This document shows positions 1-64,000 of a stretch of DNA of 64,000 nucleotides, piece after piece. This stretch comes from Halosolutus amylolyticus (GTDB lineage: Archaea > Halobacteriota > Halobacteria > Halobacteriales > Natrialbaceae). The stretch covers positions 372,001-436,000 of the forward strand of contig NZ_JALIQP010000002.1 in assembly GCF_023566055.1 (NCBI RefSeq), given 5' to 3'. The translations under genes were made by a program, and so were the position numbers. The notes under the pieces are model-generated. The model was given only the letters and a program-made list of their open reading frames with translations. It was not told the DNA's origin and searched no databases. Each line of letters begins with the position of its first letter. The first letter of the stretch is position 1.

Positions 1-1685
1 TCGCTCGGGTCCGTCGCCTTGACGACCGTGACGGGACCGCCGTGGGCCTGCGTGTGAAGCACTCTGTCGCCGCGTTCGAGGTACTTCTTCACCAGTTCCT
101 CGTTCTGGTCGGCGTTTCGTCCGCCGATGACGAGGAAGTCGTCGCTCGTGTGGAACCACCGGAACCGATCGTACCAGGGCTCGTTCTCCCGAATCGGGAC
201 GGACGACAGGGCGAGCCAGTCCCGGTCCTCGTCCTCGCCGTCGTCCTCGCCCTCGTCGGGCGCGCCGTCCTCGGCTTCCCACCGTTCCTTCCGGCGCTCG
301 ACCGCCTTTAGGTCCTCCCGGGTGTCCTCGATCGCCGCCAGCGCACCCTCTTTTTTCTCCTCGATCCGTTTGGCCTCGGTGTAGAGCCGATCGGCGTTCT
401 GCTCGACGCCGTCGTGGGCGAACAGGTCGATCCGCTCGCCGTCGATTTCGACCGTCACCGTCCCCTCGCTCCCGTCGACGTCGACGACCGCCTCGGCGGC
501 CTCGATGCCCCGTTCGGCCCCCTCCGCGAACCGCTCCTCGATCTCGTCCCACGATCGATCCTGGGCGCGGGCCTCCTGGATCGTCGAGAGGATGTCGTCG
601 ACGAGGCCGTAGTTGGCGTAGAGCAACTCGGCGTTCTCCCGCTGGGCCTCGGCCTGCTGTTCGAACCCCTCGATCGCACCCTCCTGTTGCTCGATGATTC
701 GCTTGTGTTTGGCGATCTCGGCCTCGAAGTCGGGTTTCTGGTCGGTCGGATCGACCTCCTCCTCGTCCTCGAGCGCGAGTTCGAAGAAGTAGTCGTCCAG
801 CGCCGCGAGGAAGCTGTCGGTCGGCTCGGCGAGCAGGTCCTGGCGCTCGTGCTCTTCGAGCGGGAACGGCGTGACGTCGACGACCGGGCCGTCGGCCGCG
901 TCGCCGGCCCCCTCGTTCCCGTCGTCTTCGTCGCCCTCTTCGCGGTAAATCCGGGGCTCGAAGTTCCCGTTGCGGATGTCGAGCGCGAGCCGTTCGATCG
1001 CCTCGTACACCCGCCGGTAGTCGTCCTCGGTCGCGTCGGCGATGTCGAGCCCTTTCTCGACGCCGGCGCGGGTACAGAGTTCCTCCGCGTAGAGGCCGCC
1101 GAAGTTCAACTGGGTCGCGAGCGTCCGGACGACGTCCGTGTCGGAGTCGTCCATCTCGCGATCGAACGCCTCGCGAGAGACCGTCAGCGGGTTCGTCCGC
1201 GTGTCGGGGAACTCGTAGCGAGAGCCGGGGACCACGGTGCGAGACTTGAGCCGGACGGTCTCGAGGCAGTCGATCACCTCGTACTCGCCGTCGGTGACGG
1301 CGACGTTGCCCTGGCCGAACAGTTCCACGATGATGCGGGTCGTCCCGTCCTCGCGCTCGAAGACGAACTCGAGGATGCGATCGAACTCGTACTGTTCGAC
1401 CCCCGCGAAGTCCGCCCCGGAGAGGCGATTGCGGAGCATCATCGCGAACTGCGGCGGTCTACCGGGGGCATCCGGCACGCGTTCGGGCGAGACGGTGTGA
1501 GCGCGTTTGACCTCGCCCACCTCGAGCAACAGTTCCAGCCGGCCCCGATCGAAGTCCCGCATCTTGAGCCGGACCAGGTCGTCGCCGTAGAGATAGGCCT
1601 TGTCGACCTTCGCGCCCTCGTAGGTGCCCAGCTCCTGGACGAGGGCGGCGAGGTCGACGCTCGTGAGTTCCCGCTTGGGATCCAT
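1..1685 (-). CDS. rqcH: RqcH/Rqc2-like NFACT protein (3' part outside window)
   Basis: Ribosome-associated quality control factor of the NFACT (Rqc2/NEMF, FbpA-like) family, which binds obstructed large ribosomal subunits and, in bacteria, directs C-terminal tailing of stalled peptides. About 561 N-terminal residues lie in the window; the gene runs off the left edge, so the last 100-150 residues of a usual ~700-residue protein are missing. The start is an ATG followed by DPKRELTSVDLAALVQELG, a typical NFACT-N opening. A Gln/Glu-rich coiled coil lies around residues 335-500 and the NFACT-R (DUF814) domain begins near WYDRFRWFHTSDDFLVIGG. A T-rich box 26 bases upstream (1709-1715, minus strand) suggests a leaderless transcript. 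The family is clear; the function in a haloarchaeon is inferred. Confidence 0.9.
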   Translation of the reverse strand, partial: MDPKRELTSVDLAALVQELGTYEGAKVDKAYLYGDDLVRLKMRDFDRGRLELLLEVGEVKRAHTVSPERVPDAPGRPPQFAMMLRNRLSGADFAGVEQYEFDRILEFVFEREDGTTRIIVELFGQGNVAVTDGEYEVIDCLETVRLKSRTVVPGSRYEFPDTRTNPLTVSREAFDREMDDSDTDVVRTLATQLNFGGLYAEELCTRAGVEKGLDIADATEDDYRRVYEAIERLALDIRNGNFEPRIYREEGDEDDGNEGAGDAADGPVVDVTPFPLEEHERQDLLAEPTDSFLAALDDYFFELALEDEEEVDPTDQKPDFEAEIAKHKRIIEQQEGAIEGFEQQAEAQRENAELLYANYGLVDDILSTIQEARAQDRSWDEIEERFAEGAERGIEAAEAVVDVDGSEGTVTVEIDGERIDLFAHDGVEQNADRLYTEAKRIEEKKEGALAAIEDTREDLKAVERRKERWEAEDGAPDEGEDDGEDEDRDWLALSSVPIRENEPWYDRFRWFHTSDDFLVIGGRNADQNEELVKKYLERGDRVLHTQAHGGPVTVVKATDPS

Positions 1686-1761
1686 ACCGCACACTCCCCG
1701 GCGCGGTCAAAAAGACGTGTCGCTCCGCTTCGCACGCGCCGCTCGTCGATCGTTCCGACAG

Positions 1762-1767
1762 TATAAT
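1762..1767 (+). promoter_or_regulatory. TATA box upstream of the 1793 and 1885 starts
   Basis: TATAAT lies 29 bases before an ATG at 1793, the spacing of a leaderless haloarchaeal promoter, and about 120 bases before the larger gene at 1885. It is the only good TATA-like box between this gene and the divergent rqcH gene. Confidence 0.5.
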
Positions 1768-1792
1768 CCGAATCCACCCGCTTTGAACGCGT

Positions 1793-1888
1793 ATGAACGA
1801 CGGCAGTGGCGCTCGATCGCTCGATCGGGGTCGGCCGACGCGGTGTGAGCGGACCCGACCGCACCTCGGCGGAGGGCGAGACGCATGA
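1793..1888 (+). CDS. possible 31-residue leaderless small ORF coupled to the next gene
   Basis: An ATG placed 29 bases after a TATA box opens a 31-codon frame whose TGA overlaps the ATG of the following gene in an ATGA junction. The peptide (MNDGSGARSLDRG..., Arg/Gly-rich, one Cys) resembles no family I know. Promoter spacing and the stop/start overlap argue for translation. The basic composition, unlike the acidic proteins around it, argues that it may be a chance frame in a GC-rich leader. Confidence 0.3.
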   Translation: MNDGSGARSLDRGRPTRCERTRPHLGGGRDA

Positions 1889-2541
1889 GCCAGGCACCCG
1901 ATCGCCGCTGGGAGGACGTCTTCCAGCTCCCCTCGTTCTTCGATCGGCTCGAAGACGAGGGCGGCATCTCCGTGCTGGACCTGGTCGAGGAACTGACCGC
2001 GAGCGGACAGGTCGACATCGACGTCTACGGTATCGTCTACCACGATCGAGGGATCCGGGCACCGGGGTACGACGCGACGTTCGTCCACGAACCGACCGGG
2101 TCCCGGGGCCGACCCGCGTTCAGCGTCGAAGTTGACACCGTGGGTCCGCGAAACACCTGGGAGAAGTTCGACGACACGCTCTCGTGGGACGTCTACCTCG
2201 TCCGGACGGACGATCTGGCCGCGATCGCGTGGCTCAGCGACGAGGAGTACAAGGTCGAGGACGCGGATCACTTCCAGTCCAAACAGGAGGCGGTCGCCGC
2301 CGGGCGGTTCTCGTTCGGCGTCTTCCTCTACGACGAGGCGGCGTGGACCCAGCGGGTCGAACGCCTCCGGGCGACGAACGCGCCCGCGTTCCTCCTGCAG
2401 GACGACGGCCAGCCGATCTTCCCGGAGACGCAGGCGGAGTTCTACGACGTCGTCGACTCGACGGTCACCGAGTTCCGGACGACCGGCGGGAACGCACCCT
2501 CGTACCTCGGCGTGCTCGAACTGGAGGTTACGATCGACTAA
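1885..2541 (+). CDS. conserved haloarchaeal protein of unknown function
   Basis: A 218-residue acidic soluble protein with no signal peptide or membrane segment; I do not recognise a named domain. It is rich in Asp/Glu and aromatic residues and has well-formed alternating strand and helix patterns, so it is very probably a real globular protein. The ATG is preceded by GGAGG (1871-1875) at a suitable distance, one of the few clear Shine-Dalgarno sites here, so it is probably translated from a leadered message starting near 1790. It is divergent from rqcH and convergent with the TenA gene. Confidence 0.75.
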   Translation: MSQAPDRRWEDVFQLPSFFDRLEDEGGISVLDLVEELTASGQVDIDVYGIVYHDRGIRAPGYDATFVHEPTGSRGRPAFSVEVDTVGPRNTWEKFDDTLSWDVYLVRTDDLAAIAWLSDEEYKVEDADHFQSKQEAVAAGRFSFGVFLYDEAAWTQRVERLRATNAPAFLLQDDGQPIFPETQAEFYDVVDSTVTEFRTTGGNAPSYLGVLELEVTID

Positions 2542-2571
2542 AGTAGTAACCGCGGCGCGGACCCGCCCCGG

Positions 2572-3231
2572 TCAGACGTCCCAGTCCTCCTCGGTGTAGG
2601 CCATCTCCCAGAACCGGTACTCCAGCCTGGCGCTCGTGAGAAACGCCGCCCGCATCGCGTCGTGCTCGCCGGGGTAGCGCTCGCCGCAGCGATCGACGAA
2701 CGCGCGACACCAGTCGGTCGCCTCGCGGAACTCCGCGCTCGTGTACATCTCGATGAACGGGGTGTACCGGTGGTCCTCGTCGGCAAGGTCGGCCATGTGC
2801 TCGGCGACGTCGAGGTAGCCCTGCATACACGGGTACAGCGCAGCCGCAATCTCTGCGACTGATCCCTCGTAGGCGGTCCGCAGGAGGAAGTTCGTGTACG
2901 CGACGCACGTCGGAGCCTTCTCGACGGTTTCCAGTTGCTCGCGCGAGATACCGTAGTCGGCGGCGAACTCGCGGTGGAGGTCCATCTCGTGATCGAGCAC
3001 CTGGTGAGCGACGCCGAGCAGGTGCGTCATCGTCTCCTCGTCGCGCGCTTTCACGCCCGCGATCGCGAACAGACGCGCGTAATCCAGCAGATACCGGTAG
3101 TCCTGTTTCACCCAGTGTTCGAACGCGGCCTCGTCGAGCGCTCCGGCGGCGAGTTCCCGGACGAACGGGTGCTCAAGCTGTGCCTCCCAGATGTCCGCCC
3201 CGGCCTCGAGGAGCGTGTCGCTGAACGCCAT
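2572..3231 (-). CDS. tenA: TenA/thiaminase II family protein
   Basis: A 219-residue all-helical TenA-family protein. The family hydrolyses aminopyrimidine breakdown products of thiamine in the salvage route. The active-site Cys is in ALYPCMQGY, and EHPFVRELAAGALDEAAFEHWVKQDY-type N-terminal sequence (quoted here in part: FVRELAAG, FEHWVKQDYRYLLDYAR) and the C-terminal aromatic helix YRFWEMAY fit the family. An upstream GTG at 3249 is in frame, but a TATA-like box (TTATAA, 3259-3264) sits about 30 bases before the ATG at 3231, so 3231 is chosen with a leaderless message. No other thiamine gene lies nearby. Confidence 0.88.
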   Translation of the reverse strand: MAFSDTLLEAGADIWEAQLEHPFVRELAAGALDEAAFEHWVKQDYRYLLDYARLFAIAGVKARDEETMTHLLGVAHQVLDHEMDLHREFAADYGISREQLETVEKAPTCVAYTNFLLRTAYEGSVAEIAAALYPCMQGYLDVAEHMADLADEDHRYTPFIEMYTSAEFREATDWCRAFVDRCGERYPGEHDAMRAAFLTSARLEYRFWEMAYTEEDWDV

Positions 3232-3691
3232 CAGGACACTGTGACGCACTCTGTCGCATTATAACTAGGTCGTAAAAATCGATGGTACCTCGTCGTGTGC
3301 GTCCGGCAGACGGCACTCCGATCGGTACCGGGAATCGCGGACGGACGATCGAAGAGGACCGACGGCCGACCGGCGAACCGAGACACGCTCCGTCGGGGGT
3401 CGCTCCGTGGGGGGAGCGAGGAGTGTACCGGCGGCGCGGTCGGACGAAATACAGTTCGGTGTGTCGTTGTCGATCTGGGGGGAGTCGACAACGGTGCCGA
3501 CAACAGTCGGCAGAAGATAGTTTTCCCGCCACCAGTATAAAATTTCTCCACGTCCTCGGACGTTTTCAATCAACGATGAATACGGAGACAAGATGGTGAG
3601 CGGAGTCGGTGTCGCTGACCGATCGCGTCGCGAGCCATCGTAGCCGGACCGGTCTCGGAGCTCGACGCGATCGTGATGCGACGCCCGGCGG
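3232..3691. other. 460-base intergenic region with an orphan TATA box
   Basis: No convincing gene on either strand. A strong AT-rich box (AGTATAAAATTT, 3534-3545) reads as a promoter on both strands, but no ORF starts at leaderless distance from it: the first plus-strand ATG opens only seven codons, and the minus direction leads 280 bases to tenA. The rest is GC-rich with no repeat. Confidence 0.5.
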
Positions 3692-5401
3692 TCAGAGTCG
3701 CTTGCTCACGTACGGTCCGTCCTGGTGGTAGCCGAGTTTGGTCCGGTAGTACTCCCGGGCACCGATTCCCGAGATGACGCTCACCTTGTCGTAGCCGGCG
3801 TCGGCGGCGAGTTCCTCGGCACGGGCCATCAGTCGCTGTCCGTATCCCTGGTGCTGGTGCTGATCGGTCTGGCCCTCGTCCGCTCGCGGGCCCTGCCCGC
3901 TCGCGTTTTCCGAGCCGCGCGGCTCGCTCCCCACCGTGACTTCGCTCCCGTACACGTGCAGTTCGCGAACCAGCGCCGCGTTCTCGAGTTCCGATCGGAC
4001 CGGATCTCCCGGGAACCGAAGCCGGCAGAACCCGATCAGGAGGTCCTTCTCGAAGTCCTCGAACGAGATGAAGTGTTCCGTCCCGCCGCAGGCCTCGTAG
4101 GTCGTGACGTCGAGTTCGACGTTCTCGGGCGTTTCGTCGTTCATCCCGACCTCGCGACAGCGGATGCACTCGCACTCCCAGCCGTGCTCGTCCATGCGCT
4201 GGCGCGCGAGTTGTCGGAGGTTCGACTTCCAGACGCCCGCGTCGATGAAGTCGGCCGGGATGTCCCGCTGGACGCGCTGGAGTCGCGTATAGCGGGGGAT
4301 CATGTCCTTGATCTCGGCGACGAGGTCGGCGGCCTCCTCGTTGCCGAGCGGTTCGTACTCGTCCCGGTGCCACCAGTCGTAGGTGGCCGTCCCGCGGACG
4401 ACGAGCGTCGGGTAGATCTTGAGGTAGTCGGGTTTCCACTGCTCCTGTTCGAAAAGTCGGCGGAAGTCCTCGAGACACATCTCCGTCGACATCCCGGGCT
4501 GGCCGGGCATCATGTGGAACCCGACCTTGAACGCCGCGTCGCGAAGGCGCTGGTTGGCGTCGATCGACTCGGCGACGCCGTGGCCGCGGTGCATCTCCCG
4601 GTTGATCCGCTCGTAGGTGGTCTGGACGCCCACCTCGACTTTCGTGCCGCCGAGATCGAGCATCCGATCGATCTGTTCGGGATCGCACCAGTCGGGTTTG
4701 GTCTCGAACGTGGTGCCGATGTTGCGCACGTCCGCGGTCTCGTTCTCGGCGATGACGTCCTCGAGGTACTTCCACTCGTACTCCTCGGGATCCTGCGCGA
4801 AGCTCTCGCCTTCGGCCGGTTCGGGCTCCGTCTCGACGTCGTAGTCGTTCATCGCCTCGAGGGCACGCTTGACGAACCACTCCTGGTAATCGTGACTCCG
4901 GGCGGTCATCGTCCCGCCCATCAGGATGAGTTCGACCTTGTCGACGGGGTGACCGATCTCCCGGAGTTGCTCGAGTCGCAGTCGAACCTGGCCGTACGGA
5001 TCGTAGTCGTTCTGGACGCCGCGAGCCGCGGCGGGTTCCTCGCCCGTGTAGCTCTGGGAACTCGAGAACTCCGAGTCCGGCCCGCCGGGACAGTAGAGGC
5101 ACTTCCCGTGGGGACAGCGCTCGGGCGAGGTCATGATCGCGACCGGCGAGACGCCGGAGGCCGTCCGGACCGGCTTGCGCTGGAGCACCGACTGGAGTTC
5201 CTCGCGGTGCTCGTCCGGCGCGTAGTCCACCAGTTCGGAGTTCTTGGGGACCTTCGGTGCCGAGTACTCCGAACAGGCCTCGAGTTTGGCTTTCTCGACC
5301 TCGTCGCGATCGATCTCGCCCGCGAGGATCCGCTCGACGAGCGTCTCACAGACCTGCTCGAACGCGTCGGTTTCGGTCGGATCGGGCGTCTCGGTACTCA
5401 C
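3692..5401 (-). CDS. elp3: tRNA uridine(34) acetyltransferase Elp3
   Basis: A 569-residue radical-SAM/GNAT enzyme that starts the cm5U34 modification of wobble uridine in tRNAs; archaeal Elp3 acts without the other Elongator subunits. The iron-sulfur ligands are Cys96, Cys101 and Cys104 in CPHGKCLYCPGG, followed by the Elp3-typical SQSYTGEEPAA stretch. The C-terminal GNAT domain includes GQRLMARAEELA and GIGAREYYRTKLGYHQDG. Between the two domains is a low-complexity insert (about residues 485-512) that coincides with a palindrome at DNA level. The start is a GTG with a TATA-like box (CTTATTC) 27 bases upstream, so probably leaderless. Confidence 0.95.
   Translation of the reverse strand: MSTETPDPTETDAFEQVCETLVERILAGEIDRDEVEKAKLEACSEYSAPKVPKNSELVDYAPDEHREELQSVLQRKPVRTASGVSPVAIMTSPERCPHGKCLYCPGGPDSEFSSSQSYTGEEPAAARGVQNDYDPYGQVRLRLEQLREIGHPVDKVELILMGGTMTARSHDYQEWFVKRALEAMNDYDVETEPEPAEGESFAQDPEEYEWKYLEDVIAENETADVRNIGTTFETKPDWCDPEQIDRMLDLGGTKVEVGVQTTYERINREMHRGHGVAESIDANQRLRDAAFKVGFHMMPGQPGMSTEMCLEDFRRLFEQEQWKPDYLKIYPTLVVRGTATYDWWHRDEYEPLGNEEAADLVAEIKDMIPRYTRLQRVQRDIPADFIDAGVWKSNLRQLARQRMDEHGWECECIRCREVGMNDETPENVELDVTTYEACGGTEHFISFEDFEKDLLIGFCRLRFPGDPVRSELENAALVRELHVYGSEVTVGSEPRGSENASGQGPRADEGQTDQHQHQGYGQRLMARAEELAADAGYDKVSVISGIGAREYYRTKLGYHQDGPYVSKRL
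3911..3926. repeat. 16-bp perfect palindrome inside elp3
   Basis: CGAGCCGCGCGGCTCG is a perfect palindrome coding for part of a Ser/Gly/Arg-rich insert between the catalytic domains of Elp3. Its placement in a linker suggests an in-frame insertion tolerated by the protein. Confidence 0.6.
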
Positions 5402-5582
5402 TACTGGACGGTCGTCGCCGTTCGTGAATAAGCGTGTCGGACTCCGGAACCGCGGGTTCCGTCTCGAACGCCGCGTCGTCGGTCGGCGGTCAGCAAATCG
5501 ATCGTCCGTTGGTTTCCGTCACGAATCCCACGTCGGAAAGGTAATCGTTTAAGAGTGGGGTCGCCCTATCCCGGCGTACTGA

Positions 5583-8048
5583 ATGTCACCCGACCTGGCG
5601 ATGGTCGTCGCCGCGGTCGCGTTACCGTTCGTCGCTGCCGGACTCACACCCCTGCTTTTCCGGCTGCTCGACGAGCGAACCGGCTACGCGGGCGCTCTCG
5701 TCGCGATGACGTCGTTCGCGTTGCTCGCGTCGCAATACAGCGTGGCGACGACGAGTCCTGGGACCGTCGCCCTCGCCTGGATCCCGTCGATCGACGTCGC
5801 GCTGCGGTTCTACGTCGACGGCTGGGGGCTGCTGTTCGCCCTGCTCGCCTCCGGTATCGGGACGCTCATCTTCCTGTACTCCCCCGCGTACATGCACGGC
5901 GAGTCTCACCTCGCCAGGTTCTACGCCGCGTTGCTCGCGTTCATGGGGTCGATCATCGGCGTCGCGCTGGCGGCCGACCTGATCGCGATCTTCCTCTTCT
6001 GGGAACTCACCAGCCTCGCGTCGTTCGTCCTGATCGGCCACTACACCGACGACGACTCCTCGCAGTACGCCGCCCGGATGGCCATGCTCGTCACCGTCGG
6101 CGGCGGCCTCTTCCTGCTGGTCGGCTTCATCCTGCTCTCGATCGTCGCGGTCGACGTCCCCGCGGTCGAATCCGCCTACAACCTCGCCGCGATGCTCGAG
6201 AACCCCGACGCGATGCAGTCTGCCCTCCGCGATCGGGGGCTGTTCGTACCGGTGCTCGGACTGCTCGCGATCGGCGCGGGGTCGAAGTCCGCCCAGGTCC
6301 CGCTTCACTTCTGGCTCCCGAACGCGATGGCAGCCCCCACGCCAGTCTCTGCTTTCCTCCACTCCGCGACGATGGTGAAGGTCGGCGTCTACTTCGTCGG
6401 CCGCGTGCGCCCGATTCTCGTCGGGGAGGAGTGGCTCATCCTGTTCGCGACGCTCGGGTTGACGACGATGACCGTCTGTGCGATCCTGGCGGTCGCCGCC
6501 ACGGACATCAAGGAACTGTTGGCGTACTCGACGGCGAGCCACCTCGGACTGATGATCGCCGGCTTCGGCTTCACGTCGATCTACGGGGCCGAAACCGGCG
6601 TCTTCCACCTGCTCAACCACGCCCTGTTCAAGGCCGCGCTCTTCCTCGTCGCCGGGATCGTCGCCCACGAGGCCGGCACCCGGCGGATCGACGCCCTCGG
6701 CGGACTCCGCCACGACCTTCCGGTTACGGCGGCGATCACCACGATCGTCGCGCTCAGCATGGCCGGCATCCCCCCGTTCAACGGCTTCTACTCGAAGGAA
6801 CTGCTGTTCGAGGCGGCCGTCGAGGCGAGCCACTACCACGACATCGGCGCGCTCGGCTGGCTCTACCCCGCGGTGGCCGTCTTCGGGAGCATCTTCACCG
6901 TCCTCTACTCGCTCCGGTTCCTGGGCCTGTTCTTCGGCAGCCGTCCCGACGGCCTCGGCGACGTGCACGAACCCTCGATCATGCTCATCCTTCCGCCCGC
7001 CGTCCTGGCCGCGCTCGCCGCCGTCGTCAGCGTCGACCCCCAACTCGCGGTCCGGGTCATCGTCCAGTCCGGCGTCGACGCGACCGCGACCGACCCCGAG
7101 GCGATGCACGTCGGCCTCCCCACCTCGTACTCGACCCCCGTCGGGATGAGCGCGATCGCGATCGGGGTCGGCTTCGCCGCCTACCCGTTCTACGATCGGA
7201 TTCACGACGCGATCCGATCGGTCCCGGCCGCGTCACCTCCGGTGAGCGCGAACTGGTGGTACGACGCCGTCGTCGGGAACCTCACGGGTGTGGGCTCGTG
7301 GCTCGGTTCGCGGGTCCACAACGGGCTGCTCCGGACGTACGCGACGTGGACGCTGGCTGCCACCTCCGCGTTCGCGCTCGTCGGCTTCGCCGCCACGGTG
7401 GCCGTCGCCCCCGCCGACCTCGTGGGCGTCGACGCCACGCCGGCGATCGCGCTCGTGCTGGCGGTGGCGGTGGTGGCCGCCCTCGCAGTCGTCACGTCCG
7501 ACTCGCACGTCGCCGGCATCCTCACGCTCTCGATCCTCGGGTTCATGATCGCCATCTTCTACATCCTCGCCAGCGCGCCGGACCTCGCGCTGACGCAACT
7601 GGTCGTCGAGACGCTCCTGCTCGTGATCTTCCTGCTCGTGATCGAGGAGATTCCCGAGTACTACGAGGTCGACCTCGGCAGGGTCGCCCGCGACGCCGTC
7701 CTCTCGGTGGCCGTCGGCGCGACAGTGTTCGTCACGGTCCTGCTCACGACCGACGCCAGCCCCGAGGGGAGCACGGACGTCGCCCGCTACTACGCCGAGA
7801 ACGCGGTTCCCGAGGGCGGCGGTACGAACATCGTCAACGTGATCCTGGTCGACTTCCGCGGCTTCGACACGCTCGGCGAACTCGTGGTGGTCGCGCTGGC
7901 CGCCATCTCGATCCTGACGCTGATCGTCATGCGATCCGGCGGCGGCGACGAGACGGGGACCGACGACACGAGGGCTGACGACGTGACGGCCGACGACACG
8001 AGGGCTGACGAGACGGGGATCGACGACACAGGAGGTGCGGACCGATGA
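5583..8048 (+). CDS. mrpA: Mrp cation/proton antiporter subunit A
   Basis: An 821-residue polytopic protein of the complex-I ND5/MrpA family, the large ion-translocating subunit of the Mrp (Mnh) Na+/H+ antiporter in the cytoplasmic membrane. The family core KSAQVPLHFWLPNAMAAPTP and the HSATMVKVG stretch are present near residues 238-264. The C-terminal third holds the DUF4040/MbhE-like part typical of MrpA (ILASAPDLALTQLVVETL, then EEIPEYYE). The last 30 residues are a repetitive Asp/Thr tail (TDDTRADD...), encoded by short direct repeats at 7966-8035. TTTAAG at 5548 is a likely TATA box. First gene of a seven-gene operon; overlaps mrpB by ATGA. Confidence 0.95.
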   Translation: MSPDLAMVVAAVALPFVAAGLTPLLFRLLDERTGYAGALVAMTSFALLASQYSVATTSPGTVALAWIPSIDVALRFYVDGWGLLFALLASGIGTLIFLYSPAYMHGESHLARFYAALLAFMGSIIGVALAADLIAIFLFWELTSLASFVLIGHYTDDDSSQYAARMAMLVTVGGGLFLLVGFILLSIVAVDVPAVESAYNLAAMLENPDAMQSALRDRGLFVPVLGLLAIGAGSKSAQVPLHFWLPNAMAAPTPVSAFLHSATMVKVGVYFVGRVRPILVGEEWLILFATLGLTTMTVCAILAVAATDIKELLAYSTASHLGLMIAGFGFTSIYGAETGVFHLLNHALFKAALFLVAGIVAHEAGTRRIDALGGLRHDLPVTAAITTIVALSMAGIPPFNGFYSKELLFEAAVEASHYHDIGALGWLYPAVAVFGSIFTVLYSLRFLGLFFGSRPDGLGDVHEPSIMLILPPAVLAALAAVVSVDPQLAVRVIVQSGVDATATDPEAMHVGLPTSYSTPVGMSAIAIGVGFAAYPFYDRIHDAIRSVPAASPPVSANWWYDAVVGNLTGVGSWLGSRVHNGLLRTYATWTLAATSAFALVGFAATVAVAPADLVGVDATPAIALVLAVAVVAALAVVTSDSHVAGILTLSILGFMIAIFYILASAPDLALTQLVVETLLLVIFLLVIEEIPEYYEVDLGRVARDAVLSVAVGATVFVTVLLTTDASPEGSTDVARYYAENAVPEGGGTNIVNVILVDFRGFDTLGELVVVALAAISILTLIVMRSGGGDETGTDDTRADDVTADDTRADETGIDDTGGADR

Positions 8049-8512
8049 CGACGACGGTCATCATGCGGACGACCGCCCGGGTGATCGTCCCGATCATCCT
8101 GGTCGTCTCCATCTCCCTGTTCGTCGAGGGACACAACCTCCCCGGCGGCGGCTTCATCGGCGGCGTGCTCACGACGACGGCGTTCGCGATCGTCTACCTC
8201 GCGTTCGGCCTGGACTTCTTAGAGCGCGGGGTGCTCGGTCGCGACGTCGACCCCGGAAAAGAGCCCTCGCGCGATCGGGTCGTCGTGGCCTACCGGCGCG
8301 TCTTCGAGTACGGGCTGGCGATCGCCGTCGTCAGCGGACTGGTCCCGCTGCTGTTCGGCCGGGCCTTCCTCACGCAGACGTTCTGGGAGTTCGAGGGCGT
8401 GCCGATCTACCACCACGTCGAGGTGGCGAGCGCGCTCGCGTTCGACTTCGGGGTCTACTGCGTGGTCGTCGGCGGCCTGCTGACGATCCTCTCGGTGGTG
8501 GGGGCAGAATGA
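8045..8512 (+). CDS. mrpB: Mrp antiporter subunit B
   Basis: A 155-residue membrane protein of the MnhB family. After a short start it gives ARVIVPIILVVSISLFVEGH and then PGGGFIGGVL, the family signature, followed by two more hydrophobic spans. MrpB is needed for assembly and function of the antiporter. It starts inside the mrpA stop (ATGA) and ends inside the mrpC start, so translation is probably coupled. Confidence 0.94.
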   Translation: MTTTVIMRTTARVIVPIILVVSISLFVEGHNLPGGGFIGGVLTTTAFAIVYLAFGLDFLERGVLGRDVDPGKEPSRDRVVVAYRRVFEYGLAIAVVSGLVPLLFGRAFLTQTFWEFEGVPIYHHVEVASALAFDFGVYCVVVGGLLTILSVVGAE

Positions 8513-8862
8513 CGGCGATCGTCCTCGCGGCCGTGATCGGCGCGCTGTTCGCGCTGGGCACGTTCCTGATCCTCCGGCGGGACCTGATCCGGGTCGTCTG
8601 GGGGCTGGCGATCATCGGCCAGGCGGCGAACGTCTACCTGCTCGCGATGGGCGGCATCGCGCCGGGGACCGCCGACACGGTGCCAGTGCTGGCCGGCCAC
8701 GGCGAGCACGTGCCGGAGACGGCCGATCCGCTGGTCCAGGCGCTGGTCCTGACCGCGATCGTCATCGGCTTCGGCATGACCGCGTTCGCGCTCGTGCTCT
8801 CCTACCGGGTCTACGAGGAACACGACACGCTGGACGTCTCCGAACTGGGTGATCGAGAATGA
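8509..8862 (+). CDS. mrpC: Mrp antiporter subunit C (NuoK-like)
   Basis: A 117-residue three-helix membrane protein related to complex-I subunit NuoK. The helices are about residues 3-22, 28-46 and 80-105, and the family signature GQAANVYLLAMGG and ALVLTAIVIGFGMTAFAL is clear. The region between helices 2 and 3 is polar with several His. It overlaps both neighbours by four bases. NuoK-like subunits carry one of the proton paths; that role here is inferred from the family. Confidence 0.94.
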   Translation: MTAIVLAAVIGALFALGTFLILRRDLIRVVWGLAIIGQAANVYLLAMGGIAPGTADTVPVLAGHGEHVPETADPLVQALVLTAIVIGFGMTAFALVLSYRVYEEHDTLDVSELGDRE

Positions 8863-10556
8863 CGACGACACTGACGACGGCGACGGATCTGTCGACGATC
8901 GCGACGACGCCGCTGACCGCGATGCCGATCGGGTCCGAGTCCCAGCTCGTGATCGCGCCGATGCTGATCGTCCTCCTGGCGGCCGTCGGGAGCCTGTTGC
9001 TCGGCCGGCGGCCGTGGGGGCGGATCGGCGTGAGCGTCGCCGGCGGGGTGGCCTACGCGATCGCCGTCGCGGCGATCGACTGGTACATCATCCTCGCGCC
9101 GGACGCACCCGGGATCGCGACCTACCAGGTCGGCGACTGGCCGGCCCCGTTCGGCATCACGCTCGTCGTCGACGGCCTCTCGGCGTTCATGCTGACCATG
9201 GTTGCGATCCTGGGGATCGCGTCGCTTGTCTTCTCGACCCGCGTACTGCCCGAGATCGATCGGCGGAGCTACTACTTCCCGCTGTTTCACTTCCTCGCGC
9301 TGGGCGTCACCGGGGCCTTCCTCACCGGCGACCTGTTCAACCTCTTCGTCTGGTTCGAGGTCATGCTGATGGCCAGTTACATCTTCGTGGCCTACTACGG
9401 CGGCCCACAGCACACCCGCGCCGCGTTCTGGTACGTCGCCCTGAACCTGCTCGCGAGCGCCATTTTCCTGCTTGGCGTCGGCGGCATCTACGCCACGACC
9501 GGGACGCTCAACATGGCCGAACTCGCCCGACGAGTCGCCGACCCCGCGGCCTACGGGATCGATCCCGGTCCGATCGTCGGCCTGCTGGCCATGCTCCTGT
9601 CGGTGTTCGCGATCAAGGCCGGTCTCGTCCCCTTCCAGTTCTGGATCCCGACGGCCTACCGGTCCGCACCGCCACAGATCGCCGCCCTGCTCGCCGGGGC
9701 GACGAAGAAGGTCGGGATCTACGCGATCATCCGCCTCTCCTTTACCGTCTTCGCCGACGCGCAGGTCGCGGTCAGTCTCGACGTGCCGGGAACCGGGATC
9801 GCCGTCGCGGGCGACTCGCCGCTCGCGTTCGTCGGCGCCGCCCTGTTCGTCATGGCCGCCGCCAGCATCCTCGTCGGCGGGATCGGGGCCGTCGGCCGGT
9901 CCTCCATGGAGGGCGTGCTCGCGTACTCGAGCATCGGCCAGGTCGGGTTCATCGCGATCCCCGTCGCGATCGCGGCGACGACGGCGAACCCGACGCTTCG
10001 CCACGTCGGGATCGTCGCCGCGCTGGTGTACGCGCTCAACCACACGCTGGCGAAGGGACTGCTCTTTCTCGCCGTCGGTACCGTCAGGTCGGCGACGGGA
10101 ACGAGTCGACTGGCCGATCTCGGCGGGCTTGCGGGCCGATCGCCGCCGCTGGCGATCGCGTTCTTCGTCGGATCGCTCGCGCTCGTCGGTATCCCGCCGC
10201 TGTCGGGCTTTTTCGGCAAGTTCCTCGTCTTCGACGCGGCGGCCCGGGCGGAGTCGACGACCGTGCTCGTCCTCCTGCTCGTCGGGTCGTTGCTGACGAT
10301 CGCGTACGTGACGCGGACGTGGAACCGGAGCTTCTGGGGCGTGCGGACGGGCCCGGTCGAGACCGCGAGCGTCGACGCGGTCCAGGTCGGCGTCCTCGTC
10401 GTCCTCGCGGCGGCGATCGTCGCGGTCGGGGCCGGGTTCGAACCAGTCTACGAGTTCGCCGACGCCGCCGCGACGGCCGCGCTGGACAGCGAGGGATACC
10501 AGGAGGCCGTCGGCGAGTTCGTCCACGAGGACGAGGCTGGAGGTGGGCACGAATGA
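8859..10556 (+). CDS. mrpD: Mrp antiporter subunit D (ND2/ND4/ND5 family)
   Basis: A 565-residue polytopic antiporter-like subunit with about 14 predicted spans. The conserved charged core is VFAIKAGLVPFQFWIPTAY followed by ALLAGATKKVGIYAI, where Lys residues of the complex-I antiporter modules lie. The first 35 residues are Thr-rich and then turn hydrophobic. The C-terminus is acidic with a Gly/His tail (EDEAGGGHE). It overlaps mrpC and mrpE by ATGA junctions. With MrpA it forms the ion-translocating pair of the complex. Confidence 0.95.
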   Translation: MTTTLTTATDLSTIATTPLTAMPIGSESQLVIAPMLIVLLAAVGSLLLGRRPWGRIGVSVAGGVAYAIAVAAIDWYIILAPDAPGIATYQVGDWPAPFGITLVVDGLSAFMLTMVAILGIASLVFSTRVLPEIDRRSYYFPLFHFLALGVTGAFLTGDLFNLFVWFEVMLMASYIFVAYYGGPQHTRAAFWYVALNLLASAIFLLGVGGIYATTGTLNMAELARRVADPAAYGIDPGPIVGLLAMLLSVFAIKAGLVPFQFWIPTAYRSAPPQIAALLAGATKKVGIYAIIRLSFTVFADAQVAVSLDVPGTGIAVAGDSPLAFVGAALFVMAAASILVGGIGAVGRSSMEGVLAYSSIGQVGFIAIPVAIAATTANPTLRHVGIVAALVYALNHTLAKGLLFLAVGTVRSATGTSRLADLGGLAGRSPPLAIAFFVGSLALVGIPPLSGFFGKFLVFDAAARAESTTVLVLLLVGSLLTIAYVTRTWNRSFWGVRTGPVETASVDAVQVGVLVVLAAAIVAVGAGFEPVYEFADAAATAALDSEGYQEAVGEFVHEDEAGGGHE

Positions 10557-11152
10557 GGGTCCGGACCTGGCCCGTCGCGGGCGTCGTCTTCGCCCTGCTG
10601 TGGATCCTCGTCCGCGGCGTCGAACTCACCCCGTCGGCGGTGGTCGGACAGTTCCTCATCGGGCTCGCCGTCGGCCTCCCGGTCGCGTTCGGCTTCCGCC
10701 GACTGTTCGTCAAGCGGATCGATCTCGACCGCGGTACACGTGCGCTCCCGGCCGCCGTTCGCTACTTCGTGGCCTTCTCGTGGGAGATCGTTCGAGCGAA
10801 CTTGGACGTCGCCTACCGGGTGCTCTCGCCCGAGATGCCGATCGAGCCAGAGGTGATCCTGGTTCCGCTCCGGGTCGAGACCGACCTCGCGGTCACGACC
10901 ATCGCCAACAGCATCACGCTCACCCCGGGGACCGTCACGCTGGACCACGACGAGGAGACGAACGCGCTCTACGTTCACGCGGTCGACGGCCGCCACCCGG
11001 AGGCAGTGGTCGAACCGATCCGGGAGTGGGAGGACGCCGCCCTCGTGATGTTCGACGAGGAGGCCTCGCCCGACGATCGGCCGCCGGAGATCGTCGTCTC
11101 GGGCGGGGAAAGAGACAGGGGCCGCGAACGCCGAGGTGTCGACGATGAGTGA
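10553..11152 (+). CDS. mrpE: Mrp antiporter subunit E
   Basis: A 199-residue protein of the MnhE family. Three hydrophobic segments occupy about residues 5-70, followed by the family hallmark TTIANSITLTPGTVTLD (about residues 113-129) and a cytoplasmic domain with HAVDG. The final 30 residues are charged and low in complexity, an acidic extension beyond the usual length. The start ATG overlaps the mrpD stop. Confidence 0.93.
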   Translation: MRVRTWPVAGVVFALLWILVRGVELTPSAVVGQFLIGLAVGLPVAFGFRRLFVKRIDLDRGTRALPAAVRYFVAFSWEIVRANLDVAYRVLSPEMPIEPEVILVPLRVETDLAVTTIANSITLTPGTVTLDHDEETNALYVHAVDGRHPEAVVEPIREWEDAALVMFDEEASPDDRPPEIVVSGGERDRGRERRGVDDE

Positions 11153-11438
11153 GGTGTTCGATCCAGCCGTGCTCGATGCGGCGGTGGGGGCGGCGTTGAT
11201 ACTCGTTAGCGGACTGTGCGTGCTCTGTAGCTACCGCGTGATCCGGGGGCCGACCAACCCCGATCGGGTGGTCGCGCTGGACGCGATCGCGACGAACGTC
11301 GTCGCCATCGCCGTCCTCTTCGCCATTCAAACCGATCGCGGCCTGTTCGTGACCGTGGGACTCGTGCTCGCGATCATCGGCTTCATCGCGACGGTCGCCG
11401 TCGCCAAGTTCGTCACCGAAGGGGAGGTGATCGAATGA
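11145..11438 (+). CDS. mrpF: Mrp antiporter subunit F
   Basis: A 97-residue three-helix protein of the MnhF family, with the signature YRVIRGPTNPDRVVALDAI between helices 1 and 2. A GTG nine bases upstream is in frame; the ATG at 11145 gives the usual length and overlaps the end of mrpE by 8 bases. The 3' end overlaps mrpG by four bases. Confidence 0.93.
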   Translation: MSEVFDPAVLDAAVGAALILVSGLCVLCSYRVIRGPTNPDRVVALDAIATNVVAIAVLFAIQTDRGLFVTVGLVLAIIGFIATVAVAKFVTEGEVIE

Positions 11439-11803
11439 TCCGGACCGGCCTCGTGATCGCGCTGATCGCGATCGGCGTGTTCTTCCTGTCGGTCGGGACG
11501 ATCGGGATGCTCCGCCTGCCGAACGTCTACAACCGGATGCACGCGACGAGCAAGCCCACGACCCTCGGGACCGCGGCCATCTTCGTGGCCGGCTTCGTCC
11601 ACTTCGGGCCCGGCAACGAGGGGCTAACGGCGCTCGTGGGGATCCTCTTCCTGTTCCTGACCGTGCCGACCGGCGCGCACATGATCGCCCGCGCCGCCGA
11701 ACGGATTGGGATCCCGTTCGAGGGGAGCGTCACCTGGCCCGACGCCTCCGTCGTGGCGAAAGAGCGGCGTGAACGCGCCGAGAAGGAACCCGAGGAGGAG
11801 TGA
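11435..11803 (+). CDS. mrpG: Mrp antiporter subunit G
   Basis: A 122-residue MnhG-family protein with three membrane spans and the hallmark GTIGMLRLPNVYNRMHATSK, followed by TLGTAAIFVAG and LTVPTGAHMIARAA. The acidic C-terminal tail (EKEPEEE) is typical of halophiles. It ends the operon; the stop is 9 bases from the convergent MFS gene, so the two transcripts must terminate into each other. Confidence 0.94.
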   Translation: MIRTGLVIALIAIGVFFLSVGTIGMLRLPNVYNRMHATSKPTTLGTAAIFVAGFVHFGPGNEGLTALVGILFLFLTVPTGAHMIARAAERIGIPFEGSVTWPDASVVAKERRERAEKEPEEE

Positions 11804-11812
11804 CCCGGACGA

Positions 11813-13144
11813 TCACGCGCTCCGCGTCGTGAACACCCCGCCGTCGTCGATCGATCGCCCGCCCGCGACGACGAACCCGGCGACGGCGACCGCGCCGATC
11901 GCGCCGACGAGCAACAACGGCGCGTAGCCGGTCGTCGCGGCGACGCCGGCGAACGCGACGGGACCGGCCGTTCGACCGAGGAACGTCGTGCTGTTGCGCA
12001 GACTCAGTGCCCCGGCCCGGTAGCGGCCCGCGACCCGATCGCTCACCTCCGCGTCGACCGACGGCAACACGAGGCCGACGCCCGCGCCGATGATCGCCGT
12101 GGCCGCGGCGATCGCGAGGACCGAGTCCGCGAGGCCGGCGACGGCGAGCCCGATCGCCAGACAGACGAACCCACCGGCGACGAGCGTCGCGTTCGTCACT
12201 CGCTTTGCGAACCGGCCGTTCGCGGCCGAGACGACGACCGAGACGCCCTCCGAGAGCATCAGGACGCCGCCGACGATAGCGGGCGTGAGGCCGTACGAGC
12301 CGGTCAACAGGAACGGCACCGCCGTCAGGACGGAGCCGAACAGCAGGAGTTCGGCCGCGAACGTGGCGAGGAACATCGACAGCACGCTCGCCGTGCCGAC
12401 CGCGGCGAGCACGCCGCGAACGTAGTTCGCGTCGAGCGTCACGCCCCTCGCGGCCGTGCCGCCGTCGGTGGCCGGTTCTCGTTCGGCACTCCCGTGAGCG
12501 GTCCCGCCGTCGCGACCAGACTCCCCGTCCCGATCGGGTTCTTCGAGCACGTACCAGGCGAGCGCACCGAGCGGCACCGCGAGCAGGTACAGCAGGTACG
12601 GGGCGTCCCACGAGACGGCGACGAGCACGCCGCCGACGACCGGGAAGATCGCCGCCCCGGCCGAGAGGACGGCCGTATTGACCCCGAGCACCGCGTTGCG
12701 CTGTGCGTCCTCGAAGGTGTCGCCGATGATGGTGACCGTCGCGACGAAGATGCCCGCGGACGCCGTTCCCTGGACGACCCGCACCAGCAGGACCGTCGTG
12801 AACGACGGGGCGACGACGATCACGCCGCCCGCGAGCCCGAAGACCACGAGGCTCGCGGCGAGCACGAACCGCCGGCCGAGCCGATCGGCCAGCGCCCCGA
12901 TGAACGGCGAGAGGACGATCCCGGCGACGAAGTACGCGCTGATCACCAGGCTGGCCGTCGCCTCGCTGACCCCGAACGTGTCGCGAACGATCGGCAGGGT
13001 CGGACTGACCAGCGGCACTCCCAGCGGCGCCAGTAGCGTACTCAGGAGGACGATGCGGACCGTCGGCGAGTCCCAGGGGATGCGCGCGTCGGCGGACGCC
13101 GCGCCCGAGGAGGCCGGATCGGTGGTGGGGGCAGTCGCGGTCAT
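11813..13144 (-). CDS. MFS transporter, probable drug/metabolite exporter
   Basis: A 443-residue 12-span major facilitator of the DHA1 type. The motif-A loop is GALADRLGRRFVLAASL after helix 2, and the G-rich stretches in helices 4-5 (VRVVQGTASAGIFVATVTIIG) fit efflux carriers. A hydrophilic charged loop of about 40 residues (DRDGESGRDGGTAHG...) separates the two halves. The ATG overlaps the stop of the upstream methyltransferase gene by four bases, so the two are translationally coupled and probably serve the same compound: modify it, then export it. The substrate cannot be read from sequence. Confidence 0.9.
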   Translation of the reverse strand: MTATAPTTDPASSGAASADARIPWDSPTVRIVLLSTLLAPLGVPLVSPTLPIVRDTFGVSEATASLVISAYFVAGIVLSPFIGALADRLGRRFVLAASLVVFGLAGGVIVVAPSFTTVLLVRVVQGTASAGIFVATVTIIGDTFEDAQRNAVLGVNTAVLSAGAAIFPVVGGVLVAVSWDAPYLLYLLAVPLGALAWYVLEEPDRDGESGRDGGTAHGSAEREPATDGGTAARGVTLDANYVRGVLAAVGTASVLSMFLATFAAELLLFGSVLTAVPFLLTGSYGLTPAIVGGVLMLSEGVSVVVSAANGRFAKRVTNATLVAGGFVCLAIGLAVAGLADSVLAIAAATAIIGAGVGLVLPSVDAEVSDRVAGRYRAGALSLRNSTTFLGRTAGPVAFAGVAATTGYAPLLLVGAIGAVAVAGFVVAGGRSIDDGGVFTTRSA

Positions 13145-14235
13145 TGGCGGAGCCTGTAGAACCGGAAGAAGAAATTCTCGATCGGCAGCACGTCGACGGT
13201 CGAGAACCCGGCGCTGGTCGCGTACTCGGCGAGCGTGTCCGGGCGCATCACGGTCCCGGTGCCCGTCGCCGGCTCGTCGACCATGCCGACGGGCAGGCAG
13301 TGCAGGACGCTGAACCCGTACAGCAGCGGCTCGATCTCGTTGCCCTCCGGGGAGAACGACTCGCCGGCGCGTTCGTCCACGACCAGGACGGCGCCGTCGT
13401 CGCCCGCCAGCCGTCGCATCGTCTCGAGGACGGCGATCGGGTCCGAGAGGTCGTGAACGCACTCGAACGCCATCACGAGGTCGTAGTCGCCGTCGATGCC
13501 AGGATCGCCCGCGTCGCGGTTGTGAACCGTGACCCGGTCGTCGACCCCGCGTTCGGCGACGTTTTCCGTCGCCCGCTCGACCGAGGCCGCGTCGAGGTCG
13601 TAGCCGTCGACGATCGCCTCGGGGTAGTGTTCGGCGACGCCGATGCTGGACCAGCCGTGGCCACAGCCGAGGTCCGCGACGCGACCGCCGTCCCGGAGCG
13701 CCGCGTCGACGTCGGAAATCGACGCGAGCCACTCGGGGCCGAGCTGGCTGACGAACGCGGGTCGGTTCATCGCCGCGATCCCCTCGTGGCAGGCGTCGCC
13801 GTAGGCCGCGAACGGGACGCCACCGCCGGTCCGGAACGCCTCGATGACGTCCTCCAGCGGGGCACCCAGCCCTGCGACGAGCCCCGCGAGCGGCGCGAGG
13901 TAGTTCAGGCTATCGGGCTCACAGAGGACCTCGACGTAACTCCCGGGGAGTGCGTACCGCCGGTCGGTCGGGTCGTCGCCGGGGTTCTCGACGGTCAGGA
14001 CGCCGGTGACGGTCTGGTGTTCGAGCCACTCGCGGGCGTACCGCTCGTGGGTGTCCGTCGCCGCGGCGAGCGCCGGCGCGGTGAGCGGCCCCGCCGACGC
14101 CAGTGCGTCGTAGTATCCCAGTCGATCGCCGACGTAGATGCCGAACAGCGACATCGTGTTCGCGGCTCGCTCGAGGAGGCTCTCGAGGAAGGCGTCGGTC
14201 CGTTCGGGGTCGATCTGCGCTGTCGTCGTTCCCAT
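13141..14235 (-). CDS. SAM-dependent methyltransferase, Rv2258c-like
   Basis: A 364-residue class I methyltransferase. Residues 20-100 form an N-terminal winged-helix dimerisation domain (HERYAREWLEHQTVTGVL) like that of Rv2258c-type and small-molecule O-methyltransferases. SAM motif I is VADLGCGHGWSS (residues 186-197), the acidic ribose ligand is in DGYDLDAASVERA, and motif IV is DLVMAFECVHDL. It is first in a two-gene operon with an MFS exporter. A TATA-like TTAAGTAT (14263-14270, minus strand) lies about 30 bases before the ATG, and a 17-bp palindrome lies farther upstream, shared with the divergent regulator. The substrate is unknown. Confidence 0.87.
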   Translation of the reverse strand: MGTTTAQIDPERTDAFLESLLERAANTMSLFGIYVGDRLGYYDALASAGPLTAPALAAATDTHERYAREWLEHQTVTGVLTVENPGDDPTDRRYALPGSYVEVLCEPDSLNYLAPLAGLVAGLGAPLEDVIEAFRTGGGVPFAAYGDACHEGIAAMNRPAFVSQLGPEWLASISDVDAALRDGGRVADLGCGHGWSSIGVAEHYPEAIVDGYDLDAASVERATENVAERGVDDRVTVHNRDAGDPGIDGDYDLVMAFECVHDLSDPIAVLETMRRLAGDDGAVLVVDERAGESFSPEGNEIEPLLYGFSVLHCLPVGMVDEPATGTGTVMRPDTLAEYATSAGFSTVDVLPIENFFFRFYRLRQ

Positions 14236-14301
14236 GATTCTCTCGAGGCGCCTGGACGACCCATACTTAATTTCCGAGATTGGATTCTGACAATGAAATC
14301 C

Positions 14302-14318
14302 GTCTCACGCCGTGAGAC
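14302..14318. promoter_or_regulatory. candidate operator between methyltransferase and regulator
   Basis: GTCTCACG and CGTGAGAC form a perfect 8-bp inverted repeat around one central C. It lies in the divergent region, directly before a TTAAG box that could serve the regulator gene and about 35 bases upstream of the methyltransferase TATA-like box. The same half-site GTCTCA/TGAGAC recurs at 15208-15222. A two-fold symmetric site is what a dimeric winged-helix protein would bind; binding is inferred. Confidence 0.65.
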
Positions 14319-14376
14319 AGGGTTAAGCAGGCGAACGGTGTACTAGCAGTATCGACCCCGTGAGAGTGAGTACCTC

Positions 14377-15219
14377 GTGACGCACGATCTCCTCGACGAA
14401 CTCATCAGCTACGATCGAAACCTCCAGCGAGACACACGGCGGCGCGACGGTGACCGCTACCCCGAGACCGAGACGCTGGTCGACGTCGTCCGCCACGGCG
14501 ACCTATTACGGCTCCTGCTCGCAGAGCCCCTCGATCGGCCCGAGATCCAGGCGGCGCTGGGCGTCTCGCGGGCGACGAGCCACCGGTTCGTTCGCTGGCT
14601 CGAGGACGAAGGGTACGGCGAACGCGTCGACGGCCGGTACCGGCTGACCGGGTACGGCGAAACTGTCGCGTACGGCGTCTGTAAGTTTGAAACGTACCTG
14701 CGGACGGCACGTCGACTCGAGCCGCTGTTCGAGTACATCTGCGAGGACCACGAGGAGTTCGTCGTCGAACCGTTCACCGACGCGACGGTCACAGTCGCTA
14801 CGCCGTCGGACCCGTACGCGCCGATCGAGCGCTTCCTGTCGCTCCTGCGCGAGAGCGAGACGTTCCGCGGGTTCAACACGACGCACATGATCCCGCCCGG
14901 GATCGACGACGGCGGCGATCGGCTCTTCGAGGAGCGGACCGTCGAACTCGTCTACGTCCCCGACGCCGTCGAGACGCTTCGAGACGAATCGGACGCCGCG
15001 CTCGGGACGGCCATCGACGAGGGACACGTCACGGTCCACACGCGGGACGCCCTCCCCTACGGCCTCGCGCTGTTCGACGATCGGGTAGGCGTCGGCGGCT
15101 ACGACGAGGACACCGGCGCGATGCGCGTGTTCGTCGACACCGACGCGAGGATCGCACGCGAGTGGGCCGCCAGCGTGTTCGAGTCGATCCGCGCCGACGC
15201 CAGACCGGTCTCATCCTGA
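14377..15219 (+). CDS. winged-helix regulator with FilR1-type C-terminal domain
   Basis: A 280-residue transcriptional regulator. An N-terminal winged helix (about residues 40-95, with LGVSRATSHRFVRWLEDEGY as recognition region) is followed by a FilR1-like effector domain (about 130-270, with DALPYGLALFDDRVGVGGYD). This architecture is abundant in haloarchaea and first named in methanogens. The start is a GTG. It is divergent from the methyltransferase/MFS operon with a perfect palindrome between them, so it most likely controls that operon and itself, responding to a small molecule. Confidence 0.87.
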   Translation: MTHDLLDELISYDRNLQRDTRRRDGDRYPETETLVDVVRHGDLLRLLLAEPLDRPEIQAALGVSRATSHRFVRWLEDEGYGERVDGRYRLTGYGETVAYGVCKFETYLRTARRLEPLFEYICEDHEEFVVEPFTDATVTVATPSDPYAPIERFLSLLRESETFRGFNTTHMIPPGIDDGGDRLFEERTVELVYVPDAVETLRDESDAALGTAIDEGHVTVHTRDALPYGLALFDDRVGVGGYDEDTGAMRVFVDTDARIAREWAASVFESIRADARPVSS

Positions 15220-15222
15220 GAC
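15208..15222. repeat. second GTCTCA/TGAGAC inverted repeat over the regulator stop codon
   Basis: GTCTCA-TCC-TGAGAC is a perfect 6-bp inverted repeat with a 3-base centre; its right arm contains the regulator TGA. It uses the same half-site as the palindrome at 14302 with narrower spacing, so it may be a second binding site or a terminator hairpin. Confidence 0.45.
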
Positions 15223-15324
15223 GGTTCTCGAGACCGCCCGGCGGTCGCCGGAGCCGTCACTTCTACCCCGATAGCCGCGGCTAGCGCTGCTCGGAACGTC
15301 GCGGACAGCGGAGAAGGGCGCGTG

Positions 15325-17487
15325 TTACGCGAGCGTCTCGGCGAGTGCGTCGATCGCAGCCTCACGGACCGCATCGCGTTCGCCCGGCAGGAACTCGACG
15401 TGACCGTCCGCACCGCCCACGACGCTGACGCCCGCGTCGGATGCCTGCTCGGCGATCGCGTCGCCGAGGTCGCGGACGTTCAGCGACTCCGTCGCGCGGA
15501 CGTGGAGTTCGTCCGACCCGACGCCGAGCGTCACGAACGGAGCGTCGGCCCGATCGCGTTCGCGGCGGTGGAGTTCGTCCAGCAACAGGACGGTGGTCGG
15601 GAAGTCGTACCGGTGGGTGAACGCGTCCGTATCCAGGAGCGTGACGGTGACGCCGTCGACCCCGCGAACCGTACAGTTCTCCTGGGCCGTCTCGAGTTCG
15701 GACTCGAGTTTGGCGCGGAACTGTTCGGAGACGTGGGCGGCGAGGCCGTCGTTTCGCGGCGTCGAGGCGTCGCTGTCCTCGAACAGCAGGTCGATGATGA
15801 GTTCGCGCTTGTCCTTGTACGACTGGTAGTACGCCTCGAGCGCGACGGCTTCGCGCCGGTTCGCGATGTCCGTCTCGTCGTAGCCGGCCTCGGCCGCGAG
15901 ATCGACGTAGTCGGCGGGTGCGTCCTCCCAGTAGCTGACGGCGGGGAGGTGTTCGAGGTCCGATCGCACGTCGTCGCTGACGTGAGCGGCGACGTTGGCC
16001 GCGAGCGCCGTCGACGTCACGTCCGACACGTCGACGCCCTCGAGCGAGGGCGTCACGGCGACGGAGACGGCGTCGACGATCGCCTCGTCGGCGCGACTGT
16101 CGTCGATCACGAGCGCGTTGGCGTCGTACATCGAGAGGAGGTCGTAGCCGTCGACCGACTCGACGGTCGACCCGGCGTCGACCAGCACGACGAGCGGAAG
16201 TTGCTCGCCGTGACGATCGCGGGCCTCGAGCATCGACGTGACGTCGTTGGTCGCGGCGTCCATGTCGTAGACGCGGCCGTCGAGGGGCCGGCGCTCGAAG
16301 TAGTGGTACTCCGCGTCCTCGCGGGTGTGTTTCTCGCGAATCAGCGGGAGGACGGCGCGTTCGATGGCCGCCCCGGCGACGTAGCCGTCGGCGGTCGCGC
16401 CGTGGCGGACGACGATCGGTCGGGCCTCCATGACGGCCCGGCGGATCGCGGTCGCGGCGTCGACGAGGCCGTCTTCGACGGCCGTGACGGCGTCGTGGTC
16501 GGCCAGCAGGTCGACGGCGGCCGGTCGGGCCTCGCTCTCGATCGCGTCCTCGAGTCGGTCGTGAACGGTCTCGCGTTCTTCGCCCGCGAGAATCTCGAGG
16601 GATTCGGTCTCGATCTGTAACTCGCCGTGGTGGCGTTCGACCTCGCCCTCGAGGGCGACGACGTCGTCGATCTCGACGTCGGGGTAGGCGCGAACGCCGG
16701 CCTCCTCGAACGCCGCACACTCGACGGTCGCGGTCTCGTCACGGAGTTCGAAGACCGTCGGCCCGCTGGTCTGGCGGACGCCGGTGATCTCGCCCTCGAG
16801 GCGAACGACGCTGCCGACCTGGGCGTCGATCGAATCGATCGTCGTGCGGTTGAGTGCGGGTTCGGTCTCCGGCTCGGCGTCGGCCGCGTCGTCGGTCGCT
16901 GGCGTCGACGCGGCGGCGCTCTCGGTCGCGACGGAACCGCTCCCGCCCGTGACGGTTTCGCTCGCGTCCGGGGCGGGCGTCTCCGTCTCGGTCGGACCGC
17001 CGTCGTCGGCGGCCGCCTGGAGGTCGCCGGCCGCGACGTCGTCCGCGTCCACCGCGTCGTCGGTCGCGCCGGCGTGAGTCGCCGTCTCGTCCGTGTCGTC
17101 CTCGAACTCCTCGGGGCGTACTTCGTCGGACCCAGTGTCGATCAACTTCCCTCGGAACTCGCGTTCGCGCTGGCGGATCGACCAGCCGAGGTCGACGTTC
17201 CCGTTGTCCCGGACGTCGAGCACCTGGACGAAGACGTCGTCCCCGGGCTCCCAGTCGAGGCTCTCGAGTCGTTTGTCGAGTTCGCTTCTGTGCAACAGGC
17301 CAGTGACGTGGTCTCCGATATCGACGAAGACCCCGAAATCGGCGTAACCGTCGACGGTCCCCCGGTAGTAGCGACCGGGAGTCAGCTGCGAGGGAGAATT
17401 GCCGTCGAATTCGAAGACGGCATCCTCTTCGTGGCTCTCGCAGATCTCGCCGTCGACGGGTGTGCCGCAGATGATACAGTTACCCAT
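15325..17487 (-). CDS. RecJ-like DHH-fold protein with S1 and OB domains
   Basis: A 720-residue protein: an N-terminal zinc knuckle (Cys4, Cys7, Cys16, His19), an S1 RNA-binding domain (about 38-112), an acidic low-complexity linker (about 120-215), an OB fold (about 220-310), a DHH phosphoesterase domain (about 335-560) and a DHHA1-like C-terminus. Archaeal RecJ-like proteins act in replication with GINS and Cdc45 or as single-strand nucleases. The catalytic motifs look worn: motif I reads RHGATADGY, and the place of the name-giving DHH reads VIDDSRADE. It may therefore lack nuclease activity, like Cdc45. A T-rich box lies about 27 bases before the ATG. Confidence 0.83.
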   Translation of the reverse strand: MGNCIICGTPVDGEICESHEEDAVFEFDGNSPSQLTPGRYYRGTVDGYADFGVFVDIGDHVTGLLHRSELDKRLESLDWEPGDDVFVQVLDVRDNGNVDLGWSIRQREREFRGKLIDTGSDEVRPEEFEDDTDETATHAGATDDAVDADDVAAGDLQAAADDGGPTETETPAPDASETVTGGSGSVATESAAASTPATDDAADAEPETEPALNRTTIDSIDAQVGSVVRLEGEITGVRQTSGPTVFELRDETATVECAAFEEAGVRAYPDVEIDDVVALEGEVERHHGELQIETESLEILAGEERETVHDRLEDAIESEARPAAVDLLADHDAVTAVEDGLVDAATAIRRAVMEARPIVVRHGATADGYVAGAAIERAVLPLIREKHTREDAEYHYFERRPLDGRVYDMDAATNDVTSMLEARDRHGEQLPLVVLVDAGSTVESVDGYDLLSMYDANALVIDDSRADEAIVDAVSVAVTPSLEGVDVSDVTSTALAANVAAHVSDDVRSDLEHLPAVSYWEDAPADYVDLAAEAGYDETDIANRREAVALEAYYQSYKDKRELIIDLLFEDSDASTPRNDGLAAHVSEQFRAKLESELETAQENCTVRGVDGVTVTLLDTDAFTHRYDFPTTVLLLDELHRRERDRADAPFVTLGVGSDELHVRATESLNVRDLGDAIAEQASDAGVSVVGGADGHVEFLPGERDAVREAAIDALAETLA

Positions 17488-17579
17488 CTACCCGGACCAA
17501 GCAGTTTCGCCCTAAAACGGTTGTCGGAATGCGTTCGGGACGAACGCGCCGATCGTTCACGAACGTTCGTGTAGAACCC

Positions 17580-17843
17580 TCACTCGAATACCGGGGAGTC
17601 GTCCTCGAGCGCCTCGATGTCGTCGGCGATTTTGCGAACGTCGTCGGGAAACAGCGACACCTGGATCTCGTTGTCGTCCTCGTCCTCGAAGACGAGTTTG
17701 ACGCGCTTGTCGCCGAACTCCCGCGCCTCGGCGGACTCGACGTCGAACAGTTTGACCGTCGCAGACTTGTTCTTCGGGCCGACGTTCTTGATCGATCCGT
17801 CGTTCAACTCCACCATGAACTCCTCGAGCGTCAGTGCGAGCAT
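17580..17843 (-). CDS. small conserved haloarchaeal protein
   Basis: An 87-residue acidic protein (MLALTLEEFMVELNDGSIKN...) that I do not recognise by name. It looks like a compact beta-rich fold with a C-terminal helix and no Cys or membrane segment. The ATG at 17843 is preferred over longer starts because a T-rich box (TTTTTTGT, minus strand) lies about 25 bases upstream, giving a leaderless message. It lies 92 bases beyond the 5' end of the RecJ-like gene in the same direction. Confidence 0.75.
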   Translation of the reverse strand: MLALTLEEFMVELNDGSIKNVGPKNKSATVKLFDVESAEAREFGDKRVKLVFEDEDDNEIQVSLFPDDVRKIADDIEALEDDSPVFE

Positions 17844-18232
17844 GGTCCCCGTAGGAACCCCGTACAAAAAACGGTACGGCATCGACGGCGGGTACCGATC
17901 GATCGCGGGACCGGCACCCGCCGTCGCCGTCCTCGTCGAGCATCGATGCGGATCGCTCCCGTCGTGAACTCGCCCGGATCGCTTGGCTCGACGCGTTGGT
18001 AGCACGATCGCAGGGTGCGCGACCGGACCGCATGCGTGGTGTGTCAGTTCGCGTGCGGCATGCTATCGTAGCAAAGGCACCCGTATAAACATTGGTGATC
18101 GTACACGACCCATCTCAGGGGCCGATTTCCGGTCGATCCCGCCCGTGTCGACGACGGACGGCGGTCGGCCGACTGGGTTCCGGACCAGGCCCGCTCAATT
18201 TTAAGTTTACGTCGGACCAACGGTCGAATGCT
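17844..18232. other. 389-base intergenic region
   Basis: No convincing gene. A TATAAA box at 18084-18089 is not followed by an ORF at leaderless distance. AATTTTAAGTTT at 18197-18208 is the likely promoter of the metal-dependent hydrolase starting at 18233, with about 30 bases between box and ATG. Confidence 0.5.
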
Positions 18233-18958
18233 ATGCAAGTCACCTGGCATGGCCACTCGACGTGGCACGTCACCGTTGGCGACACCGAGTTGTTGATCGA
18301 TCCGTTCTTCGACAATCCGAAGACCGACCTGGACCCGTCGGACGTCGAGGCGCCCGATTACGTGTTGTTGACCCACGGCCACGCCGACCACATCGCCCAT
18401 GCCGGCGAGTTTTCCGATGCGACACTGGTGGCGACGCCCGAACTCGTCTCCTACTGCGAGGCGGAGTTCGGCTTCGAAGACGCCGTCGGCGGGATGGGGA
18501 TGAACCTCGGTGGCACCGTCGAGTGCGGGGACGCCTTCGTGACCATGGTCCGTGCGGACCACACGAACGGGATCATGACCGAAAACGACGCGAGCGGGGG
18601 GATGCCCGCCGGTTTCGTCGTCTCCGATACGAAGCCCACGCAGGTGGCCGACGAGGACTCGACGACGTTCTACCACGCCGGCGACACGAGCCTCATGACC
18701 GAGATGCGCGAGGTCGTCGGCCCGTACCTCGAACCCGACGCGGCGGCCGTCCCGATCGGCGACCACTTCACCATGGGCCCGTGGCAGGCCGCGGTCGCCG
18801 TCGACTGGCTCGACGTCGACTACGCCTTCCCGCAGCACTACGACACCTTCCCGCCGATCGAGCAGGATCCCGACGACTTCGCTCGCGAGCTCCGCGCGAC
18901 CGGCAGCGACGCCGAAGTCGTCGCACTCGAGGGCGACGAATCGTTCGACCTCGGGTGA
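18233..18958 (+). CDS. UlaG-like metal-dependent hydrolase
   Basis: A 241-residue metallo-beta-lactamase-fold protein of the UlaG/UPF0173 type. WHGHSTW near the N-terminus, LTHGHADHI (residues 47-54) and the later DTSLM and [11 protein letters not shown] motifs carry the metal ligands. These proteins are soluble hydrolases; most archaeal members have no assigned substrate. The ATG is preceded by a TTTTAAG box at leaderless distance. The stop codon is the first triplet of a palindromic repeat element. Confidence 0.9.
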
Positions 18959-19040
18959 GACGGTCCGCTGTACCTGTGTTCCGGAGCGACCGCGAGCGGT
19001 CCTGCGGTCGCTCCGGTACCGACTACAGCAGTCCGTATGA
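18956..19040. repeat. palindromic element, copy A
   Basis: An 85-bp double inverted repeat. The outer arms are GACGGTCCGCTGTA and TACAGCAGTCCGTAT; the inner arms CCGGAGCGACCGC and GCGGTCGCTCCGG are perfectly complementary. It begins with the TGA of the UlaG-like gene. Copies B (31938) and C (59420) share the plan and much of the sequence. Confidence 0.85.
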
Positions 19041-19136
19041 GCGGCTGCGATCGGACCGCTTCGCTCTCACCCGGGGCGAACCGTCCCGCAATCGAGAACA
19101 ACGTTTACACCGTCGGCTGTAGTCGTCTCGACTGCC

Positions 19137-19532
19137 ATGGCGAAACAGGTAACTACTGTCTCCGAAGAGGGGTTCAGCGCGACGAACGAGATTCGTGACT
19201 TCGAGACGACGATCGACGCGACCGGCGAGGACGCGCCGGACACGCTCGAAGCACTGCTGGCCGCCTACGCGTCCTGTTACGTCCCCGCACTCCGGGTGGG
19301 CGGCGAACAGCGCGGCGTCGACGACCTCGGCCGCGTGGCGATCGAGTCGACGGGCGAACTCAACGACGACGACAAACTCGAGTCGATCGCGTTCGACATC
19401 CAGGTCGAGGCCGAGGTCGACGACGAGACCGCCGAGAAGATCCTCGATCGAGCCAACGACCTCTGCAAGGTCCACGACGCGGTCAAGCCCGACCTGCACG
19501 CGGAGATGACGCTCGAAGGCGACGCGTTCTAG
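19137..19532 (+). CDS. OsmC-family peroxide-reducing protein
   Basis: A 131-residue OsmC/Ohr-fold protein. These are dimeric thiol peroxidases that act on organic hydroperoxides with two active Cys. Here they are Cys47 in YASCYVPALRVGG and Cys110 in ANDLCKVHDAVK. The usual length is about 140 residues, so it is complete. A GTTTACA box lies about 30 bases before the ATG. It stands alone between repeat copy A and a secreted hydrolase. Confidence 0.92.
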   Translation: MAKQVTTVSEEGFSATNEIRDFETTIDATGEDAPDTLEALLAAYASCYVPALRVGGEQRGVDDLGRVAIESTGELNDDDKLESIAFDIQVEAEVDDETAEKILDRANDLCKVHDAVKPDLHAEMTLEGDAF

Positions 19533-19641
19533 CGCCGTCGCGACGACGTTCCACAGACGCGAGGGATCGGTTCCCGTCTGCAGTCGCGACGGGGGACGAT
19601 CCGTGCCCGCCGGTCGCGACGAGGCGACTACTGTCATCCAG

Positions 19642-19656
19642 TGTGAACTAGTCACA
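19642..19656. repeat. short inverted repeat upstream of the secreted MBL gene
   Basis: TGTGA-ACTAG-TCACA, two perfect 5-bp arms, lies 33 bases before the ATG at 19689 and just upstream of an ACATATT box. A small operator is possible, but the arms are short. Confidence 0.3.
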
Positions 19657-19688
19657 ACCCACATATTCGTCCGCCCCCACGTCCGGAT

Positions 19689-20780
19689 ATGCGCCGTGGA
19701 CTGGTGGTCGTGCTCGTCGCCGGACTGGTCGTCTCCGCCGGCTACGCCGTCGGGTTCGGCGCGAGCGACGAGTACGAGTCCGAGAACGCAGATCTCGACG
19801 GCGAACTCGAGGTACACCACGTCGACGTCGGGCAGGGCGACGCGACGCTGATCGTCACCCCACACGGCGAGACGATCCTGATCGATTCGGGCGACTGGCG
19901 GGACGACGGGCGAGACGTCATCGACTATCTCGAGTCCCAGGGGATCGATCGGGTCGATCACCTGATCGCGACACACGGCCACGCCGATCACATCGGCGGG
20001 CACGCCGCCGTTATCGAGCACTTCGAGGAGCACGGCGACGGCGTCGGAGCCGTCTACGACACGGGAGTCGTCCACACGAGCCAGACCTACGAGGAGTACC
20101 TCGACGCGGTCGAGGGCTACGACGTCACCCTGTTCGAAGTCGGGGACGGCTACGACCTCTCCCTCGAGAACGACGCCGTCGAGGCGAGCGTAGTGCATCC
20201 GCCGGCGGACACTGCCGATCGGACGGACGACCTCGATTACAGCAGTCTCGTCCTCGCGATCGAGTTCGGCGAGTTCACCTACCTGACAACCGGTGACGCG
20301 GGCGGAGACGCGGAGCAACGACTCGTCGAACAGCGGAGCCACGAGATCGACGCCGACGCCTATCAGGTCGGCCACCACGGCTCCTCGAGTTCGTCGACGG
20401 AGCCGTTCCTCGACGCCGTCGACCCCCAGGTCGCGATCGTCTCGAGCGCCGCCGACTCCCAGTACGGCCACCCCCACGACGAGGTGCTCGAGTCGCTCGC
20501 CGATCGGAACGTCCGGACCTACTGGACCGGTGTCCACGGCGACGTCGTACTCGAGACCGATGGCCGGACCGTTTCGATGACGACCGAACGAGACGCGTCG
20601 ACGGATCCGCTGGATCTGCTCGAGGCGAAACACGCGCCCCGGACCGACCACCGGGGGAACGACTCGTCGACGACCGAGAGCGACTCGAACGACCTGCCGA
20701 CGGCCGACCAGCCGACGATCGATCGATCGACGACCGTACCGACCGAGCCTCGACGCGGAACCGTACTGACAGCGCCATGA
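19689..20780 (+). CDS. exported ComEC-type metallo-beta-lactamase-fold hydrolase
   Basis: A 363-residue protein with an N-terminal signal or anchor (residues 4-24) and a metallo-beta-lactamase domain of the ComEC/Rec2 C-terminal type: [24 protein letters not shown] (residues 94-104), TTGDAGGDAEQR and VGHHGSSSSS. In ComEC this domain degrades the non-transforming DNA strand; here there is no channel domain. The last 60 residues are a Ser/Thr/Asp-rich disordered tail. The downstream DUF3006 gene overlaps it by ATGA, a pairing also found in bacteria. Location outside or at the outer membrane face is inferred. Confidence 0.88.
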   Translation: MRRGLVVVLVAGLVVSAGYAVGFGASDEYESENADLDGELEVHHVDVGQGDATLIVTPHGETILIDSGDWRDDGRDVIDYLESQGIDRVDHLIATHGHADHIGGHAAVIEHFEEHGDGVGAVYDTGVVHTSQTYEEYLDAVEGYDVTLFEVGDGYDLSLENDAVEASVVHPPADTADRTDDLDYSSLVLAIEFGEFTYLTTGDAGGDAEQRLVEQRSHEIDADAYQVGHHGSSSSSTEPFLDAVDPQVAIVSSAADSQYGHPHDEVLESLADRNVRTYWTGVHGDVVLETDGRTVSMTTERDASTDPLDLLEAKHAPRTDHRGNDSSTTESDSNDLPTADQPTIDRSTTVPTEPRRGTVLTAP

Positions 20781-21055
20781 CCGACCACTACACTGCGACG
20801 CTCGACCGGATCGTCGACGAGACCACCGCGGTGCTCCTGCTCGAGGACGAGGGTTCCGTGGTCGACGAACGCACCGTCGACGTGGAGCGACTCCCGCTGG
20901 ACGGCCGCCACGACGGGGCCGTCTTCGACGTCGAACTCGCGGACGGATCGCTCCGGGCGGTGACCCACCGCCCCGACGCGGAACGCGACAGACGGGAGCG
21001 ACTCCAGGACCGGTTCGATCGCCTCTCGGAACGCCCGCCTGACGACGACTCCTGA
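20777..21055 (+). CDS. DUF3006 family protein
   Basis: A 92-residue protein with the short beta-barrel DUF3006 pattern (ATLDRIVDETTAVLLLEDE ... VFDVELADGSL) and a charged C-terminal helix. DUF3006 proteins repeatedly lie next to ComEC-type hydrolases. The ATG overlaps the stop of the preceding hydrolase, so the products are probably made together. No activity is known. Confidence 0.85.
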   Translation: MTDHYTATLDRIVDETTAVLLLEDEGSVVDERTVDVERLPLDGRHDGAVFDVELADGSLRAVTHRPDAERDRRERLQDRFDRLSERPPDDDS

Positions 21056-21427
21056 CCGATCGCGGGGCAGGTCTCACTCGCATCCAGTCTACCGACTGGC
21101 GACCGGCAACCGCGGGGAGAAGGTGGAACGGAGGGGAAGCCGAACCCCAGTGGGTCGGGATGCCTGCGATGACACAGCAACGGGGTCGTCCCGGTCGCGC
21201 AGGGGCGCTGACCCCGTTGCACGTCGGCGGTTTTACACTGCCGGCATTATCCATGGTGCCAACATACATTGGGAATCCGGACCATCAGTGTCGGCGACTC
21301 GATCGAACCGCGTTCCAGTGCGAGGCGACTTCGAAACGGCTGGACCGATCCACGATCGACCGGCCGCGTCCCGCCAGCCCCGCCGACGAGGGAAACGCTG
21401 ATACCGGCACCGGCCCAATCGAGGGCC
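21056..21427. other. 372-base intergenic region with a strong hairpin
   Basis: No protein gene is evident. GCAACGGGGTC (21177-21187) and GACCCCGTTGC (21210-21220) form a perfect 11-bp stem with a 22-base loop. The 100 bases before it are rich in further short complementary blocks, and a TTTTACA box follows at 21231. A structured RNA is possible, but I recognise no family. Confidence 0.4.
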
Positions 21428-21892
21428 ATGAGCGACACGCAGTGGACCGACCGGATCGTCGGGGCGCGGATGACCGTCGATCAGGAGTTCTCCTCGCGGA
21501 TCCAGGGCTCGCAGTTCTCGAGCCAGCAGTGGAGCCTGATCATGACCGCGACCGAGTTCGAGATCGAACACCCGGACGATCCGGATCGGGCGCGGATCGT
21601 CGCCAACACGGAGAAGGTCGAGCAGGTCATCCCCGAACTCGACAACATCCAGGCGGGGATGGGTGCGATGGGGGGCCAGGCCGGCAGTTCGGGCTCGCGA
21701 TCGTCCGGCGGCGTCCTCGACTCGATCAAGGGGGCGCTCGGACTCGACGGCGGCGACGACGGCGGGTCACACGAGGAGCAACGCCGGGCCGCCGAACAGC
21801 TCACCCAGGAGTACGCCGACGAACTGCAGTCACACCTCGAGACGAACGGGCGGTGGGAGTCGGTGCGACGCACCGCGGCCGAGGACCAGTAA
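21428..21892 (+). CDS. DUF5799 family protein
   Basis: A 154-residue haloarchaea-specific protein. The N-terminal half (MSDTQWTDRIVGARMTVDQE, then QFSSQQWSLIMTATEFEI) is conserved in this family; a Gly/Ser-rich linker (about 85-115) separates it from a C-terminal acidic helix. No signal peptide or metal motif. The function is unknown. The ATG at 21428 is chosen because it begins the conserved part. Confidence 0.8.
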   Translation: MSDTQWTDRIVGARMTVDQEFSSRIQGSQFSSQQWSLIMTATEFEIEHPDDPDRARIVANTEKVEQVIPELDNIQAGMGAMGGQAGSSGSRSSGGVLDSIKGALGLDGGDDGGSHEEQRRAAEQLTQEYADELQSHLETNGRWESVRRTAAEDQ

Positions 21893-21939
21893 GAACGACA
21901 CTCGCGCTTTAATCGCCTTCCCTACAGGCACGAACCGGC

Positions 21940-22083
21940 TCAATCGCCGGCGCGGAACATCGTGTACTCGCTGGCCTCGTAGATGTTGATGAGTTCGGTC
22001 ACGAGTTCGTCGTAGGACTCGTCCTCGACGCGCAGCGTGTCCAGCCGTTCGATCGTCTCTTCCTCGAGTTCGACTGACGGCAT
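21940..22083 (-). CDS. 47-residue antitoxin-like small protein
   Basis: A short acidic protein, MPSVELEEETIERLDTLRVE followed by DESYDELVTELINIYEAS and a short tail. The strand-helix-helix pattern resembles the small RHH/VapB-like proteins that haloarchaea carry in numbers. A T-rich box (GTTTTTG, minus strand) sits about 27 bases before the ATG, so it is probably expressed as a leaderless message. No toxin gene is adjacent, so an antitoxin role is unproven. Confidence 0.65.
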   Translation of the reverse strand: MPSVELEEETIERLDTLRVEDESYDELVTELINIYEASEYTMFRAGD

Positions 22084-22212
22084 ACCCCTTCGTTCGTTGC
22101 CGAGGCGCAAAAACACACGGGGGTTACGTCACCGGGAAGCCACGACGGCCGAATACCGGCGACGTCGCCCCAAGCCACAGCACCTTTAGGCACGCTTCAC
22201 GAGCGTAGTGGT

Positions 22213-22503
22213 ATGACCGACGAAGTAGACACGACGACGATCTCGATCAGTTCCGACGACGGCTCCAGCGACGACGTGACGATCCCGAGCGGACTCGTCG
22301 ACCTCGTCGCGGAAGGCGACCAGAGCACCGCCGAGACGATCGGCGACGTGACGCTGCTGTCGTTCGCCAGCCGCGCTCACCACCTCGTCCACCACGGCGA
22401 GGAGGCAGACCCGGAACTCGAGGCCCAGGAGGAACGCGTGATGGACCTGTTCGAGGACCGGTTCGGCGTCACCTTCGGCGAAGCGACCGGCCACCAGCAC
22501 TGA
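22213..22503 (+). CDS. small conserved haloarchaeal protein
   Basis: A 96-residue very acidic protein (TTTISISSDDGSSDDVTIPS..., then SRAHHLVHHGEEADPELEAQ) that I recognise only as a haloarchaeal orphan family. Two HH pairs and a terminal HQH could bind metal, which is speculation. TTTAGG at 22191-22196 precedes the ATG at leaderless distance. It is convergent with the large repeat protein. Confidence 0.72.
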   Translation: MTDEVDTTTISISSDDGSSDDVTIPSGLVDLVAEGDQSTAETIGDVTLLSFASRAHHLVHHGEEADPELEAQEERVMDLFEDRFGVTFGEATGHQH

Positions 22504-22588
22504 GGGCCGGCGGGATCGAACGACGATCACGCGCAACACTCGTTTTCCGATCGATCGTCGATTCGAGACCGGTAGCCGGAATGGGCGG

Positions 22589-25500
22589 TTACGTCGCCCC
22601 GAGGCCGGAAATTCCGTCGAAGGGGTTGCCGAACGGATCACCGCCCGGTCCCTCACCCGGAGAGTCGTCCGGACCTCCGCCGGGAGGTTCGTCGGGCGGC
22701 CCATCGCCAGGTGTCTCGTCAGGCGGCCCATCGCCAGGTGTCTCGTCGGGCGGCCCGTCACCCGCGCCCGGTCCGTCGGCCCCGTCGCCGGGACCGGTCT
22801 CCCCATCAGGTTCATCGTTCGATCCGGGCGGTTCGTCTTCTCCCGGTTCGTCGGCCGGTCCTGTTTCTCCAGTTTCGGCGTCTGACGGCGCTATCTCGCC
22901 CGCAGTGGCAGTCTCAGCCGTAAGCACCTCCTCGTAATCGTAGCCGGTCATGTCGACCTCCCAGACGAGCCGTTCGTCGTCGGACTCGGGCGTCCACTCG
23001 ACGGTGAACGTGTTCTCTCCAGGCTGGAGTTCCTCGATCGGCTCCTGGACCGTCGTCCCCTCGACGAACTCGCTTCCGACGATCAGGGGCGCGTCGTTGG
23101 AGTTGTCGTAGCCGAAGGTCACGTCGATTCCGTCGTCGGTCGGCGTCGTCTCCACGACGCCGATCGCGGGCAGTTCCGGCCGGACCTCGAGGATGCACTG
23201 CTCGGCGTCCGGGTTCGGATAATCGATTTCACCGGGGGTCGCGTCGGGCGAGGCGAAGCCGGTGATCGCAGCACCGAAGTCGCCCGACGGAACCTCGACA
23301 GTTGCCCCGTCTTCCGTCTCGGTGACGGCGAACTCCTCGCCGGTCTCGTAGGTGAACGTCCCGTCGAACGGGGCCGACACGTCCTCGCCGACGGTAATCG
23401 CGTACTCGCCGATCGAGTTGCCGTCCGCGCCCGACTCGTAGAAGCCAGTTGTGACGATAATCTCGTCGCCCTCCTCGAACGTCCCGGTCACCTCGGCGTT
23501 CGAACAGTCGAGGTACTCGACGGCGAACTCCTCGGCGACGGTGTACTCGATCGTCTCGGTCGCGAGGGGGTCCGCCTCGGGATCGACAGCGGACACGACA
23601 GCGACCTCGAGCGTCGCATCGTCTTCGAGCGGCGGGTCGAGATCGATCGTCTCGTTCTGGATTGGGTCCCCGGGAGCGAACGGGCCCGTTTCGCCGATCT
23701 CCTGGCCGTCCTCGTCGGTCACCGTGAGCGCGTACTCGACCGAGGCGTTCGCCGCTTCGACCGTCAGGTTCGTGCCATCGCCCGTCTGATTCTCGACCGA
23801 CAGCGACGCCTCCGGCGCTTCGTCCTCGACCGTGTACTCGATCGTCTCGTTCGCGAGCGTCGCGTCGTCACCGTCCTCGCCGGCCGCGACGACGGCGACC
23901 TCGAGCGCCGCGTCGTCTTCGAGCGGTGGTTCCAGATCGAGGGATTCGTTTTCGATCGTTTCGTCCGGGCCAAACGCGTCGCTCTCGCCCAGTTGCTCAC
24001 CGTCCTCGTCGGTCACAGTGAGGACGTACTCAACCGAGGCGGTCGCCTCGTCCACGACGAGGCTCCCACCGTCGCCGTCCTGATCTTCGACGGTCAGCGA
24101 CGCCTCCGGCGCTTCGTCGTCTCCGTCGGCCTCGTCCGCGATCGCGTACTCGATCGTCTCGTTTGTCAGTTCCTCGCTGTCCGGGCCGACGAGCGCGACG
24201 TCGACGGTCGTGTTCTCCTCGATCGGCGGATCGAGGTCGAGGGACTCGTTCTCGATCGACTCGTTCGCGTCGAACGTCTCGCTCTCGACGGTCTCGCCAT
24301 CGTACGCGGCCGTGAGCACGTACTCGACCGAGGCGTTCGCTTCCGCGATCGTCAGGTTCGTGCCGTCGCCCGTCTGATTGGCGACCGACAGCGTCCCCTC
24401 GGGTTCGGCCGCCTCGTCTTCCGCATCGCCGTCTTCGACTTCTCCCTCGTCGCCGACCGCTACGACTGCCGTGTCGAGGACGGGCGACCCGCCCGGCGTC
24501 ACGTACGGCGGATCGTCCTCGCCACCGGTGTCGGCGTAGTCGAACGCCCCGTCGTCGTCCGTGTCGAGGTGGACAGCGGCGACCAGCGGCTGCTCCTCGG
24601 CGATCGCGTCGTCGAGTTGGATCTCGACGTTCTCGTGCGTGCCGGCCCCGAGGAACTCCGAGACGCCGAGGACGGCGTCGGGTTCGAGACCGACGTCGTC
24701 TCCCGCGTAGAGGGCCACGAAGCCGCCCTCCGAGAGGGAGACCTCGTCGATCACGACGCGATCGCCGGCGCTCTCCCTGTCCTCGAACGCGATCGACGCC
24801 TCGCCCTCGAGTTCGTCGACCTCCTCGAGTCGCTGTTCGGAGTCGGTCCTCGCGAACTGCCGGAGTTCGGCCTCCCCGTCGACCCCCTCGTCGACGGCGA
24901 AGGCGGCCGTGTCGGACGCCGTCTCCTGGCTCAGGATCTGTAGCTGTGTCACGCTGATCCGCTGGAACTGGACCACGCGGGCCGTCTCTTGGCTCGCCCC
25001 GCGGGCCGCGATCTGGATCTGCTCGATCGTCGCCTCCTGGTGCTGGACGAGCACGCCGCCCGCGGTTCCCTCGGCGAGTTTCTGTACCTGGACCACGTCG
25101 ACGATCTGTTTCTGGATCACGGCCCCTTCGCCGGCGCCGCGTGCCGCGGCCTGGATCTGCTCGACCTCGACGATCTGGCGCTGGACCGCCGACTCGATCG
25201 ACCCCTTCGCGGCCCCGAGGGCGGCGTACTGGATCTGCGTGATCGAAACCTCCTGTTGCTGGACGAGCACACCCTGCGAGGCCCCGTCGGCCGCCGCCTG
25301 GATCTGCTCGACCGTCGCCTCCTGGCTCTGGGTGATCGACCCCTTCGCCGCGCCGAAGGACGCCTCCTGGATCTGCGTGATGGAGATCCGCTGGACCTGC
25401 CGGACGGTGACCCGCTGGACCTGTTTCAGCGGCCCGCTCCCGGCACCGCGTGCCGCCGCCTGTGTCTGCTCGACCGAAACCGCCTGTTTCTGGACGATCG

Positions 25501-26491
25501 CGCCGGCCGCCGCGCCCGCGGCGGCCTTCTGGACCTGTTTGATCGTTACCCGCTGGCGCTGTTCGACGTCGACGTCTTGCTCCCCTTCGAGTGCCGCCCT
25601 CGTACTCCCGTCGAGCGCGCCCGCAGATGCGCCGGCCGCGGCGTTCTGGACGTGCTCCAGGGTGGTTCGCTGGCGCTGTTCGACCGTGATCTTCTGATAT
25701 TGCTCGAGCACGCCGTAGGCCGCCCCCTGGGCCGCCTCCTGGATCTTCGGCTGTTCCCGGACGTCTTTGTCGCCGGCCTCGCTCGCGGCCCCGGCGGCGG
25801 CACCGCGGGTCGCCACCTGGATCTGCTCGACGGTCGCGCGCTGTTTCTGGGCGATCGCGCCGTGTGTCGCGCCCCAGGTCGCGCTCTGCATCTGGCTCGC
25901 TTCGACCGTCTGGTACTGGGCCAGCGCGCCGTCGGTAGCCCCGCCGACCGCCGACTGGACCTGCTCGACTTCGACGCGCTGTTGCTGGATCAGCGTGCCG
26001 TGGACCGCCCCTTTCGTCGCCTCCTGGACCTGCTCGACGGAGGCCTCCTGGTGCTGGGCGACCGACTCGCGCGCCCCCTCGATCGCGGCGGCCTCCTGCT
26101 CCTGGGTCACCTCGACGCCCTGGGACTGGACGAGGTCGATCCCCTCCTGGACGCCGGTCTCGACGGCGTCTTCCTGTGCTTGCGAGAGCGACGCGACGGC
26201 GGGACCGCCGTCGCTCGCCGACGCGGTCGTCGGTTCCATCGAAACCAGTCGCGAGTTCGTCGCCCCGCGATCGAGCGGGGTGACCGCCGCACCGTCATCG
26301 GACCCACTGGCTGCCGCCCCGTGATCGAACTGCGGTTGGCCGTCAGCGGCCGAAACGACACCGTCCGTGTCGGCCCCCGCGTCACCGACGTTTCCGGTCC
26401 CACCACCGAGGAGCGGCAGAGCGAGCATGCTCGTGGCCATTCCGACGGTGACGAGGACCACCACCGCCGCCGTCGCGGACGATCGTCTCAT
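22589..26491 (-). CDS. giant secreted protein with Gln-rich 23-residue repeats
   Basis: A 1,300-residue exported protein. A signal segment is at residues 5-28. Residues about 125-515 hold roughly 15 copies of a 23-residue unit with consensus xVxVEQxQxAAxGAAxGxLxQ plus a further xQ, some with an extra 8-residue xVTVEQRQ-like strand. A DUF7282-like domain follows (about 575-665, VVIDEVSLSEGGFVALY). Three tandem beta-domains of about 95 residues come next (690-990), then a Cys-containing beta region and a Pro/Gly/Asp tail with PPDETPGDG repeats. Many N-X-S/T sequons occur in the three domains. GGAGG lies just before the ATG, so the message is leadered. A surface or cell-envelope structural role is inferred. 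Confidence 0.8.
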   Translation of the reverse strand: MRRSSATAAVVVLVTVGMATSMLALPLLGGGTGNVGDAGADTDGVVSAADGQPQFDHGAAASGSDDGAAVTPLDRGATNSRLVSMEPTTASASDGGPAVASLSQAQEDAVETGVQEGIDLVQSQGVEVTQEQEAAAIEGARESVAQHQEASVEQVQEATKGAVHGTLIQQQRVEVEQVQSAVGGATDGALAQYQTVEASQMQSATWGATHGAIAQKQRATVEQIQVATRGAAAGAASEAGDKDVREQPKIQEAAQGAAYGVLEQYQKITVEQRQRTTLEHVQNAAAGASAGALDGSTRAALEGEQDVDVEQRQRVTIKQVQKAAAGAAAGAIVQKQAVSVEQTQAAARGAGSGPLKQVQRVTVRQVQRISITQIQEASFGAAKGSITQSQEATVEQIQAAADGASQGVLVQQQEVSITQIQYAALGAAKGSIESAVQRQIVEVEQIQAAARGAGEGAVIQKQIVDVVQVQKLAEGTAGGVLVQHQEATIEQIQIAARGASQETARVVQFQRISVTQLQILSQETASDTAAFAVDEGVDGEAELRQFARTDSEQRLEEVDELEGEASIAFEDRESAGDRVVIDEVSLSEGGFVALYAGDDVGLEPDAVLGVSEFLGAGTHENVEIQLDDAIAEEQPLVAAVHLDTDDDGAFDYADTGGEDDPPYVTPGGSPVLDTAVVAVGDEGEVEDGDAEDEAAEPEGTLSVANQTGDGTNLTIAEANASVEYVLTAAYDGETVESETFDANESIENESLDLDPPIEENTTVDVALVGPDSEELTNETIEYAIADEADGDDEAPEASLTVEDQDGDGGSLVVDEATASVEYVLTVTDEDGEQLGESDAFGPDETIENESLDLEPPLEDDAALEVAVVAAGEDGDDATLANETIEYTVEDEAPEASLSVENQTGDGTNLTVEAANASVEYALTVTDEDGQEIGETGPFAPGDPIQNETIDLDPPLEDDATLEVAVVSAVDPEADPLATETIEYTVAEEFAVEYLDCSNAEVTGTFEEGDEIIVTTGFYESGADGNSIGEYAITVGEDVSAPFDGTFTYETGEEFAVTETEDGATVEVPSGDFGAAITGFASPDATPGEIDYPNPDAEQCILEVRPELPAIGVVETTPTDDGIDVTFGYDNSNDAPLIVGSEFVEGTTVQEPIEELQPGENTFTVEWTPESDDERLVWEVDMTGYDYEEVLTAETATAGEIAPSDAETGETGPADEPGEDEPPGSNDEPDGETGPGDGADGPGAGDGPPDETPGDGPPDETPGDGPPDEPPGGGPDDSPGEGPGGDPFGNPFDGISGLGAT
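22680..22760. repeat. short direct repeats coding the Pro-rich tail
   Basis: About 27 bases containing GGCGGCCCATCGCCAGGTG are repeated in tandem and encode the PPDETPGDG units of the large secreted protein. Copy number here is likely to vary among strains. Confidence 0.6.
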
Positions 26492-26963
26492 ACATCTCGC
26501 CTCCGGGTCGCGGTCTGGACCCCGATCGAGGTCGTGGAACCGACCCCGATCCGCGTCGAACCCGTCCCTTCGCCCCGGGCCGCAGTCCCGGTCCGCGATC
26601 GAAACGTCGATCCTGTCCACCGATCTCCCCCACGCCGTACCGCCGTACTACTCGAACCCATGGCTCCCTCACGAGGGATCGAACGAGCGCATAAGGACGC
26701 CGTCCGTTTCGGTTGCATCGCGGACACAATCGGACGTTACGGTGTGAAACGCATTCCTCCGACCGAGAAAGTCCCGTCCGAAGAGGGGGCAGTCACGTCG
26801 CGCGACGCTACCGGACAGTCACAGGAGCCGACAGGTAGCCCGGTGTTTCGCGCCGATCGCGGCTCGTGCACGGACCCGTTCGAACGCGGGAGCGCGACGC
26901 CCGCTACCGAGACCGGTGTCGTAAACCGAAGTATTGATCCGGGTATACGAACGATCCGGCGGT
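26492..26963. other. 472-base divergent intergenic region
   Basis: No gene is seen. On the minus side, GGAGG about 8 bases before the ATG at 26491 is a clear ribosome binding site, and CCTTATGC near 26690 may be the promoter, implying a leader of about 170 bases for the large secreted protein. On the plus side, the biotin transporter operon begins at 26964 with only a weak AT-rich box (GTATTGA) upstream. Confidence 0.45.
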
Positions 26964-27548
26964 ATGGAAACGGAACAGTCCGACGTCGATCTCGTGGGAG
27001 GCGAAACCGTCAGAGCCGTCGCTCGAGCCGCGTTACTGGCGGCGTTGATGGGCGCGGCCGCCATCGTCACGATCCCGTACCCGCTGTCGCCGGCACCGGT
27101 CACGCTCCAGGTACTCGTGGTCTTTCTCGCCGGCCTCTACCTCGGGCCGCTGTGGGGAACGTTCTCGATCGGCCTCTACCTCGCCGCCGGCGCGATGGGT
27201 GCGCCGGTGTTCTCCGGTGCGACCGGCGGCCCCGGCGTCCTCCTGTCGGAGCCGACCGCCGGGTTCCTCTGGGCGTTCCCGATCGGCGCCCTGGTGATCG
27301 GCCTTCTCGTCCACCGGGAAGTCTCACCACGAGACCCTGCCGACGTCCCCGTCCCGCTCGTGGTCGGGAGCCTGCTCGCCGGACTCCTCGTCATCTACGC
27401 TGGCGGCGTCGGCTGGTTCGCCTGGATCGCCTCGACGAGTCTCCCGGAGGCCGCGGCCGCGGTCGCGGTGCCGTTCGTGCCGGCCGACCTCCTCAAACTC
27501 GCCGCCGCGCTCGCGATCGTTCGGAGCGGTCGACTCGATCCGGTATGA
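26964..27548 (+). CDS. bioY: biotin ECF transporter S component BioY
   Basis: A 194-residue integral membrane protein with six spans. PYPLSPAPVTLQVLVVFLAG and GAPVFSGATGGPGVLLSEPT are the BioY signature, binding biotin in the membrane. The ATG at 26964 is preferred to an upstream in-frame start because the family motif begins soon after. It is followed at 22 bases by the ATPase and then by the T component, so this is a dedicated three-part biotin importer. Confidence 0.95.
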   Translation: METEQSDVDLVGGETVRAVARAALLAALMGAAAIVTIPYPLSPAPVTLQVLVVFLAGLYLGPLWGTFSIGLYLAAGAMGAPVFSGATGGPGVLLSEPTAGFLWAFPIGALVIGLLVHREVSPRDPADVPVPLVVGSLLAGLLVIYAGGVGWFAWIASTSLPEAAAAVAVPFVPADLLKLAAALAIVRSGRLDPV

Positions 27549-27570
27549 GCGGGCGGCGAGGGATCGGCGG

Positions 27571-28290
27571 ATGATCGAGTTCGACGCCGTCTCGTTCGGG
27601 TTCGAGGACGTCCCCGTCCTCGATGACGTCTCCCTGACGATCGACGACGGCGAATTCGTCGTGCTCGCGGGCGCGAACGGGAGCGGGAAGACCACCCTGT
27701 GCCGTCACTGTAACGGCCTCCTCGAACCCGATTCGGGAACGGTCCGCGTCGACGGCACGCCCGTCCGGGACGACCTGGTGGGTGCTCGCTCGACCGTCGG
27801 GATGGTCTTCCAGCACCCGCGCGACCAGTTCGTCGCGGCGACCGTCGGCTCCGACGTCGCCTTCGGCCCCGAGAACCTCGGCCTCCCGCGCGCGGAGATC
27901 GATCGCCGCGTCGAGTCGGCGCTCGCCGCCGTCAACATGACCGGCCGCGAGACCGATCTGATCGACGCCCTCTCGGGCGGCGAGCAGTCCCGCGTGGCCA
28001 TCGCGGGCGCGCTCGCGATGGACCCGTCCCACCTCGTCCTCGACGAACCGTTCACCGGGCTCGACGACCCCGCACGCCGGTCCGTCCTCGATCGGCTCGC
28101 GTCGCTCTCGAACGACGGGACGGGCGTCGTCCTCGCGACCCACGACCTCCGCGACGTGATCCCGCTGGCCGATCGCGTGATCGCCATGCGGGACGGCCGC
28201 GTCGTCGTCGACGGGACGTCCCCCGGCGCGCTCGACGAACTCGCCGACCTCCCGGTACGGGTGCCACGCTCGCGACGACCCCACGAGTAA
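27571..28290 (+). CDS. bioM: biotin ECF transporter ATPase BioM
   Basis: A 239-residue energy-coupling-factor ATPase. Walker A is GANGSGKTT (residues 34-42), the Q-loop lies in GMVFQHPRDQFVAATVGSDV with the ECF-typical family sequence, the ABC signature is LSGGEQSRVAIAGAL and Walker B is LVLDEPFTGLD. It powers BioY-BioN uptake. Only three bases separate its stop from the next start. Confidence 0.94.
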   Translation: MIEFDAVSFGFEDVPVLDDVSLTIDDGEFVVLAGANGSGKTTLCRHCNGLLEPDSGTVRVDGTPVRDDLVGARSTVGMVFQHPRDQFVAATVGSDVAFGPENLGLPRAEIDRRVESALAAVNMTGRETDLIDALSGGEQSRVAIAGALAMDPSHLVLDEPFTGLDDPARRSVLDRLASLSNDGTGVVLATHDLRDVIPLADRVIAMRDGRVVVDGTSPGALDELADLPVRVPRSRRPHE

Positions 28291-28293
28291 GCG

Positions 28294-28998
28294 ATGCTCA
28301 CCTACGAACCCGACGAGACGATCGCGCACCGGCTCGATCCCCGCTCCAAGCTCGCGGTCCAGATGGGGTTCGCCGCGACGGCGCTGGCCCACACGAGTCC
28401 GCGCGCCCTCCTTGCGCTCTCGGTCGTGGCCGCGCTCCTCCTCGCGGCCGCGCGGGTCCCGCTGTGGCGGACGCTCGTCGCCTACCGCTTCGCGCTGGTG
28501 ATTCTCGCGATCGCCCCCATTGTCGCAGCGGTGACCCTCGGCGCGCCCTGGATCGACGTCGGCGACGGCCTCGCGTCGGCTCGCGCAAGCTATCGCGTCC
28601 TGCTCGTCCTGCTCGTCAGCGCCGCCTACGTCCGATCGACGCCGGTTCGCCACTCCCGCGCCGCGATCCAGCGGACGATCCCCGGCAAACCCGGTCAGCT
28701 ACTCGGGATCGGCGTCGCGCTCGTCTTCCGGTTCCTCCCGGTGCTCCGGGCCGACCTCCGGACGATCCAGGACGCCATGGCCGCACGCCTCGGCACCGAA
28801 CGGAGCGCCGTCGAGCGCGCCAGCACGATCGGCGTCCTCGGCCTCGAACGCGCGTTCGACCGCGCCGATCGACTCTCGCTCGCGCTCCAGGCACGCTGTT
28901 TCGCGTGGAATCCGACGCTCCCGGCGCTGTCGTTCGGGCGGCTCGATTACCCCGCGATCGCGATCGCCATCGTGCTCGCGCTCTCGGCGTTCCTGTAG
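28294..28998 (+). CDS. bioN: biotin ECF transporter T component BioN
   Basis: A 234-residue EcfT-family membrane protein. It begins with the typical HRLDPRSKLAVQMGF, has about five membrane spans, and near the C-terminus carries the coupling-helix motifs AMAARLGTERSAVERAS and LALQARCF that grip the ATPase. Third gene of the biotin operon. Confidence 0.93.
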   Translation: MLTYEPDETIAHRLDPRSKLAVQMGFAATALAHTSPRALLALSVVAALLLAAARVPLWRTLVAYRFALVILAIAPIVAAVTLGAPWIDVGDGLASARASYRVLLVLLVSAAYVRSTPVRHSRAAIQRTIPGKPGQLLGIGVALVFRFLPVLRADLRTIQDAMAARLGTERSAVERASTIGVLGLERAFDRADRLSLALQARCFAWNPTLPALSFGRLDYPAIAIAIVLALSAFL

Positions 28999-29085
28999 CC
29001 GTTCGAGGGAATCATCAGGTCTCGAACTCGATCCGTGGTGTCCGACGCCGATCGGCCGCGACGCTCGCGATTCGACTTCGTTTGT

Positions 29086-29208
29086 CCAAATCCCTCCAGA
29101 ACGTAGTACCGGCTCACGGGTTTGGTCGCCGAAAAATAAGCCGGTGGAGGGGATTGTGAACCACGGTCGGAGCGAAGCTCCTCCCTGATTCAAATCCCTC
29201 CCTGCGGC
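29086..29208. repeat. three broken copies of the tRNA-Thr 3' end
   Basis: Three fragments match the last part of the tRNA-Thr gene beginning at 29238. GCCGGTGGAGGGGATTGTGA and following bases (29140-29162) lie in the same orientation as the tRNA, with one inserted G and one T-to-G change. TTCAAATCCCTCCCTGCGGC (29189-29208) and CCAAATCCCTCCAGA (29086-29100) are in the opposite orientation. Such partial copies are what old integration events at a tRNA 3' end leave behind. No integrase gene is near. Confidence 0.6.
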
Positions 29209-29237
29209 TTTTCAGCCTCACTTCGTTCGGCAGAAAG

Positions 29238-29311
29238 AGCCGGTGGAGGGATTTGAACCCTCGACCTAATCCTTACGAAGGATTCGCTCTGCCAGTCTGA
29301 GCTACACCGGC
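29238..29311 (-). tRNA. tRNA-Thr (anticodon CGU)
   Basis: A 74-base cloverleaf: acceptor GCCGGTG pairs with CACCGGC, D-stem GCTC/GAGC, anticodon stem AATCC/GGATT with loop TTCGTAA (anticodon CGT, reads ACG), T-stem GAGGG/CCCTC with TTCAAAT loop. The discriminator base is U, usual for archaeal tRNA-Thr. CCA is not encoded and no intron is present. AATAAAC about 15-20 bases upstream on the minus strand may be part of the promoter. Confidence 0.96.
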
Positions 29312-29379
29312 GCGGTACGCGTTTATTCGTAGGATCGATACCAGCCATAAGGGTTGCGAATCGGACCGGTCGTGTGAGG

Positions 29380-30372
29380 CTATTGCGTGGTCGATCGCTC
29401 CAGACGGACGTCCAGACAGACGTTCTCCTCGTGGGGTGCGTACGAGCGGACGACGCGGCGGTTCTCGACGGTGACCTCGTACTCGGGTCGTGCGGCCGCG
29501 CGGATCGCGCGTTCGCCCGGCCCGAACGGGTCGTCCTCGTGCTGGATGTCGTAGTAGTGGACCACGCACTCGTCGCCCGCGAGTTCGACGGCGGTGTCGA
29601 GGAACTCGTCGGCGCTGTGAGGCAGGTTCATCACGAGTCGCGTCGCCCAGTCCGCGTACTCGCCGGCGACCTCGCGGACGTCGCCGTGGATGGCCGTGAG
29701 GCGATCCGCGACGCCGTTCCGGCGCGCGTTCTTCCGCAGGTACTCGATCGCGTCCTCGTTGATGTCCACGCCGACGCACTCCGCGCCGCGTTTCGCGAAC
29801 GGGACGACGAACGGACCGACGCCCGCGAACATGTCGACCGCCCGATCGTCGGCCGAGACCTGCTCGGCGACGCGGTGGCGCTCGGTCGCCAGCCGCGGCG
29901 AGAAGTACACCGCGTCGAGGTCCAGCGCGAACTCGCAGCCGTACTCCCGGTGGACCGTCTCGGTCCCCTCGCCCGCGAGCACCTCCCAGTCGCGGACCCG
30001 CGTCTCGCCTTTCACCTTCGATCGCTTGTTGACGACCGTCTCGACCGGCAGGTCCGAGTCGACGATCGCCTGGGCGATCTCGAGGGCGCGTTCCTGGCTG
30101 TCCTCGTCGAGCAGGACCACGTCGCCGAGGCGCTCGTAGGACGGTTCGAACCCGAGCAGATCGGCGGGCATCGTCTGGGACCGGCGTTCCGGGACCGCCC
30201 GCGAGACGACCGTAAACTCCGCCGGGACCGCGTCGGGATCGGAAACCGGAATGTAGAGCTCCCCATCCTCGACGTCGATCTCGTAGTCGTCGTCGATCAG
30301 GTCCGCGTCGGCGAGTCGCGATCGCGTCGCTTCGCCCTCCTCGCGCGTGACGCGGACGCACGGCACCTCCAT
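29380..30372 (-). CDS. trm5: tRNA (guanine37-N1)-methyltransferase Trm5
   Basis: A 330-residue archaeal Trm5-type enzyme that makes m1G37 next to the anticodon, preventing frameshifts. VNKRSKVKGETRVRDWEVLA (about 114-133) and REYGCEFALDLDAVYFSPRL are family hallmarks. SAM motif I is DMFAGVGPFVVPFAKRG (from Asp180) and the catalytic loop is MNLPHSADEF. The start MEVPCVRVTREEGE matches archaeal homologues. It lies beside tRNA-Thr on the same strand. Confidence 0.94.
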   Translation of the reverse strand: MEVPCVRVTREEGEATRSRLADADLIDDDYEIDVEDGELYIPVSDPDAVPAEFTVVSRAVPERRSQTMPADLLGFEPSYERLGDVVLLDEDSQERALEIAQAIVDSDLPVETVVNKRSKVKGETRVRDWEVLAGEGTETVHREYGCEFALDLDAVYFSPRLATERHRVAEQVSADDRAVDMFAGVGPFVVPFAKRGAECVGVDINEDAIEYLRKNARRNGVADRLTAIHGDVREVAGEYADWATRLVMNLPHSADEFLDTAVELAGDECVVHYYDIQHEDDPFGPGERAIRAAARPEYEVTVENRRVVRSYAPHEENVCLDVRLERSTTQ

Positions 30373-30521
30373 ACCCGGAGTCGGAGACGGGTCGCCGTAA
30401 CGGTGACGCTTCGAGACGATCGGGCCGTCGATCGATCGACGCCGCGTCGCGGTCGGCGACGCCGATCGAGCCGTCGGATCGTGAAGAATTTTCAGGACCC
30501 CGTCCCTACGTGGGCGGTAGC

Positions 30522-31043
30522 ATGGCCGATCGGACGGAGCTGACGACCGTCGAAACGGTCCACGAGGAGGGATCGTGGCTGTTCACGATCTGGGATCGGT
30601 ACGGAAACCAGGACGAGGTAATCCTCGTTCCGTGCGAGGACGGCGTCGAGCAGAACTCGATAGCCAGTCAGCGCGGGAACTCCGCTGACGACAGCGCCGA
30701 ACAGAACTCGACTAGCAGTCGGCCTGCGACCGACGAGGGCGTCGAGGCGTGGATCAACCGCTGTACGCACGAGGCCCAGCGGTTCGATACCGGCCGCGGC
30801 GTCGCGATGCGCGACGGCCGGATCATCTGTCCGAAACACGGCTCGCTGTTCGACGCCTGTACGGGCTACTGCGACAACGGCAAGGCCGCCGACACGACCC
30901 TCCCGCCGATCGACATCGCGGTCGAGGACGGCACCGTCTACCTCACCGACGACGAAGTGTCGTTCGCCCACGCGGGCGCGATCGGCGCGGACGAGGACGA
31001 TGACGACGACGGACCCGCCTCGACGTCGCACCTCTCGTTCTAG
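30522..31043 (+). CDS. Rieske-type [2Fe-2S] ferredoxin-like protein
   Basis: A 173-residue soluble Rieske protein. The cluster ligands are Cys81 and His83 (CTHEAQRF) and Cys103 and His106 (CPKHGSLFDACTGYC); the extra Cys113 and Cys117 also recur in this family. There is no membrane anchor, so it is a ferredoxin-like electron carrier or enzyme partner. Residues about 42-69 are a polar insert (NSIASQRGNSADDSAEQNS) coded by a repeat, absent from a minimal Rieske fold. The ATG at 30522 has an AT-rich box (GAATTTTC) about 35 bases upstream. Confidence 0.88.
   Translation: MADRTELTTVETVHEEGSWLFTIWDRYGNQDEVILVPCEDGVEQNSIASQRGNSADDSAEQNSTSSRPATDEGVEAWINRCTHEAQRFDTGRGVAMRDGRIICPKHGSLFDACTGYCDNGKAADTTLPPIDIAVEDGTVYLTDDEVSFAHAGAIGADEDDDDDGPASTSHLSF
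30651..30720. repeat. in-frame repeat cassette in the Rieske gene
   Basis: Two near-identical 19-base copies (CAGAACTCGATAGCCAGTC at 30651 and CAGAACTCGACTAGCAGTC at 30702) lie 51 bases apart, 17 codons. Between them GTCAGCG (30667-30673) and CGCTGAC (30683-30689) form a perfect inverted repeat. The cassette keeps the reading frame and encodes the polar insert. Confidence 0.65.
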
Positions 31044-31157
31044 CCCGTGAGATCGAGGCGGTCGCGATCGTCGACGACGGACGAGCGGTCGGATCGCGAT
31101 CACCCGGCCACGACCCGTCTCGAAAGGGTATTCCCGCCGCTCGCAGTACGTGTCCCC

Positions 31158-31940
31158 ATGCTCACCTTCATCGGCCTCGGACTCTACGACGAGCGATCGA
31201 TCACCGTCGAGGGCCAGGAGGCGCTCCGGAGCGCCGATCACGCCTACGCCGAGTTCTACACTAGCCGGCTGATCGGGACGTCGATCGACGACCTCGAGGC
31301 GTACCACGACGTGTCGATCGAAGTCCGGGACCGCGCCGGCGTCGAACAGCACCCCGAGGACATCCTCGCGGCGGCCGAGAGCGAGGACGTGGCCTTCCTG
31401 ACGGCCGGCGACACGATGATCTCGACGACCCACGTCGACCTCCGACTCCGGGCACACGAGCGGGGGATCGACACGCGCGTGATCCACGGCGTGACGGCCC
31501 AGACGGCGACCAGCGCGCTGACCGGCCTCCAGAACTACCGCTTCGGCAAGGCGACCACCCTGCCGTTTCCCTACGCTCACGGGGCCGACGGGCTGCCCGC
31601 GAGCGTGACGAACACGATCGACGAGAATCGGGCCGACGGACTCCACACGGTCGTCTACCTGGATATAAAGGCCGATCGCGAGGACCGCGAGGAGTACATG
31701 ACGGCCGACGTCGGCGCCGACCTGCTCGACGAGGAGTATCCCGACCTCGTCGGCGTCGTCGTCGCCCGGGCGGGCAGTCCCGACCCGCTTGTCGAGGCTG
31801 GCACGATGACCGACCTCGCCGACCGGGAGTTCGGCGACCCGCTCCACCTGCTCGTGATCCCCGGCGACTGTCACCTGCTGGAGGCCGACGCGCTGGTCGA
31901 ACTCGCCGGGGCCGACAGGGAGACGCTCGACGTAGTCTGA
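31158..31940 (+). CDS. dph5: diphthine synthase Dph5
   Basis: A 260-residue SAM-dependent methyltransferase that methylates the modified His of elongation factor 2 on the path to diphthamide. It begins MLTFIGLGLYDERSITVEG, and AEFYTSRL, LTAGDTMISTTHVDLRLRA and VIHGVTAQTATSALTGLQNY are family signatures. Length and ends fit archaeal Dph5. Its TGA is the first triplet of palindromic element copy B. Confidence 0.95.
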   Translation: MLTFIGLGLYDERSITVEGQEALRSADHAYAEFYTSRLIGTSIDDLEAYHDVSIEVRDRAGVEQHPEDILAAAESEDVAFLTAGDTMISTTHVDLRLRAHERGIDTRVIHGVTAQTATSALTGLQNYRFGKATTLPFPYAHGADGLPASVTNTIDENRADGLHTVVYLDIKADREDREEYMTADVGADLLDEEYPDLVGVVVARAGSPDPLVEAGTMTDLADREFGDPLHLLVIPGDCHLLEADALVELAGADRETLDVV

Positions 31941-32019
31941 TACGGATTCCTGTACCGATGTACCGGCGCAACCGGACGGGTCGCGGTTGTGCCGGAACTG
32001 AGTACAGCGGTCCGTATGA
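31938..32019. repeat. palindromic element, copy B
   Basis: An 82-bp double inverted repeat beginning at the dph5 stop: outer arms TACGGATTCCTGTAC / GTACAGCGGTCCGTA, inner arms CCGGCGCAACCG / CGGTTGTGCCGG (one mismatch). Same design as copies A and C. Confidence 0.85.
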
Positions 32020-32049
32020 ACCGACTGCGGAGCGCCGAGTCGACGGCAG

Positions 32050-33117
32050 TTACTCGAGAAATTCCACCAGACGGTCCATGAAGTCCCCCGGTACCTCGAC
32101 GTGCGGCGTGTGGCCGGTGTTGCCGAAGACGACCTCCTCGTACTCGCCGCCGCGATCGGCGTAGGTGTCGAGGACGGCCCTGGTCTGGTCGACCATGGGT
32201 TGCGGCGGGAAGACGTCCTCGCCGGGCCACCCGGGGACCTGTCCCATCCGGCCGAGCGTCCCGAGGTCGAACATGGATTCGTTGGAGACGATCTGGTCGG
32301 AGTCGCCGCGAATCCAGAGCACGGGCGGTTTCTCGTGGTCCTCGACGTCGGCGATCTCGTCGAGCGTGCAGTACTTCGGCGAGACGGCGTTGTTCACCCC
32401 GGTGTCGCCCGGGGCGACCCCCGGCCAGTTCTCGCTCTCGATCGCCGACCCCGGGTAGTTCTCGTCGCCCGTGACCGTATCGAGCATCCCGGTCAGGTAC
32501 GACTCCTCGCGATCGGGGTCGAACTCGTGGGTCGGATCGACGTAGTAGGTCCGCAGGATCTTCCGCGGCGAGGCCTCGCCCGACGGGTCCCGCACGCGAT
32601 CGGCGAGCGCCGAGACGAACTCGTCGTTGCCGATGCCGCCGCCCGACCCGGCGTAGTCGTCGAAACACGGCGTCCCCTCGACGTCTTTCGTCCCGCCGAA
32701 CCCGTACGGCGAGACCGGGTTGACGAGTACGAGCGCGTCGACCACGTCGGGGTGGTCGATCGCGTACCGCATCGCGACGCCGCCGCCGATCGACCACCCG
32801 ACGAGGGTCACCGGCCCGTCGATTTCGAGGGCAGTGAGAACGGCACGCAGGTCGCCCGCAAAATCGCCGAGACCGTTCGTCGCGTCGACCGGCTTCGTCT
32901 CCGAATCGCCGTACCCTCGCATGTCGGGCGCGATCCCGTGATACGTCGCCGGCAGGTCGACGAGCGTGTCCTCGAAGAATCGCGACGAGGAGACGTTCCC
33001 GTGCAGGAAGACGACCGACGGCCCGTCAGGATCGCCCGCCTCGAGGACGTGGGTCTCGAGGCGATCGGTCTCGACGACGCGGGAGTCGACGCCGGCACGG
33101 GTGTCGTCTCGGGTCAT
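32050..33117 (-). CDS. alpha/beta hydrolase
   Basis: A 355-residue alpha/beta hydrolase. The oxyanion HG is at residues 39-40 (VVFLHGNVSSS), the nucleophile elbow GWSIGGG places Ser109, the acid is probably in IRGDSDQIV and the His in NTGHTPHVEVPGDF. A long cap of about 100 residues follows the elbow. ATG 33117 is chosen: ACTTAAC (minus strand, 33142-33148) lies about 28 bases upstream. The substrate is unknown. Confidence 0.85.
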   Translation of the reverse strand: MTRDDTRAGVDSRVVETDRLETHVLEAGDPDGPSVVFLHGNVSSSRFFEDTLVDLPATYHGIAPDMRGYGDSETKPVDATNGLGDFAGDLRAVLTALEIDGPVTLVGWSIGGGVAMRYAIDHPDVVDALVLVNPVSPYGFGGTKDVEGTPCFDDYAGSGGGIGNDEFVSALADRVRDPSGEASPRKILRTYYVDPTHEFDPDREESYLTGMLDTVTGDENYPGSAIESENWPGVAPGDTGVNNAVSPKYCTLDEIADVEDHEKPPVLWIRGDSDQIVSNESMFDLGTLGRMGQVPGWPGEDVFPPQPMVDQTRAVLDTYADRGGEYEEVVFGNTGHTPHVEVPGDFMDRLVEFLE

Positions 33118-33206
33118 GGCCGGCGCTACCACGTTCCCCGTGTTAAGTCTCCGGCCGGAACGATCGGAAACGACCGTCGCGTCTACCCCTCGGAGACGGA
33201 ACCGGA

Positions 33207-33689
33207 TCAGGAAAACAGCCGCTTGAGGCGCGCGAACAGTCCGCTCGATCGATCCTCGCCACGGCGTGAGGTGGCAGACAGGCCAACCGGATCGGCGGCA
33301 GGCCTGCCATCGGAAGCAGTATCCGAGTCGCTATCGTCGGTCGCTTCGGTCGACTCCGCGTCGTCGGTCGCCGCGGTCGCGTGACTGTCGGCTTCCGCGA
33401 TCGCCCGTTCGAGAAGCCCCTCGGCGTCGGCGATAGCGTCTTTCACCGACCCCTCGACGAGCGGTTTTCCCTCGAAGCGGTCGCGCGTGATCGACGTGTC
33501 GGTGGCGACGATGACGGCGTCGGCCGCCGCGATCGCCTCGCTCGAGAGTTCGTTCTCCTGGCCCATGGCCCCCTGCACCTCGACGTCGATCGCGTGATCG
33601 TTCGCCGCCGCGACCTGCTCCAGGTTCTCGGCTGCCATCTGACAGTGCGCGATCCCGGTCGGACAGGACGTAACTGCGACGAACTTCAT
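33207..33689 (-). CDS. ptfB: PTS fructose-type EIIB component
   Basis: A 160-residue EIIB-Fru protein. The phosphorylated Cys9 is in VTSCPTGIAHCQMAAE, the family signature. The EIIB fold takes the first 105 residues; the rest is a disordered Ser/Asp/Thr-rich tail ending in a basic LFARLKRLFS, longer than usual. It is the last gene of a minus-strand fructose PTS block and lies next to the slot where ptsI is expected. Confidence 0.92.
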   Translation of the reverse strand: MKFVAVTSCPTGIAHCQMAAENLEQVAAANDHAIDVEVQGAMGQENELSSEAIAAADAVIVATDTSITRDRFEGKPLVEGSVKDAIADAEGLLERAIAEADSHATAATDDAESTEATDDSDSDTASDGRPAADPVGLSATSRRGEDRSSGLFARLKRLFS

Positions 33690-33692
33690 GTG

Positions 33693-33777
33693 TTACCGCT
33701 CCGCTACGTACTCACGAACCGTAGTCTTCGTGGTCGTCTCGATCGCCCGGTTCGCGTGCTCGTCTCCGGACGCGGCC
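33693..33777 (-). other. slot where ptsI (enzyme I) is expected but absent
   Basis: Only 88 bases separate ptsH and ptfB. In the Haloferax volcanii cluster, as I recall it, ptsI lies exactly here. One frame reads ...DEHANRAIETTTKTTVREYV and a few more residues before a TAA 3 bases from the ptfB start; it could be the remaining C-terminus of a deleted ptsI or a chance frame. Confidence 0.35.
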
Positions 33778-34050
33778 TCAAGTTTCGGATTCCGCTTCGG
33801 GGGACGAGAGGACCGCCTCGAGCGCGTCGAGCGCCGCCTCGGCGTCGTCTCCTTCGGCGACGATTCGAACGTCGGCCCCGCTCGCGACGCCGAGACTCGT
33901 GACGGCGAGCACGCTCGCCGCGTTCACCGGGTCGCCGTCGACGGGCGCGACCTGCACGTCCGCGTCGAACCGGGTCGCGGTCTCGACGAACGTCGCCGCC
34001 GGGCGCGCGTGGAGTCCGTCCGCCGGGACGACGGTGACGATTCGCTCCAT
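33778..34050 (-). CDS. ptsH1: PTS phosphocarrier HPr
   Basis: A 90-residue HPr protein. The phosphorylated His14 is in GLHARPAATFVETA; the regulatory Ser region reads ASVLAVTSLGVASGADV. It passes phosphate from enzyme I to EIIA. The ATG overlaps the EIIA stop (TGATG), so translation is coupled. The acidic C-terminus is a halophile feature. Confidence 0.94.
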   Translation of the reverse strand: MERIVTVVPADGLHARPAATFVETATRFDADVQVAPVDGDPVNAASVLAVTSLGVASGADVRIVAEGDDAEAALDALEAVLSSPEAESET

Positions 34051-34508
34051 CACGCGACCGCCTCCACGAGGGTGGCCCGGACCTCCGCGGGGGACGCCGC
34101 GTCGTGCAGACCCGCGCGCACGTCGTCGTGCATGAGCGCACGCGAGAGCGAACTGAGTATCGAGAGGTGGGCCTCGGTGCTGTCGGACGGGACGAGCAAC
34201 AGGAACAGCAGCGTCGCCGGCGCTCCGTCCATCGTGTCGATGTCGATGCCCTCGTCTGAGCGGGCGAACACGATGGTCGGCTGGACGACGGCGTCGGTCT
34301 TTGCGTGGAACAGGCCGATTCCCTTCCCGATCCCGGCCGCCGTCTCCGCTTCCCGCGCGAGCAGGGCCTCGAGCGCGGCGCTCCGGTCCGCGACCCGATC
34401 GGCCTCGACGGCGCGATCGAGGAGGTACTCGATGCACGCGTCCTTGCTCGTCGGCGGTTCCTGGAGCGTGAGTAGCTCCGGCGCGAGTACGGCGTCGATG
34501 TCGTCCAT
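34050..34508 (-). CDS. ptfA: PTS fructose-type EIIA component
   Basis: A 152-residue EIIA-Fru/Mtl domain. The active His68 lies in GIGLFHAKTDAV, where bacterial proteins have xxxPHA. The downstream DGAPATLLFLLLVPSDSTEAH is typical. It takes phosphate from HPr and gives it to Cys9 of EIIB. It lies 29 bases after ptfC and overlaps ptsH. Confidence 0.93.
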   Translation of the reverse strand: MDDIDAVLAPELLTLQEPPTSKDACIEYLLDRAVEADRVADRSAALEALLAREAETAAGIGKGIGLFHAKTDAVVQPTIVFARSDEGIDIDTMDGAPATLLFLLLVPSDSTEAHLSILSSLSRALMHDDVRAGLHDAASPAEVRATLVEAVA

Positions 34509-34537
34509 GGGCGTAGTATACTGGTACTGTGGTTTAG

Positions 34538-35665
34538 TTAGTCGCTCTTCCGGACCGCCTCGATCGCGGCCGCGTTTTCCTCGTACTCGGGTTTGACGAC
34601 CGTCACTATCGCGGCCGTGACGGCCGTCCCGAGGGCGAGACACGCCAGGAACAGGAGCCAGCTGTTCGCGAGGAAGACGACGAGGATGCCGCCGTGGGGC
34701 GCGGGCATCGTGACCCCGAGCCACATCGCAGTGGCGGCCGCGGTCGCGCTCCCCATCACGATGCTCGGAACGACCCGTCCCGGATCGGCCGTTGCGTAGG
34801 GGAGCACGCCCTCGGTGACGAACGACAGTCCCATCGGCACGGCGGCCCTGGCGGTTTCGTAGCGCTCCTCGGGGTACTTGTGCGGAGCGACGACGGTCGA
34901 CAGTGCGAGTCCGAGCGGTGGCACCATCCCGGCGATCATCACCGCTGCCATCGGCCCGTAGATCTGCTCGGTGATCAGCGTCACGGCGAATACGTACGCG
35001 ACCTTGTTGACGGGACCGCCACTATCGATCGCGATCATCGCGCCAAGGATGCCCCCGTACGCGAGCGCCTCCAGACCGGCCGCGTCCCGGGAGAGGGCGG
35101 TGAGCCACTCGGTCGCGAGTGCGAGCGGTGGCGCGAGCAGAAAGATGACGACGGGAGCGAGCAGCCCGGTTACGAGGACCGGAAGCAAGAGCACGGGTAC
35201 GAGCGGTTCGACGGTGTCCGGCACGTCGACACGAGCGAAACGGTCGACGAGCGCCCCCGCAAGCAGGCCAACGCCGAGCGCGCCGAGAAAGCCGACCCCC
35301 GTCCCGCCGGTCTCGATGCCGACGATCCGTCCCGCTTGCTCGACGACCGCACCCTCCTGGACGATCGCGGTGAGGACGAACCCCGGCGCGAGACCGGGTC
35401 GATCGGCGATTCCGTAGGCGACGTACGCGCCGAACACGGGAACCACGAGCGCGAGACCCGCGCGGCCGATTTCGGCGAGGAACCACGCGAGAGTACCCGG
35501 CTGCTCGAGCGCACCGTCCCCGCCGACGACGCGGGCGACGGCGAGGAAGACGCCGCCGATAGTGACGAAGGGAATCATGAAGCTCACCCCGGTCATGAGA
35601 TCCCTCCGCACCGACCTGAGGTGGGTGGAGATCGCAGTCGTAACGGACGTGGGCTTCTCTGTCAC
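34538..35665 (-). CDS. ptfC: PTS fructose-type EIIC permease
   Basis: A 375-residue membrane permease of the fructose EIIC family, with about nine or ten spans. GVSFMIPFVTIGGVFLAV at the N-terminus, IAIDSGGPVNKVAYVFAV and FVTEGVLPYATADPGRVVPS are family signatures; the last includes the sugar-phosphorylation Glu. It transports and, with EIIB, phosphorylates fructose to fructose 1-phosphate, the substrate of the adjacent PfkB. Three bases separate it from pfkB. Confidence 0.93.
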   Translation of the reverse strand: MTEKPTSVTTAISTHLRSVRRDLMTGVSFMIPFVTIGGVFLAVARVVGGDGALEQPGTLAWFLAEIGRAGLALVVPVFGAYVAYGIADRPGLAPGFVLTAIVQEGAVVEQAGRIVGIETGGTGVGFLGALGVGLLAGALVDRFARVDVPDTVEPLVPVLLLPVLVTGLLAPVVIFLLAPPLALATEWLTALSRDAAGLEALAYGGILGAMIAIDSGGPVNKVAYVFAVTLITEQIYGPMAAVMIAGMVPPLGLALSTVVAPHKYPEERYETARAAVPMGLSFVTEGVLPYATADPGRVVPSIVMGSATAAATAMWLGVTMPAPHGGILVVFLANSWLLFLACLALGTAVTAAIVTVVKPEYEENAAAIEAVRKSD

Positions 35666-35668
35666 GGG

Positions 35669-36577
35669 TCACCTCGTGAAGAGGGGAACGTCGGTCGACT
35701 CCGAACGGACGCCGGACATCTCGGGAACGGTCGTTCCCGGAACCGAAACGACCTCGGCGGCGACGGTCACGCCCATGCGAAGGGCGGCGGTTCCGGACTG
35801 GCCGCGCGCGAACGTCGAGAGGACGCCCGCGAGTAGCGCGTCGCCCGCGCCGACGGTGTCGACGACCTCGACGTTCCGGGAGTCCGCCCGGTAGACGCCC
35901 TCCGGTGAGGCCAGCAACGCGCCATCCTCGCCAAGCGACGCGACGACGTGTTCGAACCCCTCCTCGCGGAGCGACTGGGCCGCCTCTACGCACTCCTCGA
36001 CGGAGTGAACCGGCATTCCCGTCGCCGTCCCGAGTTCGCGACGGTTGGGCTTGCACGCGAAGTACTCGCTTCGAAGTCCCTTCAGCAGATCCCCCTGAAC
36101 GTCCACGACGGTCCGCCACGAACCGGCGCTGGCGATGCGATCGATCGTCGCCGGACCCAGGTTCGGCGGGAGGCTTCCCGCGACGACGACCATCTCGGGG
36201 TCGTGCTCGCTGACCTTCGCGACGACCTCCCGAATGGTCTCCTTCTTGACGTTGTGGCCCGACTGGTTGATCTTGTACTCCTCCTCGTCGCTGAGGATCG
36301 TCGTGTTGAGGCGCGTACACCCGCCCATCTCGACGAAGTCGTTCGGGATCTTCTGGCGGGCGAGTTGCTCCTCGATGTACGACCCCAGGAAGCCGCCGGT
36401 GAGACCGGTCGCCACCGTCTCGACGCCGAGGCCGTGGAGGTACTTCGAGACGTTGATCCCCTTGCCGCCGGGGTCGTACTGGGACATGCTCGCCCGCTTG
36501 ACCACGTCGGCATCGAGGTCCCCCTCGACGGTGATCGTGTGATCGACGGCGGGATTGAGGGTGACGGTCAGGATCAC
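35669..36577 (-). CDS. pfkB: 1-phosphofructokinase PfkB
   Basis: A 302-residue ribokinase-family sugar kinase of the FruK type. NPAVDHTITVEGDLD and YDPGGKGINVSKYLHGLG start the protein; the C-terminal DTVGAGDALLAGVLSTFARG has the catalytic Asp and anion hole. It turns fructose 1-phosphate into fructose 1,6-bisphosphate. It overlaps glpR by ATGA, so regulator and kinase are co-translated. Confidence 0.94.
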   Translation of the reverse strand: MILTVTLNPAVDHTITVEGDLDADVVKRASMSQYDPGGKGINVSKYLHGLGVETVATGLTGGFLGSYIEEQLARQKIPNDFVEMGGCTRLNTTILSDEEEYKINQSGHNVKKETIREVVAKVSEHDPEMVVVAGSLPPNLGPATIDRIASAGSWRTVVDVQGDLLKGLRSEYFACKPNRRELGTATGMPVHSVEECVEAAQSLREEGFEHVVASLGEDGALLASPEGVYRADSRNVEVVDTVGAGDALLAGVLSTFARGQSGTAALRMGVTVAAEVVSVPGTTVPEMSGVRSESTDVPLFTR

Positions 36578-37335
36578 CGGACCACCCCGTCGACGACGTC
36601 GACGCCGGCCGCCTCGAACGGTTCGCGCTGCTCGTCGGGTAGCGTCGCGTCGGTCACGAACACGTCGATGTCCGCGAGGTCGGCGAAGTGGACGAAACTC
36701 CGCCGGCCGAGTTTGGAGCCGTCCGAGACGAGGACGACTCGCTGAGATTTCTCCACCATCAGCGACTTCATCCGCGCTTCGTCCTCGTTCGGCGTCGTCA
36801 GGCCCGCATCGGGGTGGATGGCGTTCGTCCCGAGGAAGACGGTGTCGAAGTTCGTCCGCTCGAGGAACTGCTCGCCGGTGGGCCCCACCAGCGCCCAGGT
36901 CTGTTCGCGAAGCGTTCCGCCGGTCAGCTTCACGTCGCCGCGTTCGCCCAGTTCCATCGCGATCAGTGGGGAGTTCGTCGCCGCGATGAACTCGACGTCA
37001 GGGGCGGCCTTCGCGACCTCGATGGTCGTCGTGCCGGAGTCGAAGAAGACGACCTGTCCCGCGTGGATTTCCCCGGCCGCGCGGTCGCCGATGGCGCGTT
37101 TCGCCTCGAGGTTCTGGACCTGTTTCTGGCTGTACGTTCGTTCCTCGGCGACGCTCGACGTCGGGAGCGCACCGCCGTGAGAGCGCTCGATCAGTCCGTC
37201 CGACTCGAGATCCTGCAGATCGCGGCGGATCGTCGCCTCGGAGACGCCGAGTTCCTCGGCGAGTTCGGTGACGGTCCGTCCGTTCTCTGCCGAGACGACC
37301 TCGACGATCTCGCGTTTCCGTTGTTTGGGTAGCAT
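36574..37335 (-). CDS. glpR: DeoR-type repressor GlpR
   Basis: A 253-residue DeoR/GlpR regulator. The HTH is at residues 5-57 (VTELAEELGVSEATIRRDLQ), and the sugar-phosphate-binding domain carries FFDSGTTTIEVAK and ATNSPLIAMEL. In Haloferax volcanii the orthologue represses pfkB and kdgK during growth on glycerol. Here it heads the pfkB-PTS cluster and lies 53 bases downstream of a sugar ABC operon in the same direction, so it may also control that. Confidence 0.93.
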   Translation of the reverse strand: MLPKQRKREIVEVVSAENGRTVTELAEELGVSEATIRRDLQDLESDGLIERSHGGALPTSSVAEERTYSQKQVQNLEAKRAIGDRAAGEIHAGQVVFFDSGTTTIEVAKAAPDVEFIAATNSPLIAMELGERGDVKLTGGTLREQTWALVGPTGEQFLERTNFDTVFLGTNAIHPDAGLTTPNEDEARMKSLMVEKSQRVVLVSDGSKLGRRSFVHFADLADIDVFVTDATLPDEQREPFEAAGVDVVDGVVR

Positions 37336-37388
37336 ACCTGAGCGGGGAGAGAGCTGTTCGTTAGGCTAGGAGTTTCGACCCCGTGACC

Positions 37389-37589
37389 TTATGTGTTCTT
37401 GAACGTTTCTGACCGACTCTGCCTGCTGGAGAGGACGGTGAGAGCGAACGTGACGATCGCGCCGACGCCGGCGACGATCGCACCGCCGTAGATCCCCTGC
37501 AGGTAGTTGTACGTCGCGATCAGGACGAGCGCGACACCGAGGGCCAGCGGGGCGAACTCCGCGAGCGTCTCCGTGTCGATCGCCGTCAC
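37389..37589 (-). CDS. small membrane protein of the sugar ABC operon
   Basis: A 66-residue protein with two hydrophobic spans (about 12-30 and 34-53) and a short polar C-terminus. It overlaps the ABC ATPase stop by four bases and is the last gene of the operon. I know no named family; it may help the permease pair or be unrelated to transport. Confidence 0.7.
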   Translation of the reverse strand: MTAIDTETLAEFAPLALGVALVLIATYNYLQGIYGGAIVAGVGAIVTFALTVLSSRQSRSETFKNT

Positions 37590-38713
37590 GCGAGTTGTTC
37601 TCCGCTTTCCGCCTCGGTCTCGTGCTCGCGATCGAACGTGAGCGACTCGCCGGACTCGGAGTCGAAATAGTGGAGCGAGCGGCGATCGAACTCGACGCTG
37701 ACGCGGTCGTCGACCTCGACCGGTCCCCCCGGTTCGATCGACGCCTTCATCGTCGTCCCGTTGCCCAGGCCGAGTTCGAGCACGGTCTTTTCGCCCTGCG
37801 GTTCGACGACGTTGACCGTCGCCGGCAGTCCGTCCGGCCGCAGGGTTACGTCCTCGGGGCGGACCCCGAGGACGACGTCGTCGCCGATCGAGTCCTCGAG
37901 CGCCCAGTGGTACTCGTCGGGCACCTCGTGCTGGAACGAGTCGAGGTCGACGGCGAGGCCGTCCTCGTGGCGGCGAACCGTTCCCTCGAGGAAGTTCATG
38001 CTCGGCGACCCCAGGAAGTCCGCGACGAACAGGTTCCGCGGGTTGGAATAGACGAACGTCGGCGGACCGACCTGCTGGATCTGGCCGTCGTTCATGACGG
38101 CGATCTGGTCGCCCAGCGTCATCGCCTCGACCTGGTCGTGGGTGACGTACACCGTCGTCGTCGAGAGTTTGTCGTGGAGTTTGTTCAACTCGGCGCGCAT
38201 CTGGACGCGGAGCTTCGCGTCGAGGTTGGACAGCGGTTCGTCCATCAGGAAGACGTCCGGTTTGCGGACGATCGCGCGCCCGAGCGCGACCCGCTGTTGC
38301 TGCCCGCCGGAGAGTTCGGCCGGCTTCCGATCCAGCAGGTCGTCGATCTGGAGCAAGTTCGCGGCCTCCGCGACGCGCTCCTGGATCGTCTCCTCGTCGA
38401 CGCCCTGCTGTTCCAGCCCGAAGCGCATGTTCCCGCGGACCGTCTTGTGCGGGTAGAGCGCGTAGTTCTGGAACACCATGGCGATGTCGCGCTCGTACGC
38501 GCGTCGGTCGTTGACGACCTCGTCGCCGATCTCGATCGTCCCGCCGCTCGCACGCTCCAGGCCGGCGACCAGCCGCAGCGTCGTCGTCTTGCCACAGCCC
38601 GACGGGCCCACCAGCACGGTAAAACTCTCGTCGGGAATCTCGAGCGAGACGCCGTCGACGGCGACGATGTCGTCGAACCGCTTTACCAGATCGTCGAGAC
38701 GTACTTCAGCCAT
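37586..38713 (-). CDS. sugar ABC transporter ATPase, MalK/UgpC type
   Basis: A 375-residue ABC ATPase. Walker A is GPSGCGKTT (36-44), signature LSGGQQQRVALGRA, Walker B VFLMDEPLSNLDAKLR, H-loop VYVTHDQVEAM. The C-terminal third is an OB-fold regulatory domain (TOBE/MalK type, GVRPEDVTLRPDG). It energises uptake through the two permeases encoded before it. Length matches MalK/UgpC/MsmK proteins. Confidence 0.94.
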   Translation of the reverse strand: MAEVRLDDLVKRFDDIVAVDGVSLEIPDESFTVLVGPSGCGKTTTLRLVAGLERASGGTIEIGDEVVNDRRAYERDIAMVFQNYALYPHKTVRGNMRFGLEQQGVDEETIQERVAEAANLLQIDDLLDRKPAELSGGQQQRVALGRAIVRKPDVFLMDEPLSNLDAKLRVQMRAELNKLHDKLSTTTVYVTHDQVEAMTLGDQIAVMNDGQIQQVGPPTFVYSNPRNLFVADFLGSPSMNFLEGTVRRHEDGLAVDLDSFQHEVPDEYHWALEDSIGDDVVLGVRPEDVTLRPDGLPATVNVVEPQGEKTVLELGLGNGTTMKASIEPGGPVEVDDRVSVEFDRRSLHYFDSESGESLTFDREHETEAESGEQLA

Positions 38714-38761
38714 CTATACCACCGCCCGTAGTCGTGTGTCGTAGGTGCATTGATTTCGAAC

Positions 38762-39682
38762 TCATTCTTTCACCGCGCCCTGCGTCAGGCCGCTCACGAT
38801 GTACCGCTGGAAGAACAACCCGAACAGGATGCCGGGTAGCGCGGCGATCATGCCGCCAGCGGCGAGGTGTGACCAGTCGACGAAGTCGTCGGCGACGAAC
38901 AGGGAGACGGCGATCGGTAACGTCTGGGAGGCTTCGCTCCGGGTGAGCACCAGTGCGAAGATGAACTCGTTCCACGAGAAGATGAACGCGAGGATCGCCG
39001 TGGCGGCGATCCCGGGTTTGGCAACTGGGAGGATGATTTTCACGAACGCCTCCCAGGTGGAACAGCCGTCGACCTTCGCCTGTTCGTCGAGCGACGTCGG
39101 CACCCCGTCGAAGTAGTTCTTCATGATCCAGACCGCGAACGGCAGGTTGAAGAACGTGTACGTCAGGATGAGCGCCACTCGCGTGTCGGTCAAGTTGCCC
39201 GTCAGCCCGCCGATCAGCGGCGGACTCGACATGATCTGGAAGAACGGCACGATCAGCGCGATCGGCGGAATCATCCGCGCCGCGACGATCGAGAGCAACA
39301 GCGCCTTGTTCCCGAGGAAATCGTGTCGCGAGAACGTGTACCCGGTCATCGTGCCCAGCGTGACGCAGATGACGGTCGTGGTCGTCGCGACGATCAGGCT
39401 GTTGATCGTGTACGCCTCGAACGGCCGATTCCGGAAGATGTCGACGTAGTTCTGTGCCGTCGGCTCCTGCGGGAAGAACGTGATCGGGAGCGTGAGAACC
39501 TCGCTCTGGGTCTTCAGGCTGGTGATGAAGATGTAGTATATCGGGAACCAGATGACGACCACGTACAGGAGCAACAACCCGTACGCGAGCAGGCGTTCCC
39601 TGACGACGCTCGGCCACACGTCGTCCGTGTTGAGACCGAGGCGCGTAGCGACTCGACTGAAGTTTGAATCTTTCGTGCTCAT
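38762..39682 (-). CDS. sugar ABC permease, MalG/UgpE type
   Basis: A 306-residue permease with six spans. The cytoplasmic EAA loop is DEQAKVDGCSTWEAFVKIIL, contacting the ATPase. The N-terminal 35 residues are a hydrophilic extension. Its ATG overlaps the stop of the first permease by four bases; 48 bases separate it from the ATPase gene. Confidence 0.92.
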   Translation of the reverse strand: MSTKDSNFSRVATRLGLNTDDVWPSVVRERLLAYGLLLLYVVVIWFPIYYIFITSLKTQSEVLTLPITFFPQEPTAQNYVDIFRNRPFEAYTINSLIVATTTTVICVTLGTMTGYTFSRHDFLGNKALLLSIVAARMIPPIALIVPFFQIMSSPPLIGGLTGNLTDTRVALILTYTFFNLPFAVWIMKNYFDGVPTSLDEQAKVDGCSTWEAFVKIILPVAKPGIAATAILAFIFSWNEFIFALVLTRSEASQTLPIAVSLFVADDFVDWSHLAAGGMIAALPGILFGLFFQRYIVSGLTQGAVKE

Positions 39683-40608
39683 GAATCGTAGGGTGTCCCT
39701 CCGAAGACCGAGTAGAGGATCGCCACGATGGCGAACGTGACCGCCAGCATGATGACGCCCAGCGCGGCTCCCTCACCGGTTCGCTGGAACTCCATCGACG
39801 TGCGGTAGAGCCAGGAGGCCCACACCTCGGTGGACTTCCCGGGGCCGCCCTTCGTCATCACCCAGACCAGATCGAGCGCCCTGATGTCGAAGATGATGCG
39901 GATCGTCAGTGCGACCAGGATCGACGGTTTCAGGAACGGATACGTGACGTTCCGGAACCGCGACCAGCGGCTCGCGCCGTCCACTTCGGCGGCGTCGTAC
40001 AGTTGCTCAGGGACGTTCTGGAGGCCCGCGAGCAGGATGATCACGATGAACGGCGTGAACACCCAGATGTCGGCAATAATCAACGCCATCATCGCGAGCG
40101 TTCCGTCCGACAGGAACGCGATCTTCTCCGAAAGCAGGCCCGTCTGGACGAGGAGGCCGTTTATCGCGCCGTTTTTCGCCTCGAACATCCAGCGCCACAT
40201 GAGCCCGCTCATCACGTAGGGGAGGATCCACGGGACGATCACGGCCGTCCGGAACCACCCGCGTCCCTTGAGGTCCTTGTTGAGCAGGATCGCGATGCCG
40301 AGGCCGAGCAGGAACGAAAACGTGACGCTGCAGCCGACGTAGATGATGGTGTTCTTCGTGAACGCGATGAAACTCGGGTTCAACATGCCCAGCGTGCCGC
40401 TGGGGTCGAGTAGCAGTCGTTTGAAGTTCCGCAGGCCCACGAACTCCGACTCTCGGGTGAGCGGATTCTCCCAGAACAGGCTCGACCACAGGAGCTTGAG
40501 CGTCGGATAGACGATGATCGCGGCGATCCAGATCAGCGTCGGACCGACCGTCAACGGAACGAACAACCGGTCGAGCGTTCGTCGTAGCGACTTCTCTGTC
40601 GTTTCCAT
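39679..40608 (-). CDS. sugar ABC permease, MalF/UgpA type
   Basis: A 309-residue permease with six spans; the EAA loop is YDAAEVDGASRWSRFRNVTY. WIAAIIVYPTLKLLWSSLF is the first span. It pairs with the MalG-type permease to form the channel. It follows the binding protein gene by 42 bases. Confidence 0.92.
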   Translation of the reverse strand: METTEKSLRRTLDRLFVPLTVGPTLIWIAAIIVYPTLKLLWSSLFWENPLTRESEFVGLRNFKRLLLDPSGTLGMLNPSFIAFTKNTIIYVGCSVTFSFLLGLGIAILLNKDLKGRGWFRTAVIVPWILPYVMSGLMWRWMFEAKNGAINGLLVQTGLLSEKIAFLSDGTLAMMALIIADIWVFTPFIVIILLAGLQNVPEQLYDAAEVDGASRWSRFRNVTYPFLKPSILVALTIRIIFDIRALDLVWVMTKGGPGKSTEVWASWLYRTSMEFQRTGEGAALGVIMLAVTFAIVAILYSVFGGTPYDS

Positions 40609-40650
40609 GATGTTTGTGTTACTCTGGCGGGGATAGTCGTCGACTGTGCC

Positions 40651-41919
40651 TTACAGGAGGCCGATGTCCTGGTAGAGACGGGTGACGTTCGACTGGGCGT
40701 CCTCCAGCGCCGTCTGCGGGTCTTTCTCGCCGAGCAGGGCCGGCGTGATCTGCTCGTCGATGTAGTCGTCGACCTGCGGCTGCTGGATGTAGGTCTCGCT
40801 CTTCGCGTGCTCGAGGTTGTACTTCATGTCCTCGAGGAGCCAGGACGGGTACTCGTCCTGGATCTCGTCGTCATCGTAGACGTCGGGGACGACGCAGGGG
40901 TTGCCCTCGACGAGCATGTTGTTCTTACAGGACTCCCGGGTCGTCATGAACTCGGCAAACTTCCGGGCCGCGGCCTTGTTCTCCGAGAACGCCGAGATAC
41001 TGATCCCGTTGGTGTCCTGGAAGGTGGCGCGGCCACCCGGCCCCTCCGGGGGCTTCGCGCTCCCGACACGCTCCTCGCCCCACTCCTCGATCGCTCGCGA
41101 ACCCAGCGGCGTCCACGATTCGACGGTCGCGAACTCGCCAGCGATGAACGCATCGCCGACGGGTCCTTCGCCCATGCTCGAGATGCCGTCGGGGAGGATT
41201 CCCTCGTCACGGAGGTCTATGACGAACTCCATCGCCTGCTGGCCCTCGTCGCCCGCGAACACCGGTTCGTTGTCGTCGTTGAACAGCGACCCGCCAGCCT
41301 GGTAGATCAGCTGTTTGAACGTGAACACGGACTTGTCGGCCCACGTGAGCCCGAACCCGGCACGACTGCCGTCGCTCAGGTCGCCCCCCATTTCCAGCAC
41401 CTCGTCCCAGGTGTCCGGCGCGGTCTCCACGACCTCCGTGTCGTAGAGGAACGAGCCCCACTTCCCGAACTCGGGCGCCATGTACGGGTCGCCGTCGAAG
41501 GTGACGAGGTCGACGAGACTGTCCGGGAACTTGTCCATGTGTTCGTCCGAGAGGTCGATCGGTTCGAGCCAGCCGGCGTTGACGAAATCGGCGAGCCACC
41601 AGGTCGGCCCGTTGAACGCGTCGACCTTCGGGCTCTGGCTGTTGAAAATCGTCGTCAGGCTGGTTTTCAGGTTCGCCCAGGGCACCTCGTTGACGTTGAC
41701 GGTGATGCCGGTTTCCTCCTCGAACCGCTCGATGTTGGCTTCGGTCCCCTGGTCGAACTCGAGGCTCCCCGCGTTGTAGAACGTGATCTCGTCGGCCATT
41801 TCGCCGTCGTCCGTCTCCGAATCGTCCCCCAGACAACCCGTGAGGCCCACGATACTGGTGGCGCTCAGCGCACCTGTCGTCTTCATGACCGTCCGCCGTG
41901 AGTGCCGTTTGGATGGCAT
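40651..41919 (-). CDS. sugar ABC substrate-binding lipoprotein (Tat)
   Basis: A 422-residue extracellular solute-binding protein of family 1. The N-terminus has twin Arg (residues 8-9, SRRTVMK) for Tat export, and the lipobox LTGC puts the lipid-attached Cys at 29, followed by an acidic linker, as in haloarchaea. ITFYNAGSLEFDQG and GFGLTWADKSVFTFKQLIYQ fit carbohydrate binders. ATG 41919 is preferred over one at 41931: a TTTTATTA box (41947-41954, minus strand) would start the message between them. The substrate is a sugar or polyol by context, not known. Confidence 0.9.
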   Translation of the reverse strand: MPSKRHSRRTVMKTTGALSATSIVGLTGCLGDDSETDDGEMADEITFYNAGSLEFDQGTEANIERFEEETGITVNVNEVPWANLKTSLTTIFNSQSPKVDAFNGPTWWLADFVNAGWLEPIDLSDEHMDKFPDSLVDLVTFDGDPYMAPEFGKWGSFLYDTEVVETAPDTWDEVLEMGGDLSDGSRAGFGLTWADKSVFTFKQLIYQAGGSLFNDDNEPVFAGDEGQQAMEFVIDLRDEGILPDGISSMGEGPVGDAFIAGEFATVESWTPLGSRAIEEWGEERVGSAKPPEGPGGRATFQDTNGISISAFSENKAAARKFAEFMTTRESCKNNMLVEGNPCVVPDVYDDDEIQDEYPSWLLEDMKYNLEHAKSETYIQQPQVDDYIDEQITPALLGEKDPQTALEDAQSNVTRLYQDIGLL

Positions 41920-41931
41920 ACCATCACACAT

Positions 41932-42221
41932 TCAAAGAGGTAGTAATAAAACTTGCGCAATTTCAATCATTTACGATCAAGCACACATAAAATCAAAAAC
42001 CTCCTGCGCGTATATGGCTGTTCGATCGACGAACTACGATCGGGCGAGCCTGCAGAAGGGTCGAAATCCGGGAACGACCGCTGGTTCTAGGGCGATTAGC
42101 GGGTCGAACGAGAAACGGCGACGCGAACCGATCCACCGAACGGTTCAGTCGGGAACGCGTCCCGATCGCGACGCGCGGTCAACAGAAACGATCACGGGCA
42201 GTCAAATTCGAACAGGCCGCG
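41932..42221. other. AT-rich intergenic region before the ABC operon
   Basis: No gene. The first 80 bases are AT-rich, with the TTTTATTA box for the ABC operon at 41947-41954 and further AT runs to about 42015. These could hold operator sites, but I see no clean palindrome. The leuB stop adjoins on the right. Confidence 0.5.
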
Positions 42222-43202
42222 TTACAACCGATCGATGATCGCGTTCGTCACGTCGCTGGTCGAGGCGTCACCGCCGAGGTCGGGCGTCCGCGGCCCCTCT
42301 GCGAGCGTGGTCTCGACCGCCGCCTGAACGGCCTCGCTCTCCTCCTCGTGACCGAGGTAGTCGAGCATCATCGCGGCGGAGATGATCTTCGCGGCCGGGT
42401 TCGCGACCTCGTCGCCGGCGATGTCCGGAGCGGTGCCGTGGACGGGTTCGAACAGGGCCCGATCGGGGCCGACGTTGGCGCTGGGCAACAGGCCGAGTCC
42501 GCCGACGAGGCCGGCGGCGAGGTCCGAGAGCACGTCGCCCGCGAGGTTCGGGCAGACGACGACGTCGAACTGCGCCGGGTCGAGACAGACGTGGGTCGCG
42601 AAGGCGTCCATCAGCACCTCGTCGGTCTCGACGCCGCGCTCCTCGGCCACCTCGGCGACGGTGTCGCGGAAGAGGCCGTCCGTCTCGCGCATCACGTTCG
42701 CCTTGTGGGCGATCGTGAACCCGTCGTGCTCACTGTCTTCGACGTAGTCGCAGGCGAACTCGGCGAGACGCCGGGACGCGGACTGCGTCGTGACCCGGGT
42801 CAGCGTCGCGACGTCCTCGGTGAGTCGGTCCTCGATCCCCGCGTAGACGCCCTCGGTGTTCTCCCGGAGGAAGACCAGATCCGTCTCGGGACGGACGGCG
42901 TCGATGCCCGGGTACGCCTTCGCCGGCCGGACGTTGACGAACGAGTCGACCGCCTCGCGGAGCGGCAGGATCACGTCCGCGGCCGTCTCGCCGGCCGCGC
43001 CGAACAGCGTCGCGTCGGCCGACGCCGCGAGGTCGTAGGTCTCCTGCGGTAGCGCCTCGCCCGTCGCTTCTTTCACCGCGTCGCCGGCCTCGGCCTCGAC
43101 GAACTCGAAGTCGATGTCGAGCGACTCGAGGACCTCGACCGCGGCGGGTGTCACTTCCTGTCCGATCCCATCGCCCGGAACGACGGCGATTTCGTGAGTC
43201 AT
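42222..43202 (-). CDS. leuB: 3-isopropylmalate dehydrogenase LeuB
   Basis: A 326-residue isocitrate/isopropylmalate dehydrogenase-family enzyme. It oxidises and decarboxylates 3-isopropylmalate in leucine synthesis. [19 protein letters not shown], the substrate-binding [10 protein letters not shown], the catalytic [12 protein letters not shown] and [20 protein letters not shown] are present, with the NAD-binding HGTAPDIAG. Context with leuCD decides for LeuB over isocitrate dehydrogenase. It is cut off from leuD by a convergently placed CBS-domain gene, so it probably has its own promoter. Confidence 0.93.
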
Positions 43203-43374
43203 ACCCTACCTCGATGCGGCGCTGCAAAGAGCGTATCGATACCGTCATCGATCGCGCCACGGGATCGCGATCGACGGACTGTCGGTCCCCCGATGAATTT
43301 CCCATCGAAGTTCGTGACTATCAGCGGACCGGGCATTCCATACCTCAAAATAGTCGACCTCCGTAGCACGTTGT

Positions 43375-43755
43375 ATGAGTTCGAATGACCGAACCCGAGT
43401 CGACGAAGTGATGTCCACGCCGCTCGAGACGATATCGAAGGACGCGACGGTTCAGGACGCCGCGAGACGGATGCGCGACGAGGAAATCAGCGCACTGGTC
43501 GTGACGACCCACCCGCCCTCGATCGTCACCAGCACGGACGTGGTTTCGGTCGCCGCCGACGGTCGCGACCCCGGCGAGGTGCCCGTGACCGACGTGATGA
43601 CGGAGTCAGTCGAGACCGTCCCGCAGGACATCTACCTCGAGGAGATCGCCGCGATGATGACCTCCTTCGGGATCAAACACCTGCCGGTCGTCGACGAGGA
43701 CGACGAGTACGTCGGGATGGTCTCCTCGACGGACGTCACTGCACAGCTCTCCTGA
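43375..43755 (+). CDS. CBS-domain pair protein
   Basis: A 126-residue protein of two CBS domains (about 8-58 and 70-126) and nothing else. DVMTESVETVPQDIYLEEIA and LPVVDEDDEYVGMVSSTDV are typical. Such pairs bind adenine nucleotides or SAM. It is on the plus strand between leuB and leuD, which are both minus. AAAATAGT about 27 bases before the ATG suggests a leaderless message. Its TGA is followed by TACGG, the start of the palindromic elements, but the rest is missing. Confidence 0.9.
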   Translation: MSSNDRTRVDEVMSTPLETISKDATVQDAARRMRDEEISALVVTTHPPSIVTSTDVVSVAADGRDPGEVPVTDVMTESVETVPQDIYLEEIAAMMTSFGIKHLPVVDEDDEYVGMVSSTDVTAQLS

Positions 43756-43870
43756 TACGGCCTCCCGTGGGTCAGTTTCGGTGAACCACAGACCGATCGC
43801 GATTACACCTGAAACGCGGGACGGCAGACCGTACGACCGATCGAAAAACGCGTCTCCGCGGCGAGTCCCG

Positions 43871-44506
43871 TTACTCCGCGTCGGGGGTCGCGCGGTCCTC
43901 GACGTACGGCAGGTCCTGTGCCAACTTCGCAACTTCGCCCGCGTTGGACTTCATCAGCGCCGTCGTGTCCCAGACGCCCTCGACGAGCGCCTTGCGCTGG
44001 GCGTCGTCGACGGTGACGTCGATCGTCTCGCCCCCGTACGTCACTTCTTCGGCCGCGACGTCGATCTCGATCTCGCCGTCGGGGTTCGCGTCGACCCAGT
44101 CCTGCAGTTCTTCGATCGTCTCGCTGTCGGCGGTGACGGTCGGGATGCCGAGCGCGAGGCAGTTACCCGCGAAGATCTCGGCGAAGCTCTCGCCGATGAT
44201 CGCGTCGATCCCCCAGCGCATCAGCGCCTGCGGGGCGTGCTCGCGCGAGGAGCCACAGCCGAAGTTGCTGTTGACCACCATCACCGAGGAGTCCTGGAAG
44301 CGCTCCTCGTTCATCGGGTGGTCCTTCTGATCGTCGTTCTCGTCGAACCGCTGGTCGAAGAACGCGAACTCCCCGAGGCCGTCGAAGGTGACGACCTTCA
44401 TGAACCGCGCGGGGATGATCTGGTCGGTGTCGATGTCGTTGCCCCGGATGGGAACGCCCGTCCCCGACACCGCGTCGACCGACGGGATCTCGAGTTCCTC
44501 AGACAT
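43871..44506 (-). CDS. leuD: 3-isopropylmalate dehydratase small subunit LeuD
   Basis: A 211-residue aconitase swivel-domain protein. [17 protein letters not shown] and [20 protein letters not shown] (substrate-binding region) are the hallmarks. With LeuC it isomerises 2- to 3-isopropylmalate. It overlaps the end of leuC by 8 bases. The C-terminal 20 residues are a halophilic acidic extension. Confidence 0.95.
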
Positions 44507-45929
44507 CGGCGGTCACCTCCGACTCGGCCAGGTCGCGCACGTCCGTGACTTCGCCGGTGACGGCCGCGGCCGCGACCATCTGCGGGTTCATCAGGACGGT
44601 CCGCCCCTCCTTCGAACCCTGGCGACCGACGAAGTTCCGGTTCGACGACGAGGCGGAGGCCTCGTCGCCCTCTAGCTGGTCGTCGTTCATGCCCAGACAC
44701 ATCGAACAGCCGGCGTTGCGCCAGTCGAATCCGGCCTCCTCGAAGATCGCTTTCAGGCCCTCCTCCTCGGCTGCCTCCTGTACTCGTTGGCTGCCGGGGA
44801 CGACCATCGCGCGGACGTCGTCGTGGACCTGGCGGCCCTCGACGATCGCCGCCGCACGTCGCAGGTCGGGCAGGCGGGCGTTCGTGCAGGATCCGAGGAA
44901 CGCCACGTCGATGTCGTACCCTTCCATCGTCTCGCCGGGTTCGACGCGCATGTGCTCCTGGGCGCGTCTGGCGGTGTCCTGCTTCTCCGCGGGCAGGTCC
45001 TCGGGTGCCGGGATCGGTTCGGTGATGCCGATCCCCTGCCCGGGCGTGGTGCCCCAGGTGACGACCGGTTCGAGTTCGTCCGCGTCGATGTGGACGACGT
45101 CGTCGTACTCCGCATCCTCGTCCGAGCGGATCGACTCCCAATAGGGCACCAACTCGTCGAACCGTTCGGGATTCTCCTGGAAGTAGTCGGTCTCTTTCAG
45201 CCACTCGTAGGTGGTCTCGTCGGGGTTGACGTAGCCCGCGCGGGCGCCGCCCTCGATCGACATGTTGCAGATCGACATCCGACCCTCCATGCCGAGGTTC
45301 TCGATCGCCTCCCCGGCGTACTCGTAGACGTAGCCGACGCCGCCCTCCGTTCCGAGTCGGCGGATGATCTCGAGGATGACGTCCTTGGCCTCGACGCCCT
45401 CGCCGAGTTCGCCGTCGATCTGGATCTTGCGGACTTTCTGTTTCTCCATCGCGACGGTGCCCGTCGCGAGCACGTCGCGGATCTGGGAGGTGCCGATCCC
45501 GAACGCGAGCGCGCCGAACGCGCCGTGGGTCGAGGTGTGGCTGTCGCCACAGACGATCGTCTTCCCCGGTTGCGTGAGCCCCTGCTCCGGGCCGATGACG
45601 TGGACGATCCCCTGGTCGCCGGTCGTCGGATCCGAGAAGTCGATGCCGGCCTCGCGGACGTTCTCCTCGAGTTCGCTCATCATCTCCTCGGCGGCGTCCT
45701 CCTCGTAGGGGCGGGACTGGTCGGCCGTCGGGACGATGTGGTCGACCGTCGCGTGGGTGAGTTCGGGGAAGGCGACCTCGAGGTCGCGCTCGCGGAGCAT
45801 CCCGAATGCCTGCGGACTGGTCACCTCGTGGATGAGGTGGAGGCCGACGAACAGCTGGTCCTGGCCGGTCGGCAGGGTCGTCACCTTGTGCCGATCCCAC
45901 ACCTTGTCGTACAGCGTTCCCTCGCTCAT
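44499..45929 (-). CDS. leuC: 3-isopropylmalate dehydratase large subunit LeuC
   Basis: A 476-residue aconitase-family subunit carrying the [4Fe-4S] cluster. One Cys ligand is in [17 protein letters not shown] and two in [35 protein letters not shown] binds substrate. Its length is that of bacterial-type LeuC. The ATG overlaps the stop of the 94-residue gene upstream, and leuD follows with overlap, so the three are co-translated. Confidence 0.95.
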
Positions 45930-46210
45930 TCTGCGTCCTCTACGTGTTCGCGGCCGCGTTCGAAGACGCGATTGGCGTCGTCGGCGTCCTTCGGCGGCGT
46001 GTGATCGACGTCCGCCATCCGGTCAGTCGCCGTCTCGGTCGGTTCGCTAGCTGTGCTCCCGTCGGGATCCGTCGCAGCCGGTTGCCCGCCGTCGGCCGCG
46101 ACGACGGTCGGTCCGCGGCTGAACAGGCGGCCAGCCGTCTCCCCGGTGTAGGGGTTAGTGTGGCTGACCTCGCCCATCGTGTCCGTGGTGTCGTGCTCGT
46201 GTTCGCTCAT
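45926..46210 (-). CDS. 94-residue protein between ilvC and leuC
   Basis: A small hydrophilic protein with no named domain. It has [20 protein letters not shown] in the first half and [20 protein letters not shown] at the end, joined by a Thr/Asp/Glu-rich stretch. It lies 23 bases after ilvC and overlaps leuC by ATGA. As I recall, Haloferax volcanii also has a small ORF in this position, so the gene seems tied to the ilv-leu operon. A role in cluster insertion or subunit regulation is a guess. Confidence 0.72.
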
Positions 46211-46233
46211 TGGTTGGGTCTGCGGTCGCGGGG

Positions 46234-47280
46234 TCAGTCGTCTGCCGGAACTTCCTCGGCGGATTCGGTCGCGTCCTCGTCGGCCCACGCGAACAGGTCG
46301 CGCAGTCGCCCGCCGACGTCCTCGATATCGTGGTTCTGCTCGGCCTGGCGAAGCTGGGTGTAGCTCGGGCGGCCGGCCTGGTTCTCGAGGATCCACTCGC
46401 GGGCGAACTCGCCGTTCTGGACCTCCTCGAGGACCTCCTCCATGTTCTCGCGTACCGTCTCGTCGACGATCCGATCGCCGCGGGTGAGCCCGCCGTACTC
46501 GGCGGTGTCGGAGACGGAGTTCCACATCTCCATGTTCCCACCCTCGTACATCAGATCGACGATGAGTTTGAGCTCGTTCAGGCACTCGAAGTAGGCAATC
46601 TCGGGCGAGTAGCCCGCGTCGACCAGCGTCTCGTAGCCGTGCTTGACCAGCGCCGTGACGCCGCCACAGAGGACGGCCTGCTCGCCGAAGAGGTCGGACT
46701 CGACCTCCTCCTGGAACGTCGTTTCGATGACGCCCGCGCGGGTGCACCCGATCGCCTTCGCGTACGCGAGGCCACGCTCGTGTGCGTCACCCGTCGTGTC
46801 CTGGTAGATCGCCAGCAGACCGGGGGTCCCCTCGTCGTTCTCGTAGTTGCGACGGACGAGGTGGCCCGGACTCTTCGGGGCGACCATCGTCACGTCGACG
46901 TCCTCCGGCGGCTGGATCTGGTTGTAGTGGATGTTCAGCCCGTGGGCGAACTGTAGCGTGTCGCCGGCCTCGAGGTTCGGCTCGATCGCGTTCTCGTAGA
47001 CGTCCGCCTGGACCTCGTCGGGCACGAGGATGGAGACGTAGTTCGCCTGCGCGACCGCCTCCGCCGGCGTCTCGACCGTCAGGCCGTCGGCTTCGGCTGC
47101 CGATCGTGACGAGGAACGTTCGCGCAGACCGACGACCACGTCGACCCCGCTTTCGTGGAGGTTCAGCGCGTGGGCGTGGCCCTGGCTGCCGTAGCCGAGC
47201 ACGGCCACGGTGTCGTCGTCGAGCGTCGATACGTCTGCGTCGTCGTCGTAGTAAATGTCGGTAGTGAATTCGTCAGTCAT
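46234..47280 (-). CDS. ilvC: ketol-acid reductoisomerase IlvC
   Basis: A 348-residue class I (short) enzyme of valine and isoleucine synthesis. The N-terminal Rossmann fold carries [20 protein letters not shown], with [14 protein letters not shown] in the cofactor-choosing loop. The knotted helical C-domain has [20 protein letters not shown] and [19 protein letters not shown] with metal-binding acids. It overlaps the end of ilvN by 8 bases. Confidence 0.95.
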
Positions 47281-47938
47281 CGTCTGCTGTGTATGATTGG
47301 TCCTGCTGGTTCGCCGTCTCGGCGGCCGATTCGGTCGCGCTCATGGGTGCTGCGGTATCGTCGGTGCCGCGGGCGAGCGCCGTCGTCCCGGTCCGAGAGA
47401 TTTCGCGGATCCCGAACTGGCTGAAGGTCTCGATCGCCGCCTCGATCTTCTGGCGGGCCCCGGTGATCTCGAAGGTCGCCGTCTCGGGACTCGAGTCGAC
47501 GGTCTTGGCGTCGTACATGTCCGCGACGGCGTTGACCTGGGCCGGATCGGCGGCGTCGACCTTCACGAGCGCCAGTTCCCGGCGCATCGCGTCGGGCGCG
47601 AGCTCGCGCACGGAGATGACCGGCACCAGTTTGCGCAGTTGCTTCTTGACCTGTTCGATGCCGGGGTCGGGTTCTTCGACCACCAGCGTGATTCGGGCCC
47701 GATCGTCGTCGTCGGTCGGTCCGACGGTGAGGCTCTCGATGTTGAACTGCCGCCTCGAGAACAGCCCCGAGACGTCCGAAAGCACGCCGGGTTCGTGTTC
47801 GACGAGCGCCGAGATCACGGTCCGTCGCGGCTCGTGGGTCGCCTCGACCTCGGGGTCGATGCGGATCCCCTGCTTGTTGCGCCGACCCGCGGGCGTCGGT
47901 CGCTCCTCCGGGGCCGGGCCGTCGAGTCCGCGCTTCAT
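47273..47938 (-). CDS. ilvN: acetolactate synthase regulatory subunit IlvN
   Basis: A 221-residue regulatory subunit. An N-terminal ACT domain (about 38-115) begins [20 protein letters not shown], followed by the ALS_ss_C domain. Bacterial homologues bind valine and inhibit IlvB. A 35-residue charged N-terminal extension and an acidic disordered C-terminus exceed the usual 160-180 residues. The ATG overlaps the ilvB stop (ATGA). Confidence 0.94.
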
Positions 47939-49752
47939 AGCTGGTCCTCCGTCAGTGCGAACTGACCGTTGTCGCCGCCGCTCGGAACCATCGGGTAGAC
48001 GTTCGCCTGCGGGTCGATGTGGACGTCGATCACCGACGGCCCGTCGTAGGCGATCGCCGCCTCGATCGTCTCGGCGACGTCGTCGTAGTCGTCGATTCGG
48101 AACCCGCACGCGCCGAAGGCTTCGGCGAGCTTGTCGAACTCGGGCATCCAGTTGTACTCCGACGCGGCGTGGCGGCCCTCGAAGAAGGCGTCCTGCCACT
48201 GCCGGACCATGCCGATGTACTCGTTGTTGAGCACGGCGACCGTGATGTCTAAGTTCTCGCGAACGGCCACGGACAGGCCCTGCAACGTCATCAGGAAGGA
48301 GCCGTCGCCGTCGACGCAGACGACCTCCTGGTCGTCGTCGGCCGCGAGGCGCGCCCCGATCGCCGCGGGCAGTCCGTACCCCATCGTCCCGAGTCCGTGG
48401 CTCGAGACCCACGTCTGGGGCTCGGTGAAGGTCCAGTACTGGCAGGCCCACATCTGGTGTTGCCCGACGCCGGTGGTGACGATCGCGCTGTCGCTCGTGG
48501 CCTCGTCCAGGGCCTCGACGACGAACTCCGGCTGGACGGGTTCGTCTTCCGGCGCGTCGTAGGCCATCGAGTAGTCGGACTTCCACTGCTGGCACTGGGC
48601 GCGCCACTTCTTCGCCTCCGGTGAGGCGTCGACGGCCGCCGCCAGCTGCTCGACGACGGTTTCGGCGTCGCCGACCAGCGGATAGTCCGCGTGGATGTTC
48701 TTCGAGATCTCCGCCGGGTCGATGTCGACGTGGATCAGTTCCGCGTCGGGCGCGAAGGTCTCGATCCCACCCGTCAGTCGGTCGTCGAACCGGGTGCCGA
48801 TCCCGATCAGGGTGTCACAGTGGGTGATCGCCATGTTGGCGTAGCCCGTGCCGTGCATCCCCGCCATCTCGAGGGAGAGTTCGTGATCCTCGGGGAACGC
48901 CCCGAGGCCGGGCATCGTGGTGATGACCGGGATCTCGTGTTCCATGGCGAACTCGCGACAGGCCTCGCTGGCCTCGCCCTTGATGACGCCGCCGCCGAGC
49001 AGCATGACCGGTCGGCTCGAGTTCTCGATCCGCTCGGCCGCGGCGTCGACGAGATCCTCGTCGGCCCGTTCCTGGACCTCGTAGGTATCGGGCGTCGTCG
49101 GCGCGTCCGGTTCGCGATCGGTCTCGGACTTGGTGACGTCTTTCGGCAGGTCGACCAGGGTCGGTCCCGGTCGGCCCTCGCTTGCGAGGGCGAACGCCTC
49201 GCTGACGTCGCTCCCGACCCGATCGGGGTCGGCCGCGAAGGTGTTGTCCTTCGTGATCGGGGTCGTGACGCCGGTGGTGTCCGTCTCCTGGAAGGCGTCG
49301 TTGCCGACGAACTCCGTCGGGACCTGGCCCGTCAGGGCGACCATCGGGTCCGAGTCCATGTCGGCGTCCGCGATGCCCGTGACGAGGTTGGTCGCGCCCG
49401 GGCCCGACGTGGCGAGACAGATGCCCGGCTCGCCGGAGACGATGCCGTAGGCGTCGGCCGCGTGGGCCGCGCCCTGCTCGTGGGCCATCGTCACGTGAGT
49501 GATGTCGGAGTCGTAGAGCGCGTCGTAAACGGGCATGATCGCCCCGCCCTGGACGCCGAAGGCATACTCGACGCCCGCGTTCTCGAGCGCGCGGACGACG
49601 GCCTCGGCCCCGCTGGTGACGGGGTCGGTCGTCGTCTCCGACTCGGTGACGTCGTCCGTCTCCGGCGTCGCGCCGTCCGTGATTTCGGCGTCGGCGCGCT
49701 GTTCGTCGTCCTGTTCCTCGGTCGGCGTGATCGATGCTGCGCGTTCGCTCAT
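47935..49752 (-). CDS. ilvB: acetolactate synthase large subunit IlvB
   Basis: A 605-residue thiamine-diphosphate enzyme, first common step of branched-chain amino acid synthesis. An acidic N-terminal tail of 45 residues precedes GAEAVVRALENAGVEYAFGV. The catalytic Glu is in MAHEQGAAHAADAYG and the ThDP/Mg site in VDGDGSFLMTLQGLS...LNNEY. GGGAG (49760-49764, read on the minus strand) stands 7 bases before the ATG, a good ribosome binding site. The message therefore has a leader, with palindrome and small ORFs described separately. First gene of ilvB-N-C-(94 aa)-leuC-leuD. Confidence 0.95.
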   Translation of the reverse strand: MSERAASITPTEEQDDEQRADAEITDGATPETDDVTESETTTDPVTSGAEAVVRALENAGVEYAFGVQGGAIMPVYDALYDSDITHVTMAHEQGAAHAADAYGIVSGEPGICLATSGPGATNLVTGIADADMDSDPMVALTGQVPTEFVGNDAFQETDTTGVTTPITKDNTFAADPDRVGSDVSEAFALASEGRPGPTLVDLPKDVTKSETDREPDAPTTPDTYEVQERADEDLVDAAAERIENSSRPVMLLGGGVIKGEASEACREFAMEHEIPVITTMPGLGAFPEDHELSLEMAGMHGTGYANMAITHCDTLIGIGTRFDDRLTGGIETFAPDAELIHVDIDPAEISKNIHADYPLVGDAETVVEQLAAAVDASPEAKKWRAQCQQWKSDYSMAYDAPEDEPVQPEFVVEALDEATSDSAIVTTGVGQHQMWACQYWTFTEPQTWVSSHGLGTMGYGLPAAIGARLAADDDQEVVCVDGDGSFLMTLQGLSVAVRENLDITVAVLNNEYIGMVRQWQDAFFEGRHAASEYNWMPEFDKLAEAFGACGFRIDDYDDVAETIEAAIAYDGPSVIDVHIDPQANVYPMVPSGGDNGQFALTEDQL

Positions 49753-49811
49753 CGAGTATCTCCCGCCGGTGGGCGGCGAGTCGTGGATCCGGGTGTTGGG
49801 TATGGTGTCAT
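49749..49811 (-). CDS. possible 20-residue upstream ORF overlapping ilvB
   Basis: ATG at 49811 opens MTPYPTPGSTTRRPPAGDTR, whose TGA overlaps the ilvB ATG (ATGA). Reading it would carry ribosomes through the hairpin that covers the ilvB ribosome binding site (49763-49776). It has no Leu, Ile or Val. Confidence 0.25.
   Translation of the reverse strand: MTPYPTPGSTTRRPPAGDTR
49763..49776. promoter_or_regulatory. hairpin over the ilvB ribosome binding site
   Basis: Read on the minus strand, CCGCC-CACC-GGCGG forms a 5-bp stem whose second arm shares two G with the GGGAG ribosome binding site. The first arm extends to CCGCCC, which could instead pair with GGGCG in the upstream palindrome at 49872-49889. 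Confidence 0.35.
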
Positions 49812-49871
49812 CTGGTGGATTGCTGGTCGCTGTGGAATCGGTGCGAGTACGGATCGGTGGCGAGTGTGATG

Positions 49872-49889
49872 AGGGGCGGTTACGCCCCT
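49872..49889. promoter_or_regulatory. perfect inverted repeat in the ilvB control region
   Basis: AGGGGCG-GTTA-CGCCCCT, two perfect 7-bp arms with a 4-base loop. On the minus strand it follows a TATA-like CTTATTC (about 49897-49903), which would put it at the transcript start as an operator. If transcription starts farther up, near 49960, it is an RNA hairpin holding the stop codon of a small ORF in its loop. Confidence 0.6.
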
Positions 49890-49957
49890 ACAATACGAAT
49901 AAGAGCGAGCGCGCTGCTGTCGACCGTGCGAGCCGACGTTGACGCGCGGAACCTCAT
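49880..49957 (-). CDS. possible 25-residue leader peptide of the ilv operon
   Basis: ATG at 49957 opens a 25-codon frame that ends ALALIRIVGA and then TAA, the stop lying in the loop of the palindrome at 49872-49889. Five of seven residues in LALIRIV are branched-chain, coded partly by codons scarce in this genome (CTT, ATT, ATT, GTA). A weak TATA-like GTTATGA lies about 30 bases upstream. Against it, the same bases (CTTATTCGTATTG) may simply be the AT-rich promoter of ilvB. Confidence 0.3.
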   Translation of the reverse strand: MRFRASTSARTVDSSALALIRIVGA

Positions 49958-50072
49958 TATCCTCCACGTACGTGACTCGATGGTCATAACTGTTGCGAGT
50001 CAGTCTCGCTCGCGATCCGATCGCGTCCGATAGCCGGTGCTCGCGACCGGTAGCAAACGGGGCGGGCATCGG

Positions 50073-51306
50073 TTAGACGCGCACCTCCTCCTGGTCCCCC
50101 TGCCGTTCGACGTCGGCTTCCTCGGCGAAGCGTTCCAGATCGTCGACCGTGATCTGGCGCTTCTCCGCACCGTAGTCCTTGACCCGGCGGGTGACCGCGC
50201 GTACCTGCTCGTCGGTGGGCGAAAAACCCAGTTCGTGCAGGCGTTCCCGGACCGAGTGGGTGCCGGTGTGTTTCCCCATGACCAGTCGGCGCTCGGCGCC
50301 GACCATCTCGGGGGTCATCACGCCGGGCTCGAAGGTATCGGAGTTCTCGATGACGCCGGCGGCGTGGATTCCGCTCTCGTGGGAGAAGGCGTTGGCACCG
50401 ACGACGGGCTTGTTGCCCGGCGTCTCCATGCCGCTTTTCTCCTCGACGACGTTCGAGAGTTCGGCGATGCGCGTCGTGTCGATCCCTGTCTCGGTCTGGT
50501 AGAGCGACTCGACGGCCATCACGAACTCCTCGTAGGCGGCGTTGCCGGCCCGCTCGCCGATCGAGTTGACCGAGACCTGCGCCTGGTCGGCCCCCGCTTC
50601 GATGCCGGCCAGCGCGTTCGCGGTGGCCAGTCCGAAGTCGTCGTGGGTGTGGACGTCGATCCGTGCGTCGGTGTGGGCCCGGACCTTCTCGATCATGGCC
50701 TTGAACCGCGTCGGGGTGGCGACGCCACACGTATCGGGAATGTTGATCCAGTCGACGCCCGCCTCGGAGACCGCCTCGATGACGTCGATCAGGAACCCCT
50801 CGTCGGTTCGCGTCGCGTCCATCGGCGAGAACATACAGGTCGTTCCCGTCTCGACGACGCGTTCGACCGATTCGACTGCGCGCTGTACGACCTCGTCTCG
50901 CGTAGCGTGCATCGAGTCCTCGATCTGGACGTCGCTGGTGGACACGAACGTGTGTACCATTTCGACGCCGGAATCGAGCGCCGCGTCGATATCTTTGTCG
51001 ACGACGCGGGCCAACCCGCAGGTGGTCGTCGACGTCGAGGAAGCGATGTCACGAACGGCCTCGAACTCCGCGTCGGAGTTGACGGGGAACCCGGCCTCGA
51101 TGACGTGGGTTCCCATGTCGTCCAGGATCGAGGCGATCTGCCGTTTGTCGTCGTACGAGAACGAAGTTCCGGGCGACTGTTCACCATCCCGGAGGGTGGT
51201 ATCGAAGACACGTGCTGACTCAATTTCGTCAGTGGAATCTAACGTGCCCTGGAAGAACTCGACCCCCCTGACTGGTGTCAGAGGACGGGTTGTCGTGTGA
51301 AGACAT
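50073..51306 (-). CDS. leuA: 2-isopropylmalate synthase-type LeuA, with apparent frameshift
   Basis: A HMGL-like/DRE-TIM condensing enzyme, first committed step of leucine synthesis. FDTTLRDGEQSPGTSFSYDD, the HxH metal site DVHTHDDFGLATANA and SHESGIHAAGV are present. The catalytic frame is open from 50073 to beyond the conserved start, but contains no ATG, GTG or TTG between the promoter and that region. ATG 51306, about 30 bases after a TATA box, reads MSSHDNPSSDTSQ and runs into a six-G run; dropping one G joins it in phase to GVEFFQGTLDS. The joined protein would have 410 residues and lacks the C-terminal LeuA allosteric domain, as in other short archaeal members. A citramalate synthase role is not excluded. 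Confidence 0.85.
51263..51268 (-). other. six-base homopolymer at the leuA frameshift
   Basis: A run of six G on the coding strand (CCCCCC on plus). Five G would give one continuous reading frame from the promoter-proximal ATG into LeuA. Confidence 0.8.
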
Positions 51307-51333
51307 TGTATCAGGACCCGACGTTCGATGAGG

Positions 51334-51342
51334 TATATAAAA
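51334..51342 (-). promoter_or_regulatory. leuA: leuA TATA box
   Basis: TTTTATATA on the minus strand, centred about 32 bases before the ATG at 51306, one of the strongest TATA boxes in the window. It implies a leaderless or nearly leaderless leuA message starting close to 51306-51312. Confidence 0.75.
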
Positions 51343-51793
51343 CTACCGCTGATCGGACCGCTGGTACGTGCGAACTCGTGACATGCAAGAGAGATCGGGA
51401 TCAAAAATCGCAAGACATCAACGCCCTAATATGGGGCCCAATACCCTATTACGATACTAGAGGCAGGAGCGAGAACGCACCCGGGACCGAGTCGATCGCG
51501 ATACTATCGGCCGCGATCGGCGTGGACGAAACGATCGATCGCTCGCGCGCGCTCCCTGAGTGGACGTTCGGGCATCCAGACCGGGGCTGATACGCCCGGT
51601 GTTCGAAACAGATCCGATATCGCGCCCATCAGTGACCATCCGTTCAAATAGAACTCCTCGTGGTGGAGGTGATACCGGCGACGATCGAGTCCGTTCGATA
51701 GTCGTCCGGTTCGACGCCGGATCGGACCCTCCCCGACATCGATTCGACGCTGGATCGGTCCCTCCCCGGCACTGGCCCGGCGCGATCGACCGG
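51343..51793. other. 451-base intergenic region between leuA and the Lrp gene
   Basis: No gene is seen. The part next to leuA (51400-51460) is unusually AT-rich and contains an imperfect palindrome around GGGCCC at 51433-51446, in upstream-activator position for leuA. GATTCGACGCTGGATCGGTC-like sequence is repeated in part near 51710-51760. Confidence 0.4.
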
Positions 51794-52387
51794 CTACTCC
51801 AGGGCCTCCCGGTGGGACTCGTACTCCGTCAGGTACCGGTCTTCGCAGGAGGGACAGCAGAACGTCTTGATCTCGCCGTCGACGGTCGCCGTCACGCCGC
51901 CGTCGGTCACTTGCTGGCCACAGACGACGCACTCGAGCGAGAAATCGGTGGCCGAGACGCCGGTGAGTCGGTCCGATCGGGCCAGCAGCGTGACGTCGTA
52001 CCCGGACAGCGTCTCGAAGTCGAGTCCCGATTCGAGCCACGATCGGACGTTGGCGTCGGGCAGCGTCGCGTGGACGATCACGCGCCCGTCCATCCCCTCG
52101 AAGACGTGGTCGACGCCGTCGAGGTCGGTGGCCGCCGCGTAGACGTCGTCGACGGCACCCGGGTTCGCGTCCAGTTCGGCCAGGACGGCCACGTCCCGGC
52201 GGAGTTTCGCCCGATCGATGTCGACGGTGAAGCCCCGGATGATCCCCTGGTCTTCGAGGCGGGCGATCCGATCGGAGACCGCCGGCGGCGTCAGGTCGAC
52301 GTGATCGGCGATCTCGCTGTAGGGCCGGCGGGCGTCCTCGGTGAGCAACTGGAGGATCTCGAGGTCGGTGTCGTCGAGGTCGCGCAT
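51794..52387 (-). CDS. Lrp/AsnC regulator with C-terminal TRASH domain
   Basis: A 197-residue regulator. The AsnC-type HTH is at residues 3-60 (DLDDTDLEILQLLTEDARRP, HVDLTPPAVSDRIARLEDQG), an Lrp ligand-binding region follows (about 65-145) and a TRASH metal-binding domain ends the protein, with Cys in CVVCGQQV and CCPSCEDRY. Haloarchaeal proteins of this design respond to amino acids or metals. Being the next minus-strand gene upstream of leuA, it is a candidate regulator of the leu/ilv genes; that is inference. Confidence 0.88.
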   Translation of the reverse strand: MRDLDDTDLEILQLLTEDARRPYSEIADHVDLTPPAVSDRIARLEDQGIIRGFTVDIDRAKLRRDVAVLAELDANPGAVDDVYAAATDLDGVDHVFEGMDGRVIVHATLPDANVRSWLESGLDFETLSGYDVTLLARSDRLTGVSATDFSLECVVCGQQVTDGGVTATVDGEIKTFCCPSCEDRYLTEYESHREALE

Positions 52388-52485
52388 GCGCGATTCTTGG
52401 GCCGGGACGACAATGAGTGTACGCCACGTCTCGCGCGCCGGCCAGTGTGAGAACTTTACCCCCGGGCGTGGTAGCCACGCCGGCA

Positions 52486-52941
52486 ATGACGACAGACGAG
52501 ATCACGGACCTCCTGACGGGGGCCTACGTCGACGAACTCGAAACCGTGATGAACTACCTCTCGAACGCGATCGTGCTGGACGGCATCCACGCCGAGGAAG
52601 TCAAGGAGAGCCTGGAGGAGGACATCCAGGAGGAACTCGACCACGCGCGGATGCTCGGCGAGCGCCTGAAGCAACTCGACGAGTCGCCGCCGGGATCGGA
52701 GGGGTTCGAGGCCAACCAGCACAGCCTCCAGCCCCCCGAAGACACCACCGACGTTCAGTCGGTCATCGAGGGCGTCCTCGAGGCCGAGGAGGACGCGATC
52801 GAGACCTACCGCTCGCTGATCGACGCCGCCGACGACGCGAACGACCCCGTCACGGAGGACGTGGCGGTGACGATCCTCACCGACGAGGAGGCCCACCGGA
52901 CCGAGTTCCGCGGGTTCCAGAAGGAGTTCCCCATGGACTGA
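52486..52941 (+). CDS. ferritin-like diiron protein
   Basis: A 151-residue four-helix ferritin-like/rubrerythrin-type protein. Metal-ligand candidates are ETVMNYL, EELDHARML (ExxH), EAEEDAIETY and EEAHRTEF (ExxH), the usual two-fold set. No rubredoxin domain. It could store iron or reduce peroxide. The ATG at 52486 opens the conserved helix; it is divergent from the Lrp-TRASH gene, a possible metal link. Confidence 0.87.
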   Translation: MTTDEITDLLTGAYVDELETVMNYLSNAIVLDGIHAEEVKESLEEDIQEELDHARMLGERLKQLDESPPGSEGFEANQHSLQPPEDTTDVQSVIEGVLEAEEDAIETYRSLIDAADDANDPVTEDVAVTILTDEEAHRTEFRGFQKEFPMD

Positions 52942-52998
52942 TCGCCCCGAACACCCAACGGCCGGAGAGATGCTCGCAGTCTCCGCGAGTGAGCGGGT

Positions 52999-53019
52999 GC
53001 GCGGCGCATAGCGCCGCGC
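52999..53019. terminator. strong GC hairpin after the ferritin-like gene
   Basis: GCGCGGCGC-ATA-GCGCCGCGC, a perfect 9-bp stem with a 3-base loop, 58 bases past the stop of the ferritin-like gene. A T-run (CGTTTTTC, 53044) follows 25 bases later, which may be the true terminator or the promoter of the next gene. Confidence 0.4.
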
Positions 53020-53074
53020 GAAGGCGAACGATCGGAGGCGAACGTTTTTCTCGTCGGGGTTCGACCGGACCCAC

Positions 53075-53365
53075 ATGAGCGATTTCGACCTCGACCTGCG
53101 GGCCGTCGAGGAACACATCGACGAGGAACTCGAACTCGAGGGCGAGCTCGTCCTCGGCGTCCTCGACGGATCGACACCAGCCGAGGAGTGGCTCGAAACG
53201 ATCGCGGACGGGAACGTCCTCGTCCTCTGTGTCGACGGGGACGTCAACGAACTCGCCGCGGGATTCGCCCGCGACGTCAAGGAATCGGGCGGGAACCTCG
53301 TTCACTTCCGCGGGTTCCTGATCGTGACGCCGCCGGGCGTCGACGTGAGCACCGATCGGCTCTAG
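53075..53365 (+). CDS. DUF5779 family protein
   Basis: A 96-residue haloarchaeal protein (DFDLDLRAVEEHIDEELELE..., then LVHFRGFLIVTPPGVDV) of unknown function. The fold seems alpha/beta, with no Cys-rich motif. GTTTTTC about 30 bases before the ATG would serve as promoter of a leaderless message. Confidence 0.8.
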   Translation: MSDFDLDLRAVEEHIDEELELEGELVLGVLDGSTPAEEWLETIADGNVLVLCVDGDVNELAAGFARDVKESGGNLVHFRGFLIVTPPGVDVSTDRL

Positions 53366-53432
53366 CTCGGTCTCGGCGACTCCCGCGCGGCGAGCGTAAC
53401 CCCTATTCTCCGTTGTGTCCTCGCTTCGCGCA

Positions 53433-53870
53433 ATGAGTCACCGCACGTTCGACGACGTGATCGTCGGCGAGACGATCGATTGCGGAACGAACGCGGTCAC
53501 GCGCGCGGAGATCACGTCGTTCGCCGGGGAGTACGACCCGCTGGCGATCCACGTCGACGCGGAGGCCGCCACGGCGTCGCCGTTCGGCGGACTGATCGCG
53601 AGCGGCATCCACACCTTCGGACTCACCCAGCCGCCCGTCGTCGATCACTTCTACGGCGACTCGGACCTGATCGCCGCGGGCCGGATGGAGGAGCTCTGGT
53701 TCCCCGCCCCGGTTCGGCCGGGCGACACCCTCCACGTGACCCTCGAAATCGAGGACAAGCGGGTCTCGGAGACCAACGACGAACGCGGCGTCGTCACCGC
53801 GCGCCGAACCGCGACGGTCGACGACGAACTCGTGCTCTCGTTGCGGAATCACACCATCTGGCGACGCTGA
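53433..53870 (+). CDS. MaoC-like (R)-specific enoyl hydratase
   Basis: A 145-residue hotdog-fold hydratase. The active Asp/His pair lies in EYDPLAIHVDAEAA, with SPFGGLIASGIHTFGL after it, the MaoC hallmark. Members hydrate (R)-enoyl-CoA in fatty acid or polyhydroxyalkanoate metabolism. The start at 53433 matches the family (HRTFDDVIVGE). It is convergent with the VOC-domain gene, 16 bases away. Confidence 0.9.
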   Translation: MSHRTFDDVIVGETIDCGTNAVTRAEITSFAGEYDPLAIHVDAEAATASPFGGLIASGIHTFGLTQPPVVDHFYGDSDLIAAGRMEELWFPAPVRPGDTLHVTLEIEDKRVSETNDERGVVTARRTATVDDELVLSLRNHTIWRR

Positions 53871-53886
53871 GCGGCGGACCAGTCGG

Positions 53887-54573
53887 TCATCCGGACCGGA
53901 ACGTCAGGACGTGCCCGTCCGGATCGCGAACCACGACCGACTCCTCGTCCTCCCGATCGATCGACCTGACCCGATCGCGCACCGCGTCGAGCGCCGCGCC
54001 CGGGTCGTCCGTCTCGAACCCCAGGTCGACGTGGACGCCGCCGCGAGCGTCGGCGATCCCGAGGTGCGGCTCCCAGAGTTCGAGCGCCATCGGCCCCTGC
54101 AGCCGGACGCGCTTGCGGTCCGCGCCCTCGTCGACGGTCTCGAACCCGAGGTCCTCGTAGAAGGATCGGGCCCGATCGAGGTCCTCCACCTCGAGGACGA
54201 CCTCGAAGATGCCGTCGATGCCCGGCCCCGCGACGTCCTGCTGGCCGAGTTCGACGCAGTTCCCGTCGGGATCGTACAGGTACAGCGATCGGGCCGGCCC
54301 GAACCTGGCTTCCTCGAGGTCGTACGCCTCGCCCAGGCGATCCCACCAGTCGTCGTACTCGGCCTCGGGGATCGAGAACGCGAAGTGAGTGTGGAGCCCC
54401 CCGCGCGGGTATCCCTCGGGACGGCGGAGCACGAGGTCGGTCTCGCCGGCCCCGAGCGCGAGTTCCCCGTCGCGGTCCTCGCGGACGGTCAGTCCCAGCC
54501 GCTCCTCGTAGAACGTGCGTGCTCGATCGAGGTACTTGACCTCGAGTGCGAGCCACGACAGCCGACCCAGCAT
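53887..54573 (-). CDS. double VOC-domain (glyoxalase/dioxygenase-like) protein
   Basis: A 228-residue protein of two VOC modules (about 1-110 and 115-228). Each begins with a family phrase: VKYLDRARTFYEERLGLTV and VEDLDRARSFYEDLGFETV. Metal-ligand candidates are His in GLHTHFAFS and GGVHVDLGF and Glu in NCVELG. It could be an extradiol dioxygenase or a glyoxalase-like isomerase; the substrate is unknown. Confidence 0.85.
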   Translation of the reverse strand: MLGRLSWLALEVKYLDRARTFYEERLGLTVREDRDGELALGAGETDLVLRRPEGYPRGGLHTHFAFSIPEAEYDDWWDRLGEAYDLEEARFGPARSLYLYDPDGNCVELGQQDVAGPGIDGIFEVVLEVEDLDRARSFYEDLGFETVDEGADRKRVRLQGPMALELWEPHLGIADARGGVHVDLGFETDDPGAALDAVRDRVRSIDREDEESVVVRDPDGHVLTFRSG

Positions 54574-54738
54574 ATCCGATCGTACTCCGTCCGGGAGCAA
54601 AGAAGCGTCGCCGATCGAAGGGCGGGTCCGGACCACGAACGAACCCTGTGGAAACCGGAACGCGGTTTGCAAACGTGTATTCGAGCGAAATCGGCCGGTT
54701 CTCCCGCGTTTATGCACGCGACGGTCCTACGGTGTGGT

Positions 54739-55422
54739 ATGAGCTTCCGCGTCGACGAGCGCGCGACCGACTTCAGGGAGATCGACCGGTTCGACGGCGG
54801 CGTCGGCTGGATCGCCCATCCGGACGAGCGGATGCAACGGGCGAGTCACGCCCTCGAGATCGACGGCGAGGTCTGGATCCTCGACCCCGTCGACGCCGAG
54901 GGACTGGACGACCTCGTCGCCGAGTTCGGCGACGTCGCCGGCGTCGTCGTCATGCTCGATCGGCACAGACGCGACGCCGCCGCGATCGCCGACCGATACG
55001 GCGTCCACGTCTACCTGCCCGACTTCTTCGAGGGCGTCGCCGAGGACCTCGACGCGCCGATCGTTCGCTTCGGCGGCGAGCTCGCGGATACCGGCCTCGA
55101 GGCCCGGACGGTCGTCGACAACCGGTTCTGGCAGGAGGTGTCGCTCTACAACCCCGACGACGGGACCCTCGTCGTTCCCGAATCCGTCGGGACGGCCGAC
55201 TACTTCCGCGCCGGCGGCGAACGACTCGGCGTCCATCCGATGCGGCGGTTCGTTCCCCCGCGGGACGCGCTGGGCGACCTCAGTCCCGAGCGGGTGCTCG
55301 TCGCCCACGGGGCCGGCGTGATGGACGACGCGGCGGCCGCGCTCGCGGACGCCCTCAGCGGTTCCCGGAAACGGACCCCCAGGCTGTACGCCGAGGTCGG
55401 GCGGGACGTGCTGCCGTTCTAG
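54739..55422 (+). CDS. conserved haloarchaeal protein, possibly metallohydrolase-like
   Basis: A 227-residue soluble protein. GEVWILDPVDAEGLDDLVAE, VVVMLDRHRRDAAAIA and RVLVAHGAGV suggest the layout of a metallo-beta-lactamase fold with D-R-H replacing the usual HxHxDH motif, so metal binding may be lost. I assign no function. GTTTATGC about 30 bases before the ATG is a likely promoter element. Confidence 0.72.
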   Translation: MSFRVDERATDFREIDRFDGGVGWIAHPDERMQRASHALEIDGEVWILDPVDAEGLDDLVAEFGDVAGVVVMLDRHRRDAAAIADRYGVHVYLPDFFEGVAEDLDAPIVRFGGELADTGLEARTVVDNRFWQEVSLYNPDDGTLVVPESVGTADYFRAGGERLGVHPMRRFVPPRDALGDLSPERVLVAHGAGVMDDAAAALADALSGSRKRTPRLYAEVGRDVLPF

Positions 55423-55503
55423 CGCTCCTCCACCGTCTCCCGATCGGACGCGCTCGCAGTCGCCGCACGCGCCTCCGCTCGCAAACGTCCAGGCAGGTAC
55501 ACA

Positions 55504-55553
55504 CTCGCAGTAGCGGCCACGAACACCCCTCGCAGTAGCGGCCACGAATACCC
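55504..55553. repeat. 25-bp tandem repeat, two copies
   Basis: CTCGCAGTAGCGGCCACGAA plus five bases is repeated once directly, with one C/T difference, in the region before the gene at 55635. No coding role is apparent. Confidence 0.6.
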
Positions 55554-55634
55554 CTCGCCGATCGGCGGCCGCGGAGAACTCCCGATCGGTAGGCCGGGGA
55601 TACACCTAACTGCGCGCCGCCCGTGTTATCCACC

Positions 55635-56084
55635 GTGGTCTACGTCACGCGGGCCCTCGTCGACGTGTTGCTCGACCTGGCCAGCGACGCCGATCCCGAT
55701 CGGGTGACGACCGGCGTCTCCGTGACGCCCGCCGGCGAACTCGAGGGCGAGGACGCAGTCGCGATTCCCGACGAGACGCCGGTATTCACCGACTTCTACC
55801 TGCCCGACCCCGGCAATTCCGTCAACGCCGTCTTCGGCGTCGACCTCACGACCCCCGCCCGACAGGCCCAGGGGCAGTTCGTCTCCCACCCGCTCCGGGA
55901 ACTCGAAGTGACGAAACGGGACGACCTCGCGGAAGTGATCTTTGTCGCCGTCCCGCCCTGGGAGATCGGCAAACGATCGTTCGCCGCGTTCGATCGATCC
56001 GGCGACCGTCACCCCCTCGAGATCATCGAGGCCACGGCGCCGGACCAGTCGCTGTCCGACGTCGAGTGGAAAACGGGACCGTGA
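55635..56084 (+). CDS. conserved haloarchaeal protein of unknown function
   Basis: A 149-residue acidic soluble protein (MVYVTRALVDVLLDLASDAD..., GNSVNAVFGVDLTTPARQAQ). No named domain is recognised. A GTG at 55635 is chosen over one 12 bases earlier: a weak CCTAACT box precedes it at about 27 bases. The last 18 codons lie in a 93-bp tandem duplication; the first copy keeps the stop. Confidence 0.72.
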   Translation: MVYVTRALVDVLLDLASDADPDRVTTGVSVTPAGELEGEDAVAIPDETPVFTDFYLPDPGNSVNAVFGVDLTTPARQAQGQFVSHPLRELEVTKRDDLAEVIFVAVPPWEIGKRSFAAFDRSGDRHPLEIIEATAPDQSLSDVEWKTGP

Positions 56085-56213
56085 TACCGTCGGTCTCGAA
56101 ACGACCTCCGCCCGATGCTGGAGGCCACGGCGCCGGACCAGTCGCTGTCCGACGTCGAGTGGAAAACGGGACCGTGATACCGTCGGTCTCGAAACGACCT
56201 CCGCCCGATGCTG
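56028..56213. repeat. perfect 93-bp tandem duplication
   Basis: Bases 56028-56120 and 56121-56213 are identical as far as I can read. The unit spans the last 18 codons of the preceding gene, its TGA and about 36 downstream bases, so the second copy is a non-coding echo of the gene end. Confidence 0.9.
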
Positions 56214-56316
56214 GATCGCTAGACGCTCAAAAGCGTTCGGCCGACGGTAACGGGCATCCCGCTCCGCCGCGACGGAGATCCGCGGCCGGCGATCGGTCGA
56301 CGACGAAGCCCGACCC

Positions 56317-56526
56317 TCAGTCGAGATAGCCGAGACCCTGGAGCTGTTCGGCGATCTCCTCGAACTCGGCTTCCGTCAACTGTCCCTCCTTCTGGTGCTG
56401 GATGACGATACTGCGCAGGAGAAACCGAACGAGGTCGCTCGTGCTCTGGAAACTCGTCCCCTCGATCGTCTCGTCGACCCGATCGGCGAGTTCCTTCGGG
56501 ATCGACACCGTCGTGTATTCGGTCAT
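56317..56526 (-). CDS. ribbon-helix-helix (CopG-type) DNA-binding protein
   Basis: A 69-residue RHH protein. EYTTVSIPKELADRVDETIE is the DNA-binding strand and first helix, and TSDLVRFLLRSIVIQHQ the second. The C-terminal third (LTEAEFEEIAEQLQGLGYLD) may be an interaction tail. No toxin partner is adjacent. Divergent from the DUF5789 gene, whose promoter it might touch. Confidence 0.88.
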   Translation of the reverse strand: MTEYTTVSIPKELADRVDETIEGTSFQSTSDLVRFLLRSIVIQHQKEGQLTEAEFEEIAEQLQGLGYLD

Positions 56527-56635
56527 ACCCGATACTCCGTCGCCGAGGTCAAAGGCGTGTCGGCGCGGTCCACGGGCGTCGGACCGACGGATCGTCTCCG
56601 TAGCGGTTTTTATACCTCCCTGACTAGCGCTACGT

Positions 56636-56965
56636 ATGGGAGTCCGGCCACCATCGAGTGGAGACGACGACGAACCCGAGAGCGTCGAGTTCGGTATCGC
56701 CGCCGTCGACGTTCGGCTCAAAGACGCTGATCTCACGTTCCCGGCGACGAGAGACGACGTCGCGGCGGAACTCGGTCACGAACGCATCCCCTACGACGTC
56801 CACGGCAACGACGTCGCCCTGGGCGAAATGCTCGCGGAGGTCGACGCCGACGAGTTTCGATCCCGCCAGGAACTGCTGAACGCCCTGCACGAACCCTTCG
56901 AGGAGTACCGGCGACGACACTCCGGCGGCGTCGTCCAGCAGGTCCGATCGCTCCTGCCGTTCTGA
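56636..56965 (+). CDS. DUF5789 family protein
   Basis: A 109-residue haloarchaeal protein: an acidic N-terminus, then FPATRDDVAAELGHERIPYD and FRSRQELLNALHEPFEEYRR. The helix pattern suits a small DNA- or protein-binding domain (DUF2795-like). A strong TTTTTATACC box (56609-56618) stands about 23-25 bases before the ATG. Function unknown. Confidence 0.82.
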   Translation: MGVRPPSSGDDDEPESVEFGIAAVDVRLKDADLTFPATRDDVAAELGHERIPYDVHGNDVALGEMLAEVDADEFRSRQELLNALHEPFEEYRRRHSGGVVQQVRSLLPF

Positions 56966-57026
56966 TCGGTTCTCGTCCCGATTCGAGGAGCGCCCGGAGA
57001 CGGTTCGGGCCGGTTCGGGGAACGGG

Positions 57027-58037
57027 TTAGTCGTCGTCTCTCTGCCTCGAATCCCGCGCGATCTGTTCGAGCCGGCGGCGCTGTTCGCGGTGTAACGTGA
57101 CCAGCATGTCCGAGAGGACGCCGAACATGATCAACTGGACGCCGAGCAAGATCGCGGCCGCGGAGACGAGCGCCATGATCTCGTGGCCCTGCTGGTACTG
57201 GATCCACTGCCAGAGGACGTACGCCGCGATGACGCCGCCGGAGAGGACGCCGGCGACGCCGAGGCTCCCGAAGTAAAACAGCGGGTTGTTCGTCTTGGCG
57301 AGCGTGTACAGCGCCAGCAGGATCGTCCCGCCGTCTTTGATCGGGTGGAGGTTCGTTTCGGATTCGTCGGGCCGGGCGCTGTAGCTGACCGGCACGACGG
57401 TCGTCTCGATCCCGTGTTTCACGCACTCGACGGCGAGTTCGGTCTCGATCGTGAACCCGTCCGAGTCGAGCGAGAGGCGATCGAACGAGTCGACGGTAAA
57501 CGCCCGGTAGCCCGAGAGGATGTCCTCGTAGCTGGCCCCGTGGATGAACCGGAACGATCGGTTGATCAGCCGGTTCCCGAACCCGTTCAGCGCGCGCATC
57601 GCGTCGTCGTCCATGTCGGCGAACCGGTTCCCGATCACGTGGTCGTACCCCCGCGAGAGCGGTTCGATCATCCGGTCGGCGTCGGCAGGGTCGTAGGTCC
57701 CGTCCCCGTCGAGCATCAACACGTACGGGACGGTAACGTACTCCAGCGCCTCCCGGACGGCCTGGCCCTTCCCGTCGCCGGACTGGACGATGACCTCGGC
57801 ACCGCGGTCGCGCGCGATCGCCTGCGTCTCGTCGCTCGAACCACCGTCGACGACAACCACGTTCGTATACCCCTGCTCGCGAAAGCCGTCGATTACGTCG
57901 CCGATCGTCGCGGCCTCGTCGAGCGTCGGAATGAGCACGCAGACCTCCTCGGGCGCGATATCGCGCGTCTCCTCGGTCATCCCGAGGACCTCCTGCGTTC
58001 GGTCGACCGGGTCCACGCGTGCCCCGTCATGCTCCAT
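57027..58037 (-). CDS. aglJ: family 2 glycosyltransferase, AglJ-like
   Basis: A 336-residue GT2 enzyme. CVLIPTLDEAATIGDVIDGF, VVVDGGSSDET and the DxD region LMLDGDGTYDPADAD form the GT-A site, and two membrane spans follow (about 245-267 and 283-305). In Haloferax volcanii AglJ adds the first sugar to dolichol phosphate for S-layer N-glycosylation; this protein has the same size and C-terminal spans. The ATG at 58037 has a CCTTTTG box about 28 bases upstream; a later ATG (MTEETRD) is possible. Confidence 0.85.
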   Translation of the reverse strand: MEHDGARVDPVDRTQEVLGMTEETRDIAPEEVCVLIPTLDEAATIGDVIDGFREQGYTNVVVVDGGSSDETQAIARDRGAEVIVQSGDGKGQAVREALEYVTVPYVLMLDGDGTYDPADADRMIEPLSRGYDHVIGNRFADMDDDAMRALNGFGNRLINRSFRFIHGASYEDILSGYRAFTVDSFDRLSLDSDGFTIETELAVECVKHGIETTVVPVSYSARPDESETNLHPIKDGGTILLALYTLAKTNNPLFYFGSLGVAGVLSGGVIAAYVLWQWIQYQQGHEIMALVSAAAILLGVQLIMFGVLSDMLVTLHREQRRRLEQIARDSRQRDDD

Positions 58038-58198
58038 TGCCAGGTACTCCCGTGTCGGACCGCAAAAGGTTGCTGATGATGGAGCGGTGGTCGTCGTTCC
58101 AGCTTCGGTCCCCGTGAGACGTTCGGCCGCCGGTCGTTCGTTTCGAACGTATCTCTCAGCCAGAAAGTTCTTGATACCGATGTTCGAACCTACGAACG

Positions 58199-58381
58199 AT
58201 GAGTTCTGCTACCGGTCGATCGCGGACGGTCTCGGGAACTGACGCGCTCGCGCTACTCGAACGGAACGACTGCGCGTTCTGTGCCGATGGAACGCTCGTC
58301 AGAGAGCGGTACCGGGACAACGACGCCGTCGTCTGCGACCAGTGTGGAACGCCAGCGATGCAACTCTGGGACCCGGAGTGA
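58199..58381 (+). CDS. HVO_A0556-type small zinc finger protein
   Basis: A 60-residue protein with two CxxC knuckles, Cys25/Cys28 (CAFC) and Cys46/Cys49 (CDQCG), one zinc ribbon. Such mini-proteins are frequent in haloarchaea, often with regulatory roles found by deletion. AGAAAGTTC precedes the ATG by about 30 bases and may act as promoter. It stands alone between the glycosyltransferase and epimerase genes. Confidence 0.82.
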   Translation: MSSATGRSRTVSGTDALALLERNDCAFCADGTLVRERYRDNDAVVCDQCGTPAMQLWDPE

Positions 58382-58447
58382 GTTCGAGCCGGTCCGCTGA
58401 CTGCACCGATCGGAAAGACCTTTTTCCACGACTGCCGACCGTCCCGT

Positions 58448-59422
58448 ATGGATCTCACCGACGCTCGGATTCTCGTCACCGGCGGTGCGGGATTCGTCGG
58501 ATCGCAACTCGTCGATCGCCTCCTCGCCGACGGTAACGAGGTCGTCGTCGTCGACGACCTCTCGAACGGCCGCGCGGAGTGGGTTCCCGCCGACGCGGAC
58601 CTCTTCGAGGCCGATCTGACCGACCCCGCCGCCGTGAACGAGGTCGTCGACGCCGACCTCGATCTCGTCTTCCACTTCGCCGCCCGGAAAGACCCGAACG
58701 ACGACGATCCGCGCGGGCAGTTCGCCGAGAACACGACGATGACCCACCGCCTGCTCGAGGCGTGTCGCGACGCGGGCGTCGAGGGATTCGCGTTCGCATC
58801 GTCCTCGACCGTCTACGGCGAAGCGCCGCGCCCGACCCCCGAAGACTTCGCCCCGCTCGAACCGATCAGCGTCTACGGGGCGAGCAAACTCGGCGAGGAG
58901 GGGCTGGTCTCGACTTACGCGCACTCCCACGGCCTCACCGCGTGGACGTTCCGCTTCGCGAACGTCGTCGGCCCGCGCCTCCGCGGGGCCGTCATTCCCG
59001 ACTTCGTCGAGAAACTGCGGGCGAACCCGGACGCGCTCACGATCCTCGGCGACGGCCGCCAGGAGAAGTCCTACCTCCACGTCGAGGACTGCGTCGACGC
59101 GATGTGCCACGTGATCGAGACCGCCGGCGCCGACGCGGCCGAGGAGGGCGACGCTGCGGCGGAGGGCGCAATGTACACGTACAACCTCGGCACCCGGACG
59201 ACCACCTCGGTCGATCGGATCGCCGACATCGTCAGCGACGTCCTCGATCTGGATCCCGACTACGAGTACACGGGCGGCGATCGCGGCTGGACCGGCGACG
59301 TCCCGCGGATGCGCCTCTCGATCGAGAAACTCGCGGCGATCGGCTGGGAACCGGCGCTCGAGAGCGACGCCGCGGTACGACGGGCCGCCGAGGAACTGGC
59401 CGCCGAGATCGACGGCGAGTAA
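58448..59422 (+). CDS. NAD-dependent sugar-nucleotide epimerase/dehydratase (first)
   Basis: A 324-residue extended SDR. The NAD site is VTGGAGFVGSQLVDRLL, and the catalytic Tyr and Lys are in VYGASKLGEEG (YxxxK). FRFANVVGPRLRGAVIPDFV and LGDGRQEKSYLHVEDC are typical of UDP-glucose 4-epimerase-like enzymes. It probably makes a sugar nucleotide for the glycosylation pathway of the adjacent AglJ-like gene. Its TAA is the first triplet of palindromic element copy C. Confidence 0.9.
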   Translation: MDLTDARILVTGGAGFVGSQLVDRLLADGNEVVVVDDLSNGRAEWVPADADLFEADLTDPAAVNEVVDADLDLVFHFAARKDPNDDDPRGQFAENTTMTHRLLEACRDAGVEGFAFASSSTVYGEAPRPTPEDFAPLEPISVYGASKLGEEGLVSTYAHSHGLTAWTFRFANVVGPRLRGAVIPDFVEKLRANPDALTILGDGRQEKSYLHVEDCVDAMCHVIETAGADAAEEGDAAAEGAMYTYNLGTRTTTSVDRIADIVSDVLDLDPDYEYTGGDRGWTGDVPRMRLSIEKLAAIGWEPALESDAAVRRAAEELAAEIDGE

Positions 59423-59504
59423 TACGGTTTACTGTACGTCATTTCCGGCGCAACCGCGATCCGGGCGGCGGTTGCGCCGGTAACTCGGTACAGCAATCCG
59501 TATA
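59420..59504. repeat. palindromic element, copy C
   Basis: An 85-bp double inverted repeat starting at the TAA of the epimerase gene: outer arms ATACGGTTTACTGTAC / GTACAGCAATCCGTAT, inner arms CCGGCGCAACCGC / GCGGTTGCGCCGG, the latter perfect over 13 bp. Confidence 0.85.
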
Positions 59505-59599
59505 CGTGTCGGCCAGCCGGTCGACGCGGACCGCAAACCGGGCGCGTCGATCGGACCGATCTCGAACACTTTTTACTCGGGTGACGAAAGGGCCTCCGT

Positions 59600-60541
59600 A
59601 TGCAAGACCACCGCGTCCTCGTCACGGGCGGTGCGGGATTCATCGGCTCGAATCTCGCGAACCACCTCGCGACGGACAACGACGTGATCGCGATCGACGA
59701 CTGCTACCTCGGGACCCCAGCGAACCTCGCTGAGGGGGTCGATTTCGCCGAGCGAAGCGTCCTGGAGGACGACCTCCCGACCGACGTGGACGTCGTGTTT
59801 CACCTGGCGGCGCTCTCGTCGTACGCGATGCACGAGGAGGATCCGACGACGGGGGCGCGGGTCAACGTCGAGGGGTTCGTCAACGTCGTCGAGCAGGCCC
59901 GACAGGACGGCTGTGACACCGTCGTCTACGCGTCGACGTCGTCGATCTACGGAAGTCGCACCGAACCCTCGCCCGAGGACATGCCGGTCTCGGTCAACAC
60001 CGGCTACGAGGCCTCCAAACTCGCCCGCGAGCGCTACGGCGAGTACTTCGCGAACCACTACGACATGTCGATGGCCGGCATGCGGTTCTTCTCGGTCTAC
60101 CAGGGCTACGACGGCGCCGAGGAGCACAAGGGGGAGTACGCCAACGTGATCGCGCAGTTCGCCGACGACGTCGCCAGCGGCCGATCGCCGAAACTGTACG
60201 GCGACGGCACGCAGACGCGGGACTTCACGCACGTCTCCGATATCGTCCGCGGGCTCGAACTGGCCGCCGACCACGAACTCACCGGCATCTACAACCTGGG
60301 GACGGGCGAGGCCTACGCCTTCGATACGGTCGTCGACCTGATCAACGAGGAACTCGGCACCGACGTCGACCCCGAGTACGTCGAGAACCCGATCCCCGAG
60401 TCGGTGTACGTGCACGATACCTGCGCTGATTCGTCGAAGATTCGCGAGGAAACCGGCTGGGAGCCACGGATCGACTTCGAGGAGGGGGTTCGGCGCGTGT
60501 GTGCGCCGTACACCGACGAGCGAGAGTCAGCGGACGACTAG
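59600..60541 (+). CDS. NAD-dependent sugar-nucleotide epimerase/dehydratase (second)
   Basis: A 313-residue extended SDR related to the gene before it but clearly diverged. The NAD site is VTGGAGFIGSNLANHLA, the catalytic motif TGYEASKLARERYGE. MRFFSVYQGYDGAEEHKGEY and LYGDGTQTRDFTHVSDIVRG are typical. TTTTTACTC about 30 bases before the ATG is a good promoter. Together with its neighbour it would give two steps or two products in sugar-nucleotide supply. Confidence 0.9.
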   Translation: MQDHRVLVTGGAGFIGSNLANHLATDNDVIAIDDCYLGTPANLAEGVDFAERSVLEDDLPTDVDVVFHLAALSSYAMHEEDPTTGARVNVEGFVNVVEQARQDGCDTVVYASTSSIYGSRTEPSPEDMPVSVNTGYEASKLARERYGEYFANHYDMSMAGMRFFSVYQGYDGAEEHKGEYANVIAQFADDVASGRSPKLYGDGTQTRDFTHVSDIVRGLELAADHELTGIYNLGTGEAYAFDTVVDLINEELGTDVDPEYVENPIPESVYVHDTCADSSKIREETGWEPRIDFEEGVRRVCAPYTDERESADD

Positions 60542-60710
60542 TCGAGATAGTGGCTCGTTTTCGGCGATCGGTGGCGATCGTACGATTCGAATACCATCGG
60601 TAGTGAACCGGGGACGAGCGGTAATGGGCCGGCGACGATTCGGGATCCGGACGCGGCGTTCTGTACGTCGCTCATTATTATGGGTCAGTCAGTGATCCGG
60701 GCTGGTACGA

Positions 60711-63473
60711 ATGGGTTTCGCGCGTTCCGTACATCGCTGGCGACTCGCCGAACGTGCCCGTCGGGAGCGCACGCCTCACCTCCAGCCCACGAGCGACAGG
60801 CTGGGCCGCCTGCTCTGCGGGTTCGGGATCGCGTCGATCGGGGTGCTCTCTACCGGCTGGCTGGCCCAGGTGACGGAGTTGGACACCGAGGTGATCGCCA
60901 TCGTGATCGGCATCGCGATCGTTCTGGGCATTCTCACGTTCGCGCTCCTCCTGGCCGCGAAACGGACGGTCGTCGGACCAGCGGACGAGACGTCCGTAGC
61001 GCCAGCGACCCCGACCGGAGACGCCACCGAGAGCGCCCAGGTCGCGGTGGTCCAGGACGAAACCGGCGACTGGACGTGGTCCGTCCTGCACCTCGAGAGA
61101 CGCGCGGAGAGCACGGACCGGGCCGCGTCGCGGTCGGCGGCGACGGAGCAGGTCGAGCGGTTGCAGGCGGCGATCGAGGCCGCCGACTGCCACGAGGTCC
61201 CCGAGGCGGCGTTCCGACTGTCCGCCGATCGGGACGACACCTGGCGGTGGACGCTGGACCGCGCCGGCGGCAGTCGCGTCGGTGTCGCCCCCCAGGCGTT
61301 CGACGAGCGCGAGGCCGCCGAATCGGCGGTACATTTCCTGCGAGATCACGGCCCCGACGCGGACCTCGTCGACATCGAGGGCGGCGCGTTCACGTTCGAT
61401 GAGCGTCACGACGGCTGGCACTGGCAACTGGCCGCCAGCGATCGAACCCCGCTCGCCGAGAGCGCCACCGGCTACGAGAGTCGCGACCGCGCCGACGAGG
61501 CCGCCGAGACGGTCTCGGACCTGGTCGCCCAGGCAGACCTCCTCGATATCGACCACGTCGGCGCCGAACTGTACGATCGCGAGGACGGCTGGGCGTGGCG
61601 GCTGGTCGACGACGCGGACGCCGTCGTCGCCGACTCGACCGGGACGTTCGACACCCGCCGCGACGCCGAGCGCGCCGCGGACGCGGTGCTCCCGGCGCTC
61701 GAATCCGCCGCGGTGATCGACGCGGGCGAACCCGCCTTCGAGCGGTACCGGACCGGCGGGCAGTGGCACTGGCGACTCGTCGACGGCACCGATCGGGTGG
61801 TCGCCCGATCGGCGGCCGGCACGTCCGCACGGAGCGGGACGGACCGGGCCATCGAACGGTTCGAAGGGACCGCCCGGGACGCCGATATCGTCGAGATCGA
61901 GGCCGCGGAGTACGAGGTGTACCCCGTCGCCGCCGACGGTGACGAGGGGCGAACCGCACCGGTAGCCGGGACCGACAGTCGATCCACCGCCGTCGCGGAC
62001 GGGGCGGGCACGGCGACTCCAGAAACGGCCACGGTGACGTCTGACGACGCCGTCGAGACGTCCGACTCCGGGTCCGCCTGGCACTGGCGGCTCGTGACCG
62101 GCGACCGCGACGTGATCGCGGCGAGTTCCGACCCCTGCGCCGACGCCGAGGCTGCCCAGGAGGCGATCGAGCGGGTGCGCGAGCAGGCCCGCGACGCCGA
62201 GTTCATCGAGTTCGAAAACGCGGCGTTTCGCGTCTACGAGAGCGACGCCGGCGAGTGGCGCTGGCGGCTGCTCGACGAGGACGGAACGGTCCTCGCCGAC
62301 AGCGGCGCGGAACACGCCTCCCGGGGCGAGGCCGCGGAGGCGATGCTGACGCTGAAAGAGCAGGCCCCCGACGCCGACGTCCTGGAGATCGAGACGCCCG
62401 CGTTCGAACTGTTCGTCACCCCGGACGACGAGTGGGGCTGGCGGCTGATCGACGGCGCCGGCAGACTCGTCGCCGAGGATCCCGACACCCATCCCACCCG
62501 GGAGGCCGCCCGCCGCGCGATGACCCGGCTGCTCGACCACCTCGAGGCCGACGTCCGCACGATGGATCGGCCGATCTTCCAGGTCTCCGGGGCCGACGAC
62601 TGGCACTGGCGGTTCGTCCTCCCGACGGGCGAGCCCGTCGCGATCGCCGCCACGTCCCACCCGACCCGGGACGCCCTCGTCGAACGGCTGTCGACCGTTC
62701 GCGAGACCGCGGCGGCCGCCGACGACGCGACGATCGACGAGGTCGCGATCCAGCTCTACGACGGCGGCGACTGGCACTGGCGCCTGCTCGATCGCGACCG
62801 GGAAGAACTCGCCGACGGGCGGGGGACGTACCCCGATCGGGAGACGGCACTGGAGGCGGTCGAGACGCTCACGGCCCACGCCGAGGAGGGACCGATCTTC
62901 ACGATCGAGGACGCCGCGATCCGCGTGGGCGGTGGGGACGGCGCGGGCGGCCACGATGATGACGGCGGGGACGGCGATGGCTGGCACTGGGACCTCGTCG
63001 ACCGGGATCGCGAGATCCTCGCCACCGCGGCCGACAGCGCCGACAGCCGGTCGGCGCTCGTGGCGGCCATCGACGACGTTCGCCGGCTTGCGCCGCTTGC
63101 CGACCCAGTCACGTTTGGGGACGCGTCGTTCGACCTCGTCGCGACCGCGGACGATCGCTGGCAGTGGCAGCTTCGCGACGAGGACGGCCAGGTCGTGGCG
63201 ACCGGCTCGGAACGGTACGCGACGAAGGCGACCGCTCGCGACGCCGTTTCGGACGTTCGACGGCTGGTCGATCGGGCGAGCGTGTTCACGATCGACAGCC
63301 CCTCGTTCGAACTGTACGCGGACGACGAGGAGTGGGCCTGGCGACTGGTCGCCGAGCACGACACGGTGCTGTTAGAGAGCACGCAGACCTACGGGACGCG
63401 CACGGCTGCCCGGGACGCGATCGACGATCTGAAAGCGTACGTACCGGATGGTGCGGTTACAGTTGTCGAGTGA
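60711..63473 (+). CDS. membrane-anchored protein of 13 DUF1508-like repeats
   Basis: A 920-residue protein. Two membrane spans lie at about 32-52 and 60-84. The rest is built from 13 units of about 58 residues, each with a W-x-W-x-L core (for example DGWHWQLAASDRTPLAES, GQWHWRLVDGTDRVVARS, DDEWGWRLIDGAGRLVAE), followed by a helix (RxxAxxAxxxL) and an EI/F-x-ExxAFExY strand. This resembles the YegP/DUF1508 fold, which is often present as a tandem pair. Two units carry disordered inserts (near 405-440 and 742-760). TTATTATGG about 30 bases before the ATG gives a leaderless start. Role unknown; a long repeat surface for binding is inferred. Confidence 0.82.
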   Translation: MGFARSVHRWRLAERARRERTPHLQPTSDRLGRLLCGFGIASIGVLSTGWLAQVTELDTEVIAIVIGIAIVLGILTFALLLAAKRTVVGPADETSVAPATPTGDATESAQVAVVQDETGDWTWSVLHLERRAESTDRAASRSAATEQVERLQAAIEAADCHEVPEAAFRLSADRDDTWRWTLDRAGGSRVGVAPQAFDEREAAESAVHFLRDHGPDADLVDIEGGAFTFDERHDGWHWQLAASDRTPLAESATGYESRDRADEAAETVSDLVAQADLLDIDHVGAELYDREDGWAWRLVDDADAVVADSTGTFDTRRDAERAADAVLPALESAAVIDAGEPAFERYRTGGQWHWRLVDGTDRVVARSAAGTSARSGTDRAIERFEGTARDADIVEIEAAEYEVYPVAADGDEGRTAPVAGTDSRSTAVADGAGTATPETATVTSDDAVETSDSGSAWHWRLVTGDRDVIAASSDPCADAEAAQEAIERVREQARDAEFIEFENAAFRVYESDAGEWRWRLLDEDGTVLADSGAEHASRGEAAEAMLTLKEQAPDADVLEIETPAFELFVTPDDEWGWRLIDGAGRLVAEDPDTHPTREAARRAMTRLLDHLEADVRTMDRPIFQVSGADDWHWRFVLPTGEPVAIAATSHPTRDALVERLSTVRETAAAADDATIDEVAIQLYDGGDWHWRLLDRDREELADGRGTYPDRETALEAVETLTAHAEEGPIFTIEDAAIRVGGGDGAGGHDDDGGDGDGWHWDLVDRDREILATAADSADSRSALVAAIDDVRRLAPLADPVTFGDASFDLVATADDRWQWQLRDEDGQVVATGSERYATKATARDAVSDVRRLVDRASVFTIDSPSFELYADDEEWAWRLVAEHDTVLLESTQTYGTRTAARDAIDDLKAYVPDGAVTVVE

Positions 63474-63482
63474 TCGGCGGAG

Positions 63483-64000
63483 TCAGGTGTTCCCGTTCTG
63501 GACGAACTCGCCCGAACAGTCGTACTCGAGCAGTTCGTATCTGGCGACGTCCGGGGATTCCTCGTACGGGCCGGATCGATCCGTCAGTCCGTAGACGGTG
63601 AGCGACTCGACGTTCGTCTCGTGTGAGGCGTTCCAGCGCTCACAGAGGTAGTTCGCGAAGTACGATCGGTGCTTTTCGTTGCCGGCGTACCGCATGTTCG
63701 ACACGTACTTTCGCTCGCGTGCAGTGTCGTAGGTCGCATCGACCGACGGGGGCCGGTCCCAGTCGACGTCCGAGTCGTGCAGGACGTCGGCTTTCGACCC
63801 GTCTTCCAGTTCACCCGGGACGACGAGCCACCGTGCCGTCGAGGTCGGATTGGGTGCGAACATCCGCCAGCTCTGATCGGCCCGTACCGTGTCGAGGACG
63901 TCCTCGCCCGTCTCGGGGACCTCGGTGTAGCCGACTGCCTCCGCGTTCGAGAGCACGACGAGGACGAGCAGGACCCACGGGATCACCGTCGCGAACAGGA
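63483..64000 (-). CDS. HTTM-type membrane protein, C-terminal part
   Basis: The 3' end of a gene that continues beyond the right edge; about 172 residues are visible. They begin inside a membrane span (LFATVIPWVLLVLVVLSN), followed by the soluble C-terminal region with QSWRMFAPNPTSTARWLVVP and RYAGNEKHRSYFANYLCERW. These are typical of HTTM (vitamin K-dependent carboxylase-like) domain proteins of haloarchaea. It is convergent with the repeat protein, stops 9 bases apart. Confidence 0.75.
   Translation of the reverse strand, partial: LFATVIPWVLLVLVVLSNAEAVGYTEVPETGEDVLDTVRADQSWRMFAPNPTSTARWLVVPGELEDGSKADVLHDSDVDWDRPPSVDATYDTARERKYVSNMRYAGNEKHRSYFANYLCERWNASHETNVESLTVYGLTDRSGPYEESPDVARYELLEYDCSGEFVQNGNT

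Follow-up and report, generated by a model that had tools for sequence, protein, structure and literature searches.

A conserved glutamine-rich 23-residue repeat array in a large, predicted secreted protein of the Natrialbaceae

Results and Discussion

A haloarchaeal gene of the family Natrialbaceae was found to encode a protein of 1,300 aa that contains a 431-residue array of glutamine-rich repeats. Most of the family retains this large protein of surface type, and within it the array evolves more slowly than any other part. The repeat is strongly constrained, occupies a fixed locus, is cleanly absent from some species and is joined to varied surface modules in more distant relatives. The array is proposed, with a probability of about 0.5, to fold as an ordered solenoid rod, and the protein to be secreted (or signal-anchored) and to belong to the cell surface or matrix.

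Layout of the repeat protein

The gene is located on the minus strand of the window, i.e., the whole stretch of 64,000 nucleotides that was analysed, with an ATG at 26491 and an open frame to the stop codon. Its features are listed below, residue numbers being those of the repeat protein (P0001).

22589..26491, minus strand: whole gene, encoding the 1,300-aa repeat protein, predicted secreted (open frame; 16 contigs with flanking sequence place orthologs at this locus)
26402..26491, minus strand: predicted N-terminal signal sequence MRRSSATAAVVVLVTVGMATSMLALPLLGG (hydrophobic N-terminus kept in the complete family orthologs examined, with the family consensus ...TSVLALPLLGGG)
24905..26197, minus strand: repeat array at residues 100-530, built on approximately 15 cores of the 8+15 unit (parsing, shuffles, conservation)
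26048..26197, minus strand: N-terminal cap, glycine-poor helix-like first units EDAVETGVQEGIDLVQSQ and GVEVTQEQEAAAIEGARESVAQHQ (AlphaFold helices with pLDDT of about 75-90; register with later units)
25979..26047, minus strand: example of a canonical unit, EASVEQVQEATKGAVHGTLIQQQ, residues 150-172 (parsing; profile of 617 distinct units)
25367..25414, minus strand: extra tandem 8-mers RVTVRQVQ RISITQIQ, residues 361-376 (parsing; 8-mer doublets in most homologs)
24461..24799, minus strand: DUF7282 domain, Ig-like beta-sandwich, residues 566-678 (Pfam PF23951, E 3e-37; AlphaFold pLDDT of about 60-90)
23495..24394, minus strand: acidic sequon-rich beta-domains, residues 701-1000 (sequence)
23105..23494, minus strand: C-terminal domain with two cysteines, residues 1001-1130 (common to a repeat-less paralog elsewhere in the genome)
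22592..23104, minus strand: rest of the C-terminal domain and Pro/Gly-rich tail (sequence)

Secretion of the protein is suggested by the predicted signal sequence, while a C-terminal membrane segment is absent from it and was found in none of the 16 complete family orthologs checked. An earlier note on this DNA had described a DUF7282-like domain, sequon-rich domains and a Pro-rich tail, all of which were recovered: PF23951, the only domain matched, scored 127.6 bits against a cut-off of 27; the 13 N-x-S/T sequons of the whole protein all fall within residues 706-947; and proline makes up 12% of the final 300 residues. A 27-bp tandem DNA repeat at window positions 22689-22756 encodes the PPDETPGDG repeats of this tail. 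The best structural matches returned by VIA-align, which covered the DUF7282 part of AlphaFold model 1 only, were carbohydrate-binding or Ig-like modules, with Z scores of 8 or below.

The same genome encodes a paralog without the Gln-rich array (G000:C2:239197-240156), which has the C-terminal domains in common with the repeat protein (45% identity over 239485-240156). Two shorter proteins other than the repeat protein match the DUF7282 region in this genome. An 861-aa open frame on the plus strand (window 24989-27574), antisense to the repeat-protein gene, is most likely a by-product of high GC content and not a gene. Elsewhere in the window, at 56028-56215, a tandem repeat scan identified a perfect 93-bp tandem duplication, with two copies and 100% matches.

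Repeat unit and periodicity

The unit is composed of an 8-mer, xVxVEQxQ, followed by a 15-mer, xAAxGAAxGALxQxQ. When split at Q-x-Q, the array yields 17 8-mers, nine exact 15-mers, and variants of 16-18, 39 and 41 residues; the exact 8+15 = 23 arrangement is present in nine units, several other units measure 24-26 residues, and the 8-mers are sometimes doubled. The earlier note had placed about 15 copies of a unit of near-constant length, with additional eight-residue elements, at 24940-26110. The number agrees with the 15 AAxGAAxG-type Gly/Ala cores counted by eye, the length with the modal unit of 23 residues, and the additional elements with the tandem 8-mers noted above, whereas the span, although correct as to location and unit, proved slightly too short on both sides.

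The periodicity far exceeds that of 2,000 permutations of the array's own residues. The motif [VIA]x[VIAL]xQxQ occurs 20 times in the array (shuffled mean 1.8, maximum 7) and Q-x7-Q-x14-Q 21 times (shuffled mean 2.1, maximum 6), while the Gln autocorrelation at lag 23 is 0.45 against a shuffle maximum of 0.17. Furthermore, 617 distinct 23-mers were combined into a profile, in which conservation alternates with a period of 2 at positions 17-23 and 1-8 and follows a period near 3.6 at positions 9-23. The variable positions, read as outward, are 1, 9, 12, 16, 20 and 22, and the conserved Gln, Gly and Ala of the unit look mostly internal.

Evolutionary constraint

The dN/dS of the array ranges from 0.10 to 0.30, compared to about 0.25-0.73 for the rest of the protein, and nearly all comparisons put it below the remaining regions of the gene that were tested. 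Between species the array is 67-97% identical, while identities are mostly 29-86% for the N-terminus, DUF7282, the sequon domains and the tail; one C-terminal stretch is likewise highly identical in the closest relative. The alignment of the array from 18 orthologs is near gap-free, with Q-x-Q and Gly invariant, and these residues are also kept in many columns across families. Orthologous repeats are approximately 65-80% alike, whereas the two halves of a single array are only about 40% alike, indicating that the repeats are old, individually fixed and unhomogenised.

The Ala/Gln/Gly-rich composition of the array, together with low AlphaFold confidence in its middle, would be expected of a low-complexity disordered spacer. 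Such a spacer is extremely improbable given the low dN/dS, the near gap-free alignment and the site-specific conservation, repeat by repeat, and disorder was rejected on conservation and dN/dS. The same constraint could instead reflect ligand binding, in which a regular, flat face of repeated side chains would bind a regular target such as polysaccharide, mineral or another cell, the protein acting as an adhesin and the rod shape being secondary. This agrees with the weak resemblance of the attached module to carbohydrate-binding and Ig-like folds (Z 8 or below) and with the presence of NosD/beta-helix among the partner modules of homologs. However, the conserved Gln, Gly and Ala mostly look internal and variation is concentrated at the outward positions, whereas a conserved binding face would show the reverse; such a face is therefore less likely and the ligand-binding array quite improbable.

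Distribution and genomic context

The array was located in 104 of 125 Natrialbaceae genomes (26 of 29 genera), among them the close relatives Natronorubrum, Haloterrigena, Natrialba, Natrinema, Natronococcus and others, and in most family carriers it is co-linear and 59-97% identical over its full length. Order-wide, 36 of the 95 sampled genera gave a match. In a sample of 295 genomes from the phylum, 13 matched at E below 1e-10, all of the same order, and none of the sampled genomes outside Halobacteria gave an array match. Arrays in other families of the order are more divergent and are joined to different surface modules: in distant homologs the array lies near the N-terminus behind a signal sequence, while the remainder varies and includes NosD/beta-helix, several DUF7282 copies, TSP3 repeats with a CAP domain, and long Thr/Pro or acidic tails. 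In some distant homologs the C-terminus is a hydrophobic stretch with basic residues behind it, read as a membrane segment, whereas the 16 complete Natrialbaceae proteins have no such ending. One distant homolog (L079), a frame of 2,292 aa, combines the array with TSP3 repeats and a CAP domain, and has such a hydrophobic and basic end.

Every one of the 16 family contigs that extend to the upstream side has a BioY-CbiO-EcfT operon next to the repeat gene, and a 96-aa gene then follows in 15 of these, the sixteenth contig ending inside the repeat gene; a seventeenth, short contig covers the 96-aa side only. These neighbours are constant yet look functionally unrelated to the repeat gene, and the operon was therefore discarded as a clue to function. 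Four array-less relatives (L201-L204) possess clean empty sites, in which the 96-aa gene adjoins BioY and CbiO and the repeat gene is absent altogether; together with its wide presence, this indicates that the gene is common but dispensable. A single plasmid record in PLSDB, from Halobaculum marinum, carries a homolog, annotated as 'hypothetical protein'. Phage records gave no array match and viral contigs no relative, and a mobile or viral origin of the gene was rejected.

Searches against known families

The earlier view that the repeat belongs to no described family is in line with searches of Pfam, which matched DUF7282 only and left the array uncovered, of NCBIfam, which gave no match to the repeat protein, and of PHROGs, which returned chance-level matches only. 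Similarly, no PDB sequence matched the array or a profile of 17 homologous arrays. In two of these 17 distant arrays Pfam reported a weak glycine-zipper match (PF13441, best E 0.0053), which is not seen in the window protein, and leucine-rich repeat families are not among the Pfam matches of the protein or the 17 arrays at E up to 1. The curlin repeat profile (PF07012, Curlin_rpt), which detected its E. coli control, matched neither the repeat protein nor the 17 arrays, nor anything in the genome of the window. The literature searched contained no paper on DUF7282 or on haloarchaeal repeats rich in Gln. The repeat is nevertheless found across the order, although Pfam, NCBIfam and PHROGs lack a profile for it and the PDB gave no relative by sequence.

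Fold of the array

Structure prediction modelled DUF7282 as a beta-sandwich of mostly good confidence, but for the array gave helices in the N-terminal units, a low-confidence middle and no confident beta-solenoid. In a first AlphaFold job (residues 87-690, 18 sequences) the cap and units 1-4 form helices of 16-20 residues, continuous over unit positions 5-21, with pLDDT of about 80-85 falling below 50 across the N-terminal units and then to approximately 20, and helices are also present at 490-536. A second job (residues 369-530, 35 rows, including the other array half as repeat-shifted extra rows) returned strands that start near position 17 of one unit and run on to position 10 of the following one, at a pLDDT of 36 with all residues below 50. 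The two jobs disagree and neither is usable for the array middle, and the fold was therefore read from the sequences themselves.

Covariation among 94 orthologs, judged against equivalent pairs of positions taken from distant units, is dominated by i,i+2 at positions 1-8 and by i,i+4 at positions 9-18 and 17-23, with a weak parallel, near-in-register signal between neighbouring units; in absolute terms the signal is weak (Neff 62), control for phylogeny is incomplete, and some point estimates fall outside the bootstrap intervals. Precision-matrix coupling was noisy and was left out of the fold reading, and salt-bridge pair statistics were uninformative. On this pattern, positions 1-8 are best read as extended and positions 9-20 as helix-like, which corresponds to a mixed alpha/beta solenoid and agrees with the two modules, 8-mer and 15-mer, that are seen by eye. 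Overall, a mixed alpha/beta or beta solenoid is considered rather likely, although a pure beta stack is unlikely, because the central 15-mer appears helix-like in covariation.

The helices of the first job are also those expected of an all-alpha rod, in which each 23-mer would be one helix (approximately 4-21) with a short loop, and the helices would pack by a Gly/Ala zipper along the line Q6-A10-G13/A14-G17-Q21, whose symmetry suits antiparallel neighbours. The caps are plainly helix-like, variable positions 5, 9, 12, 16 and 20 form one covarying helical stripe, and position 3 is Ser, Thr, Asn or Asp in 78% of units, like helix N-caps. In contrast, i,i+2 coupling dominates at positions 1-8, positions 2, 4 and 7 are rich in V, I and T, and helix confidence collapses past unit 4; an all-alpha rod is accordingly viewed as somewhat unlikely.

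The second job bears on another alternative, a curli-like functional amyloid, in which a beta-solenoid subunit would polymerise end to end into extracellular cross-beta fibres; its strands, albeit at no confidence, and the alternating V-x-V-x-Q pattern would suit such a subunit. The earlier note had likened the unit in size, though not in sequence, to the 22-residue curli repeat. Both statements hold: the modal 23 residues compare with a curlin average of 23 +/- 5 aa (PMC10192328), whereas N-x5-Q does not occur in the array, where Asn accounts for one of 431 residues, and QX10Q is depleted (1 against a shuffled mean of 12.4). Haloferax biofilms do stain with amyloid dyes (PMC4180959), but the responsible protein is not established and the staining is unlinked to the array family. 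With these motifs missing and PF07012 unmatched, membership of the curlin family was rejected and the array should not be filed as curlin. Moreover, positions 9-18 are helix-like, the array belongs to a protein of 1,300 aa that carries putative glycosylation sites, whereas curlin subunits are small, and AlphaFold models of curlin homologs reach a mean pLDDT of 83 (PMC10192328) where none of comparable confidence was obtained as a beta-solenoid here. A curli-like amyloid is thus very unlikely, and, of the solenoid or amyloid-like stack first suggested, a solenoid of some kind survives as the best reading while the amyloid part is not supported.

Proposed architecture and role

As a solenoid rod, the 431 residues of the array would form one ordered, non-globular structure, N-terminal in the protein, in which each 23-residue turn would consist of the extended 8-mer followed by the short helix-like 15-mer. 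Gly and Ala would permit very tight packing of the turns, the invariant Q-x-Q pairs may form side-chain ladders locking neighbouring turns, and the ends would be capped by the glycine-poor helical units. Such a rod, probably rigid and on or around the cell, would present the Ig-like domains, which are acidic and rich in sequons, together with the Pro-rich tail. Counted against this reading are the two AlphaFold jobs, neither of which supports it, the weakness of the covariation, and the species without the gene.

A secreted, slow-evolving rod bearing acidic, probably glycosylated Ig-like domains, with varied surface modules in relatives, would fit a structural stalk, matrix or adhesion component; a scaffold or adhesion role is inferred, as are the alpha/beta-solenoid fold and the Gln ladders. 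Of the extracellular fibre, adhesin or sheath part envisaged earlier, a surface or matrix role is plausible, while a fibre of stacked amyloid type is not supported. It is unlikely, if conceivable, that the array represents a new class of mixed alpha/beta solenoid, found widely in Halobacteria, in which Gln ladders are buried and helices pack through Gly/Ala alone, and which can self-assemble in saturated brine to give extracellular rods or fibres. The array protein offers a concrete candidate for an extracellular scaffold in archaea, and its repeat could be useful as a building block that stays stable in saturated salt.

Comparison with known systems

Curlin (CsgA, PF07012) is secreted, as the repeat protein is predicted to be, and like the array has a unit of approximately 23 residues in which small or hydrophobic residues alternate with Gln. 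The array differs in lacking Asn at the motif starts, QX10Q and XGXX arcs, and in having a Gly/Ala helix-like segment within a large multidomain, archaeal protein. With the DUF7282 secreted haloarchaeal proteins (PF23951) the repeat protein has a clear DUF7282 domain in common, although this domain accounts for 113 of 1,300 residues and the repeat lies outside it.

Alpha/beta solenoids such as leucine-rich repeats combine a strand and a helix-like segment in a unit of 20-29 residues. The proposed layout of the array unit is of the same type, but the array has no leucine-rich repeat consensus or Pfam match, Gln replaces Asn/Leu, and the helix face consists of Gly/Ala only. Glycine-zipper repeats (PF13441) resemble the array in their GxxxG/Ala-rich stripe; the array differs in its alternating Q-x-Q, to our knowledge not a feature of that family, and in the window protein having no PF13441 match. 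The best reading of these sequence comparisons is that the array represents an undescribed repeat family of a known general kind.

Follow-up and report, generated by a model that had tools for sequence, protein, structure and literature searches.

The DNA analysed here is a window of 64,000 nucleotides (G000:C2:372001-436000) from a haloarchaeal genome of 4.59 Mb in 9 contigs, and on its minus strand lies a fructose PTS cluster in the order glpR-pfkB-ptfC-ptfA-ptsH-(88-base gap)-ptfB (Table 1). All six genes are intact, closely spaced open reading frames, and the phospho-accepting residues, Cys9 of EIIB, His14 of HPr and His68 of EIIA, are in place, so that this part of a preliminary description of the DNA agrees with the reading frames, the profile matches and the residue check. 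The assignment of ptfC comes from TIGR01427, since no Pfam family matched it at E 0.001. EIIA, EIIB and EIIC of the fructose class, an HPr and a 1-phosphofructokinase are neighbours here, as in a haloarchaeal fructose PTS, while ptsI, which belongs between ptsH and ptfB, is represented by a scar alone. The cluster is a mosaic: glpR, pfkB and ptfC are 74-90% identical to those of G237 and G395 and 56-65% to those of the congener G392, and ptsH is 84% identical to the ptsH of G392. An ABC sugar transporter operon, named from its open reading frames, adjoins glpR.

Table 1. Genes of the fructose PTS cluster and ptsI remnants, in positions of the window
Feature	Position	Strand	Evidence
glpR, DeoR-family regulator	36574..37335	-	NF041397, 395.9 bits, above cut-off
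pfkB, haloarchaeal 1-phosphofructokinase	35669..36577	-	NF041320, 462.8 bits, above cut-off
ptfC, fructose-specific EIIC	34538..35665	-	TIGR01427, 283.5 bits
ptfA, EIIA with His68	34050..34508	-	PF00359, 103.4 bits
ptsH, HPr with His14, ATG start	33778..34050	-	PF00381, 93.8 bits
ptsI deletion scar, relic without start codon, 26 codons and stop	33693..33773	-	alignment to relatives
5' remnant of ptsI	33740..33771	-	26/32 bases identical to the ptsI start of G392
3' remnant of ptsI	33694..33749	-	48/56 bases identical to the ptsI end of G237
ptfB, fructose EIIB with Cys9	33207..33689	-	TIGR00829, 100.1 bits, above cut-off

In Haloferax sulfurifontis (L198), ptsI and ptfB overlap by 4 bases and are followed by a gene whose motifs read as a class II fba, which is the order (ptsI between ptsH1 and ptfB, then fba) that the preliminary description gave for Haloferax volcanii. 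The fructose PTS of Haloferax volcanii (HVO_1494-1499; PMC2841640; Pickl et al. 2012, cited in PMC11519228) has the components and the order glpR/pfkB-ptfC-ptfA-ptsH-(ptsI)-ptfB seen here; the present cluster differs in that ptsI is deleted and no class II fba follows.

The gap between ptsH and ptfB measures exactly 88 bases (33690-33777). Within it a frame, RAIETTTKTTVREYV, ends in VAER and a TAA stop codon (33693-33695), 3 bases before the ATG of ptfB. On the coding strand the gap thus closes with ...NRAIETTTKTTVREYVAER, the stop, 3 bases and the ptfB ATG; in G237, PtsI ends with ...AERALEATTKPTVRDYVADR, followed by the stop, 3 bases and an ATG, a spacer of the same length. Aligned locally to the 3' end of the G237 ptsI, the gap scores 72, where 300 dinucleotide shuffles reached a maximum of 31, and 14 of 20 scar residues are identical to the G237 PtsI tail, against at most 9 of 20 for any place within the body of a fructose PtsI (111 proteins compared). 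The strong 3' match is assigned to G237 because the ptsI genes of seven other genomes (G392, G395, G309, G335, G408, G350 and G315) gave scores of 26 to 44, near or inside the shuffle range for most. At the other end of the gap, the match to the start of the G392 ptsI was equalled or exceeded in none of 300 shuffles, and G395 matches in the same register at 23 of 32 bases; the majority of the 17 relatives tried for this end gave matches within chance. The ATG of the G392 gene corresponds to GCG here. Both ends of ptsI therefore persist, joined to each other after the loss of most of the gene, and on these alignments the gap is the scar of a ptsI deletion. The preliminary description had noted the 88-base gap and the absence of ptsI from its usual place, and had suggested that the frame in the gap might be the last trace of the gene, to be checked by alignment with the ptsI C-terminus of relatives; all of this held, and the last point was understated, as codons from the 5' end survive too.

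The congener G393, too, is without ptsI beside ptfB. It carries a longer version of the scar, in which the start codon is likewise lost (ACG in place of ATG), the 3' remnant is the same, and 51 of 62 bases match the same place at the G237 ptsI end; the two scars differ by 27 bases. A single deletion shared by G000 and G393, with erosion afterwards, is the simplest reading of this comparison and probably the correct one. We considered whether the scar has been specially conserved, since it includes a run of 39 bases identical in the two genomes; we base no claim on this run because the two clusters share about 88% of their bases overall and have longer identical runs, of up to 71 bases, at other places. 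The relation between the two scars also bears on the idea that an assembly or sequencing error removed ptsI from the cluster. The present genome is a 9-contig assembly, in which such errors might be suspected, but G393 is a single-contig genome that lacks ptsI in the same place and has a related scar, and a diverged scar without a start codon is unlike the product of a collapse, so that we give this explanation almost no weight.

The loss is rare. A PtfB search of 392 genomes of the order gave 113 matches, of which G251 (E 8.5e-4) was excluded, leaving 112 with the present genome included, and in all 111 others ptsI sequence adjoins ptfB; 109 of these were examined as sequence (111 loci), and in G311 and G314, judged by coordinates, ptfB has the ptsI N-terminal domain 1.3 kb upstream, in the same orientation. 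Some of these neighbouring ptsI copies look damaged: the gene is fragmentary in G157, where no other cluster gene was found, and occupies more than one stretch in G378 (in two copies) and G175, while the ptsI locus of G040 ends at a contig edge. A second search took in 125 genomes of the family; ptfB is present in 34 of them, eight of these new. Six of the eight have ptsI beside ptfB (in G406 in two stretches), the seventh is G393, and in the eighth, G396, ptfB stands alone behind an apparent ptsI tail.

According to the preliminary description, the chain from PEP would be broken without enzyme I (EI) unless a ptsI lay elsewhere. A search of the whole genome shows that one does. PF05524 matches exactly one protein, an EI of 580 residues (G000:C2:549694-551436) that lies 144 kb from the fructose cluster and is the sole complete EI; it has PF05524, PF00391 and PF02896 above cut-off, TIGR01417 at 468.9 bits and the usual motifs. 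The remaining PF02896 matches are one protein of PEP-synthase size and one relic. The stretch at G000:C3:442112, at first a candidate for another piece of ptsI, was rejected, as its motifs read as a relic of PEP synthase. The EI gene follows a second HPr gene, ptsH2, one of two HPr genes in the genome, and faces dhaM-dhaL-dhaK. This is the arrangement of the haloarchaeal dihydroxyacetone PTS (dhaKLM and ptsH, in some cases with ptsI), in which G315 and several other genera also have their own EI and second HPr beside dhaMLK. The present EI stands apart from other dha-linked ones in being the only EI of a genome with a fructose PTS as well.

A ptsI lost at one locus and another present elsewhere could mean that the fructose ptsI itself shifted to the dha locus, and the preliminary description would have read a complete ptsI elsewhere as a mere relocation. 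In PtsI trees of 129 and 55 proteins, however, the EI clusters with its dha-locus counterparts in G393 and G315 and not with the fructose EIs of the family, to which the EIs of G392, G237 and G395 belong. Forcing the EIs of G000 and G393 together with the family's 15 sampled fructose EIs cost 88.6 log-likelihood units (p-AU 3e-11), in a test made on 55 of the 129 proteins with a quick tree and with the constrained group named after the 129-protein tree had been seen. The scar, moreover, resembles fructose ptsI genes and does not match the ptsI that this genome has at its dha locus. A relocation is therefore very improbable, and since the EI falls outside the fructose EI clade it is a surviving paralogue and not a moved gene: judged by its neighbours and its place in the trees, it is a separate dha-linked paralogue of the fructose EI. 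Its finer placement is unsure, because several branches are long and the dha-linked EIs, taken together, fall into more than one clade (with 4 label changes across the tree). The 129-protein tree omits ten loci without a single-frame, near-full-length PtsI, namely L258, L281, L282 and L289, where no ptsI was found, L113, at a contig edge, and L121, L127, L128, L153 and L286, in which ptsI is spread over two or more stretches or frames.

With its own EI gone, the fructose cluster might be dead or dying, with PfkB and GlpR kept for another transporter and an ATP-dependent ketohexokinase route, as in Haloarcula hispanica. Comparison of G000 with G393 bears on this. The four genes of the transporter side are open in both genomes, with dN/dS of 0.33 for ptfC, 0.28 for ptfA, 0.31 for ptsH and 0.32 for ptfB, and pfkB and glpR both stand at 0.09; bootstrap intervals (100 resamples) lie below 0.65. 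The fructose PTS genes of G000 and G393 are under purifying selection. In 21 comparison pairs with a local ptsI, drawn from five genera and not independent of one another, ptfA, ptsH and ptfB have ranges that include the present values, and ptfC evolves faster here because those pairs reach only 0.04-0.20, all below the G000/G393 value, although the mosaic nature of the cluster can disturb such ratios. The raised ptfC value fits weakened constraint. A ptfC faster than in all 21 pairs, next to a pfkB and a glpR at 0.09, is what a decaying PTS would predict, and a ketohexokinase route into 1-phosphofructokinase has been shown in Haloarcula hispanica (PMC11519228); the ABC sugar transporter operon beside glpR could supply the other transporter. 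Set against this are the open transporter-side genes with dN/dS well below 1 in both genomes, the intact active residues and the complete EI in the genome, and we regard a dead or dying PTS as unlikely.

Four things are established at the level of sequence: a scar, one complete EI at the dha locus, the descent of that EI from outside the fructose EIs of the family, and fructose genes that are intact and under purifying selection. Together they make it likely that the cluster ptsI was deleted, leaving a scar, and that fructose uptake is sustained in trans by the dha-linked EI. An internal deletion, probably in an ancestor common to G000 and its congener G393, removed most of the cluster ptsI, about 1.6 kb to judge from relatives, and its residue is the non-coding scar of two ptsI ends between ptsH and ptfB. 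The dha-linked EI would then take phosphate from PEP and, acting in trans, phosphorylate the fructose HPr, from which the phosphate would pass to EIIA, EIIB and EIIC, so that fructose 1-phosphate would be made for PfkB; fructose 1-phosphate is the product shown for the Haloferax volcanii system (Pickl et al. 2012, cited in PMC11519228). Most likely, then, the pathway has been rewired rather than broken, and what has changed in a known pathway is the phosphate donor. The portions of the literature within reach (PMC3102087, PMC3863723, PMC2841640, PMC2405797 and PMC11519228, most subscription papers lying outside) describe no case in which a fructose cluster lost its EI and a dha locus supplied one.

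One EI for two PTS branches would not be exceptional in itself. Searches across the order found ptfB without dhaL in 44 genomes, ptfB and dhaL in 68 and dhaL without ptfB in 63, and among the 68 with both, 46 have one EI and 22 have two or more. From gene presence we infer that in the 46 genomes a single EI serves both branches. G000 is like the 45 others in this, but it alone has its EI on the dha side, for ptsI sequence adjoins ptfB in all the others and their ptsI belongs to the fructose cluster. The stretch GLHARPA around the HPr histidine is identical in the fructose HPr and its dha counterpart. Overall identity between the two is only about 50%, so that it is uncertain whether one EI would recognize both, and by eye there is no clear sign that the fructose HPr has converged toward the dha HPr.

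The congener G392 presents the mirror image. Its fructose cluster has ptsI, and at the matching dha locus, which aligns with that of G000 on both flanks, ptsH2-ptsI is absent (L002 8300-10483 is without counterpart in L281); a second dha set in G392 has an HPr and no EI nearby. The junction of about 100 bases holds no ptsH2-ptsI remnant that we could find, so that a loss in G392 and an insertion in the line of G000 and G393 are both possible. There is perhaps an even chance that species of one genus resolved a redundant EI pair in opposite ways, G392 retaining the fructose EI and G000 and G393 the dha EI, each driving both branches. If true, opposite retention would link fructose uptake to the control of dihydroxyacetone genes, and the genus would offer a natural exchange, with the same two branches run by a fructose EI in one species and by a dihydroxyacetone EI in two. 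Whether archaeal PTS branches are kept apart or draw on a common enzyme for phosphate entry has mostly been judged from gene presence; with such an exchange, ordinary mutants are enough to test cross-recognition between archaeal EI and HPr directly. The case also cautions that an operon can lack a general PTS protein without being broken.

The preliminary description had noted the absence of fba together with that of ptsI. The absence of fba stands, as no class II aldolase (PF01116) is present in G000, nor in G393, G392 or G237 (0/4), and G392 and G237 have a fructose ptsI all the same. The lack of fba therefore tracks lineage and, by this distribution, has nothing to do with the loss of ptsI. 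A gene in L301 considered as a class I aldolase was rejected as an ADTH synthase. In Haloferax volcanii a class I aldolase is able to take the place of the class II one (PMC11519228), and a candidate class I enzyme is the DhnA-type aldolase beside an FBPase-like gene (L302, L257); in L302 this aldolase scores below every curated cut-off listed.

The fructose cluster is mosaic in the identities of its individual genes to relatives. For glpR, pfkB and ptfC, identity to the counterparts in two other genomes of the family (G237 and G395) is 74-90%, versus 56-65% to those of the congener G392; ptsH, by contrast, shares 84% identity with its G392 counterpart. Recombination has likely occurred between ptfC and ptsH. 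When ptfC is paired with that of G393, the congener without fructose ptsI, its dN/dS is 0.33, which is above every one of the 21 pairs that have ptsI within the cluster (0.04-0.20). Despite its TIGR01427 score, ptfC matched no Pfam family at an E-value of 0.001. Directly upstream of glpR lies a putative sugar ABC transporter operon, comprising an ATPase, two permeases and a binding protein.

Features in the window and in locus L257 of the same genome
Feature	Coordinates	Remarks
Fructose PTS cluster, mosaic	window 33207-37335	identity comparison with G237, G395, G392
ptfC	window 34538-35665	TIGR01427, 284 bits
Putative sugar ABC transporter operon	window 37586-41931	same strand as glpR; named from ORFs alone
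132-residue ORF	L257:1417-1815 (G000:C3 about 442 kb)	PEP synthase relic by appearance

Elsewhere in the genome, the ORF in L257 looks like a relic of a PEP synthase with the start joined to the end and the middle missing, and it adjoins genes reading as FBPase and class I aldolase.

In G396, another genome of the family, ptfB is solitary (locus L289), the other fructose PTS genes being absent within about 6 kb. Just before position 6225, ...DDHVIDRIQRNTD precedes ptfB and resembles the PtsI tails of that genus, so that ptsI was apparently lost separately here, its tail again left behind. Contig C2 of G378, from the 392-genome order sample, carries the fructose cluster in two copies (L127 and L128), in both of which ptsI falls into more than one matching stretch; these splits are frameshifts or sequencing errors.
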